Shown: in pieces, positions 1-64,000 of the stretch
Position numbering within the stretch: position 1 is the first letter of the stretch
Layout of the letters: every line of letters starts with the position of its first letter
From: Rhodobiaceae bacterium
Lineage (GTDB): Bacteria; Pseudomonadota; Alphaproteobacteria; Parvibaculales; Parvibaculaceae
NCBI GenBank assembly: GCA_021404525.1
Contig: JAAWWE010000003.1
Coordinates: forward strand, 124,001-188,000
Direction of reading: 5' to 3'
Length of the DNA: 64,000 nucleotides
Program-made: the position numbers and the translations under genes
Notes under the pieces: model-generated
Told to the model about the DNA's origin: nothing
Databases searched by the model: none
Seen by the model: the letters and a program-made list of their open reading frames with translations, nothing else

Positions 1-852
1 CAGCTCAGAGCAGGTGTGCTCTATGGGTCGTTGACGGAAGACCGTGGCGAACCAGAAGATATAGGCGCTGCCGCTGAGCCGACCGACTACAGTCTGTTCG
101 AGGTTTCGGCGGGTGTCACGCAACGGTTCAACCGATTGTCGGTCGATGTTGGGGCGGAATATTCCGAATTGGATTTTGATGATACCCCGCTCATTGGTGG
201 TGGGTTTGATGAGAATGATGATCGAGACCGGAGCGTACTCGAGATTGCCGTTGAAGTGGGATATGAACTGGTCGCCGATACGATCGTCTTCCTTCGCGGG
301 ACTTACAATGAACGTGACTATGATCTCGACACGCCAACGGTCGCTGTCAATCGAGATAGTGACGGCTATGAACTTGTTGCTGGGGCTTCATTTGAACTAG
401 GGAGCCTTGCGACAGGTGAAGTGTTTGCCGGGTATCAGGAACAATCCTTTGATGACCCGAGTTTCTCGCCTGTCTCGGGGGTCGCCTATGGCGCGTCTAT
501 TGACTGGTATGTGACGCCGCTGACCACCCTACGCTTCAGCGCTGATACTGCGATTGAAGACACCACATCTGGCGGTGCGTCTGCCTTTGAGAGCCAGACG
601 GTGGGCGTTGGGGTTGATCACGAATTCCTTCGCAACTTGGTTGCCAGTCTCGACATTGAATATACCGAAGAAGATTTCGCCAGCTCTGCCCGCAAAGACG
701 AGATTTATGATGTCGAGGTTGGGATTGATTATCTGATTGATCAGTTCTTCTCCGTCGGCGTTTTTGCCGGTTATGAAGAACGTGACTCGAGCATTGCCGG
801 AGACAGTTTCTCGCGTGAGATTGTCGGCGTCCGATTGCGCTCAGCTCTTTGA
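1..852 (+). CDS. Outer membrane beta-barrel protein (BBP2-like, exopolysaccharide-associated type), 5' truncated by window edge
   Basis: Frame is open to the window start (QLRAGVLYG...); alternating aromatic/polar beta-strand pattern, ends LRLRSAL. Confidence 0.75.
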   Translation, partial: QLRAGVLYGSLTEDRGEPEDIGAAAEPTDYSLFEVSAGVTQRFNRLSVDVGAEYSELDFDDTPLIGGGFDENDDRDRSVLEIAVEVGYELVADTIVFLRGTYNERDYDLDTPTVAVNRDSDGYELVAGASFELGSLATGEVFAGYQEQSFDDPSFSPVSGVAYGASIDWYVTPLTTLRFSADTAIEDTTSGGASAFESQTVGVGVDHEFLRNLVASLDIEYTEEDFASSARKDEIYDVEVGIDYLIDQFFSVGVFAGYEERDSSIAGDSFSREIVGVRLRSAL

Positions 853-1740
853 GCAGCCACTAATCTGTGGCATCAGCTCAATGAGCCGCGGGCCGATATC
901 GTCTCTTGCGAGACCATATGCCAGGTTCGCTGCCAAATATCCTGCCTTGTCGCCACAATCAAACCGTTCGCCCTCGAAGCGAACTGCGTGGAAAGGGACA
1001 TTGCCGATGGTTTCAGCCATGGCGTCGGTTAGCTGGATTTCCCCACCTGCACCCGGATTGCCTTCTTTCAGTTTTTCAAATACTTCAGGTGAGAGAATAT
1101 AACGCCCTGTCATCGCAAGGTTTGACGGCGCTGTTCCTACGGCGGGTTTCTCCACCAGCCCTTTCACTTCGGCTACTCGACCGTCATCTTTGCCTGGTGC
1201 AACAATTCCGTACTGAAAGGTCTGGTCATCCGGGACCTCGGCGACAGCGACGATGTTGCCGCCTTTTTCCTTCCAGGCATCCACCATCTGCGCGAGACAA
1301 CCCCGTTCGTGGCGGACCATCTCATCTGGAAGGATGACAGCGAACGGGTCATCTCCGATGATGTCGCGCGCACACCAGATCGCATGTCCGAGGCCTAGCG
1401 GTTGTTGCTGGCGGACAAAACTTGCAGCGCCGTGCCGGAGCTGGGTTGTCGAGAGCACGTCCAGTGCTTCGTTTTTGCTTCGCTCGCTCAAAGTCGTTTC
1501 GAGTTCAAAGGCATGGTCGAAATAGTCCTCGATCGCCCCTTTGCCGCGGCCTGTGATGAAGATGAAATGCTCAATTCCGGCTTTGCGCGCTTCCTCGACT
1601 GCATAGTCGATCAGAGGGCGGTCAACAATCGGCAGCATTTCCTTTGGGATGGACTTTGTTGCTGGCAGGAAACGGCTTCCCAGACCGGCTACAGGAAAGA
1701 CAACTTTTCTAATTTTGGACGTCACTTGCCTTGGCCTCAT
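841..1740 (-). CDS. galU: UTP--glucose-1-phosphate uridylyltransferase
   Basis: VVFPVAGLGSRFLPATKSIPKEMLPIVDRPLIDYAVEEA; start chosen at MRPRQVTSKIRK rather than the longer ORF start. Confidence 0.93.
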   Translation of the reverse strand: MRPRQVTSKIRKVVFPVAGLGSRFLPATKSIPKEMLPIVDRPLIDYAVEEARKAGIEHFIFITGRGKGAIEDYFDHAFELETTLSERSKNEALDVLSTTQLRHGAASFVRQQQPLGLGHAIWCARDIIGDDPFAVILPDEMVRHERGCLAQMVDAWKEKGGNIVAVAEVPDDQTFQYGIVAPGKDDGRVAEVKGLVEKPAVGTAPSNLAMTGRYILSPEVFEKLKEGNPGAGGEIQLTDAMAETIGNVPFHAVRFEGERFDCGDKAGYLAANLAYGLARDDIGPRLIELMPQISGCSKS

Positions 1741-2030
1741 ATTATCCTGTCGCCTGAGGGCGTCATTCTTCCTCGCCGCCGCACGCGGTTCGCCAAAGCT
1801 TATATTCAACGGCCTACCAAATTGTGACGGAAATGGGTGTTCACGCCGTTTTGCAGCAGAAAATGGGCCGAAATCCGAACAGATAGCCGGTGAATTAACG
1901 ACATTTGCGACGAGACAGCTCAAACCGGGGCAGAATTGCCGCTTGGGCTTCCCGTTCATATAAGGGATGAGGTAGTGTGCGCGGCGGTCTGGAAGGGCCT
2001 GATTTCTGTCCGGTATGGAGAGTTCTGACG

Positions 2031-3458
2031 ATGAAGGTATTCCCGGTCATTCTGTCTGGGGGCGTTGGGTCACGGTTGTGGCCGACGTCACGTGCGCTTT
2101 ATCCAAAGCAGCTGCTGCCTTTGGTTTCTGATCGCGCCATGCTGCAGGAAACCGCGGACCGGGTGACAGATCGTTCCGTTTTTGCGGCGCCAATGATCAT
2201 TTCCAACGAAGAGCATAGGTTTATCATCGCAGCCCAGATGCAGGAGCTGGGTATGGAGTCTCTCGTGCACGTTTTGGAGCCGATGGGGCGCAATACGGCG
2301 CCGGCTGCAGCAGTTGCCGCTGAGATCGCGCTTTCCCATGACAAGGATGCGGTGCTGCTGATCCTGCCAGCTGATCATCATATTGGCGATCAGGCTGCAT
2401 TCCGCTCGGCAATTGACGAAGGCAGCAAGCTTGCGGCGAACGGCCGTCTTGTCACTTTCGGTGTCATCCCGACGGGTCCTGAAACCGGGTATGGGTACAT
2501 CAAGGAAGGTGATGCTTTGGAGGGTGGCCGTGGGCGCGATGTTGCGCGCTTTGTCGAGAAGCCGTCTGCTGAGAAAGCTCAGGAGTACCTCACTGAGGGT
2601 GGCTATTACTGGAATGCTGGGATTTTCATGTTCCGGGCAGATCAGATCCTTGCTGAAATGGCGGAGCATTGCGCTGACATTCGCACCCACGCTGCGGAAG
2701 CCGTGAAGGCTGGTGCGAAAGACTATGACTTCTTCCGATTAGATGAGACTGCGTTCGGCAAGTGTCCGTCAGACTCGATCGACTATGCGGTGATGGAGCA
2801 CACGCAATCTGCGGCGGTGATCCCTGTGGATATGGACTGGAGCGACATTGGCAGTTGGTCGGCGCTCTGGGAAATTGGCCAGAAAGACAAAGCAGGGAAT
2901 GTTCTCTCAGGCGATGTGCTGCAGTTGGATGCTGAAAACAGTTACATTCGGGCCGAGAATAATCTGATTGCGGCGGTTGGTGTCAAAGACCTGGTGGTGG
3001 TTGAAACTGGCGACGTGATGATGATCTCTCCGCGCGACAGGGTTCAGGATGTGAAGCTGCTCGTCAAAGACATTGCCTCTGCTGGCCGCAGCGAACATCA
3101 CGCGCATACGAAGGTCTATCGGCCTTGGGGCTTCTACGAAGGCCTCGACCAGGGCGAAACGCATCAGGTGAAACATTTGATGGTGAAGCCTGGCGCCTCT
3201 CTTTCTCTTCAGATGCACCACAAGCGTTCAGAACATTGGGTTGTTGTGAGTGGGGAAGCTGAAGTGACTGTTGGCGACAAGGTGCAGACACTGCGGGCCA
3301 ATGAGTCCGTCTACATTCCTGTTGAAACGAAGCACCGTCTGAGAAATCTCACGAGTGACCCGCTCAGCATTATTGAGGTGCAGACCGGGGCCTATTTCGG
3401 AGAAGACGATATTGTGCGCTTCGACGATGTGTATGGGCGTGTTGCCGAAGAGAACTAG
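2031..3458 (+). CDS. manC: Mannose-1-phosphate guanylyltransferase / mannose-6-phosphate isomerase
   Basis: MKVFPVILSGGVGSRLWPTSRALYPKQLL plus C-terminal cupin (LSLQMHHKRSEHWVVVSGEAEVTVGD). Confidence 0.93.
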   Translation: MKVFPVILSGGVGSRLWPTSRALYPKQLLPLVSDRAMLQETADRVTDRSVFAAPMIISNEEHRFIIAAQMQELGMESLVHVLEPMGRNTAPAAAVAAEIALSHDKDAVLLILPADHHIGDQAAFRSAIDEGSKLAANGRLVTFGVIPTGPETGYGYIKEGDALEGGRGRDVARFVEKPSAEKAQEYLTEGGYYWNAGIFMFRADQILAEMAEHCADIRTHAAEAVKAGAKDYDFFRLDETAFGKCPSDSIDYAVMEHTQSAAVIPVDMDWSDIGSWSALWEIGQKDKAGNVLSGDVLQLDAENSYIRAENNLIAAVGVKDLVVVETGDVMMISPRDRVQDVKLLVKDIASAGRSEHHAHTKVYRPWGFYEGLDQGETHQVKHLMVKPGASLSLQMHHKRSEHWVVVSGEAEVTVGDKVQTLRANESVYIPVETKHRLRNLTSDPLSIIEVQTGAYFGEDDIVRFDDVYGRVAEEN

Positions 3459-3901
3459 GCGCTCATCTCTCTCAAAATCTGTTTGAGAATGGGCCGTGCC
3501 AGCAAACCGGCGCAGGCGCCAAAGAGTGCGCCACTGAGATTGGCCGCGGCGTCCAATAAAGAGGGTACGCGCCCTGGCAGCAGGGCCTGCCCGCCTTCAA
3601 GCCCCAGACCAATGACGCAGATCACAGCCACAATGAGAGCGGCTTGGCGCATTGTTTTGGCAAACAAGGTGGGTAGAAAGGCAAGGCCCGTATAGGCGAG
3701 GAAGTGTCCCACCTTGTCGAGATGATAGTGATCCGAGACTACACCCTGGGGCCAAAGCGACAGGGCTGTAATCACAAGCATCATCACGCTCCATCCGATC
3801 AGCGCGATGCGCCGTTGGGGGCTCAACCAGGGCTGAGCCAAACTCGGCGCCTGCGCGATACCAGCTGGCAGGGTATTATCTCGGTCGTCTTCCAGGGTCA
3901 T
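3455..3901 (-). CDS. VanZ-like family membrane protein
   Basis: Hydrophobic helices with DKVGHFLAYTGLAFLPTLFA motif; stop overlaps manC stop (convergent). Confidence 0.7.
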   Translation of the reverse strand: MTLEDDRDNTLPAGIAQAPSLAQPWLSPQRRIALIGWSVMMLVITALSLWPQGVVSDHYHLDKVGHFLAYTGLAFLPTLFAKTMRQAALIVAVICVIGLGLEGGQALLPGRVPSLLDAAANLSGALFGACAGLLARPILKQILREMSA

Positions 3902-3960
3902 AGGCGGTATTGTCTGAGGAAAGCGTTAGCGGTTCGTATCATTGCAACGAGGATATGTGC

Positions 3961-5184
3961 ATGTTTCGGGGATTGTGTCTTCTTTTTGCGGGTTTTTGTG
4001 TCTCAATTGTGGCTCCGGCGACCGCGTCTACGCCAATCCCCAATCCGCCGCCGGGGTTTGTGGATGAGGCCTTCGCCAGCTGGTTGACAGAGTTTCGTCG
4101 TGAGGCGCTCGCTCAGGGCATTTCCGGCCCGGTGTTTGACCGCGCGATGCGGGGGGTGCGTCCTGACCAGAAAGTGGTCGACGCGAATAATAATCAGCCA
4201 GAATTTGTGCGCCCTGTCTGGGACTATCTGGCATCTGCCATTTCGGATACGCGGGTGGCAAATGGTCAGGAAAAACTCAGAACCTATCCGACCCTGCTTG
4301 GTCGCCTGGAAGAGCGCTATGGCGTGGACAAAGAAATCCTGGTTGCCATCTGGGGCCTGGAGACAGGCTATGGCGCTTTCATGGGGAACCACCGGGTGAC
4401 ACAGGCGCTCTCGACGCTCGCCTATGATGGTCGGCGGACAAAGTTTGGACGCGAGCAGTTGCTTGCAGCGCTGAAGATTTTGCAGCGCGGAGACATTACG
4501 CCCGAAGCCATGACCGGCTCCTGGGCGGGGGCCATGGGCCACACGCAGTTTATCCCTACGACCTATAACGCACACGCAGTCGACTTTAATGGCGACGGAA
4601 AGCGCGACATCTGGAACACGATTGGCGACGCGCTGGGGTCTGCCGGGAACTATCTGGCGGCGTCCGGCTTTCAGACCGGCGCCACCTGGGGGGGTGAAGT
4701 AAAGCTCCCCCGCAATTTTGACTATGCGTTGGCTGACGCGCGGGTTGAGAAGAGCATGGGTGAGTGGGCAGCGCTTGGCATTACCGGCGCACAGGGCGGG
4801 GCACTGCGTCGCGATGACCTCAAAGCTCGCCTCATTTTGCCGGCAGGACACAAGGGTCCCGCCTTTCTGGTGCGGAACAATTTCCGCACGATCCTTCGCT
4901 ACAATAATTCTACGTCCTACGCATTGGCGGTGAACCTGCTTGCGGATCGCTTTCGCGGGAAGGGGCAGATTGTCGGCAGTTGGCCAACGGATGACCGGCC
5001 TCTTGGGCGCACGGAGCGGCAGGAACTTCAGCGGCTCCTCACGGCCAAAGGCTATGACACAGGCGGCGTCGACGGGATTATTGGCGGCAATAGCCGCAAG
5101 GCGCTCCGGAACTGGCAGTTGGCGCAGGGGCTTCCTGCCGATGGCTATCCAACGGCGGCACTATTGGCTCGCTTGCGCCGGTAA
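3961..5184 (+). CDS. Lytic murein transglycosylase (MltB family) with C-terminal peptidoglycan-binding domain
   Basis: Signal peptide; IWGLETGYGAFMGNHRVTQALSTLAYDGRR, GAMGHTQFIPTTY; C-terminal LLTAKGYDTGGVDGIIGGNSRKALRNWQ. Confidence 0.9.
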   Translation: MFRGLCLLFAGFCVSIVAPATASTPIPNPPPGFVDEAFASWLTEFRREALAQGISGPVFDRAMRGVRPDQKVVDANNNQPEFVRPVWDYLASAISDTRVANGQEKLRTYPTLLGRLEERYGVDKEILVAIWGLETGYGAFMGNHRVTQALSTLAYDGRRTKFGREQLLAALKILQRGDITPEAMTGSWAGAMGHTQFIPTTYNAHAVDFNGDGKRDIWNTIGDALGSAGNYLAASGFQTGATWGGEVKLPRNFDYALADARVEKSMGEWAALGITGAQGGALRRDDLKARLILPAGHKGPAFLVRNNFRTILRYNNSTSYALAVNLLADRFRGKGQIVGSWPTDDRPLGRTERQELQRLLTAKGYDTGGVDGIIGGNSRKALRNWQLAQGLPADGYPTAALLARLRR

Positions 5185-5313
5185 TTAGGGACGACCCCGT
5201 CCAAAATTGATCAGATTCCTTGTCAATTACGGTCAGGGAAAGACTGGCGTCGTCCCTTGTCTTTGACCATAATCCCGGCCAAACAGATCATAAGTTTTGG
5301 CAGGGAGAGCCAC

Positions 5314-6288
5314 ATGAAAACGAAAATCACTGAAATGTTCGGTATCGAGCATCCCGTCATTCAGGGCGGCATGCACTATGTCGGCTTTGCCGAAATGGCA
5401 GCGGCCGTGTCCAATGCGGGCGGCCTTGGCATTATCACGGGTCTCACACAGAAGACACCGGAGGATCTCGCCAAAGAGATTGAGAAATGTAAGGGCATGA
5501 CGGACAAGCCGTTCGGTGTGAACCTCACTTTCCTGCCTGGCTTTGCAGCCCCTGATTACCCTGGCTATATCAAAGCGATCATTGATGGCGGTGTGAAGAT
5601 TGTGGAGACCGCTGGCCGGTCCCCTGAAGCCTATCTGCCTGCGTTGAAAGAAGCGGGTATCAAGGTCATTCACAAATGTACGTCTGTGCGTCACTCGCTG
5701 AAAGCCGAACGCATTGGCTGTGATGCGGTGAGTGTGGATGGGTTCGAATGTGGTGGTCATCCGGGCGAAGATGACATTCCAAACATGATCTTGCTGCCGC
5801 GTGCTGCAGAAGAGCTCAAAATCCCGTTCGTCGCGTCAGGCGGCATGGGCAATGCTCAGCAGCTGGTGGCGGCTCTCGCGCTTGGTGCCGACGGCATCAA
5901 TATGGGCACGCGCTTTATCGCGACCAAAGAAGCGCCTGTGCACCAGAACGTGAAACAGGCCCTGATTGACGCGACTGAGCTCGACACACGTCTTGTCATG
6001 CGTCCGCTGCGGAACACAGAGCGGGTGCTCACCAACCCGGCCGTTGAGAAGATGCTCGCGGTTGAAAAGGAAAAGGGCGACGCAACAACCATTGAAGATG
6101 TTGCGGAGTTTGTTGGCGGTGTCTACCCGCAGATTATGCAGGAAGGCACGATGGAAGCCGGCGCCTGGTCCTGTGGCATGGTCGCTGGTCTTATCCATGA
6201 CATCCCAACCTGCGAAGAGCTTGTGGGCGGCATGGTGAAAGAAGCTGAAGAGATCATCAAAGGCCGGATGCAGCAGTTCGCGTCGTAA
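5314..6288 (+). CDS. Nitronate monooxygenase (2-nitropropane dioxygenase family)
   Basis: MKTKITEMFGIEHPVIQGGMHYVG, FVASGGMGNAQQLVAALALGADGINMGTRFIATKEAPVH. Confidence 0.88.
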   Translation: MKTKITEMFGIEHPVIQGGMHYVGFAEMAAAVSNAGGLGIITGLTQKTPEDLAKEIEKCKGMTDKPFGVNLTFLPGFAAPDYPGYIKAIIDGGVKIVETAGRSPEAYLPALKEAGIKVIHKCTSVRHSLKAERIGCDAVSVDGFECGGHPGEDDIPNMILLPRAAEELKIPFVASGGMGNAQQLVAALALGADGINMGTRFIATKEAPVHQNVKQALIDATELDTRLVMRPLRNTERVLTNPAVEKMLAVEKEKGDATTIEDVAEFVGGVYPQIMQEGTMEAGAWSCGMVAGLIHDIPTCEELVGGMVKEAEEIIKGRMQQFAS

Positions 6289-6309
6289 GGCATTTTTGAC
6301 TTAAGTTAG

Positions 6310-6340
6310 AGCCCGGGTGCGACAGCGCCCGGGCTTTTTC
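6310..6340 (+). terminator. Rho-independent terminator after the nitronate monooxygenase gene
   Basis: AGCCCGGG...CCCGGGCT inverted repeat followed by TTTTT. Confidence 0.85.
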
Positions 6341-6353
6341 TATGGGGGAACAG

Positions 6354-7172
6354 ATGTCGGACAAGTGGCTTGAACTTAACAAGGCGAGCTGGAATGAGCG
6401 GGCGCCGATCCATGTGCGGTCGTCCATGTATGATCTCGATGCGTTTAAGGCGGGCCGCACGACACTGGTGAATGGGGAGCTAGACGCCATTGGCGATGTG
6501 ACCGGCAAAGAGCTTGTCCATCTGCAATGCCACTTCGGGTTGGATACGCTTTCCTGGGCGCGCGCTGGCGCGAAAGTCACCGGGCTCGACTTTTCTGAGA
6601 CCGCAATTGCGGCGGCGCGGGAGCTCGCCGCAGAGGTCGGTGTTGAGGCAGAGTTTGTCGTCTCAAACGTCTATGACGCGCCAACGGTTCTCGGCCGCCA
6701 ATATGACATTGTCTATACGGGGATCGGTGCGATCTGCTGGCTGCCGGACATTGACGCCTGGGCCCGCGTGATGGCCGACCTCGTGAAGCCGGGTGGTGAG
6801 TTTTATTTCGTGGAGTTTCATCCCATTGAATGGATCTGGGATGAGCATCTGAAGCCTGGCGATGAGCGCCTGACACCGGCCTATGACTATTTCACCCCGA
6901 AAGAAGGCCTCGCGCTTCATGAGGCGGGGTCCTATGCCAACCCTAACGCGGTGACGGAACACAATGACACGGTGCAATGGAACCATGGGTTAGGGGACGT
7001 GGTGACCGCGCTCATTAAGGCGGGGCTTCGCATCACCGAGCTTACCGAGCACGACACCCACATGGTAAAAGGCTGGGACTTTCTGGAAGAGGCGGGCAAC
7101 GGCCTCTACAGGATGCCTGCGGACCGCACCAACCTGCCGTTCATGTACACGCTCCGGGCTGTGAAAGAGTAG
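6354..7172 (+). CDS. Class I SAM-dependent methyltransferase
   Basis: ELVHLQCHFGLDTLSWARAGAKVTGLDFSETAIAAARELA; start MSDKWLELNK preceded by GGGGGAA. Confidence 0.85.
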   Translation: MSDKWLELNKASWNERAPIHVRSSMYDLDAFKAGRTTLVNGELDAIGDVTGKELVHLQCHFGLDTLSWARAGAKVTGLDFSETAIAAARELAAEVGVEAEFVVSNVYDAPTVLGRQYDIVYTGIGAICWLPDIDAWARVMADLVKPGGEFYFVEFHPIEWIWDEHLKPGDERLTPAYDYFTPKEGLALHEAGSYANPNAVTEHNDTVQWNHGLGDVVTALIKAGLRITELTEHDTHMVKGWDFLEEAGNGLYRMPADRTNLPFMYTLRAVKE

Positions 7173-7251
7173 GCTGTTCGCAATGGGTAGCTACTTATTG
7201 TAATGTAAGTTTTAGTTCTTCAATTTGCGGGTGTGGAGAGGGGGAAAGCTA

Positions 7252-8487
7252 TTGTCTGTTTACGCCATTGATAATCGGGTTGAAGTGTTGAACGAATTGA
7301 CGGCCGAGGATCAATATCGGTTGACGGCCTCTATGCATGCGATAGTTGAAAAAAAAGGTTTTCAAGATGTCGTCATTGACTTTAGTGGTTGCACGAAAGC
7401 GTTCGCTCCGCAGATGCTACCAATCTGTTCAAGGTGTCAGCTTTACTGGAAACAAGGTGTGGACATCAGCCTGCTGCTTCCTGCAGACAAGAAACTGGAG
7501 CGCTTGTTTCTAAATACCAATTGGGCTCATTTTATAGATTTTCGAAAGTTTGAGTTGAGTCGCTATCGCGGTTATACGCACTCACCTGCATTGAAGTTTT
7601 CTGACGGTTCGGAGCAACACAAGGTCGTTGACAAAACGATGGATGTTCTGCTCGCAGCGATCAGACAGTTTAAGCGAGATGACATCAGGTATATTGAGTG
7701 GGCAATCAATGAAATTACTGACAATGTTATCAATCATGCTGAATCATCAGTAGGTGGTTTCATTCAAGTGACCAATCATAGGCAGCGCGAGCAAATAGAG
7801 ATTGTTGTATGTGACGGCGGCATAGGCATTCCTGAAAGCCTTAGTGGATCGTTTCCATCTATGACTGACTCTGAGAGGCTATATGAGGCAATTAAGGAAG
7901 GGGTTACCCGAGATAAGTCATTTGGACAGGGCAATGGTCTCTATGGAAGCTTGACGATAGCCGGAAAGAGTGGAGGTGAGTTGAATATTGCCTCGGGCTA
8001 CGCTTCGCTAAAGTCCTCGGATCGAACAGGTCTGACCTCGGAAACACAAGCCATACCGGTGAATGGTACGGTAGTCGCTTCACGTTTTGGATACGGCGAT
8101 AAAGTTGATCTCTCCGATGCTTTGGTAATCTCCGGTCGAACGTTTGTTCCGGTCGATTACATCGAGACACATTTTGAATCTGACCCGGATGGGAACATCC
8201 AATTTTTGATAAAGAACGAGTCGGAAGGATTCGGATCGAGAGCAGCGGGCGAACCAGTGAGGCGAAAGCTGGGAAACGTGATTAACGCCCAAGAGGGTGA
8301 TGGGGTGGTTATACTTGATTTTTCTGATGTGCCGCTTGTTTCGAGTAGTTATGCAGATGAAGTTGTCGGCAAATTGTTTGTTGAGCTCGGGCCGTTGGAA
8401 TTCATGCGTAGAATAAAAATCCAGAATGTTGACCCTCTTGTCAAAGGGTTGGTTGATAAGGCGGTAATGCAACGCAGTGCCAATTGA
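7252..8487 (+). CDS. STAS-like / GHKL ATPase / DUF4325 (STAS-like) fusion protein
   Basis: N-box NEITDNVINHAE, G1 DGGIGIP, G2 GQGNGLYGS; C-terminal VVILDFSDVPLVSSSYADEVVGKLF resembles DUF4325; TTG start chosen after GAGAGGGGGAAAG. Confidence 0.75.
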   Translation: MSVYAIDNRVEVLNELTAEDQYRLTASMHAIVEKKGFQDVVIDFSGCTKAFAPQMLPICSRCQLYWKQGVDISLLLPADKKLERLFLNTNWAHFIDFRKFELSRYRGYTHSPALKFSDGSEQHKVVDKTMDVLLAAIRQFKRDDIRYIEWAINEITDNVINHAESSVGGFIQVTNHRQREQIEIVVCDGGIGIPESLSGSFPSMTDSERLYEAIKEGVTRDKSFGQGNGLYGSLTIAGKSGGELNIASGYASLKSSDRTGLTSETQAIPVNGTVVASRFGYGDKVDLSDALVISGRTFVPVDYIETHFESDPDGNIQFLIKNESEGFGSRAAGEPVRRKLGNVINAQEGDGVVILDFSDVPLVSSSYADEVVGKLFVELGPLEFMRRIKIQNVDPLVKGLVDKAVMQRSAN

Positions 8488-8592
8488 GTTTTCATACTAT
8501 CTATATTTGTGGCGCCGAAATCATGGCGTTTGGTTTCCCAAGCGCCCTGATTTCGTCAGCGATGTGCTTCGTTTCTTTGTTCTTAAACCGTC

Positions 8593-8675
8593 ACCCTCGG
8601 GCTTGACCCGAGGGTCCATAGGGCTTCTCAGAATGTTGTGAGGCTGTAATGGATGCTCGGGTCAAGCCCGAGCAT
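8593..8675. repeat. Pair of REP/BIME-like palindromes in inverted orientation
   Basis: ACCCTCGGG-CTTGA-CCCGAGGGT (8593-8615) and ATGCTCGGG-TCAAG-CCCGAGCAT (8653-8675), each a perfect 9-bp inverted repeat with complementary spacers. Confidence 0.85.
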
Positions 8676-8692
8676 GACAATGGTAGGTAACG

Positions 8693-8721
8693 AAAAAGGC
8701 GCCGGGGGATCCCGGCGCCTT
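8693..8721 (-). terminator. Rho-independent terminator for the minus-strand fadJ-like gene
   Basis: AAAAA GGCGCCGGG-GGAT-CCCGGCGCC TT. Confidence 0.8.
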
Positions 8722-8751
8722 CTGTGTTTCGTCTTTTGGTCAGTGAAAGGA

Positions 8752-10839
8752 TTAGAATCCCATCTCTGCGTAGCTTTTGCCTTCAGCGACCATGCGTTCC
8801 AGAAGCGCAGATGGTTTGAATTCCGGCCCGTGGGCTTTTTCAAACTCCTGCATTTTGGCGAGCACTTTGTCGAGGCCGATCTGTTGGCCATAGAACATGG
8901 GGCCGCCCCGATAGACAGGCCAGCCATAGCCGTTGATCCAGACAATATCGATGTCGCTTGCGCGGATCGCTTTGCCTTCTTCGAGGATTTTAAAGCCCTC
9001 ATTGATCATCGGATAGACGCAGCGTTCCAGGATCTCATCGTCTGAGACATCCCGGCGGGTGTGCTGGGTCTTCTCAGAGAACTCGATGATGATGTCTTCG
9101 ACTTCCTTGGACGGGGTCGCTGTGCGGTTCTCGTCATAGTCGTAGAAGCCCTTGCCGGTCTTCTGGCCGCGGCGTTCCAGTTCCACCAGACGGTCACGCA
9201 GCACGCCATCGGGGTTAGAGGTTTCTTTCCGCCAGCCAAGATCCAGACCTGCAAGGTCAGACATGGCGAACGGGCCCATAGGCAGACCGAAGTCGAAGAG
9301 GACGCGGTCCACATCCCACGGCATGGCGCCTTCCATGATGAGCTTGTTGGCTTCGCGCTGGCGCTGAGCCAGGATGCGGTTGCCGACAAAGCCCGGGCAG
9401 ACACCAACGAGAGCGGCGATCTTGCCGATCTTCTTGGCGATCGCCATCGACGTGGCGATGACGGCGTCAGAGGTTTTGTCTGCGCGCACAACTTCCAGCA
9501 GGCGCATAACGTTTGCTGGTGAGAAGAAGTGGAGGCCGATGACGGCTTCCGGGCGCTTCGTCACGCTTGCGATCTCATCAATGTTGAGCGCTGACGTGTT
9601 GGTTGCCAGGATCGCGCCGGGCTTACAGATTTCATCAAGCTGTTTGAAGATGTCCTGCTTCACGTCCATGTTTTCAAACACGGCTTCGATGATGAGGTCG
9701 CAATCAGCAAGCGCCTTCATGTCCGTATCGCCTGAGAGAAGACCCATGCGGGTTTCTACGTCAGCTGCCGTGATGCGGCCTTTGCTTGCTGTCCGCTCAT
9801 AGTTTTTGCGGATAACGCCGAGACCCTTATCCAGCGGTGCCTGATCGCGTTCTACGATCACCACAGGAATGCCTGCATTCACAAAGTTCATGGAGATGCC
9901 GCCACCCATGGTGCCCGCACCGATGATGCCGACTTTCTTCACTGGGATCTGCTCAATGTCTTTGGCAATGCCGGGGATCTTCCAGACCTGACGCTCTGCG
10001 AAGAACACGTGGCGCTGTGCTGCAGACTGGGGGCCGGTCATGAGTTCCATGAAGAGCTTCTGCTCGACCTTGATGCCTTCATCGAAGGGCAGGTTCACGG
10101 CAGCTTCAATACACTGGATGTTATATTCCGGTGCCAAGAAACCGCGGGTCTTCCGCGCAATGGCTTTCCGGATGTTGTCGAAGATTTCCGGCTTTCCGCG
10201 GGCAGCTTCCACTTTTTCGTTTGAGTCGCGCACTTTCTTGAGCGGGCGACCTTCTGCAACGATCTTCGATGCGAATGCGATGGCGTCCGCGCGGAGGCTG
10301 TCTTCACCGGCGAGTTCGTCAACGAGGCCCACTTCCGCGCACTGCTTGGCAGGCATCGGCACGCCAGAGGTCACCATCTGAACGGCTTTTTCTGGGCCCA
10401 CGATGCGTGGCAGGCGCTGTGTGCCGCCGGCACCTGGCAGGAGGCCGAGATTGACTTCCGGCAGACCACATCTGGCAGATGGAACCGCAACGCGATAGTG
10501 GCAGGTGAGGGCCACTTCGAGACCGCCGCCAAGGGCTGTGCCGTGAATGGCTGCAACAACCGGCTTTGGTGCGTCTTCGATCATTTTCTGAGCGTCGAAC
10601 AGGCTTGGGCCTTTTGGCGCTTTGCCGAATTCTGTGATGTCGGCGCCAGCAATGAAGGTGCGGCCGTCGCAGATCAGGACGATGGCTTTGACGCTGTCGT
10701 CGGCAATCGCTTTTTCGATGCCTGTGTGGATGCCTTCACGCACCCCGGCAGACAGTGCATTCACCGGAGGTGAATTGAGGGTGAGAACAGCAATGTCGCC
10801 TTCATTTGATAGATCGGCGACGTCATTTATCGCGGCCAT
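8752..10839 (-). CDS. fadJ: 3-hydroxyacyl-CoA dehydrogenase / enoyl-CoA hydratase multifunctional protein (FadJ/FadB-like)
   Basis: Crotonase part [19 protein letters not shown]; dehydrogenase part [28 protein letters not shown]; start chosen at [15 protein letters not shown]. Confidence 0.9.
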
Positions 10840-11076
10840 GGAAGCCTCCCGGTTGTTATCGCGTTTATTGTCTCGATTGTTGGGCGCGATTTTACCTAGA
10901 ATCTGCCTGAGCGCCAGTTCAGGTTTGAACAGGGTGTGAAGATTTGTGGCTCCTGTCCGGGGCGGTCTTCCCTGCGAGAAACCAAGTGTTTTTGGGGTAT
11001 ATCGGTGTTGCATTCCCCAGGGGCAGCGGGCGATTGTGTCTGAAATCAGAGCCACAACAGAATAGGGTCCCGTCTC

Positions 11077-11931
11077 ATGCCGTCAAACTCCTCTCCCGTC
11101 TGGTTAGAAGTCGCCCTTAACGGTGCGGCCGGCAGGCAGTTTCAGCCCAAAATCCCGATCACGCCTGATGAGATTATTGCCGAAGGTGTGGCGTGCGCAG
11201 AGCTTGGCGCCGCGATCCTGCATCTCCATGCCTATGACGCGGATGGCGCGCCCACCGAAGATGCGACGATTTATGAACGGATCATCGAAGGCATTCGGGA
11301 AAAGTGTGACGCGATCGTCTATCCGACCCTGGCTCTGCACGGAGAATTGGCAGAGCGCATGGCGCCGTTGGAGAGCCTGGCGGCGAAAGGTCTGCTGGAA
11401 ATGGGCGTGGTTGACCCGGGAAGCGTCAACCTCACCCACCGCATGCAGGTGTCTGCTGAGGTAGGCGGTTTTGTCTATCAAAACCCGGATGCCCACATTC
11501 AACGTGGTTTAGAGCATGCGCAAGCGGAGGGATGGCGCCCGGCTTATGCGATTTATGAACCGGGTTTCGCGCGGCTTGGAGCCGCTTGGGCGGAGAAATA
11601 CCCTCAGCTTAAAACACCAGTCTACCGGTTTATGGTCTCTGACCATCTTCTCTTTGGACTGTCACCCAGTGTGAAAGCCATCGATTTTTACCACTGGCAT
11701 ATCGCCGCGACGGCGCCTGACGCGCCCTGGATGCTCTCGGCCCTGGATGCTGACATTACCGGCGTCATGGACCATGCGCTTGAGCTTGGCGCGCATCTGC
11801 GGGTAGGTCTGGAAGATGCGCCCTTTGGCTCTGAGCAGAGCAATATGGACCTGGTCGAGTACGCGCTTCAGCGCATTAGTGCGTCGCAAAGGGGGCTTGC
11901 GACCCCCGCCGAGATTCGGGCTGCTGACTAG
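11077..11931 (+). CDS. 3-keto-5-aminohexanoate cleavage enzyme family (BKACE)
   Basis: ITPDEIIAEGVACAELGAAILHLHAYDADGAPTEDATIYERIIEGIRE; GAHLRVGLEDAPF. Confidence 0.85.
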   Translation: MPSNSSPVWLEVALNGAAGRQFQPKIPITPDEIIAEGVACAELGAAILHLHAYDADGAPTEDATIYERIIEGIREKCDAIVYPTLALHGELAERMAPLESLAAKGLLEMGVVDPGSVNLTHRMQVSAEVGGFVYQNPDAHIQRGLEHAQAEGWRPAYAIYEPGFARLGAAWAEKYPQLKTPVYRFMVSDHLLFGLSPSVKAIDFYHWHIAATAPDAPWMLSALDADITGVMDHALELGAHLRVGLEDAPFGSEQSNMDLVEYALQRISASQRGLATPAEIRAAD

Positions 11932-12058
11932 CGCCGTTTTGGGCGGCTTTTGGCGGATCTTGGGATCAAATGCACTTGACCTGACCAATTTGAGGCTGGC
12001 CAGGCAATGCGACTTGCTCTAGGAGGGCGGTTTCCTTCCTCTTGCTGGACGCATTCTC

Positions 12059-12484
12059 ATGGACCGAACACTTTCGCCCCTTCTCATCACGCCCGGCCGT
12101 TTGCTTTTGGGTCTCTACTTTTTCGGGCCGGGGCTCGCGAAGTTCCTGGCCCCCGGTCAGCAGTTGGAACTGATGGTGCGCCATGGGGTGCCGTCACCGG
12201 AACTGCTGCTGATTGTGGCAGGGATTGCCAATGTGGGCGCGGGTATCTTGCTGTTCACAAACCGCTATGTGCGGCTCACGGCGATTGGGTGCGCGCTCTA
12301 CATTCTGGTGATCAACCTGATGTTGCACGATTTCTGGAACTTCACCGGTATCGAAGGGCAGCATGAGACCCAGAACTTCTTCAAGAATTTAGGCATTCTC
12401 GCAGGGCTCTTGGTGCTGGCAGGTGCCAGCCCCTGGAGACGGATCAGCCTCCAGGGACTTAAGCGCTCAGACGCTTCAGTTTAG
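12059..12484 (+). CDS. DoxX family membrane protein
   Basis: RLLLGLYFFGPGLAKFLAPGQQ...; four predicted hydrophobic helices. Confidence 0.75.
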   Translation: MDRTLSPLLITPGRLLLGLYFFGPGLAKFLAPGQQLELMVRHGVPSPELLLIVAGIANVGAGILLFTNRYVRLTAIGCALYILVINLMLHDFWNFTGIEGQHETQNFFKNLGILAGLLVLAGASPWRRISLQGLKRSDASV

Positions 12485-14419
12485 AGGTATGGAGAGCGTC
12501 CCCCCTGCGGACCAACCGTCGAGATCGGCGCCGATGCCGAAATAGGAGCCGAAGAGATCAAGGCTCGCGCCATTCTCAAACTCCATGGAGAGCTGGGGCG
12601 AGATGGAGAGTGAGAGATAATCATCTTCGCTCGTCGCCACCGTTCCAGCTTGCGTGTCCTGATCAGAAAAGGTGTAGGTCGCCTGCAGGCCAAGTGCGGG
12701 CTCCAGACGTTTGAAGCCGGACGGTGGCGTAAGGCTTGTGCCGATGGTTGGTCCTGCGGTCACATTGCCGGACCATGTGGTATTGCCGCCAATGTTGGTA
12801 CCAGCTGAGTTTACATAGTCCTCCCGGTTGACCCAGGTGCCTGTCACGGAAACAGCCGGGCGCATCCAGACATTGTCTGCCAGTTGTTCCTGGCCTGAAA
12901 TGCCAAGCGTCGCGGAGGCGAGCCTCGTGTCGTAGGAGCCGGTGGTGCCGCTGACGGCGATGTCATTGTCGGTGAGGCCAATCCGTGTGGACGCATTCAC
13001 ATCAATCTCGCCCCATTTGTAGCGGCCATAGGCGCCCAGCGAATAACCGGTCGTGTCAATGTCGAGACTGTTCACCGGCGAACTCACGTCGCCCCAGGTG
13101 GTGGTCGCAAAGAGGCCGATGCGCAGATCATCATTGATGTCTTTGTGAGCACCGAGCGCGACAAGGATGTTGTCGCCTTCTTGGCGTGAGGCATCATCCT
13201 GCTCATAGTCCGTATAGACGGCGCGAACCCAACCTACGATGGTCGATGAGAGTGTGCGGGAGAAGGAGAGGGGCTTCACGCTGTCTGAAAAGCCTTCGCC
13301 TGTGTCTGCAACATCAAGCCGGAAGCCGCGATAGCGCATCAGAGCGCGGGCAAACGGATCACTGCCGACGAAGAGGATGCTCTCTCCGTCGCCGCTACCC
13401 AGATCATCCAGGTCCAGGTCGGGGTTGTAAGCTGGCTGGTCTGCGTCGGGGTCCTTCTCTCCGAGGCGGTCTCTGATCTCCCGATTTCTTGCATCGATTT
13501 CAGAGAGTCTTTGCAGTTTGGATGGGAGTTTTTCATCGAGTTTTTTATCGAGTTTTTTCATTTCGGCTTCGAGTCGAGTGATTAAGCGCTCAAGATTGTA
13601 GGGAGTGGCTTCACCAATGTTGATCGGGGAGAGAAGGGTTAGCCATCCAGAACCTTCTGTGGCGCCTGCTATGTCATCACGGGTGTCTGGATCAGACTCT
13701 TTTTCATAATTTTCTTTGGCTATTTCTAAGTCATAGGCGAGTTCGTCCCGCTCATCCTGCAAAGTATCAATTTCTTTTTTGAGCTCCTCGCGTTCATTGT
13801 TTAAGCGGGTTCTTTCTGCCTCCAGAGCAGCGCGTTCTTGCGGACTAATCTCCGGTGGGCCTTGGGGTTCTGGATTTGTCGTGATGACTCCATCAAGGAT
13901 GCTGTCGACAACGCGGTTTTCGACAATCACGGCTGTTGTGGTGGCGTTGGTTGCGGTGTCTGCCTGATCATCCGCGCTGGAACTCCCCCCGCCGCCAACC
14001 ATCGGTCCGGGCGTGCAGGTGAAGGTCAGGGTGCCGCCATTGGCGACGTTGGCAGATAGTGTGCGCGTTAATGTGAAAGTTCCCGCTGAGGGTATTGTTC
14101 CAGACCCGGTCACGTCGGCAAAAGACGCATTCACGATCGAAATGGAGGACATGCCCTGGGAAAGAAAGGCCTGAGTGCCTGTCGGGGTACCGGTCGTTGT
14201 TGCGGTGATTACGTCGCCTGCAGCGAAGGTCTGGGAGACTGAGCCGCCAAACTGCAGTGGGTTGCCCACTGGGATGCTCAGATCGAAGGTTCCGGCATTT
14301 GCAGCCGCGCAGCCAGCTGAGGTTGCCGCTACGGCAGGCTGGACCCCGATGGTCCCAAAACCGCCAATTGCGACGACCACACCCAATGCGGCCTTCAGAC
14401 CTGTTTGCCCAATACCCAT
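12476..14419 (-). CDS. Autotransporter-type outer membrane beta-barrel protein with coiled-coil passenger (copy 1)
   Basis: N-terminal hydrophobic signal; Thr-rich beta domain; coiled coil RAALEAERTRLNNEREELKKEIDTLQDERDELAYDLE; barrel ESILFVGSDPFARALMRYRG...GGTLSIPLN. Confidence 0.82.
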   Translation of the reverse strand: MGIGQTGLKAALGVVVAIGGFGTIGVQPAVAATSAGCAAANAGTFDLSIPVGNPLQFGGSVSQTFAAGDVITATTTGTPTGTQAFLSQGMSSISIVNASFADVTGSGTIPSAGTFTLTRTLSANVANGGTLTFTCTPGPMVGGGGSSSADDQADTATNATTTAVIVENRVVDSILDGVITTNPEPQGPPEISPQERAALEAERTRLNNEREELKKEIDTLQDERDELAYDLEIAKENYEKESDPDTRDDIAGATEGSGWLTLLSPINIGEATPYNLERLITRLEAEMKKLDKKLDEKLPSKLQRLSEIDARNREIRDRLGEKDPDADQPAYNPDLDLDDLGSGDGESILFVGSDPFARALMRYRGFRLDVADTGEGFSDSVKPLSFSRTLSSTIVGWVRAVYTDYEQDDASRQEGDNILVALGAHKDINDDLRIGLFATTTWGDVSSPVNSLDIDTTGYSLGAYGRYKWGEIDVNASTRIGLTDNDIAVSGTTGSYDTRLASATLGISGQEQLADNVWMRPAVSVTGTWVNREDYVNSAGTNIGGNTTWSGNVTAGPTIGTSLTPPSGFKRLEPALGLQATYTFSDQDTQAGTVATSEDDYLSLSISPQLSMEFENGASLDLFGSYFGIGADLDGWSAGGTLSIPLN

Positions 14420-14489
14420 CACGCATCCCCTCTTGATGACTCGCTATGACTTGTTGGGGGCGAGTATTTCCGGGGATAAGGCATCGCAC

Positions 14490-14507
14490 CTCATCAAAAG
14501 TGATGAG
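14490..14507. promoter_or_regulatory. Candidate operator palindrome of module 1
   Basis: CTCATCA-AAAG-TGATGAG, perfect 7-bp inverted repeat between divergent genes; core TCATCA-N4-TGATGA shared with module 2. Confidence 0.7.
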
Positions 14508-14560
14508 TTGCCAAAAGTTCAATTGCCCTAGATATTTTGTCTCGTGGTGGGGGCCGAGTG

Positions 14561-16150
14561 ATGAGTAAAACCGAACTTGATGAGCTTGGGACCGTGAAGG
14601 TTGAGGCCGAGGGGCTGCCGGTTTCCGGTCTATGGGTGATGCAACCCGAGGCAAAACCGGATTCACGCGTAATTCTCTATGTTTATGGTGGCACGTTCGC
14701 GCTTAATCGGGGGCCGATGCATGAGGTTATCTCCGCGCGGTTGGCGACCCATGCGCGGGCGCGTGTCCTTCTGCTCGACTATCGGCTCGCTCCTGAACAT
14801 CCTTTTCCTTTGGCGATTGAAGACATTGTGGCGACCTATGACGCGCTTCTGGAGCAGGGTCAGGACCCCGCGAAGATTGTTGTCATGGGGGACACCGCAG
14901 GGGCGGGCATCGCCTTTGCCGCCATGCTCTCTTTGAGAGATCAGGGAAAGCCGCTGCCTGCGGGGATCGTCGCGCTTTGCCCGCTTGTTGATCTCACCTT
15001 TTCTGGTGGGTCCTATGTCGCCAATATTCGCCCGCGCGAAACGACATCAGATGTTGAACTGATCATGACGCTGGCGTTTGAATATCTGCAGGGTGCCGAC
15101 CCGCGCCATCCTTTGGCATCCCCGGCGTTGGCGGATTTGAGCGGCCTGCCGCCTGTCGAAATCCATGGCGATGTGAATGACGTTCTCTACGATGATGCAA
15201 TCTTGCTGTCGGAGAAGCTGCGCGGTGTTGGCGGCAATGTGAATTTCCATCAATGGGATGGTCTGCCAGAAACCTGGCAGGAGCTCGCGCCCTTATCCAA
15301 CCAGAGTTCAGCCTGTCTCGCGAAGATCGGTCAGTTCGTACGGCGTCGGACCAGCAATCCGCTGAGCATGACGCGAGAGGAGTCCGATCAGCTGGTTGAT
15401 GCCTATCAGGAGCACATCAAAAGCTATATCCAGCCCCATACAGCAGATCGGATTGATCAGGTGTTTGAATGGGCGCGGGTGCAAGGGCCGGATTGGGTCT
15501 GGCCCTTTATTCAACGGCGCTTAAAACACGGGGCATTGGTCACACAGGACCAGGTGGAGCGGGATTGGCTTTCCCTTTTGTTTACGCAGGCTGCGGACGC
15601 CATGGTTTTGCTGAGTGCCAGCCGGCACATCCTCCTGTCGAATGAACAAGCGCGACTGGTGCTCGAGCAGAAATCTCCGTTGGAATTAAAGAGCGGGCGT
15701 CTTGTGGGCACGAATGAGGCTTCGGAGGAGCTCTTGCAGCAGGCGTTAGACACGCTCTTCTCTCCTTCTGAGACCGATGATGGGCGGGCCTTGCGTCTCT
15801 CTACGAATGATGGTGACACCATGCTCGTGCGATGTAAGCGCCTGGCGGCACTGCCGGAGGATCGAGGCGCTCCGCCTGTTGTGCTGCTTCGGATTATCGC
15901 GGACCCGGACAAGATGCCGATCGATATCGAATCCCTTCAGGCCTGGTACGATCTCTCACCGCGTGAGGCCGCTGTGGCGGCGGCTTTCGCAGAAGGCATG
16001 TCGCTCACCGACTATGCAGAAGCGACCGATGTCGCGATCACAACGGTGCGCACGCACTTCGCGAACGTAAAAACCAAGCTGGGCGCTTCCGATCAGGCGG
16101 CCGTGGTGCGGAAGGTACTTGTGGCGGCAGCCTCAAACAGATGGTTCTGA
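14561..16150 (+). CDS. HSL-type alpha/beta-hydrolase (degenerate active site)-PAS-like-LuxR HTH fusion regulator (copy 1)
   Basis: YVYGGTF, YRLAPEHPFPLAIEDI, GDTAGAGIA; C-terminal LSPREAAVAAAFAEGMSLTDYAEATDVAITTVRTHFANVKTKLGASDQAAVVRK. Confidence 0.87.
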   Translation: MSKTELDELGTVKVEAEGLPVSGLWVMQPEAKPDSRVILYVYGGTFALNRGPMHEVISARLATHARARVLLLDYRLAPEHPFPLAIEDIVATYDALLEQGQDPAKIVVMGDTAGAGIAFAAMLSLRDQGKPLPAGIVALCPLVDLTFSGGSYVANIRPRETTSDVELIMTLAFEYLQGADPRHPLASPALADLSGLPPVEIHGDVNDVLYDDAILLSEKLRGVGGNVNFHQWDGLPETWQELAPLSNQSSACLAKIGQFVRRRTSNPLSMTREESDQLVDAYQEHIKSYIQPHTADRIDQVFEWARVQGPDWVWPFIQRRLKHGALVTQDQVERDWLSLLFTQAADAMVLLSASRHILLSNEQARLVLEQKSPLELKSGRLVGTNEASEELLQQALDTLFSPSETDDGRALRLSTNDGDTMLVRCKRLAALPEDRGAPPVVLLRIIADPDKMPIDIESLQAWYDLSPREAAVAAAFAEGMSLTDYAEATDVAITTVRTHFANVKTKLGASDQAAVVRKVLVAAASNRWF

Positions 16151-16167
16151 GGCCGCCGCTATCTGGT

Positions 16168-17970
16168 TTAATTGAGCGGTATTGAGAGCGTTCCCCCGAC
16201 GGACCAACCATCGAGGTCTGCGCCGATCCCGAAGTAAGAGCCGAAGACATCAAGACTCGCCCCATTGTTGAACTCCATGGAGAACTGCGGGGAGAGTGAG
16301 AGGGAAAGATAGTCTGTCTCGCTCGCTGTCACGGTCCCTGCCTGGGTGTCCTGATCTGAATAATTGTAGGTAGCCTGCAAGCCAATGGCGGGCTCCAGAC
16401 GTCTCAGGCCTTCAGGCGGTGTGAGGCTCGTGCCAATGGTTGGTCCTGCAGAAACATTGCCGGTCCAGGTGGTGTTGCCGCCAATGGCCGTGCCGGCGGA
16501 GTTCACATAGTCTTCCCGGTTCACCCATGTGTTGGTCACAGAGATGGCTGGACGCATCCAGACATCATCCGACAATTGCTCCTGGCCGGAGATGCCAAAG
16601 GTGAAGGAGGCGAGCCGTGTGTCATACGAGCCTGTGGTGCCGCCGACGGCGATATCGTTGTCGGTGAGACCGATCCGGGTTGAGGCGTTCACGTCAATGG
16701 CGCCCCACTTGTAACGGCCATAGGCGCCCAGCGAATAGCCGGTGGTGTCAATGTCGAGATTGTTGACCGGTGAGCTCACATCCCCCCATGTGCTTGTCGC
16801 AAAGAGACCGACTCGCAGCTCATCATTAATGTCTTTGTGGATGCCCAGCGCCACCAGAATGTTATCTCCTTCCTGCTGGGATGCATCGTCCTGCTCATAG
16901 TCCGTATAGACGGCACGCACCCAGCCTACGATGGTGGAGGAGAGGGTCCGTGTGAAGGAGAGGGGCTTTACGCTGTCGCTAAAGCCTTCGCCTGTGTCTG
17001 CCACATCGAGCCGGAAGCCACGATAGCGCATCAACGCACGGGCAAACGGATCACGGCCTGCAAAGAGGATGCTCTCCCCGTCTCCCAGATCTTCGGGATC
17101 AGCTGGTGTGAAATCTCTTTGATTGTTGGGTGTTGGCAAACGCTCAAGTCTTTTCTCAATCTCCGCCTGGCGTTCTTTATTGACCTGTAACTCCCGTTCA
17201 GCGCCCAACAACCAATCGCGCTCAGCAGCGTTTGACTCCGCAATACCCTTGGCTACACCCAATGGGCCCGCTACCCCTAAGAATACTCCCATACCCGTAG
17301 CTTTCCCTGTTTTAGTGAAAGACTCAGGGTTCTCTTTGAAGTGTTTAATGTCTGCTTCTAGTTCGGCTTGACGTTCCTCCAATGCAATCTGTTCTGTTCG
17401 CAGTCTGTTTGCTGTTTCCTGCGCTTCAATGTCGATGCTGGAAGGACCAGGGTCTTCCTGCGCAGCACCATCGATGATGCCGTTCACAACACCATTCTCC
17501 ACAATTACCGATGTCGTTGTGCTGTTGGTGGCGGTATCGGCCTGCTCGGTTGATCTGGGGACGCTTGCTCCCGGGCCACCTGTGCCGACTGGTGTGCAAG
17601 TGAAGTTGAGGAAGGCCGGTCCACCAGGGCCGCCAGCGAGAGTGATATCAATTGTGCGGGGACCGCCTACAGTTAGCGTGTGTGACCCAGACCCGTTGGC
17701 ACCGTTGAGGACGAGCAGTGTATCAAAACCAGGCAGCAGATCGACGCCCACACCCAATGGCGTGCCGGTGGCAGTGACAAACAAAGTGTCGCCAACATCA
17801 AAGGTGCCGCCTGTCTGTGTCAGCAGGTTGGTGTTCGCGGGCGTTGATTGATTGAAAGCCCCCATATTGGCAGAATCACAGCCAGGGGACGCCTGAGCAG
17901 ACGTGCTGGCAATGAGCGCAGCTACCCCAGCACCACAAAATACCAGCTTTTTGGCCAAATTTTTTTGCAT
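16168..17970 (-). CDS. Autotransporter-type outer membrane beta-barrel protein with coiled-coil passenger (copy 2)
   Basis: Signal peptide MQKNLAKKLVFCGAGVAALIASTSAQA; barrel almost identical to copy 1, passenger divergent. Confidence 0.82.
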   Translation of the reverse strand: MQKNLAKKLVFCGAGVAALIASTSAQASPGCDSANMGAFNQSTPANTNLLTQTGGTFDVGDTLFVTATGTPLGVGVDLLPGFDTLLVLNGANGSGSHTLTVGGPRTIDITLAGGPGGPAFLNFTCTPVGTGGPGASVPRSTEQADTATNSTTTSVIVENGVVNGIIDGAAQEDPGPSSIDIEAQETANRLRTEQIALEERQAELEADIKHFKENPESFTKTGKATGMGVFLGVAGPLGVAKGIAESNAAERDWLLGAERELQVNKERQAEIEKRLERLPTPNNQRDFTPADPEDLGDGESILFAGRDPFARALMRYRGFRLDVADTGEGFSDSVKPLSFTRTLSSTIVGWVRAVYTDYEQDDASQQEGDNILVALGIHKDINDELRVGLFATSTWGDVSSPVNNLDIDTTGYSLGAYGRYKWGAIDVNASTRIGLTDNDIAVGGTTGSYDTRLASFTFGISGQEQLSDDVWMRPAISVTNTWVNREDYVNSAGTAIGGNTTWTGNVSAGPTIGTSLTPPEGLRRLEPAIGLQATYNYSDQDTQAGTVTASETDYLSLSLSPQFSMEFNNGASLDVFGSYFGIGADLDGWSVGGTLSIPLN

Positions 17971-18027
17971 GACACCCCCGCGCGAAAATCAGATTTCGCA
18001 CAAGGTTTCACTTTCTCGGTTTTCTGG

Positions 18028-18047
18028 CATCATCATTAGTGATGATG
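18028..18047. promoter_or_regulatory. Candidate operator palindrome of module 2
   Basis: CATCATCA-TTAG-TGATGATG, perfect 8-bp inverted repeat with 4-nt spacer between divergent genes. Confidence 0.72.
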
Positions 18048-18090
18048 GTTCATCAAATGTGGGGATGCATGAGGCTGGTGAGGAAATGAA

Positions 18091-26911: not shown

Positions 26912-28330
26912 TTACCTTGGCAGGTCGCTGGAGCCTGTGAGGAAAACGTCTACTTCTCTTGCCGCCTGGCGCCCTTCGCGGATTGCCCAGACAACGAGCG
27001 ACTGTCCGCGACGCATATCGCCACACGCGAAGACTTTTTCATTACTCGACTGATAGGTGCTCGTATCGGCAGCCACATTGCCACGGCCATCCAGTTCGAG
27101 GGCGAGTTCTGAGAGCAGGCCTTCGTGGATTGGATGGACAAAGCCCATGGCGAGCAGAACAAGGTCAGCCTTTAGTTCAAACTCAGTACCGGCAATGGGC
27201 TGCATCTTTTCATCAACGCGGATGCAGTGGAGTTTTTCCACATTGCCGTCTGGACCGGTGAATTTCTGGGTCATGACCGCAAATTCGCGCTCGGCGCCTT
27301 CCTCGTGGCTTGTTGAGGTGCGTAGCTTCAACGGCCAATCCGGCCAGGTCATCAGCTTGTCTTCTTTTTCCGGCGGCATCGGCATGATTTCCAGCTGTGT
27401 CACTGAAAGTGCGCCATGACGGACTGATGTGCCGATACAGTCAGAGCCTGTGTCGCCACCGCCGATAACGATGACATGTTTCCCGTTTGCCATGATGGGC
27501 TCCACGGTGCCGAGTGCTTCACCGCCTACGCGGCGGTTCTGCTGCGGCAGGAAGTCCATGGCGAAATGAACGCCCGCCAGATCTCGTCCTTCAATGGGAA
27601 GATCGCGGGGGTGTTCTGCGCCACCGGAGACCACGACCGCGTCGTATTCGTCCATCAGATCTTTGGCAGCAACGTCGACACCCACATTGGAGTTGTAGTG
27701 GAAGGTGACACCTTCGCCCTCCATCTGCTCAACCCGTTTGTCGATATGGTGCTTTTCCATTTTGAAGTCTGGAATGCCATAGCGCAGCAGGCCACCGGCT
27801 TTTGCTTGTTTCTCATAAAGGTGCACGTCATAGCCGGTGCGGGCCAATTGCTGGGCACACGCCATACCGGCAGGGCCAGCGCCGATGACGGCGACTTTCT
27901 TGCCGAGCTTGCGCTCAGCCGGCTGAGGTGTGATCCAGCCTTCTTCCCATCCGCGATCGACAATGGCGCATTCGATCGTTTTGATCGTGACCGGTTCATC
28001 GATGAGGTTCAGTGTGCAGGATGCCTCGCAAGGAGCAGGGCAGATCCGGCCTGTGAACTCGGGGAAGTTGTTGGTTGAGTGCAGGTTTTTGAGCGCTGTC
28101 TGCCATTCATCCCGGTAGACCAGGTCGTTCCAATCAGGGATCTGATTGTTGACCGGGCAGCCATTGTGACAGAAGGGAATGCCGCAATCCATGCAGCGCG
28201 CTGCCTGTTCCTTTGTGCCTTCTTGGCCCAATGGAATGACAAACTCTTTGAATTCACGAACGCGGTCCGCGGCGGGGCGTGTTGTCCGGTCGCGGCGGTC
28301 GATTTCAAGGAAGCCAGTTACTTTACCCAT
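26912..28330 (-). CDS. gltD: Glutamate synthase small subunit
   Basis: [67 protein letters not shown]. Confidence 0.95.
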
Positions 28331-28332
28331 TT

Positions 28333-31300
28333 TTATTCTCCTGCCACTGCGAGCTGAGGCTGTTCCGCCCGCTGTGCTGCCAATTCCTGAAGGGCACGGC
28401 GATATTCAACCGGCATGACCTTTCTGAATTTCGGCAGATAGTCTTCCCAATTTTCCAGGATCGTCTGCGCACGTGACGAGTTTGTGTAATGCGCATGATT
28501 TTCGATCAGCTGGCGCAGACGTTCCCCGTCAAAGCGGGTCATGTCTGCCATGACATCAACGCGGCCATGGGTCTCAAGGTCCCCACCCTGGTGGTGACGG
28601 TCCTGATTGACCTCTTCTTCGGCCAAAACAGGCTCAAGGTCGACCATGGCCATGTTGCAGCGGCGTTCGAACTGACCGTCCTCGTCCAGGACATAGGCGA
28701 TGCCGCCGGACATGCCCGCGGCAAAGTTACGACCGGTTTCGCCAAGCACGACAACAACACCGCCTGTCATATATTCACAGCAGTGGTCGCCTGCGCCTTC
28801 AACAACGGCGATGGCGCCGGAGTTTCTGACCGCAAAACGCTCACCTGCTACACCGCGGAAATAGCATTCGCCTTCAACGGCACCGTAAAGAACGGTGTTG
28901 CCGACAATGATGCTTTCTTCCGGCACGATTTTCTGTGCTTCTTTTGGTGGGTAGACAATCAGCCGACCACCGGAGAGGCCTTTGCCGACATAGTCATTGC
29001 CGTCGCCTTCCAGCTCCATGGTCACGCCGCGTGTCACCCAGGCGCCAAAGCTTTGACCGGCGGTCCCTTTGAGTTTGATGTGGACCAGGTCGTCGACCAG
29101 GCCTTTGTGACCATGCTGCTTGGCAATTTCGCCACCGAGCATAGCGCCTGCCGTGCGGTCTGTGTTTTTGATTGGCAGGTCGATAGATACTGCCTTGCCG
29201 TCCTTGATCGCGGGCTGTGACAGCTCGATCAGTTTCCGGTCCAGGATCTGATCAATATTATGATCCTGCGTCTCAGTCTGATAGATGCCGACGCCTTCCG
29301 CGGCGACTGGCTTGTCAAAGAGGCGCGAGAAGTCGAGGCCCTTCGCCTTCCAGTGGTCTACAACGCGACGCTTATCGAGCATCTGCATCTGACCGATCAT
29401 TTCGTTGAAGGTGCGGTAGCCAAGCTCTGCCATCATTTCGCGTACTTCTTGTGCGACGAAGAAGAAATAGTTGATGACATGTTCAGGTGCGCCCACGAAG
29501 CGCTTCCTCAGTACAGGGTCCTGCGTTGCAATGCCGACAGGGCAAGTGTTGAGATGGCATTTGCGCATCATCAAACAGCCCGCAGCGATCAGCGGTGCTG
29601 TTGAGAAGCCAAATTCATCAGCGCCGAGGAGGGCGCCGACAACCACGTCACGTCCTGTGCGCAAGCCACCGTCAGCCTGAACCGTGATCCGGTCCCGCAG
29701 GCGGTTCAGCACAAGGGTCTGATGGGTTTCGGCAAGGCCGATTTCCCACGGGCTCCCCGCATGCTTGATAGAGGTCAGCGGGCTCGCACCCGTTCCGCCT
29801 TCATAGCCAGAGATGGTGACATGGTCGGCGCGGGCTTTGGAAACACCTGCGGCCACCGTGCCCACACCTACTTCCGACACAAGCTTCACGCTGATGTCGG
29901 CTGCAGGGTTCACATTTTTCAGGTCGAAAATCAGCTGCGCCAGATCTTCAATGGAGTAGATATCATGGTGCGGTGGCGGAGAAATTAGACCCACGCCTTG
30001 GGTGGAGTGACGCACTTTGGCGATCACGGCATCCACCTTATGGCCTGGCAGCTGTCCACCCTCACCTGGCTTCGCGCCCTGCGCCATTTTAATCTGGATC
30101 ATGTCGGAGTTGGCGAGGTATTCCGCCGTCACGCCGAAGCGTCCGGAGGCGACCTGCTTAATGGCTGAGCGCATGCTGTCGCCATTTGCCATTGGGGTGA
30201 ACCGATCCGGCTCCTCGCCGCCTTCGCCTGTGTTGGACTTCCCGCCAATGCGGTTCATCGCAACGGCAAGCGTTGTATGGGCTTCGCGGCTGATGGAACC
30301 AAAGGACATGGCGCCTGTGGCGAAACGCTTCACAATTTCCTTGGCATCTTCCACTTCGTCGAGTGGAACGGGCTTCCGACCATCATCTTCTGCCTTTTTG
30401 ATGTCAAAGAGGCCGCGGATGGTGAAGAGGTGTTCGTTTTGAACATTCACCGCTTTGGCAAACGCTTTGTAGTCTTCTTTCGAGTCGCCACGCACCGCAT
30501 GCTGCAGGTCGCGAATGGAGTCCGGTGTCCAGACATGTTCTTCGCCGCGAACCCGGAAAGCGTAGTCACCGCCGACGGCCAATGCGTCGTCGAGAACAGG
30601 CACGTTTCCAAAGGCGTCACGGTGACGGCGAACTGTTTCTTCTGCCACTTCTGCGAGACCTACACCTTCGATGGTTGTTGAGGTGCCGGTGAAGTATTTC
30701 TGCACAAATTCTGAGCTCAAGCCCACTGCGTCGAAGATCTGCGCACCGCAATAGGACTGATAGGTGGAGATGCCCATTTTGGACATGACCTTCAGGAGGC
30801 CTTTGTTCACCGCCTTGATGTAGCGGCTGGTGATTTCATCAGCCTCCAGGTCTGCTGACAGACGGTGCTTCGCGTCGATCAGCGTTTCGAAGGCGAGATA
30901 GGGGTTCACGGCTTCTGCACCGAAGCCTGCCAGGCAGGCAAAGTGGTGCACTTCGCGTGCTTCCCCAGTTTCAACCACAAGACCTACCGCTGTCCGCAAT
31001 TCTTTGCGGATCAGGTGATGGTGCACGGCTGCGGTCGCAAGCAGTGCAGGAATGGCAATGCGCTCAGCTGAAATCTTGCGATCAGAGAGGATGATGATGT
31101 TGTCGCCTGCACGGACCTCTTTTTCTGCTTCTGCGCAGAGCTCTTTTAGAGCGGCTTCCATGCCTTCTGCCCCTTTAGAGGCGTCGTAGGTCATATCGAG
31201 CGTGAATGCGCGGAAGTTATTGTCCGGAATGTCTCCGATGGTACGGATTTTTTCCAGGTCGCCATTTGTCAGAATTGGCTGACGTACTTCCAGGCGTTTC

Positions 31301-33075
31301 TGATCGCCCGCGGAATGCAGTTCGAGCAGATTCGGGCGCGGTCCGATAAGGGACACAAGGGACATCACCGTTTCTTCCCGGATAGGGTCGATAGGTGGAT
31401 TGGTCACCTGCGCAAACAGCTGCTGGAAATAGTTATAAAGCGGTTTGGACTGTCCAGAGAGGGCGGCAATGGGGGTGTCTGTCCCCATGGAGCCAATGGC
31501 TTCCTGGCCGGTCTCGGCCATGGGTGCCATCAACAGGCTCAGATCTTCCTGGGTGTAGCCGAAGGCCTGCTGGCAATCGAGCAGTTCTGCGTGAACACGT
31601 GGTGTTACAGCATTCTTTGGATCAGGCAGGTCTTCCAGAACCATCTGACCTCGGTCCAACCACTCCTGATAAGGATGGGAAGCGGCAAGTTCTGTCTTTA
31701 GCTCATCGTCGCCAATGATCCGACCTTCTTCGAGGTCGATCAGCAGCATCTTGCCAGGCTGCAGGCGCCACTTCTGGGTAACGCTGCTTTCTTCTGGGGG
31801 AAGCACGCCCATTTCGGATGCCATCATGACGTCGCCATCGTCGGTGACATAGTAGCGCGCAGGACGTAGGCCATTCCGGTCAAGTGTTGCGCCAATCTGA
31901 CGTCCATCTGTAAAGGCAACGGCAGCCGGGCCATCCCATGGCTCCATGAGGGCAGCGTGGTATTCGTAGAATGCCCGACGATCTTTGCCCATGAGTGGAT
32001 TGCCAGCCCAGGCTTCCGGGATGAGCATCATCATCGCGTGGGACAGTGAATAACCACCCGCGACAAGCAGTTCGAGTGCGTTGTCAAAGGCAGCTGTATC
32101 GGACTGGCCTTCCGGGATCACCGGATAGAGCTTTTTCAGATCATCGCCCAGAATGTCAGATGCCATTGAGCCCTGGCGCGCAAACATCCAGTTTTCGTTG
32201 CCGCGCTTCGTGTTGATCTCGCCATTGTGGCAGATCAGGCGGAACGGATGCGCGAGGCTCCATGTGGGGAAAGTGTTCGTTGAGAAGCGCTGATGGACGA
32301 GAGCGAGGGCTGAGACCATCTCTTCGTCTTGCAGGTCTTTGTAATACTCTCCAACCTGGGCGGCGAGCAGCATGCCTTTATAGTTCACGGTGCGTGATGA
32401 AAAAGATGGCACGTAGAAGAAGCTGGCGGCTTCATCATCACCCATTGCAGTGACACCCAGTTCGACGCGTTTGCGGATAACATAAAGTTTCCGTTCGAAC
32501 GCGTCCTGGTCTGCTGTATCTGCGCCCCGGGCAACAAACACCTGACGATGAAAAGGTTCTGTTGGCAGAACCGAGTATCCGAGATCTGAATTGTCGACGG
32601 GCACGTCGCGCCAGCCCAGAAGTGTCTGGCCTTCTGCCGCGATCATGTCTTCAACAAGCGCTTCGATTTTTGCGCGGCCAGCGTTGTCTTTTGGCAGGAA
32701 GAAGAAGCCAACGCCATAGGCGCCTTCCTCTGGAAGGTCGATCTGCTCAGCTTTGGCAGCTTTGCGCATGAAGGCGTCAGGCATCTGGATGAGAATACCC
32801 GCACCATCACCGGCCTTTGGGTCTGCACCCACAGCACCACGGTGCTCAAGGTTCTCAAGAATTTTGAGACCATTGGCAATCATGTCGTGGCTTTTGCGGT
32901 TGTGGATGTTCGCCACAAAGCCGATGCCACAGGCATCATGTTCATTTGCGGGGTCATATAGGCCTTGCGCAGCTGGAAGACCTGCAGGGCGCACGGTTTT
33001 TGTCTGTACGTTGTCTGTCAGTGCTTCTGGAGCTGAACCTGTGCTTGTCTGGTTCTTTTTCATACGCTTTGCCAT
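28333..33075 (-). CDS. gltB: Glutamate synthase large subunit
   Basis: [14 protein letters not shown] glutaminase N-terminus; [10 protein letters not shown]; 1580 aa. Confidence 0.95.
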
Positions 33076-33906
33076 CCCAACCTAAATTCGTCGTCTGATC
33101 CTGCTTGCCGCTCCGAGAATGAGGACCAGCAGGCATTTTCATGATCCACTGTCGAGTTTCTTTGCGCTGACTGCGCTCAGAGGCTCAACCATTTGCCGTT
33201 CCACGGCGTACATCCCGCGAGAAACGCGCGACAGGGGGTTGGATCACAACGCTCTGCCACGTGTCCGGTGCAGTGCCGCCACCTGGCGGGCCTTTCTGCT
33301 GGACGCCCTCTACTTAATTGCGCCCGGGCCAGGCGCTTTACCCTTGGCGCGCCGCCGCTTGACTGAGCGCTAGGAAGCTCCGTCCGCAGGTCCGGAGCGG
33401 AGGGGATATTGCCAGATAAGGGGGGGATGGATCAAGAGAGTAAGTCAGTCTTGTTGACCTATAAAATTCATATGTATTTCAAATGGTTAGAAGAATCTGC
33501 CGGTCTAAATCGCAAATAGTTAAAGATGCCGCAGGGTTGATGGCGCTCAAATGAGCGTGAGACTCGTCTTTTCACCTCTCCAAAGCGAATCCTCGAAACC
33601 GTGTCCTGAGGTCCAATGCGCTGGTGCTTGCCATTTCGGGCGTTCGCAATGGTCCCACACTCGGGCTGCGAGGTGTCCTCAATGGATCTCACAAGCTTTG
33701 TTGCCGACCTGTCCTTTTGAATAGGCATTCCGCCGATTTTTGGGTTCACAAGACGGTGAACGAGAAGGTCGCTTAGGGCGCGTATTCGTGATTTCCAGTT
33801 GAGAGGTTCCGTCCCCATTCTCTTAGCCACAAGGCCGAGCGCACGTTGGTGCCTCAGCCCGGGAAATGTTTTGAACCGAAACTGCAAACCCAACTGGAGA
33901 GAATTT

Positions 33907-34194
33907 ATGAATAAGTCAGCTACCTCAGCTCTCGTTCTAGCCGGTGCCATGAGTGCCGCTTTGACACTTGCAACTGCACCTGTTTCCGCAGCAACGCCCT
34001 CAGGCATGGAAAAATGCTACGGCATCTCACTTGCCGGCGCGAATGATTGTGCTGCCGGGCCAGGTACTTCATGCGCCGGTACGTCCACCATCGACTATCA
34101 AGGCAATGCCTGGAAGTTGGTGCCTGCAGGGACATGTACCTCGATCGATACACCTCACGGCAAGGGTAGCCTTGGCGAAGTAGAACGTCCGTAA
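33907..34194 (+). CDS. bufA1: BufA1-type DUF2282 bufferin precursor peptide
   Basis: Signal peptide then [43 protein letters not shown] with four Cys; GGAGA RBS. Confidence 0.88.
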
Positions 34195-34219
34195 GTGCTG
34201 GCTGGATGAAAGGTGCCGG

Positions 34220-35137
34220 GTGCCCCTCCCGGTAACGTCCCCAATGACCAATCATCTAGCATTTCAGCCCGACCCGATCCTGGCCCGTGCCGGGGTCGGG
34301 TTGAAGGCTGATCACTACAAGACGATCCTCGAGACCAAGCCGGATATCGGGTGGTTTGAGGTTCATCCTGAAAACTATATGGGTGACGGGGGCAGCCCAC
34401 ACGCTTATCTCAGCGCGATCAGGCAAGACTATCCTTTGTCGCTTCACGGCGTCGGCATGTCGCTTGGGGGTGTTGATCCACTCGATCAAGCCCACCTCTC
34501 ACGTTTTGCATCGCTGGTTGAGCGCTATCAACCGGCACTTGTGTCAGAGCATCTTGCCTGGGCGACGCATAAGGGCGACTTCCTCAATGATCTGCTTCCT
34601 CTGCCGCTCACGCAAGAAGCGTTGGATGTGATGGCCGAACATGTTGATCAAATGCAGTCGGCGCTGAAGCGACAGGTTCTTGTGGAGAACCCATCGACCT
34701 ACCTGAGCTTCGAAGGTGAGGTGATGGAAGAGCCAGAGTTTCTGGTTGCGCTTGCAGCGCGAACAGGCTGTGGCCTCCTGCTTGATGTGAATAATGTTTA
34801 TGTCTCCGCATGCAACCATGGCTTTGACCCGGTTGCCTATATAGACGCAATTCCCCCTGGCCTGATTGGCGAGGTACATGTGGCTGGGCATGCTGTTGAA
34901 GAGATCAATGGTACGCAACTTCGCATTGATGACCATGGATCCGCGGTTGTTGACGAAGTCTGGAAGCTTTTTGGTCGTCTGATTGAGCGTGTTGGTCCAA
35001 AGCCAAGCTTGGTCGAATGGGACACGAATGTTCCCCCATGGGAAATCCTGAAAGCAGAAGCAGACAAGGCGGACGCTCTGCTGATGCAACATGACCTCGT
35101 GTTGGGCAGGAGGCATGCTGATGCTGTCCCTGCGTGA
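34220..35137 (+). CDS. bufB: DUF692 / MNIO family multinuclear non-heme iron enzyme (BufB)
   Basis: LHGVGMSLGG, SEHLAW, VENPSTYL, LLDVNNVYVS, VHVAGHA, DDHGS, EWDTN; start could be GTG 34220 or ATG 34244. Confidence 0.9.
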   Translation: MPLPVTSPMTNHLAFQPDPILARAGVGLKADHYKTILETKPDIGWFEVHPENYMGDGGSPHAYLSAIRQDYPLSLHGVGMSLGGVDPLDQAHLSRFASLVERYQPALVSEHLAWATHKGDFLNDLLPLPLTQEALDVMAEHVDQMQSALKRQVLVENPSTYLSFEGEVMEEPEFLVALAARTGCGLLLDVNNVYVSACNHGFDPVAYIDAIPPGLIGEVHVAGHAVEEINGTQLRIDDHGSAVVDEVWKLFGRLIERVGPKPSLVEWDTNVPPWEILKAEADKADALLMQHDLVLGRRHADAVPA

Positions 35138-35888
35138 TTTTCAAGACTCATTTGGTGCCGCCGTTTGTGGCGCTCCAGTTGTCGCCCAAGGCTTGCAGGC
35201 TGCGGACCCAATTCCCCTTGAACGCCGGGTGGATGTGTATCGCAATAATGTGCACTCAAGTCTGATTGACGGTCTGGCGCAGGCCTTTCCCGTCGTCTTA
35301 CAGCTTGTTGGCGAGGAATTTTTCCGCGCGATGGCCCGCGAATATCTGCGCAACCATATGCCAGACCGAGGAACGCTTGTCGGGTTTGGTCACGGGTTTC
35401 CAGATTTTCTGGACACCTTTCCACCGGTTTCATCGCTGTCCTATCTGAGCGATGTTGCGCGTTTGGAATTGTTGTGGCTTCAAACGTATCACGCAGCGGA
35501 TGAAATTGTTCTCACTCCGGAGGGTGTTTCCACAGTGCCGCCCGAAGAGCTGCCGGAGGTAACGTTCGCCGTTCACCCGTCACTTCAGGTGTTGCAGTCA
35601 GCCTACCCCGTTTTATCGATTTGGCAGGCCCATCAGCCGGGCCAAGACCCTGAGACAGCTGCTATCGGGAAAGAGGGTGAGTCGGTTCTTCTTTTCCGAA
35701 CCGATCTCTCAGTGTTTGTACACAAGATAGAGGTGGGGGGTGTTGTTTTTGTCGACGCCCTTCGATCCGGTGACACTCTTGGTGCTGCAGCGAGCGCTGC
35801 CCTCAATGTTCAGAGCAATTTTGATCTTAGCCAAATTCTACATCTTCTTCTCAGCGGTGGCGGTTTTTCCCGCCTCATCCGCTCATAA
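35115..35888 (+). CDS. bufC: BufC / DUF2063 family DNA-binding-like partner protein
   Basis: LSLRDFQDSFGAAV, RRVDVYRNNVHSSLIDGLAQAFPVVLQLVGEEFFRAMAREYLR; overlaps bufB 3' end. Confidence 0.85.
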   Translation: MLMLSLRDFQDSFGAAVCGAPVVAQGLQAADPIPLERRVDVYRNNVHSSLIDGLAQAFPVVLQLVGEEFFRAMAREYLRNHMPDRGTLVGFGHGFPDFLDTFPPVSSLSYLSDVARLELLWLQTYHAADEIVLTPEGVSTVPPEELPEVTFAVHPSLQVLQSAYPVLSIWQAHQPGQDPETAAIGKEGESVLLFRTDLSVFVHKIEVGGVVFVDALRSGDTLGAAASAALNVQSNFDLSQILHLLLSGGGFSRLIRS

Positions 35889-35891
35889 CGC

Positions 35892-36377
35892 ATGGACGAC
35901 AAAATGAGTGAAACACAGATCAATGCAGGGCCCATGGGGCAAGTTACTTCTTTGGTTGAGTTGGCCGTCGGTCTATTCGACCGTTTTCCCTCTTTCGTTT
36001 TTGAACTCGCAATGCGGGTGAGTATTGCGATGGTGTTTTGGACATCCGCGCGAACAAAGGTGGAGGGGTTTCTTACCTTGAAGCCAAGTACGTTCTTCCT
36101 CTTTGAATATGAATATGCCCTGCCTCTTATCCCGCATAACATTGCGGCATACCTGGCCACCTATGCGGAGCACTTCTTTCCTATTCTGATCGTGTTGGGG
36201 TTTGCAACACGCTTTGGAGCGGCGGCCTTGTTGGTGATGACGTTGGTCATCCAAGTTTTTGTTTATCCGGGGGCGTGGTCCCTCCACCTGCTTTGGGCCA
36301 GCATCCTGATCTACCTTGTTGCTCGCGGTCCCGGCGTGGTTTCAATCGATCATCTGATCAAACAAAAGTTGTCCTGA
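35892..36377 (+). CDS. DoxX family membrane protein of bufferin operon
   Basis: [39 protein letters not shown]; 3 bp after bufC. Confidence 0.83.
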
Positions 36378-36514
36378 ATTTTCTGGGCATTGGGCGTGTC
36401 GCACCAATGCCCATTTATCCACGTTTTCTGCCGTATTCCTTGTTCAGAGCTTCTTAAGAGGGCGCTGTTTAAACTGGTGTTGCACACAGATTTGGCTTTT
36501 GAAGCGGTAGATTT

Positions 36515-36940
36515 ATGGCGGACGCCAATACAACAGACTCACGAGCAGACCGTTTGGCGCAAGCTGAGGCGGCGATCAATGCTCTGAAGGGCGAATATGC
36601 CCAACAGTTGCGCGCTGATGCCGATCACCTGTCCAGAGTATTTGCCTCCGTGAATGCCGAAAACCCAGAAGCGGATGCTCTGGAGGAGCTCTTTGGTATT
36701 GCGCATAACCTCAAGGGGCAGGCTGGATCGTTCGGATATGATCTTGTGACATCAATAGCTGCCTCTCTGTGTGATTTGCTTCGCGGGCAGAGTGGATCCA
36801 CAAGTCCACGTGACCTGAAAGTCATCGGGCAGCACGTCCAGGTAATGGAACGTGTTGTAAACAAGGGAATTGTCGGTGATGGCGGTGAGACAGGTCAGAA
36901 AATCGTACAGTCGCTGCGCGATCTTCACCCCCATTCCTAA
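36515..36940 (+). CDS. Hpt domain phosphotransfer protein
   Basis: LFGIAHNLKGQAGSFGYDLVTSIAASLCDLL Hpt motif. Confidence 0.85.
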   Translation: MADANTTDSRADRLAQAEAAINALKGEYAQQLRADADHLSRVFASVNAENPEADALEELFGIAHNLKGQAGSFGYDLVTSIAASLCDLLRGQSGSTSPRDLKVIGQHVQVMERVVNKGIVGDGGETGQKIVQSLRDLHPHS

Positions 36941-36966
36941 CCTCTAGTCGGACGTTTGAAGGTGCG

Positions 36967-39171
36967 CTAGGCAGCAGTTTGATCGTCGTCTTCAATCAAG
37001 TCGCTGAGCATGTCTTCAAGAAACGCTTCTTCGTCTTCACTGGGCGAAGAGGTTGGTGCATTTCGTAGGGGGTCCGAAGTAGGTTCCTGATCTGTTGGTT
37101 CTGAGGTGTCGTCCGTACTACTTGTTGCCGGATTCATCACGATGTTGATCTCATGAACCAATGCATCAATGCTGATTGGTTTTGAGACAAAACCATTCAT
37201 ACCTGCCTGAAGATACGTGTCACGCGTACCAGCCATTGCATGCGCGGTGAGTGCAATGATCGGAATGTCATGCCAACATTCATCTGAGCTTCGAATGACC
37301 TTCGTTGCCAAAATTCCGTCCATCTCCGGCATTTGAATGTCCATAAGGATGAGATCGTATTCGCCTTGACGCAGTTCTTTGATGACCTCAACGCCATTGG
37401 GTGCGATCGTCAAGGTATGGTTCAACCGGCCCATAATCGCGGTCATCAGTTTGGCGTTGATTGGCTGATCTTCAGCGACCAGTATGCGCCAACTGTTGGT
37501 TTCGTCTCCTACTAATCGTTGCTCGCGAGAGAGTTCAGTGCTTGCAAGACTGGATGCTTCTTCATCTGGTCTTGCGAGAGGAACGGAGATGGAAAATTTA
37601 CTGCCTTTGCCAAGTGTGCTCTCAACTGAGATTTCACCGTTCATGAGCCGTGCAAGTTCCCGGCAGATTGCGAGGCCAAGGCCGGTCCCGCCATGTGTTC
37701 GAGAGATGGAGCTGTCGGCTTGAGAGAAGCGTTCGAACAAACGCGCCTGCGCCTCTTCTGATATCCCGATACCGGTATCTGTGACGTCAATCCGGATGAA
37801 GTTTCCGCCCTTGTTAGAGTCGGGGCTCACAAATACACCGACGCTCCCGCGATCAGTAAACTTGATTGCGTTGCTGGTCAGGTTGAAGAGAATCTGGCGG
37901 AGCCGAGTCGGGTCACCCATAACGGTCTCTGGCGCATCCGGAGATATATCGGTCTTTAGCTCTAGCCCCCTGTCATTAGCATTCGCCCGCATGACGTCCG
38001 TCACAGCGGCAACAATGTCGGCGAGGCGAATGGGGACTGTTTCCAGCTCGAGGCCCTGCGCTTCCAGGCGTGAGAGATCAAGAATGTCGTTAAGCAAGAC
38101 AAGGAGACTCTCACCTGAATCTTTGATGGCAGATGCGTGATCTCGCTGTTCAGGGTCAAGATCACTGTCGATTAAGAGCTCCGCCATGCCCAAGACACCA
38201 TTCATGGGGGTGCGAAGCTCGTGGCTTACGGTCGCAAGAAATTCTGATTTGGCTCTGTTTGCCTGTTCGGCGGCATCTTTGGCCGCGGACAGCTCGTCGG
38301 CTGAGGAAGCTAGTTTTGCACGTTCGGCTTCGAGCTCATTTTTGGCATTCTGGAGGTCGATGATGCGCTGCTGCAGTTCGACGCGGTTTGCTTCAAGTGC
38401 GGCCTCGGTCCGCTTGTCTTCAGTGATATCGCGTTCGATGCCAATAAAGTTGATTACCTGCCCATCAGCGCCAAAAACGGGCCGGATCTCCAATTGGGCC
38501 CAGAAACGACGTCCATCTTTGGTCATGTTGAGGACTTCTGTATCGAACCCTCTGTGATCGCGAATGTGTCGGTCAATAGCAGCGGTGGTCGAGGGTTCGC
38601 TTTCTGGCGCCCTTAGGAAATGACCAGGCTTTCGACCAATAACTTCTTCCAAAGAATAGCCTGTCATTTCGGTGAAGCTTGGATTTGTCCAAACCAGAAA
38701 CCCGTCTGTATCGGTCATGAGTACCGAGTGATCAATTGCCTCAGCTACCAAACGAAAACGCTCGGCTTCGTCTCTCGCACATTTCGATTGGGCAAATGCG
38801 TTTGCCAAGGTCTGTGCTGTGGTTGTGAGATTTCCGTTGGAGAGTGAGGCGATCTCTGCCTCGTCTAAGTCTCCATTTCTAATGAGCAACTGGTTTATCT
38901 TGCGAATGGGAGCGAGAAGACCCTTGTTCCAGTAGTGGATCAGAAAGCTGGCGAAGGTGAGTGCGAGTATAAAGCTTGCCGCTGCAATCAGCGCTGGCGA
39001 GTCAGATGCTACGGATGCACCGCTGCTCTCGTGTGACGCAAAATGGTATTCCGCCATGTGGACGACCGCTAGAGGCACCAGCGTTAGCAGGAGGACAGCG
39101 GAAAATGCGATTCCTGCGAACGCAAGCAACAGCGTGCGTGGCGCAAATTGCGTTTTTTGTTTTTTACTCAT
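36967..39171 (-). CDS. Hybrid sensor histidine kinase (2 TM, PAS, HisKA, HATPase, REC)
   Basis: TVSHELRTPMNGVLGMAELLID, DTGIGISEEAQARLFERFSQAD, GGTGLGLAICRELA, ILVAEDQPINAKLMT...LILMDIQMPEMDG. Confidence 0.92.
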   Translation of the reverse strand: MSKKQKTQFAPRTLLLAFAGIAFSAVLLLTLVPLAVVHMAEYHFASHESSGASVASDSPALIAAASFILALTFASFLIHYWNKGLLAPIRKINQLLIRNGDLDEAEIASLSNGNLTTTAQTLANAFAQSKCARDEAERFRLVAEAIDHSVLMTDTDGFLVWTNPSFTEMTGYSLEEVIGRKPGHFLRAPESEPSTTAAIDRHIRDHRGFDTEVLNMTKDGRRFWAQLEIRPVFGADGQVINFIGIERDITEDKRTEAALEANRVELQQRIIDLQNAKNELEAERAKLASSADELSAAKDAAEQANRAKSEFLATVSHELRTPMNGVLGMAELLIDSDLDPEQRDHASAIKDSGESLLVLLNDILDLSRLEAQGLELETVPIRLADIVAAVTDVMRANANDRGLELKTDISPDAPETVMGDPTRLRQILFNLTSNAIKFTDRGSVGVFVSPDSNKGGNFIRIDVTDTGIGISEEAQARLFERFSQADSSISRTHGGTGLGLAICRELARLMNGEISVESTLGKGSKFSISVPLARPDEEASSLASTELSREQRLVGDETNSWRILVAEDQPINAKLMTAIMGRLNHTLTIAPNGVEVIKELRQGEYDLILMDIQMPEMDGILATKVIRSSDECWHDIPIIALTAHAMAGTRDTYLQAGMNGFVSKPISIDALVHEINIVMNPATSSTDDTSEPTDQEPTSDPLRNAPTSSPSEDEEAFLEDMLSDLIEDDDQTAA

Positions 39172-39352
39172 GGATAACAGCCACCATCGCGTTTATCTCA
39201 ATTTCCCTGAGATTAGGTAGCGGCTGTGAAATATCTCTTAAAACAGCGCTTGCAGCCTGCATTTATCTGGCCGTGAGCATGGTGATTTAAGTTGATGGTA
39301 GGGCTTTGTTAACGCTCACAGATTGGAGCAACACCAACCGGGATGTCGGCGC

Positions 39353-39381
39353 AAAAAAAGGCGCCCCGTGAGGGGCGCCTT
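39353..39381 (-). terminator. Rho-independent terminator of hsp20 gene
   Basis: AAAAAAA GGCGCCCC-GTGA-GGGGCGCC TT. Confidence 0.82.
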
Positions 39382-39409
39382 GATGATTTGGCCTGGGCGA
39401 CGTTAGGCC

Positions 39410-39880
39410 CTAGGCGGCTTCTGAATCGACCTTGCCTTCGATCGAGGGTTGGCCCGATGGGGATTGAGTGATCGCTATGGTGCGCGGTTTCATCGCTTCT
39501 GGGATTTCCCGCGCGAGGTCCACATGGAGTAGGCCATTCTCGAGCGCTGCCCCTTTTACTTCGACGTAATCGGCCAGCTCAAACTGGCGCTGAAAGCTGC
39601 GGGTCGCGATGCCACGGTGAAGAAATTTCGCCCGGTCGTTGTCGCCTGCTTCCTTTTTGCCTGTGATCGTGAGCTTGTTTTGTTGGGCTTCGATGGAAAC
39701 CTCGTTCTCGCCAAATCCTGCGACAGCCATGGTGATGCGGTAGGCGGCGTCGCCCGTGCGCTCAATATTGTAGGGAGGATAGGCATTACCTTCGTCACTC
39801 GCAGCGGCATCCAGGAGAGATGCCATCCGGTCAAAACCCACGGTGGAGCGATAAAGAGGGGAAAAATCAAACGTACGCAT
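39410..39880 (-). CDS. Hsp20/alpha-crystallin small heat shock protein (IbpA-like)
   Basis: MRTFDFSPLYRSTVGFDRMASLLD; YNIERTGDAAYRITMAVAGFGENEVSIEAQQNKLTITGKK. Confidence 0.9.
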   Translation of the reverse strand: MRTFDFSPLYRSTVGFDRMASLLDAAASDEGNAYPPYNIERTGDAAYRITMAVAGFGENEVSIEAQQNKLTITGKKEAGDNDRAKFLHRGIATRSFQRQFELADYVEVKGAALENGLLHVDLAREIPEAMKPRTIAITQSPSGQPSIEGKVDSEAA

Positions 39881-40124
39881 ATCAATACATCCTTTCATAA
39901 GCGATGTTGTTGTCGGGCATCTCGTGCCCCAGCGGCTCCATTTCAGTGGCAGCTCGCCAGTTGGTATTGGTCCGGAACCCAATCGATGGCATCCCGGTAT
40001 AGTTGACATAGGAGAGGATTTTCGTGCTTTCAACCCTCTCCCCGCTTGAAAAAGCGGCCGATTGATGCTCTGAGGGGGGTGGTTAATATGGCGCATGGTT
40101 CGCGTGTTTATGGAGATCCACACT

Positions 40125-41360
40125 ATGATTTTGGGGAATTTTCTGAAGAGGCTGGGTGTGGTTCTAGCGGGGGCTACCGTCTCAGTCGTGACCGCCTTTG
40201 GTGCGGCCGCGAAAGTTGAGGGGGATACCGTCTATTTGGGTGCGGCTATCTCGCTGACAGGAAAATACTCAACCAACGGTGCCCACACGCGGAAGGGATA
40301 TGATCTTGCGATTGAGCAGATCAACGCAGCTAGTGGGGTCACGGTCGACGGGGAGAGCTACAAACTCGAGATCGTTTATTACGATGATGAGTCGACGCCT
40401 GCGCGCGGTGCCCAGCTGGCAGAGCGGCTAATCCAACAGGATGGAGTGCAGTTTATTCTGGGGCCATACTCATCTGGTCTTACCAGGGCCATGGCACCCA
40501 TTACGGAGAAGTACGGTATTCCCATGGTCGAGGCGAATGGGGCTTCGATCTCGCTCTTTCAGGAAGGCTATAAATATCTCTTCGCTGTACTCTCTACTAC
40601 GGAGCAGTACCTGCAAGGGGCTGTGGCGCTTGCGGCGGAAACAGCTGCTGAAGGTCAGACCCTACGTATTGGTCTTGCAATGGAGAATGATCCCTTCTCC
40701 CAGGATGTGAGGACTGGCGTTATCGCGGATGCAGAAAGGCTCGGCATGCGCGTTGTGATAGATGACAAACTGCCGCCAGAGCTGAATGATATGTCTGCGA
40801 CACTTGCAAAGGTGCGCGCCCTTCGTCCGGATCTTCTTGTGGTATCAGGCCATGCGAAGGGAGCGGCGCTCGCGATCCGACAGATTGCTGATAGCCGTAT
40901 TGATGTTCCAATGCTTGCATTGACTCATTGCGATGCGGCGCAGGTCATTGAAAAATTTGCGGAGAAGGCGGAGTTTGCGCTCTGTGCCTCTCAATGGGCG
41001 CCGGGCCTTTCCTATTCTGACGAGCTGTTTGGGTCTGCAAGAGACTTTGCTGATTTGTTTGAAGCGACCTATGACTATGCACCGCCTTATCAGTCAGCTG
41101 AGTCAGCGGCTGCCGTTATGGTGTTTGCGGATGCTTTTGAGCGGGCGGGGTCCTTTGATCCTCTCGCCGTTAGAAATGCGCTGGCCGAAACAGACATGAT
41201 GACCTTTTATGGTGGCATCAATTTTGATGAGACGGGGCGCAATATCGCAAAGCCCATGGTTCTCTTTCAGGTTCAAGATGGCGAATACCGGGTTGTTTAT
41301 CCCTCTGACGCATCGGAAGCTGAGTTGCGTCATCCAACTCCCCGCTGGTCGGAGCGTTGA
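40125..41360 (+). CDS. ABC transporter substrate-binding protein (branched-chain amino acid/amide type)
   Basis: Signal peptide; VYLGAAISLTGKYSTNGAHTRKGYDLAIEQINAASG. Confidence 0.9.
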   Translation: MILGNFLKRLGVVLAGATVSVVTAFGAAAKVEGDTVYLGAAISLTGKYSTNGAHTRKGYDLAIEQINAASGVTVDGESYKLEIVYYDDESTPARGAQLAERLIQQDGVQFILGPYSSGLTRAMAPITEKYGIPMVEANGASISLFQEGYKYLFAVLSTTEQYLQGAVALAAETAAEGQTLRIGLAMENDPFSQDVRTGVIADAERLGMRVVIDDKLPPELNDMSATLAKVRALRPDLLVVSGHAKGAALAIRQIADSRIDVPMLALTHCDAAQVIEKFAEKAEFALCASQWAPGLSYSDELFGSARDFADLFEATYDYAPPYQSAESAAAVMVFADAFERAGSFDPLAVRNALAETDMMTFYGGINFDETGRNIAKPMVLFQVQDGEYRVVYPSDASEAELRHPTPRWSER

Positions 41361-41369
41361 TCGGTTCCC

Positions 41370-42272
41370 ATGCTCGAAAATCTCCAACTTCTTTTTGATT
41401 ACCCATCTCTCGGGGCGGACCTGATCGCTAACGGTCTGATGATTGGCGCCATCTTCGCGCTTGCCGCCTTTGGCATGGCCCTGGTCTGGGGTGTTCTTGG
41501 CATCATCAATATTGCTCAGGGTGAGTTTGTGATGCTGGGCGGTTTTGTTGCGCTGACCGCTGCGGGGCTCGGCGTGCCGCCGCTGCTGACCATCCCACTT
41601 GCCGCTCTCGCCCTGTTTGTCCTGGGGTGGGGTCTCTATCGTCTTGTTATTTTTCGGGTGGTTGACCGCGACCTGTTTGTGTCGCTCCTTGCGACTTTCG
41701 GTCTCTCTATCATCCTGCAACAGCTTTCCAATGAGATTTTCGGCGCCGATGTGCGTACGCTCGAAACGGGACTTGGAACTTTGGTTCTGTTTGATGGTCA
41801 GATTGTCCTCGCGGAAATCAAACTTGTGTCGTTCGTGACGGCATTGGCAGTGGGGCTTGCGCTGTGGGCTTTCCTAAAGCGAGCCCGTTTGGGGCAAGCT
41901 ATTCGCGCGACGGCGCAGAATGCCCGTGCCGCACGTATTCTTGGGATTGATACGGACAGGGTCTATGCGGCGACCTATGCACTCAATGCGGCTTTGTGCG
42001 GCGCTGCGGGCAGTCTGGTTGTCATGGCCTGGACCATTCACCCCTATATTGGCTTGCCCTATACCGTACGCTCTTTCTTGGTGGTGATTGTCGCAGGGCT
42101 TGGCAACATTGCAGCAGTGATCACGGCTGGGCTTGGGCTGGGTGCGCTCGAAAACCTCGCGGGCTTTGTGCTCGGTGCGGAGTATCAGATCGCTTTTGTC
42201 TTCGTGCTGATGGTGATCCTCCTGGTGGGCCGGAATTTCTGGCTTCGGCGTAAGCGGGAGTACCTGGAATGA
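41370..42272 (+). CDS. livH: Branched-chain amino acid ABC transporter permease (LivH-like)
   Basis: NGLMIGAIFALAAFGMALVWGVLGIINIAQGEFVMLGGF. Confidence 0.9.
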   Translation: MLENLQLLFDYPSLGADLIANGLMIGAIFALAAFGMALVWGVLGIINIAQGEFVMLGGFVALTAAGLGVPPLLTIPLAALALFVLGWGLYRLVIFRVVDRDLFVSLLATFGLSIILQQLSNEIFGADVRTLETGLGTLVLFDGQIVLAEIKLVSFVTALAVGLALWAFLKRARLGQAIRATAQNARAARILGIDTDRVYAATYALNAALCGAAGSLVVMAWTIHPYIGLPYTVRSFLVVIVAGLGNIAAVITAGLGLGALENLAGFVLGAEYQIAFVFVLMVILLVGRNFWLRRKREYLE

Positions 42273-43237
42273 CGAAATTGCAAAAGGTCTCTCTTATTGG
42301 AGGCGGTCTTCTTCTATCGTTGATCGCGCCGTTCTTGATGCCGCAGTTTGCGACACAGCTCACGATGCTCTGGCTGATGGTCGTGTTTGCGCTGACCTGG
42401 GATACGCTTGGCGGACAGATGGGCTACAATTCGTTCGGCAATATTCTGTTTTTCGGCATTGGTGCATATGCGTGCGCCGTCCTTCAGCGTGACCTCGGTC
42501 TCGACTATTTTGCGGGGTTGACGGTGGGGTTGATCTTCGCGGCGCTCCTATCCTCGTTTGTCGCCATTGTCCTCGGGTTCGGAATGCTGGGTTTGCGGGG
42601 GCACTATTTTGCCATTGGCACGTTGGGGCTGGGCATTGCAGCGGGAGAGATTGCTGGTGGATGGGATTATGTTGGCGCCGGGTCAGGTATGGTGCCGCCG
42701 CTTTATCCGACCGATCTGGCAGGCCGCGAGCTGTTTTTCTATTTCCTGATGTTTGCTTTGGCGCTGGTCACGTTTTTTGTTCTCCGCTCGCTCTATGCAA
42801 CAAAGTTTGGTTTGGCTCTCAATGCCATTCGCGATGATGAAGACAAAGCAGAAGCGATGGGTCTGCATACCACGCAGATCAAGTCTTTTGCCTGGGCGGT
42901 GTCAGCTTTGTTTCTTGGGATTGGCGGCGGGCTGGCCGGCAACCTTCTGGGTTTCATTGATCCCCGCGATGTTGCTTTTGCGGGCGCCACCTTCGGCGTC
43001 TGGATGGTGTTGATGGCCATTCTTGGGGGCAAGGGGACCCTGTGGGGACCTGTTATTGGTGCGGTGGTTTTCCACATCACTCAAGAGTTGTTCTGGACCT
43101 ATCTTCTGGGATGGCAGCGGGTTGCTCTCGGTCTTTTGATCGTGGGGATCGTGGTGTTCTTTCCCAATGGGATTTTGGGGACCTTGCGCGAGCGACGTCC
43201 GGAATGGTTTGGGGAGAAGGTGGAGGAGCGGGCATGA
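42269..43237 (+). CDS. livM: Branched-chain amino acid ABC transporter permease (LivM-like)
   Basis: LTWDTLGGQMGYNSFGNILFFGIGAYACAVL; 4-bp overlap with livH. Confidence 0.9.
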   Translation: MTKLQKVSLIGGGLLLSLIAPFLMPQFATQLTMLWLMVVFALTWDTLGGQMGYNSFGNILFFGIGAYACAVLQRDLGLDYFAGLTVGLIFAALLSSFVAIVLGFGMLGLRGHYFAIGTLGLGIAAGEIAGGWDYVGAGSGMVPPLYPTDLAGRELFFYFLMFALALVTFFVLRSLYATKFGLALNAIRDDEDKAEAMGLHTTQIKSFAWAVSALFLGIGGGLAGNLLGFIDPRDVAFAGATFGVWMVLMAILGGKGTLWGPVIGAVVFHITQELFWTYLLGWQRVALGLLIVGIVVFFPNGILGTLRERRPEWFGEKVEERA

Positions 43238-43980
43238 CGGCGCTCCTGAAGGTTGAGAACGCGACCAAAACGTTTGGCGGCGTGGTGGCGAACCGAAACG
43301 TCTCCCTCGAGGTGAACCAAGGGGATATTGCAGGGCTTATCGGGCCCAATGGATCGGGGAAGACCACGCTGTTCAATTCGATAGTTGGCGCGCATCCGAT
43401 TGACTCCGGCTCTGTTCAATTTGAGGGCGAAGAGATATCCAAGCTGACAGTCCCGGTGATTGCGCGGCGCGGTCTTGTCCGAACGTTTCAACAAACCCGT
43501 ATCTATGCAGAAATGAACTGTGTTGAGAACATGCGGATCAGTGCGCCGGATGCACGAAGTTCCGTTCTGTCATTGCTTTCCGGTTTCTCAAATCAGATAG
43601 ATGTGCGTGCAGAGGAACTGCTCGATTTTGTGGGGCTTGCCTCGAAGCGGTTTCTCCGTGCGGGGTCTCTCAGTTTCGGGCAGCAAAAGCTTCTGGAATT
43701 TGCCATGGCGCTAATGAGCGAGCCGAAGCTTCTCTTGCTGGATGAGCCAACAGCGGGCGTGAACCCCACGCTCATCAATGGCTTGATTGATCGCCTGGTG
43801 CGGGCGAACAAAGAACTTGGTGTGACACTGCTTGTGATTGAGCACAATATGCGCGTGATCATGAACCTTGCGGAACACATAACCTGCCTGGCCCATGGGG
43901 AGGTTTTGGCGCAGGGGAGCCCGGCGGAAGTGCGAGATAATCCGAGGGTTGTCGACGCCTATCTGGGGGCAAGTGCATGA
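43234..43980 (+). CDS. livG: ABC transporter ATP-binding protein (LivG-like)
   Basis: GLIGPNGSGKTTLFNSIVG, LSFGQQKLLEFAMALMSEPKLLLLDEPTAGVNP; start at MTALLKVENATKTFGG. Confidence 0.92.
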   Translation: MTALLKVENATKTFGGVVANRNVSLEVNQGDIAGLIGPNGSGKTTLFNSIVGAHPIDSGSVQFEGEEISKLTVPVIARRGLVRTFQQTRIYAEMNCVENMRISAPDARSSVLSLLSGFSNQIDVRAEELLDFVGLASKRFLRAGSLSFGQQKLLEFAMALMSEPKLLLLDEPTAGVNPTLINGLIDRLVRANKELGVTLLVIEHNMRVIMNLAEHITCLAHGEVLAQGSPAEVRDNPRVVDAYLGASA

Positions 43981-44837
43981 GTGGCAATGATACACCCGCT
44001 GTCAGCGGGTATGGAGATGGCACAACGGATACTGTGCTGTCAGTCGACGCGGTTTCTGAGGAAGCTGAGGCGCTTGGCCTTACTGTCTCCGGGGATCAAA
44101 TCCTGACGCTTGCAGGCGAAAGGCCATTGGTAACCATCGATCGGCTCACAGCGGGCTATGGGAGGATGGAAATCCTCCATGAGATCGATCTTGCTGTGGG
44201 TGCAGGACAAAGCCTTTGTCTTGTCGGTCCCAATGGGGCCGGCAAATCGACCATTCTTCACTCCATTTTCGGGTTTACAGATATTTTTGGTGGCAGCATC
44301 ACCGTTGATGGCAATGAGGTCACAAAAACAAGTCCGAGCGAGCGATTGAGGGATGCGGGCATCGCCTACATTCTTCAGGATAACTCCGTCTTTCCGGATA
44401 TGAGTGTTGAAGAGAACCTCCTGATGGGCGGTTATCTGCTTCCAGACCCTGCTTTGGCGAAAGAAGCGGCGGAAGGTGTGTTTGAGCGCTATGACCGGCT
44501 TGCGCAACGGCGCGCCGACAAGGCAGGGGTTCTTTCAGGCGGTGAACGGCGACTTCTCGAAATCAGCCGTGCCCTTATTATGGACCCAAAGGTGTTGCTT
44601 GTGGACGAACCCTCCATCGGTCTGGAGCCGCGCTATATTGATATGGTCTTTGAGATTTTGGGCGATCTTAAAGATCAAGACGGCAAGACCATCATCATGG
44701 TTGAGCAGAATGCGAAAAAGGGACTGGCTTTTGCGGACATTGGTTACGTGCTGGTGTCGGGGCGCGTTGCCATGGCCGATCAGGGGCCAGCGCTTTTGGA
44801 GAACCCTGATGTGGGTCGGCTTTTCCTTGGTGGCTAG
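43977..44837 (+). CDS. livF: ABC transporter ATP-binding protein (LivF-like) with about 50 aa N-terminal extension
   Basis: LVGPNGAGKSTILHSIFGFTDIFGG, LSGGERRLLEISRALIMDPKVLLVDEPSIGLEP. Confidence 0.9.
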   Translation: MSGNDTPAVSGYGDGTTDTVLSVDAVSEEAEALGLTVSGDQILTLAGERPLVTIDRLTAGYGRMEILHEIDLAVGAGQSLCLVGPNGAGKSTILHSIFGFTDIFGGSITVDGNEVTKTSPSERLRDAGIAYILQDNSVFPDMSVEENLLMGGYLLPDPALAKEAAEGVFERYDRLAQRRADKAGVLSGGERRLLEISRALIMDPKVLLVDEPSIGLEPRYIDMVFEILGDLKDQDGKTIIMVEQNAKKGLAFADIGYVLVSGRVAMADQGPALLENPDVGRLFLGG

Positions 44838-44951
44838 CTCATCGCGGCTATTGCGCATGAACAGCAGATGAATGCGCCTGTCAGCTTCGATATAGAGAAG
44901 GCTGCCTATCTTTAGTGTCATAGGGGTGATTGAAATCTAAGGATTGAGATC

Positions 44952-45293
44952 ATGAAAAAACTTATGGCCCTGGGGGCTGTTGCACTTCCACTACTGACTA
45001 TCGCTCCTGCAGAAGCACGGCAAGCGTCGCCATTGCATGGTGTCGCGGCCGCTAAGGCGCCGATCGTCTACGTTCATGGCCGTGGGCATGTGCGTCATCA
45101 TAGGTCGCCCGTCCGTGAGTTCGCCCATTGGCGCCGCGCGCTGGTAAGGTCAAATTACTCGTATTTTGGAACCCCGGTATTGCGTAACGGGTTTTATATT
45201 GTCCGGGCCCGGCAGGGTGCGGGTCCCTTCGTGTGGCTGCGGGTGAATGCCAACACGGGCAAGTTTGTGCGGTTTCATCATCGCCCATACTGA
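44952..45293 (+). CDS. Secreted basic hypothetical protein, PepSY-like C-terminus
   Basis: Signal peptide MKKLMALGAVALPLLTIAPAEA; NGFYIVRARQGAGPFVWLRVNANTGKFVRF. Confidence 0.6.
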   Translation: MKKLMALGAVALPLLTIAPAEARQASPLHGVAAAKAPIVYVHGRGHVRHHRSPVREFAHWRRALVRSNYSYFGTPVLRNGFYIVRARQGAGPFVWLRVNANTGKFVRFHHRPY

Positions 45294-45324
45294 TGTCTAA
45301 GAAATCCGTGACGAGTTATTGGTT

Positions 45325-45352
45325 AGGCCCCGATTTTTCGGGGCCTTTCTTT
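45325..45352 (+). terminator. Rho-independent terminator
   Basis: AGGCCCCGA-TTTT-TCGGGGCCT followed by T-rich tract. Confidence 0.82.
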
Positions 45353-45474
45353 ATGACCATCAGGTGAACAGCACCTAAACCTCAGATGAATCTTCCTCCC
45401 AGACTTGGTTCAGCGCCAATCTGCAGAATGGACTTCACCGTTTGGTTCTGTTCTTTCTGTTCTGGAGAAGTCAC

Positions 45475-46266
45475 ATGAAAAAGTTCCTTGTTGTTGCCGG
45501 CCTTACCGCCCCCCTCCTTCTAGCTGCCCCTGCTCAAGCCGGGCACGAGTCAGCCCGACATATCTCATTTGAAGATGTTCTGCGTCAGCTCGTGCTGACA
45601 CATACGGATGCGTCATACCGATCACGTGATCGTCATCATCGCCAAGATCGCGGATGGCAGAATGAGCGTCGGATTATTCCAATTGCCCGCCTTGTTCGTC
45701 AGATTCAGCGCGACACCGGCGGCCGGGTCACCTCCGTCCGTTTGAAGCGCAATGGTCGTGTCTATGCAATTGAAGGTGTTGGTCGTGGTGGTCGCTATGT
45801 GACCGCAAAAGCAAATGCGCGCACCGGTGAAATTTTCGATGTTCGCCGTGATCGCGGTGGTGCACATGTTGCCACAAACGGAAAGCCCATTCCTCGCATT
45901 CTCAGAGGCTTGCGCAATCGTGGCTACAGTAACTTTGACCGGGTTGTTCGAGACGGGCGGACTTATATCGTTCGCGGCCTGAACAACCGTGGCAACCCCG
46001 TTCGGATTGTCGCAAACGCACGAAATGGCCGGGTTCTGTCGGTTAATCAGGCCCGTCGTTACAATGGACCAAACTATCTGCGCCATCAGGTTCGTGGTTT
46101 TGATCACTGGCGGTCTGGTCTGCGTCAGCAGCACTACAGCAACTTTGGACATGCAACCCGCCATGATGACTATTACCAGGTAGGTGCCCGCGACCGGCGC
46201 GGAAGAGATGTAACGCTCAATGTCTGTGCACGTACAGGACGGGTTCTGCATACCGCTTATCGGTGA
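45475..46266 (+). CDS. Secreted Arg/His-rich protein with internal PepSY-like repeats
   Basis: Signal peptide MKKFLVVAGLTAPLLLAAPAQA; three repeats of NGR/DGR-Y-V...ANARTGRVL type. Confidence 0.65.
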   Translation: MKKFLVVAGLTAPLLLAAPAQAGHESARHISFEDVLRQLVLTHTDASYRSRDRHHRQDRGWQNERRIIPIARLVRQIQRDTGGRVTSVRLKRNGRVYAIEGVGRGGRYVTAKANARTGEIFDVRRDRGGAHVATNGKPIPRILRGLRNRGYSNFDRVVRDGRTYIVRGLNNRGNPVRIVANARNGRVLSVNQARRYNGPNYLRHQVRGFDHWRSGLRQQHYSNFGHATRHDDYYQVGARDRRGRDVTLNVCARTGRVLHTAYR

Positions 46267-46283
46267 GTGATCGTACTTAAAAG

Positions 46284-46312
46284 AAAACCCCGCTCAGTGA
46301 GCGGGGTTTTTT
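46284..46312. terminator. Bidirectional terminator between convergent genes
   Basis: AAAACCCCGCTC-AGT-GAGCGGGGTTTTTT. Confidence 0.83.
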
Positions 46313-47162
46313 ATGTTTGGCTGATTTCTACGCGGTTGTCTTTGGTAACAGTCACCTCGAAGCCGGGCGACAGAGAAAGGTTTTTTCCATTTGTGACCTT
46401 TCCGCTTTTTACATCAAACCGGTAGCCATGCCAGGGGCAGGTTATGCATCCCTGGTTGTCGACTGGGACGTCTGACAATGGAGCGAGCATGTGAGGGCAT
46501 TCTGCGCTATAGGCGTGAAGCGCATCGTCAATTCTGACAATGTTGACGGGTTTCCCGGCGAGTTCGATCGTAAGGGGCAGATGGGCGTTAAGCGCCTCAA
46601 GGTCACCCAGGTCAATCAGCGGTTCTTCGGCTGTCTGGTTGGGCGCGGTTTTGGCATCTAGCGCCGCCTGCCGCTCCACCATCATGCGTTCATCTTCATC
46701 CCAGAGGGTTTCATAGAGGCCAAGCATGAGCCCACCGAGCTTGGCGGCGCCGTCTTCATCGACATTTGGAATATGAAACTCGACCTTGATCTGGGTTTTT
46801 CGTTCATCGACTTTGGTAAAATGCGTCCAGATCTCCATGCCTGGCAGGCCGCCTGCCAGTGTCCGTGACACATATCGGCTGTTTGGCCTGTCGACAACAA
46901 GCTCAATCAGGGTTTCCTGGCTTGTTTCCTGTGGCACGCCTTTTGTGCGCGCCCGCCAGCCCCATTCACCCGCATCTTCCAACTCCAGTGAGGAAAAGCT
47001 TGAATCATGTAGATGGGGGAGATGCTCCCAATCCAGGACATTTTCCCATGCGCGGGCGAGGTTTGCGTCAATTACGCGCTCATACACAGCGGCGACCCGC
47101 ATGGGCAGGTTGTTTGGGTTGTGCTTTTGAGCATCTTTCTGAACGGGACCGGTGTCAGGCAT
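46311..47162 (-). CDS. SRPBCC-Rieske [2Fe-2S] protein, apparently permuted Rieske oxygenase
   Basis: N-terminal ENVLDWEHLPHLH (DxxHxxxxH); C-terminal CPHMLAPLSDVPVDNQGCITCPWHGY (CxH-x17-CxxH). Confidence 0.82.
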   Translation of the reverse strand: MPDTGPVQKDAQKHNPNNLPMRVAAVYERVIDANLARAWENVLDWEHLPHLHDSSFSSLELEDAGEWGWRARTKGVPQETSQETLIELVVDRPNSRYVSRTLAGGLPGMEIWTHFTKVDERKTQIKVEFHIPNVDEDGAAKLGGLMLGLYETLWDEDERMMVERQAALDAKTAPNQTAEEPLIDLGDLEALNAHLPLTIELAGKPVNIVRIDDALHAYSAECPHMLAPLSDVPVDNQGCITCPWHGYRFDVKSGKVTNGKNLSLSPGFEVTVTKDNRVEISQT

Positions 47163-47163
47163 T

Positions 47164-48720
47164 TTAGGGTCTCATTGTGGTGAGGTAGGGACCAAGGGTC
47201 AGTTCGCGACCATTCTGCGCCCAATCCAACCACTCGACGAGGCGCGGCCGTGTTTCCCGTGGATCGATGAGTTCATGAACCGAAAATCCTTCGGCCCGTG
47301 GGAAAGGAGATTGAGAGGCGGCAAGCTTTGCCTCAATTTCCGCTCTGAGGGCTTCTGGATCTTCCGCTTCGGCGATCTGACGCGCAAACGCGACCGCGAC
47401 GCCGCCTTCCACCGGAAGTGCGCCCGTTGCGGCCGATGGCCAGGAAAGGACAAAGCCGTCGGGTGCGAAATGGGCAGCGCCAGCAACACCAAAAACTTTG
47501 TGAACAATAACGGATGCCCATGGCACCCGGCTTTGCATCACGGCAGCGATTGCCTCTGTGCCATAACGAATGGTGCCTGCCTTTTCGGACGCTGAGCCGA
47601 TCATGAAGCCAGGCTCATCGACGAAGGAAAGTACCGGCAGACTAAATGTATTGCACATATCGACGAAGCGCCGAAGCTTCTGCGCTGCTTCAGCTGTCAT
47701 GGCGCCGGCATAGTACATGCAGTCATTGCCGATGACGCCGACTGCGTGGCCGTTCAGGCGCGCAAGGCCGGTAATCAGCGATGGGCCGTACTTTTTTGTC
47801 ATTTCAAAGAAGCTGCCCTGGTCAACAACAGCTTTCAGGATTTTCCGCATTTGGAAAGGCTTGCGCCGATCGCGGGGTACGATGTCGATTAGCGCCTCTT
47901 CCATCCGTTCGGGATCATCTTGTGGGGGGATGAAAGGCGGCAGCTGCCAGACATTGTCGGGCATGTAGGAAAGGAATCGGGCGATTTCGTCCAATGCGGC
48001 TTCTTCGTCTTTGGCCACATTGTCTACGACGCCACTTTTTGTGTGTATGTCTGGACCACCCAGTTCTTCCTTGGTCAGGTCTTCGTTGAGGGCGCGTTTG
48101 ACGACTTGAGGCCCGGCGATCAGAACCTGCGCATTGCGGGCCATGACGGTAAAGTGCGCACCGACAAGCCGGGCGGCTGGCATGCCCGCAACGGGCCCGA
48201 GCGCAGCCGTGGCGACGGGAACCGTGCCAATGACCTTGGCGATTGATTGGAAGCGTGAGCGTCCATAGACAGGATCGCCAGTGGGGCGGGAGGGTTTGTT
48301 GCCGCCAGAGCCGGCGACAGAACCGCCGCCACCTTCGTGCAGGCGGATAAGCGGCACTTTGTAGTCAATGGCGACGTCTTCCGCGTAGACGCTTTTGCGC
48401 AGGCCTGCCGGATTGGGCGACCCGCCCTTAAGTGTAAAATCCTCTCCGCCAATTATGACACGTCGTCCATTCACTTTGGCAAAGCCCAGCACATAGTTGG
48501 CGGGCTGCAGGTTCTTCAAGCTGCCGTCATCATTGAATTCTGGTACGCCGGCGCCTTCGCCGAGTTCTTTGAAGCTACCTGTGTCCGCCAGGTGAGAGAT
48601 GCGCTCACGGATGGTCAGGCGCCCCTTGTCGTGCTGCCGTTTGACCCCCTCCGAGCCGCCCTGCTGCTTGGCGAAGTTTCGGCGGGTCTTGATTTCCTCG
48701 GCTTCTTTTTCCCAGCTCAT
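47164..48720 (-). CDS. Acyl-CoA carboxylase beta subunit (carboxyltransferase)
   Basis: GGSEGVKRQHDKGRLTIRERISHLADTGSF; CMYYAGAMTAEAAQKLRRFVDMCNTFSLPVLSFVDEPGFMIG. Confidence 0.9.
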   Translation of the reverse strand: MSWEKEAEEIKTRRNFAKQQGGSEGVKRQHDKGRLTIRERISHLADTGSFKELGEGAGVPEFNDDGSLKNLQPANYVLGFAKVNGRRVIIGGEDFTLKGGSPNPAGLRKSVYAEDVAIDYKVPLIRLHEGGGGSVAGSGGNKPSRPTGDPVYGRSRFQSIAKVIGTVPVATAALGPVAGMPAARLVGAHFTVMARNAQVLIAGPQVVKRALNEDLTKEELGGPDIHTKSGVVDNVAKDEEAALDEIARFLSYMPDNVWQLPPFIPPQDDPERMEEALIDIVPRDRRKPFQMRKILKAVVDQGSFFEMTKKYGPSLITGLARLNGHAVGVIGNDCMYYAGAMTAEAAQKLRRFVDMCNTFSLPVLSFVDEPGFMIGSASEKAGTIRYGTEAIAAVMQSRVPWASVIVHKVFGVAGAAHFAPDGFVLSWPSAATGALPVEGGVAVAFARQIAEAEDPEALRAEIEAKLAASQSPFPRAEGFSVHELIDPRETRPRLVEWLDWAQNGRELTLGPYLTTMRP

Positions 48721-48851
48721 GGGTGGGTTCTTCCTTCCTGAGATTTCTTCAATCTTCTAGTGTGGCAAACCCTAACCGAAATCGGCCAAAAATCTATGGG
48801 GTAGACACCTTCAGGCTGGCCTTTCCGGCATCAATAAGAAATGATCGGCCT

Positions 48852-49208
48852 ATGACTATTGAAGAATTATCCCCGCAAGACCTCCTGTCGGCCCTGGCGA
48901 CCTACCTTGAAAAAGAAATTTCTGGCGCGACGCCTATCGGCGCCGTTCTGAAGTTCGAGTATCCGGAGGGTGGGTGTCTGGTTATTGATGGAACAGAGAG
49001 CGGTAACCGGATTTCGCAGAATAACGAAGACGCTGATTGTGTTGTATCGCTGCCGCTTGCGACCCATGCCGAGATGCTTCGATTTGAGCTTGATCAGACA
49101 AGCGCCTTTCGGGAGGGGCGGATGCGGATACAAGGGAACATAGCCGTGGCGCTCAAACTTGGGCCCTTGATATCTCACGCGTTTCGTTTTCCTGGGGAGG
49201 AAGCCTGA
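48852..49208 (+). CDS. SCP2 sterol-binding domain protein
   Basis: VLKFEYPEGGCLVIDGTESGNRISQNNEDADCVVSLPLATHAEMLRFELDQTSAFREGRMRIQGNIAVALKL. Confidence 0.78.
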   Translation: MTIEELSPQDLLSALATYLEKEISGATPIGAVLKFEYPEGGCLVIDGTESGNRISQNNEDADCVVSLPLATHAEMLRFELDQTSAFREGRMRIQGNIAVALKLGPLISHAFRFPGEEA

Positions 49209-50167
49209 TGGGGATTTTTGTTGAGACGCCCGATCTTGCCTGTCCGCCAGGCGGGGTTCCTGGGTGGTTTGTCTGTCCAGATGGATCTCGCATGCGGACA
49301 ATGGTTTGGTCGCCGGATCACGCGTCAACGCCTTGTCGCGGGACGATTGTGCTCGCGAGCGGGCGGACAGAATTCATTGAGAAGTATTTTGAAGTTATTG
49401 CCTCCTTCCTTGAACGCGGTTTTGCCGTAGCTACATTTGACTGGCGTGGGCAGGGATTGTCAGAACGGATGCTGGATGATCCGCGCAAGGGTCATGTCGA
49501 CAAATTTTCGACTTTTGACGCAGATTTTATCGCCTTTATGCAAGAGGTCGTCGAGCCTCTCTTGCCAGCGCCCTATATCGGTGTTGGGCATTCTATGGGC
49601 GGAAATCTTATGCTCCGCGCAGGACACAACCTGCCCAACAGGTTTGCGGGGATTGTCCTCAGTGCGCCCATGCTGGGCCTTAATGTTGGAAGCCCGTTGC
49701 AAGAAAAAGTTACCCGCTGGTTGGTGTCGTTTCTCAATCTGCTGGGCAAGCATGCCAGCTTTGCACCCGGAGGCGGACCAAAGGCGGTCGACGAAGAAGT
49801 GTTTGAAGAAAACATCGTTACATCGGACCCTGATCGGCATGCGCGGCAACAGGTTGTTGTTGGCAAGGCTCCCAGCCTTGGCTTGGGCAGTCCGACAGTT
49901 GGATGGGTTCATCAGGCCTTTAAATCAGTCGATCAAGTAGCCAATCCTGCTTATCTCGCAAAAATCACGACACCCGTGCTGCTGTTTGAAGCCGGAGCGG
50001 ACAAATTGGTCCGTGGTGGGTCTATTCGACAAATCACGGAAGGGTTGCCTAACGGAGAATATGTGCTGGTCGAGGGGGCTGAGCACGAAATCCTGATGGA
50101 GCAGGATCAGTATCAGCAAGTCTTCTGGACGGCTTTTGATGCGTTTGCTGGCCGTGTTTTGAACTAG
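49208..50167 (+). CDS. Alpha/beta hydrolase (lysophospholipase/monoacylglycerol lipase-like)
   Basis: FDWRGQGLSER, YIGVGHSMGGNLMLR, GAEHEILME; complete Ser-Asp-His. Confidence 0.87.
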   Translation: MGIFVETPDLACPPGGVPGWFVCPDGSRMRTMVWSPDHASTPCRGTIVLASGRTEFIEKYFEVIASFLERGFAVATFDWRGQGLSERMLDDPRKGHVDKFSTFDADFIAFMQEVVEPLLPAPYIGVGHSMGGNLMLRAGHNLPNRFAGIVLSAPMLGLNVGSPLQEKVTRWLVSFLNLLGKHASFAPGGGPKAVDEEVFEENIVTSDPDRHARQQVVVGKAPSLGLGSPTVGWVHQAFKSVDQVANPAYLAKITTPVLLFEAGADKLVRGGSIRQITEGLPNGEYVLVEGAEHEILMEQDQYQQVFWTAFDAFAGRVLN

Positions 50168-50182
50168 CCCAGCGGGTGGCCG

Positions 50183-51004
50183 TCAGTCTAAGCGCGAGAG
50201 TATTGTCAGCGCTTCTGCATGCACGCGTTTGTCGCCGGCTGCGATGATGCGTCCGCCATTCTGGGCGTCGCCGCCGTGCCAGTTTGTAACAATGCCCCCT
50301 GCGCCTTCCACAATGGGTATGAGGGCCTGGATGTCATAAGGCTGCATTGAAGCCTCAATGACCAGATCTGCATGACCCGCTGCAATCAGGCAGTAGAAAT
50401 AGCAATCTGTGCCATAGCGGGTGAGGCGGGCTTTGTTGCGCACGTCAGTAAAGGCCTCCAGCTCACCTGCTTCGACAAACATCGCAGGGTCGGTACAGCC
50501 AAGAATGGCGTCCGAGAGGATTGCGCAGCTTCTCGTGGAGAGCTTTTTTTGCTGTCCATCTCGAAGGAATTCTGCGTGTCCCGGGCGGCCAACAAACCGC
50601 TCGCCGGTATACGGTTGATCCATAACGCCCACCACCGGGTATTCGCCATCATTCAACGCGATCAGAGTACCCCACAAGGGCACACCTGAGATGAAACTCC
50701 GTGTGCCGTCAATCGGATCCAGGACCCATTTGAATGGAGATGTGCCAGCTTTTTCCCCGTGTTCTTCGCCGAGAATGCCGTGGTCAGGATAGTGGTTTTC
50801 GATGAGCGCGCGGATCGCCGTCTCAGCATCGCGGTCTGCAATCGTCACCGGGTCAAAATCGCTCCCATCAAGCTTATTGTCGACGCCCAGTTCAGAGCGG
50901 AAGTGCTTGAGCGTCACATCAGCTGCTGCATGAGCAAGCGTGCAGGCGAACTCTGCGAGCGCGATGGCTTCGTCATTGGAAAGGGAGCTAGGTGCGTTGG
51001 TCAT
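50183..51004 (-). CDS. hisN: Inositol monophosphatase family / histidinol-phosphatase
   Basis: ILGEEHGEKAGTSPFKWVLDPIDGTRSFISGVPLWGTLIAL. Confidence 0.85.
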   Translation of the reverse strand: MTNAPSSLSNDEAIALAEFACTLAHAAADVTLKHFRSELGVDNKLDGSDFDPVTIADRDAETAIRALIENHYPDHGILGEEHGEKAGTSPFKWVLDPIDGTRSFISGVPLWGTLIALNDGEYPVVGVMDQPYTGERFVGRPGHAEFLRDGQQKKLSTRSCAILSDAILGCTDPAMFVEAGELEAFTDVRNKARLTRYGTDCYFYCLIAAGHADLVIEASMQPYDIQALIPIVEGAGGIVTNWHGGDAQNGGRIIAAGDKRVHAEALTILSRLD

Positions 51005-51070
51005 GAGCGATCCTCTGCAAACAGATGCTCATGACTTACGCTAGGCTTGAGGGGAGGGCAAGCGCAGAGC

Positions 51071-52924
51071 CTAACCCGCAGCGCGCTCTGCCTTTTTCCG
51101 CTCATTTGGGTCGAGATGGCGTTTGCGGATACGGATTGATTCCGGTGTTACCTCTACGAGCTCGTCGGTATCGATATAGGCAATCGCCTGTTCGAGTGTG
51201 AGGCGGCGTGGCGGTGTCAGCTTAACGGCATCATCTTTACCGGAAGCACGCATGTTTGTGAGCTGCTTGGCTTTCAGCGGATTGACGATCAGATCATCTG
51301 GGCGCGCGTTTTCGCCAATCACCATTCCTTCGTACACTTTCTCGCCTGATGTGATGAAGAGGAAGCCTCGGTCTTCGAGGTTCCAGAGGGCGAAAGGTAC
51401 GGCGTCACCAGCGCCATTGGAGACAAGGACACCATTGCGGCGGCCTTCGACCGCTCCGCGATAGTCGCCATATTCTTTAAAGACACGGTACATGATGCCC
51501 GTCCCTCTTGTGTCGGTCAGGAATTCTCCGTGATAGCCGATGAGGCCGCGAGAGGGGGCATCGAACAGGATGCGTGTTTTGCCGCCACCTGTTGGGCGCA
51601 TGTCAGTCATTTCGCCTTTGCGTTCGGCGAGTTTTTCAATAACGACGCCGGCATAGTCGTCATCCACATCGACGGTGACTTCTTCGATGGGTTCCTGGCG
51701 TTCCCCATTCGGGCCCTCGCGGAAAATCACCTGCGGTCGGCTGATGGAAAGCTCGTAGCCCTCGCGGCGCATGGTCTCGATCAACACGCCGAGCTGCAGC
51801 TCGCCGCGGCCTGCTACATCAAAGGCGTCCTTGGAGTCCGTGTCGCGTACCTGGATGGCTACATTGCCTTCCGCTTCAGCCATCAGCCGCTCGCGGATGA
51901 CGCGTGATTGAACTTTGGATCCTTCGCGACCTGCCAGCGGGCTGTCATTGATGCCGAAGAGCACCGATAGGGTTGGCGGATCAATGGGCAGAGCGCTCAG
52001 CGGCTCGCTGATTGATGGATCTGCAATTGTGTCTGCGACCGTTGCGAGTTCGAGCCCCGCAATTGCGACAATGTCACCTGCGCGTGCTTCCTCAACCGGT
52101 TCGCGTGAGAGGCCCCGAACGGCGAGAACGCGGGTGATCCGGCCCTTCTCGGCAATGCCTGCGCCGCTTCTCAGCGCTGAGACGGACATGTTCGGTTTAG
52201 CGATCCCTTTTTCGATCCGTCCGGTCAGAATGCGACCGAGATAGGGGTCGCGCTCGATTGTGGTCACCAGCATGGCGAATGGTTCATCGCTTGCGCCATT
52301 AGTAAGCGCTTCTGGAGGCTCCACGTGGTCCAGAATTTTGCGGAAGAGCGGCAGTAGGCCCTGCTCTCTGGCGTCAGCTGCATCCAGGTCTTCAGTCGCC
52401 CAGCCCTGTTTGGCTGAGGCATAGATGATCGGGAAATCGAGTTGCTCGTCCGACGCATCCAGAGCGGCAAAGAGATCAAATACTTCGTCATGAACCCAGT
52501 CTGGCCGCGCGTCTGGCTTGTCAGCCTTGTTGATAACCACCAAAGGCTTCAGTCCCAGGGCAAGCGCCTTTGAGAGCACGAATTTGGTCTGAGGCATTGG
52601 GCCTTCAGCGGCATCGACCAGTAGGACCACGCCGTCCACCATGGAGAGGATACGCTCTACCTCGCCGCCAAAGTCGGCGTGGCCTGGCGTATCGACAATA
52701 TTGATGCGTGTCTCGTCACCGCCTTCTGGAGGGGTCCAGGTGACGCTGGTAGTCTTGGCCAAGATAGTGATGCCGCGTTCGCGTTCCAGATCATTGGAAT
52801 CCATGACCCGCTCGGCCACGTCCTGATTGGCCCGAAAAGCCCCGGATTGCTTGAGGAGTTCGTCAACAAGGGTGGTCTTCCCGTGGTCAACGTGGGCGAT
52901 GATGGCAATATTACGAAGCGGCAT
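51071..52924 (-). CDS. typA: Translational GTPase TypA/BipA
   Basis: [61 protein letters not shown]. Confidence 0.95.
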
Positions 52925-53075
52925 GGCTGTCCTGTCAGGGCTGCTACAGCCCAAAAGAAGCAGCCCGCGGGCCTTGCGAGGCTCACGGGCTGTCGATCAC
53001 ATTTGCCGCCTTATACGCTGCTGCCGCCCCATGCTCAAGTGTAATGGAGCGACAGCGAAAGCTGCTGGTTAATCG

Positions 53076-53651
53076 TCAGTCTTTGCGGGCTTCCACTTCG
53101 ATCATGAGTTCGACGGTCTCACCAATCGCCGGTGCAGCATAGGCCATGCCAAAATCGGTGCGGTTAATCTCACCAGAGGCGGAGAAGCCAGCGACGATCT
53201 TGCTTGGATCGAAAGGGTGAGGTCCTTCCTGATTGAAGGTCACGTCCAGGGTTACTGGCTTGGTGACCCCCAAAAGCGTCAGGTCTCCGGTCAATTTCCC
53301 TGTATTTTCACCCGTCACCTCTACGGCAGTTGAGGTAAACGTCATGGTGGGAAACTCTTCAACATTGAAAAAGTCCGCTTTGCGGAGATGCTCGTCCCGG
53401 GCTTCGTTGGCTGAGTCCACGCTTGCTGTGTTGATTGTCACGGAAACGCTGCTAGCGGCTGGATCTGCTTGGTCAAACTCCAGCGTGCCGGAAATTTCCT
53501 TGAATTGGCCCAGTGTGTGTGAGAACCCCAGATGAGAGACCCGAAAGGCCGCATGTGCGTGGGTTTCATCGATTGTATAGCTTGCGGCGAATACGGCCGT
53601 TGGGGCCACGAGTGCTGCACTCAAGGCGACGGCGGCGAGTGTTGATTTCAT
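53076..53651 (-). CDS. YceI family periplasmic protein
   Basis: Signal peptide; YTIDETHAHAAFRVSHLGFSHTLGQFKEISGTLEFD. Confidence 0.9.
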   Translation of the reverse strand: MKSTLAAVALSAALVAPTAVFAASYTIDETHAHAAFRVSHLGFSHTLGQFKEISGTLEFDQADPAASSVSVTINTASVDSANEARDEHLRKADFFNVEEFPTMTFTSTAVEVTGENTGKLTGDLTLLGVTKPVTLDVTFNQEGPHPFDPSKIVAGFSASGEINRTDFGMAYAAPAIGETVELMIEVEARKD

Positions 53652-53732
53652 TGTCCTGCTCTCCCTATGTAAACTCACAATAACTGTAACATTGTGGCTC
53701 GAGAATGCGATCACAAGACTGAGAGAAAACTC

Positions 53733-54845
53733 TCAGGAGACCGCGGGCAGGGGGTCAGCGCTTTTTGAGGTTGTTGCCTCCTTTTTCTCACTCTCTAAAG
53801 AGAGATTTGAGAGAAACTGCTGGCTGCAGGCCTGCCAAGAAAAATTCATCGCATAGGCGCGGCAGGTGTCAGGATCTGCCTGTAAAGCTGCCAGACAAGC
53901 GGTTTTCAGGTCGTCATCAAGACGGCCAACAGGTGCGCCGCCGATGACATCCAGCGGGCCCTGTACAGGATAGGCAGCAACTGGGGTGCCGCTGGCGAGC
54001 GCTTCAATAAGGACAAGCCCGAATGTGTCTGTTTTGCTCGGAAACACAAAACAATCGGCTTCTGCATAGGCCTTTGCCAGTTCCTCGCCGAATAAGGCGC
54101 CGGCAAACTCTGTGGTTTGGTATTTTTTCCTCAAGAGATCGAGACGTGGACCCTCTCCCACAACTTTCTTTGTTCCGGGTAGATCCAGGTCTAGGAAGGC
54201 ATCAATGTTTTTTTCGACTGCTACGCGGCCGACATAGAGCCAGATTGGTTCCCGGCTTGCGGTTCCGGCTTTAGCCCCTTGTTTGGGTTTAAATAGGTTT
54301 GTGTCGACACCTCGCGACCAAAGACGAAGATTTTTGAAACCACGCCCTTCGAGCTCGCTGATCAAAAGGGGTGTTGCTGCCATCACAGCGCTGGCCGGTG
54401 CGTGAAACCGCCGGACCAGGGCGTAGGTCCAATTTTCGGGGATGCGAAAACGGGCGTGCAAGTATTCCGGAAAACGTGTGTGAAACGATGTTGTGAAAGA
54501 CCGTCTTTTCTTCAGGCAGTACCGCCGTGCCGCGAGCCCCAAGGGACCTTCTGTGGCGATGTGGATCGCGTCAGGCTGGAACTCTTCCAAGAGCGCTGCG
54601 ACGTGACGTTTTGCGCCAAGGGCGATGCGAATTTCCTTGTAGGTAGGAAGAGGGATCGTTCGGAACATGTCCGGGGTCAGATACATAATCTTGTGCCCCT
54701 GTTCTTCGAGCTCTTTTCCAAGCTGTTTGAGCGTACGAACCACTCCATTCACCTGTGGCGGGGCGGCGTCGGTGACGATCGCGATACGGAGCTCTGTAGT
54801 CTTGCGTTCGGCATTGTCGGACGAGATGTCGGTCATGAAATCCAT
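53733..54845 (-). CDS. GT4 family glycosyltransferase (Agt-like candidate)
   Basis: RIAIVTDAAPPQVNGVVRTLKQLGKELEEQGH; FPSKTDTFGLVLIEALASGTPVAAYPVQGPLDVI. Confidence 0.87.
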   Translation of the reverse strand: MDFMTDISSDNAERKTTELRIAIVTDAAPPQVNGVVRTLKQLGKELEEQGHKIMYLTPDMFRTIPLPTYKEIRIALGAKRHVAALLEEFQPDAIHIATEGPLGLAARRYCLKKRRSFTTSFHTRFPEYLHARFRIPENWTYALVRRFHAPASAVMAATPLLISELEGRGFKNLRLWSRGVDTNLFKPKQGAKAGTASREPIWLYVGRVAVEKNIDAFLDLDLPGTKKVVGEGPRLDLLRKKYQTTEFAGALFGEELAKAYAEADCFVFPSKTDTFGLVLIEALASGTPVAAYPVQGPLDVIGGAPVGRLDDDLKTACLAALQADPDTCRAYAMNFSWQACSQQFLSNLSLESEKKEATTSKSADPLPAVS

Positions 54846-54879
54846 TCTTCGGCTTTGTCTAGATAGGGCGTTTAGCGGC

Positions 54880-55719
54880 TCATGCCGCTTTTTCCGATGG
54901 GCTTTCAGGACCTGCTAACGAAGAGGTGAGACTAGGCTGCGTTGCGTCTCCGTCCTCCCAGGAAAAATTGTGCCACCTCACGATGGTCAAATGACCGGTC
55001 ATGTCTTCTGCTAACGCGGTGCAGCTTTCGACCCAATCGCCGTCATTGCAGTAAAGGATACCGTCTATCTCTCGCATCTCAGCGTGATGGATGTGGCCGC
55101 AGACCACACCATCGACACCGCGCTCTCGGGCTGCCCGTGCGACTGCTGTCTCAAAACTGGAAATATACTCAACAGCATTTTTTACCTTCTGCTTCAGGTA
55201 GGAAGAGAGCGACCAGTACGACATGCCAAATAGTCGGCGGGCATTGTGCAGCCAGTTGTTGAGGGCGAGAGCAATGCCATAGGCGCGGTCACCAAGGTGA
55301 GCAAGCCAATTTGCGTAGCGTACGACGCTGTCAAATTGATCGCCGTGGAGGACAAGTAGGTCGCGGCCGTCAGCTGTGCGATGAATGAACTCGTTGCCGA
55401 TATTGATCCCGGCAAAGTCGAGACCTGTATAGTCTCTTAACGCTTCGTCATGGTTGCCAGGAACGTAAATAACATTGGTGCCATGACGAACTTTGTGCAG
55501 GATTTCCTGAACCACGGCGTTGTGGCTCTCATGCCAAAACCAGGACCGCTTTATGCGCCATCCATCGATAATATCGCCGACCAGGTAGATGGTTTCAGCT
55601 TCATTGTTCCGGAGAAAATCCAGTAAGAGATCGGCTTTGCATCCGGGTGTGCCCAAGTGAATGTCGGATAGGAATAAAGTACGGTGCTGGGTGGGAGCGT
55701 TGGGACGAGGTGTTGCCAT
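54880..55719 (-). CDS. Calcineurin-like metallophosphoesterase (LpxH-like; PlcP candidate)
   Basis: FLSDIHLGTPGCKADLLLDFLRNNEAETIYLVGDIIDGW, VPGNHDEALRDY, GHIHHAEMREIDGILYCNDGDWVESCTAL. Confidence 0.85.
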   Translation of the reverse strand: MATPRPNAPTQHRTLFLSDIHLGTPGCKADLLLDFLRNNEAETIYLVGDIIDGWRIKRSWFWHESHNAVVQEILHKVRHGTNVIYVPGNHDEALRDYTGLDFAGINIGNEFIHRTADGRDLLVLHGDQFDSVVRYANWLAHLGDRAYGIALALNNWLHNARRLFGMSYWSLSSYLKQKVKNAVEYISSFETAVARAARERGVDGVVCGHIHHAEMREIDGILYCNDGDWVESCTALAEDMTGHLTIVRWHNFSWEDGDATQPSLTSSLAGPESPSEKAA

Positions 55720-55880
55720 AATACGCTCGAACGGGGTTTTCCGGCGGCGGGATGATGCTTGTTTCGGTGCGAGATGATTTGTTTTCGACGGTGTCTTTCG
55801 GTCTTTGAAAAACCCGAGCAGGGCGGGCGTTGACCAGGGTCGGTTTCGCCTTCTTTCTTTCTGAAGGCCGGTTTCGAGGT

Positions 55881-55898
55881 ATGTCATGCTGCCGTCAC
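55881..55898 (+). promoter_or_regulatory. Candidate Pho box
   Basis: ATGTCAT-GCTG-CCGTCAC: two 7-mers each one mismatch from CTGTCAT/CTGTCAC with 4-nt spacer. Confidence 0.4.
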
Positions 55899-56055
55899 AC
55901 TTTCCAATTTATTTGAAACAGGCGCCTATCTCGTGTGGTTTCTTTTGAGAATCAGAAGAGGGCTCTGTTCGACGGGGCGAGAATCCGTCTGCCTCATGAC
56001 TGTTTGATGTCGAAACGGTTAGACATTTGTGTAGGGTTAATTTGGGGGACGGAAG

Positions 56056-64000: not shown

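Follow-up and report, generated by a model that had tools for sequence, protein, structure and literature searches.

The Two Divergent Modules

The window, a stretch of 64,000 nucleotides from a Rhodobiaceae bacterium, contains two modules in which a minus-strand autotransporter gene and a plus-strand regulator gene diverge from an intergenic region, of 138 bp in module 1 and 120 bp in module 2. In module 1, AT1 (12476–14422, minus strand) encodes an autotransporter with a C-terminal β-domain (PF03797, E = 7e-21) and a coiled-coil-like passenger, and its divergent partner is the regulator gene R1 (14561–16150, plus strand). In module 2, the autotransporter gene AT2 (16168–17970, minus strand; PF03797, E = 3e-19) faces R2 (18091–19674, plus strand), a paralogue of R1 that is about 47% identical to it and has the same architecture. 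Compared in blocks of 60 residues, AT2 and AT1 are 80–97% identical in the barrel and mostly 20–50% identical in the passenger, a pattern that suggests variable passengers carried on a homogenised barrel.

In three same-genus species (G001–G003), a third autotransporter/regulator module lies between the two modules seen here, and in a fourth (G004) a different contig carries it. This module is missing from the window genome, where the corresponding site, 16150–16168, extends from the R1 stop to the AT2 stop. Its loss probably came about through recombination between the barrel regions of the autotransporters, which are nearly identical.

The Regulators

Both regulators begin with an Abhydrolase_3 (HSL) domain (PF07859, E = 3e-44 in R1 and 6e-41 in R2) and end with a LuxR/GerE HTH (PF00196, E = 3e-8 and 2e-6), the latter scoring 33.8 and 27.9 bits against a curated cut-off of 23.5. 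The domain search found no autoinducer-binding family in R1 or R2; the position at the N-terminus is taken by Abhydrolase_3. The segment between the two domains is compatible with a PAS-like fold, which its predicted secondary structure fits in a model of moderate quality (pLDDT 65).

The catalytic set of the HSL esterases, that is, HGG, the Ser of GxSxG, and the His, is not retained. When R1 is aligned with the esterase EstD11, HGG reads YGG, Ser144 aligns to Thr112, and the His aligns to Glu237. The Ser-to-Thr replacement, in the context G/C-D-T-A/S-G, is present in 24 of the 24 full-length regulators described below. Since both the nucleophile Ser and the catalytic His are replaced, the sequences point to the N-terminal domain being a non-catalytic sensor, with the caveat that the Thr could in principle act as a nucleophile.

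A Palindrome Common to Both Intergenic Regions

Each intergenic region contains a palindrome, to which no strand is assigned. Palindrome 1, CTCATCAAAAGTGATGAG, reads CTCATCA-AAAG-TGATGAG and occupies 14490–14507, with the core TCATCA-AAAG-TGATGA at 14491–14506. Palindrome 2, CATCATCATTAGTGATGATG, reads CATCATCA-TTAG-TGATGATG and occupies 18028–18047, with the core TCATCA-TTAG-TGATGA at 18030–18045. These positions agree with the preliminary description of this DNA, as do the distances it gave to the regulator starts, 53 nt for R1 (ATG, 14561) and 43 nt for R2 (GTG, 18091). The R2 start codon is uncertain, and relatives suggest that the start may be 15 nt further in. That both sites are perfect inverted repeats with a 4-nt spacer was also borne out; that the spacer constantly ends in AG was not, as relatives show CTAG, CAAG, TTTG, and CAAT/ATTG. 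A fixed NNAG spacer was accordingly rejected, the spacer differing between lineages (AAAG, TTAG, TTTG, CTAG, CAAG, CAAT).

An inverted repeat with 6-bp arms is by itself common in regions this long, since simulated regions of matching length contain one in 21% and 31% of cases, and to this extent the two sites might be thought to resemble each other by chance. None of 20,000 simulations, however, gave the two regions an identical arm and spacer, and the palindrome is conserved across two families, so that chance resemblance, to which we give a negligible probability, is refuted for practical purposes. When the two intergenic regions are aligned locally, the best match is the palindrome itself; once it is masked, the flanks resemble each other no more than random sequence would (462 of 500 shuffles score as well), in keeping with the earlier statement that the surroundings are dissimilar. 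In the window as a whole, there are 16 matches to the core at two mismatches or fewer against 3.4 expected, a count that includes both palindromes and many weak matches elsewhere.

A further half-site-like stretch, TCATCAAAT, follows palindrome 2 at 18046–18066, and the third module of the relatives has a conserved ATTGTGATG after its palindrome. Both are possible auxiliary half-sites.

Conservation among Relatives

Homologues of the regulators were sought in the window genome and 60 relatives, 385 genomes of the class, 40 of the order, and GTDB contigs. The search gave 24 full-length homologues. Two of them belong to the window genome and three to each of the four same-genus species, one for each module; six genomes of a Parvibaculum-type genus and four genomes of a second family have one each. 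In a likelihood tree, the separation of the modules is older than that of the species.

The core TCATCA-N4-TGATGA lies upstream of 20 of the 24, that is, all members of the R1, R2, Parvibaculum-type, and second-family groups. The other four are all orthologues of the third-module regulator, and have TCACCA-AATT-TGGTGA inside CATCACCAAATTTGGTGATG, which shares its 20-bp frame with CATCATCATTAGTGATGATG; relative to the TCATCA core, each half has one change. Within each of the five ortholog groups, none of the 12 half-site positions varies, whereas outside the core the invariant share is 0.59, 0.41, 0.43, 0.18, and 0.39, so that 41–82% of the flanking positions vary. Across five species, palindrome 1 also keeps its four spacer bases and palindrome 2 three of four. 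The orthologous intergenic regions had been named in the preliminary description as the place where absence of the motif would tell against an operator. The motif is present there, and its conservation in all ortholog groups strongly supports the reading of the palindrome as a predicted operator.

The Recognition Helices and Possible Cross-Regulation

The C-terminal HTH helices of R1 and R2 had been described as nearly identical, and indeed the two proteins have in common the stretch TVRT[HQ]F..[VI]KTKLGASDQAAVVRK. Recent gene conversion was considered as a source of this likeness and rejected: the two stretches differ, by eye, at many synonymous positions, and protein constraint is therefore the more likely cause. 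Both R1 and R2 differ from the third paralogue, where operator and HTH residues are both altered. There, the HTH reads NTVRTQFAHIR, in which [T/A/P]TVR is changed to NTVR and K to R, and the operator has the TCACCA half-site. The small LuxR protein of a split relative (see the last section) likewise has NTVR and the Arg, and goes with a third half-site. It is suggestive that changes in the recognition helix and in the operator go together, in what are few independent events.

Cross-regulation, with R1 and R2 each acting on the other's site, is a plausible consequence: cross-binding is probable because the core operator is common to the two regulators, whose recognition helices hardly differ. 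The alternative is that each regulator acts on its own site only, the common core being a relic of duplication and the flanks giving specificity. The bases flanking the R1 site, CCTCATCA, do differ from those of the R2 site, CATCATCA, and positions outside the core are conserved within each module; moreover, the third paralogue demonstrates that operators of this lineage can diverge. Against this, the core has been retained between flanks that have no remaining similarity, and the recognition helices of R1 and R2, unlike that of the third paralogue, are nearly identical. We regard strict own-site action as rather doubtful, and favor cross-binding.

Linkage and Genome-Wide Scope

A change of divergent partner does not separate the palindrome from the regulator. 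The Parvibaculum-type genomes keep it with a partner that, instead of being an autotransporter, is either an OmpA-family protein or an outer-membrane-protein-like secreted protein with an OmpA-family protein next in line. The regulator of G344 has no autotransporter opposite, and it too is preceded by the palindrome. The gene just upstream of that regulator (L125:4912–5436) encodes a secreted protein of 174 aa that resembles, by eye, a PagL-type lipid A deacylase. The reverse case is found in G002, where an additional autotransporter copy (L074:1617–3518) has no regulator alongside; CGCACCTCATCA-CTTT-TGATGAGGTGCG, a perfect palindrome of 28 bp, lies about 84 nt ahead of the start of this copy. 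Since the palindrome is kept both with the regulator and with a solo autotransporter, the site belongs to both promoters, that of the regulator and that of the surface-protein gene.

The preliminary description proposed a genome scan in which hits upstream of surface-protein genes would define a regulon; such a regulon is not supported by the scan. The 4.16-Mb genome contains five exact copies of the core, of which the three other than the two sites are all inside ORFs, so that a wide regulon is rejected for exact sites. The exact pattern given earlier, TCATCANNAGTGATGA, has three genome copies, namely the two sites and one inside a permease-like ORF. Among 44 one-mismatch sites examined, two are outside ORFs and neither is convincingly placed upstream of a gene. 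In the relatives, the other exact copies examined are all within open frames, including those in genomes with no regulator, and are therefore treated as chance; an extra copy in G004 (contig C117) is inside an ORF with a DUF971-like frame, as judged by eye. The operator thus looks local and dedicated, a large regulon being unsupported among exact and the 44 one-mismatch sites; weaker sites are possible.

The same data bear on the proposal that the palindrome is not a site for R1 and R2, but is used by some housekeeping regulator unrelated to them or works as a nucleic-acid structure. The palindrome is able to form a short hairpin. Nevertheless, neither intergenic region contains a terminator-like site, the window genome has no third intergenic exact copy, the exact copies examined in regulator-less genomes are confined to open frames, and operator and HTH are altered together in the third module. 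We consider such a role very unlikely, and take the regulators themselves to be the probable ligands of the site.

Promoter Geometry and a Proposed Mechanism

A consensus scan of the module 1 intergenic region gave a single promoter-like match, TTGCCA-17-GATATT, directed toward R1 (14508–14536, plus strand). Its −35 hexamer starts right beyond the palindrome, and its second hexamer is mostly conserved. In the opposite direction, a putative −10 hexamer, AATACT (14463–14468, minus strand), is suggested for AT1 by its invariance and fixed spacing in five species; it also precedes the solo autotransporter copy of G002. Given AATACT, the palindrome centre would be at −42.5 on the AT1 side, where no −35-like hexamer is found (the sequence is AGGTGC). 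On the R1 side, the centre would be between −42.5 and −44.5, depending on the choice of −10 hexamer. In module 2, the consensus scan found no promoter match. The −10 and −35 assignments are consensus matches, and a class-II geometry is suggested by the conserved −10-like hexamers.

We consider it likely that the palindrome serves a small lineage of LuxR/GerE-type regulators as its dedicated operator, and that such a regulator activates the autotransporter, tunes its own gene, and responds to a ligand through its pseudo-esterase domain. A dimer of HTH domains would bind the pair of TCATCA half-sites that lies between the divergent promoters, as predicted from the conserved inverted repeat. The autotransporter would most likely be activated, from a class-II position centred at about −42.5 at a promoter with no −35 of its own, and the regulator gene would be tuned at the same time, the −35 of R1 abutting the palindrome. 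Activation and autoregulation are favored because of the −42.5 centre and lack of a −35 on the AT1 side, together with the promoter-like match on the R1 side. The N-terminal domain, a presumed descendant of an HSL esterase that has lost nucleophile and His, would most likely sense a ligand that sets binding or activation, and R1 and R2 would probably each act on the other's site as well.

The same operator could instead be used by repressors, with a dimer covering both −35 regions and keeping autotransporter and regulator off until released by ligand. The abutment of the palindrome on a −35 matching the consensus at five of six positions (TTGCCA) ahead of R1 would suit repression, and a common operator between divergent genes is a frequent repressor layout too. 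This reading has to contend with an autotransporter side that has no recognisable −35, with an operator centre at the position of a class-II activator, and with the general behavior of GerE-type regulators, which are mostly activators. We think repression unlikely, and retain activation of the autotransporter as the preferred reading.

Comparison with Known Systems

LuxR homologues usually bind a 20-bp palindrome at −42.5 (PMC4471428). The site proposed here is like the lux box and other LuxR-type operators in being an inverted repeat of about 20 bp, associated with a GerE-type HTH, and centred near −42.5 of the inferred start. It is unlike them in its half-site, TCATCA, with a 4-nt spacer, in the lack of an autoinducer-binding domain in the regulator, and in the gene opposite the regulator, which encodes an autotransporter or another surface protein. 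The operator would be of a known, ordinary kind, and the pseudo-esterase/LuxR architecture is the unusual variant; searches of the open-access literature for LuxR proteins that include an esterase or hydrolase domain gave no description of it. The palindrome is now a well-supported and testable candidate operator for pseudo-esterase–LuxR HTH fusions, and the three paralogous regulator/operator pairs with their matched changes offer a natural test of co-evolution between HTH residues and half-sites.

The best fold matches to the N-terminal domain are the HSL-family esterases EstD11 (PDB 7at0) and E40 (PDB 4xvc), and regulator residues 13–262 align to EstD11 over the domain (E = 7e-57). From these enzymes the regulators differ in the replaced catalytic residues and in the fused PAS-like segment and HTH. 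A possible unfused relative of the regulators is a split pair in G003 (L127:968–3913) and G001 (L128), where an active-looking Abhydrolase_3 esterase gene is followed by a small GerE LuxR gene. The pair resembles the fused regulators in the helix ahead of the HTH (EWARVQGPDWVWPF / DWAANNGEDWIFEF), in having a surface-protein-like gene opposite, and in its intergenic palindrome, TCATACATTTGTATGA (TCATAC-ATTT-GTATGA), which is conserved in both species and has the same 6-4-6 frame with a different half-site. It differs in that the genes are separate, the catalytic residues look active, and there is no PAS-like segment. The split pair may represent the ancestral state of the fused regulators; its branch is too long to be placed in the likelihood tree.

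The plant gibberellin receptor GID1 has an HSL-derived fold that ceased to be catalytic and became a receptor when the active-site His was lost (PMC3531792). The HSL-derived domain of the regulators likewise has no catalytic His, an analogy that extends to the sensor only: unlike the regulators, GID1 still possesses its nucleophile Ser, lacks an HTH, and exerts its effect through DELLA proteins. We suggest tentatively, and with slightly less than even confidence, that the GID1 principle applies here, a non-catalytic HSL esterase serving as the ligand sensor of a LuxR-type autotransporter regulator that arose from a split operon, with operator and recognition helix diverging together. Such a pseudo-esterase sensor would be a possible bacterial counterpart of the lipase-derived hormone receptors of plants.
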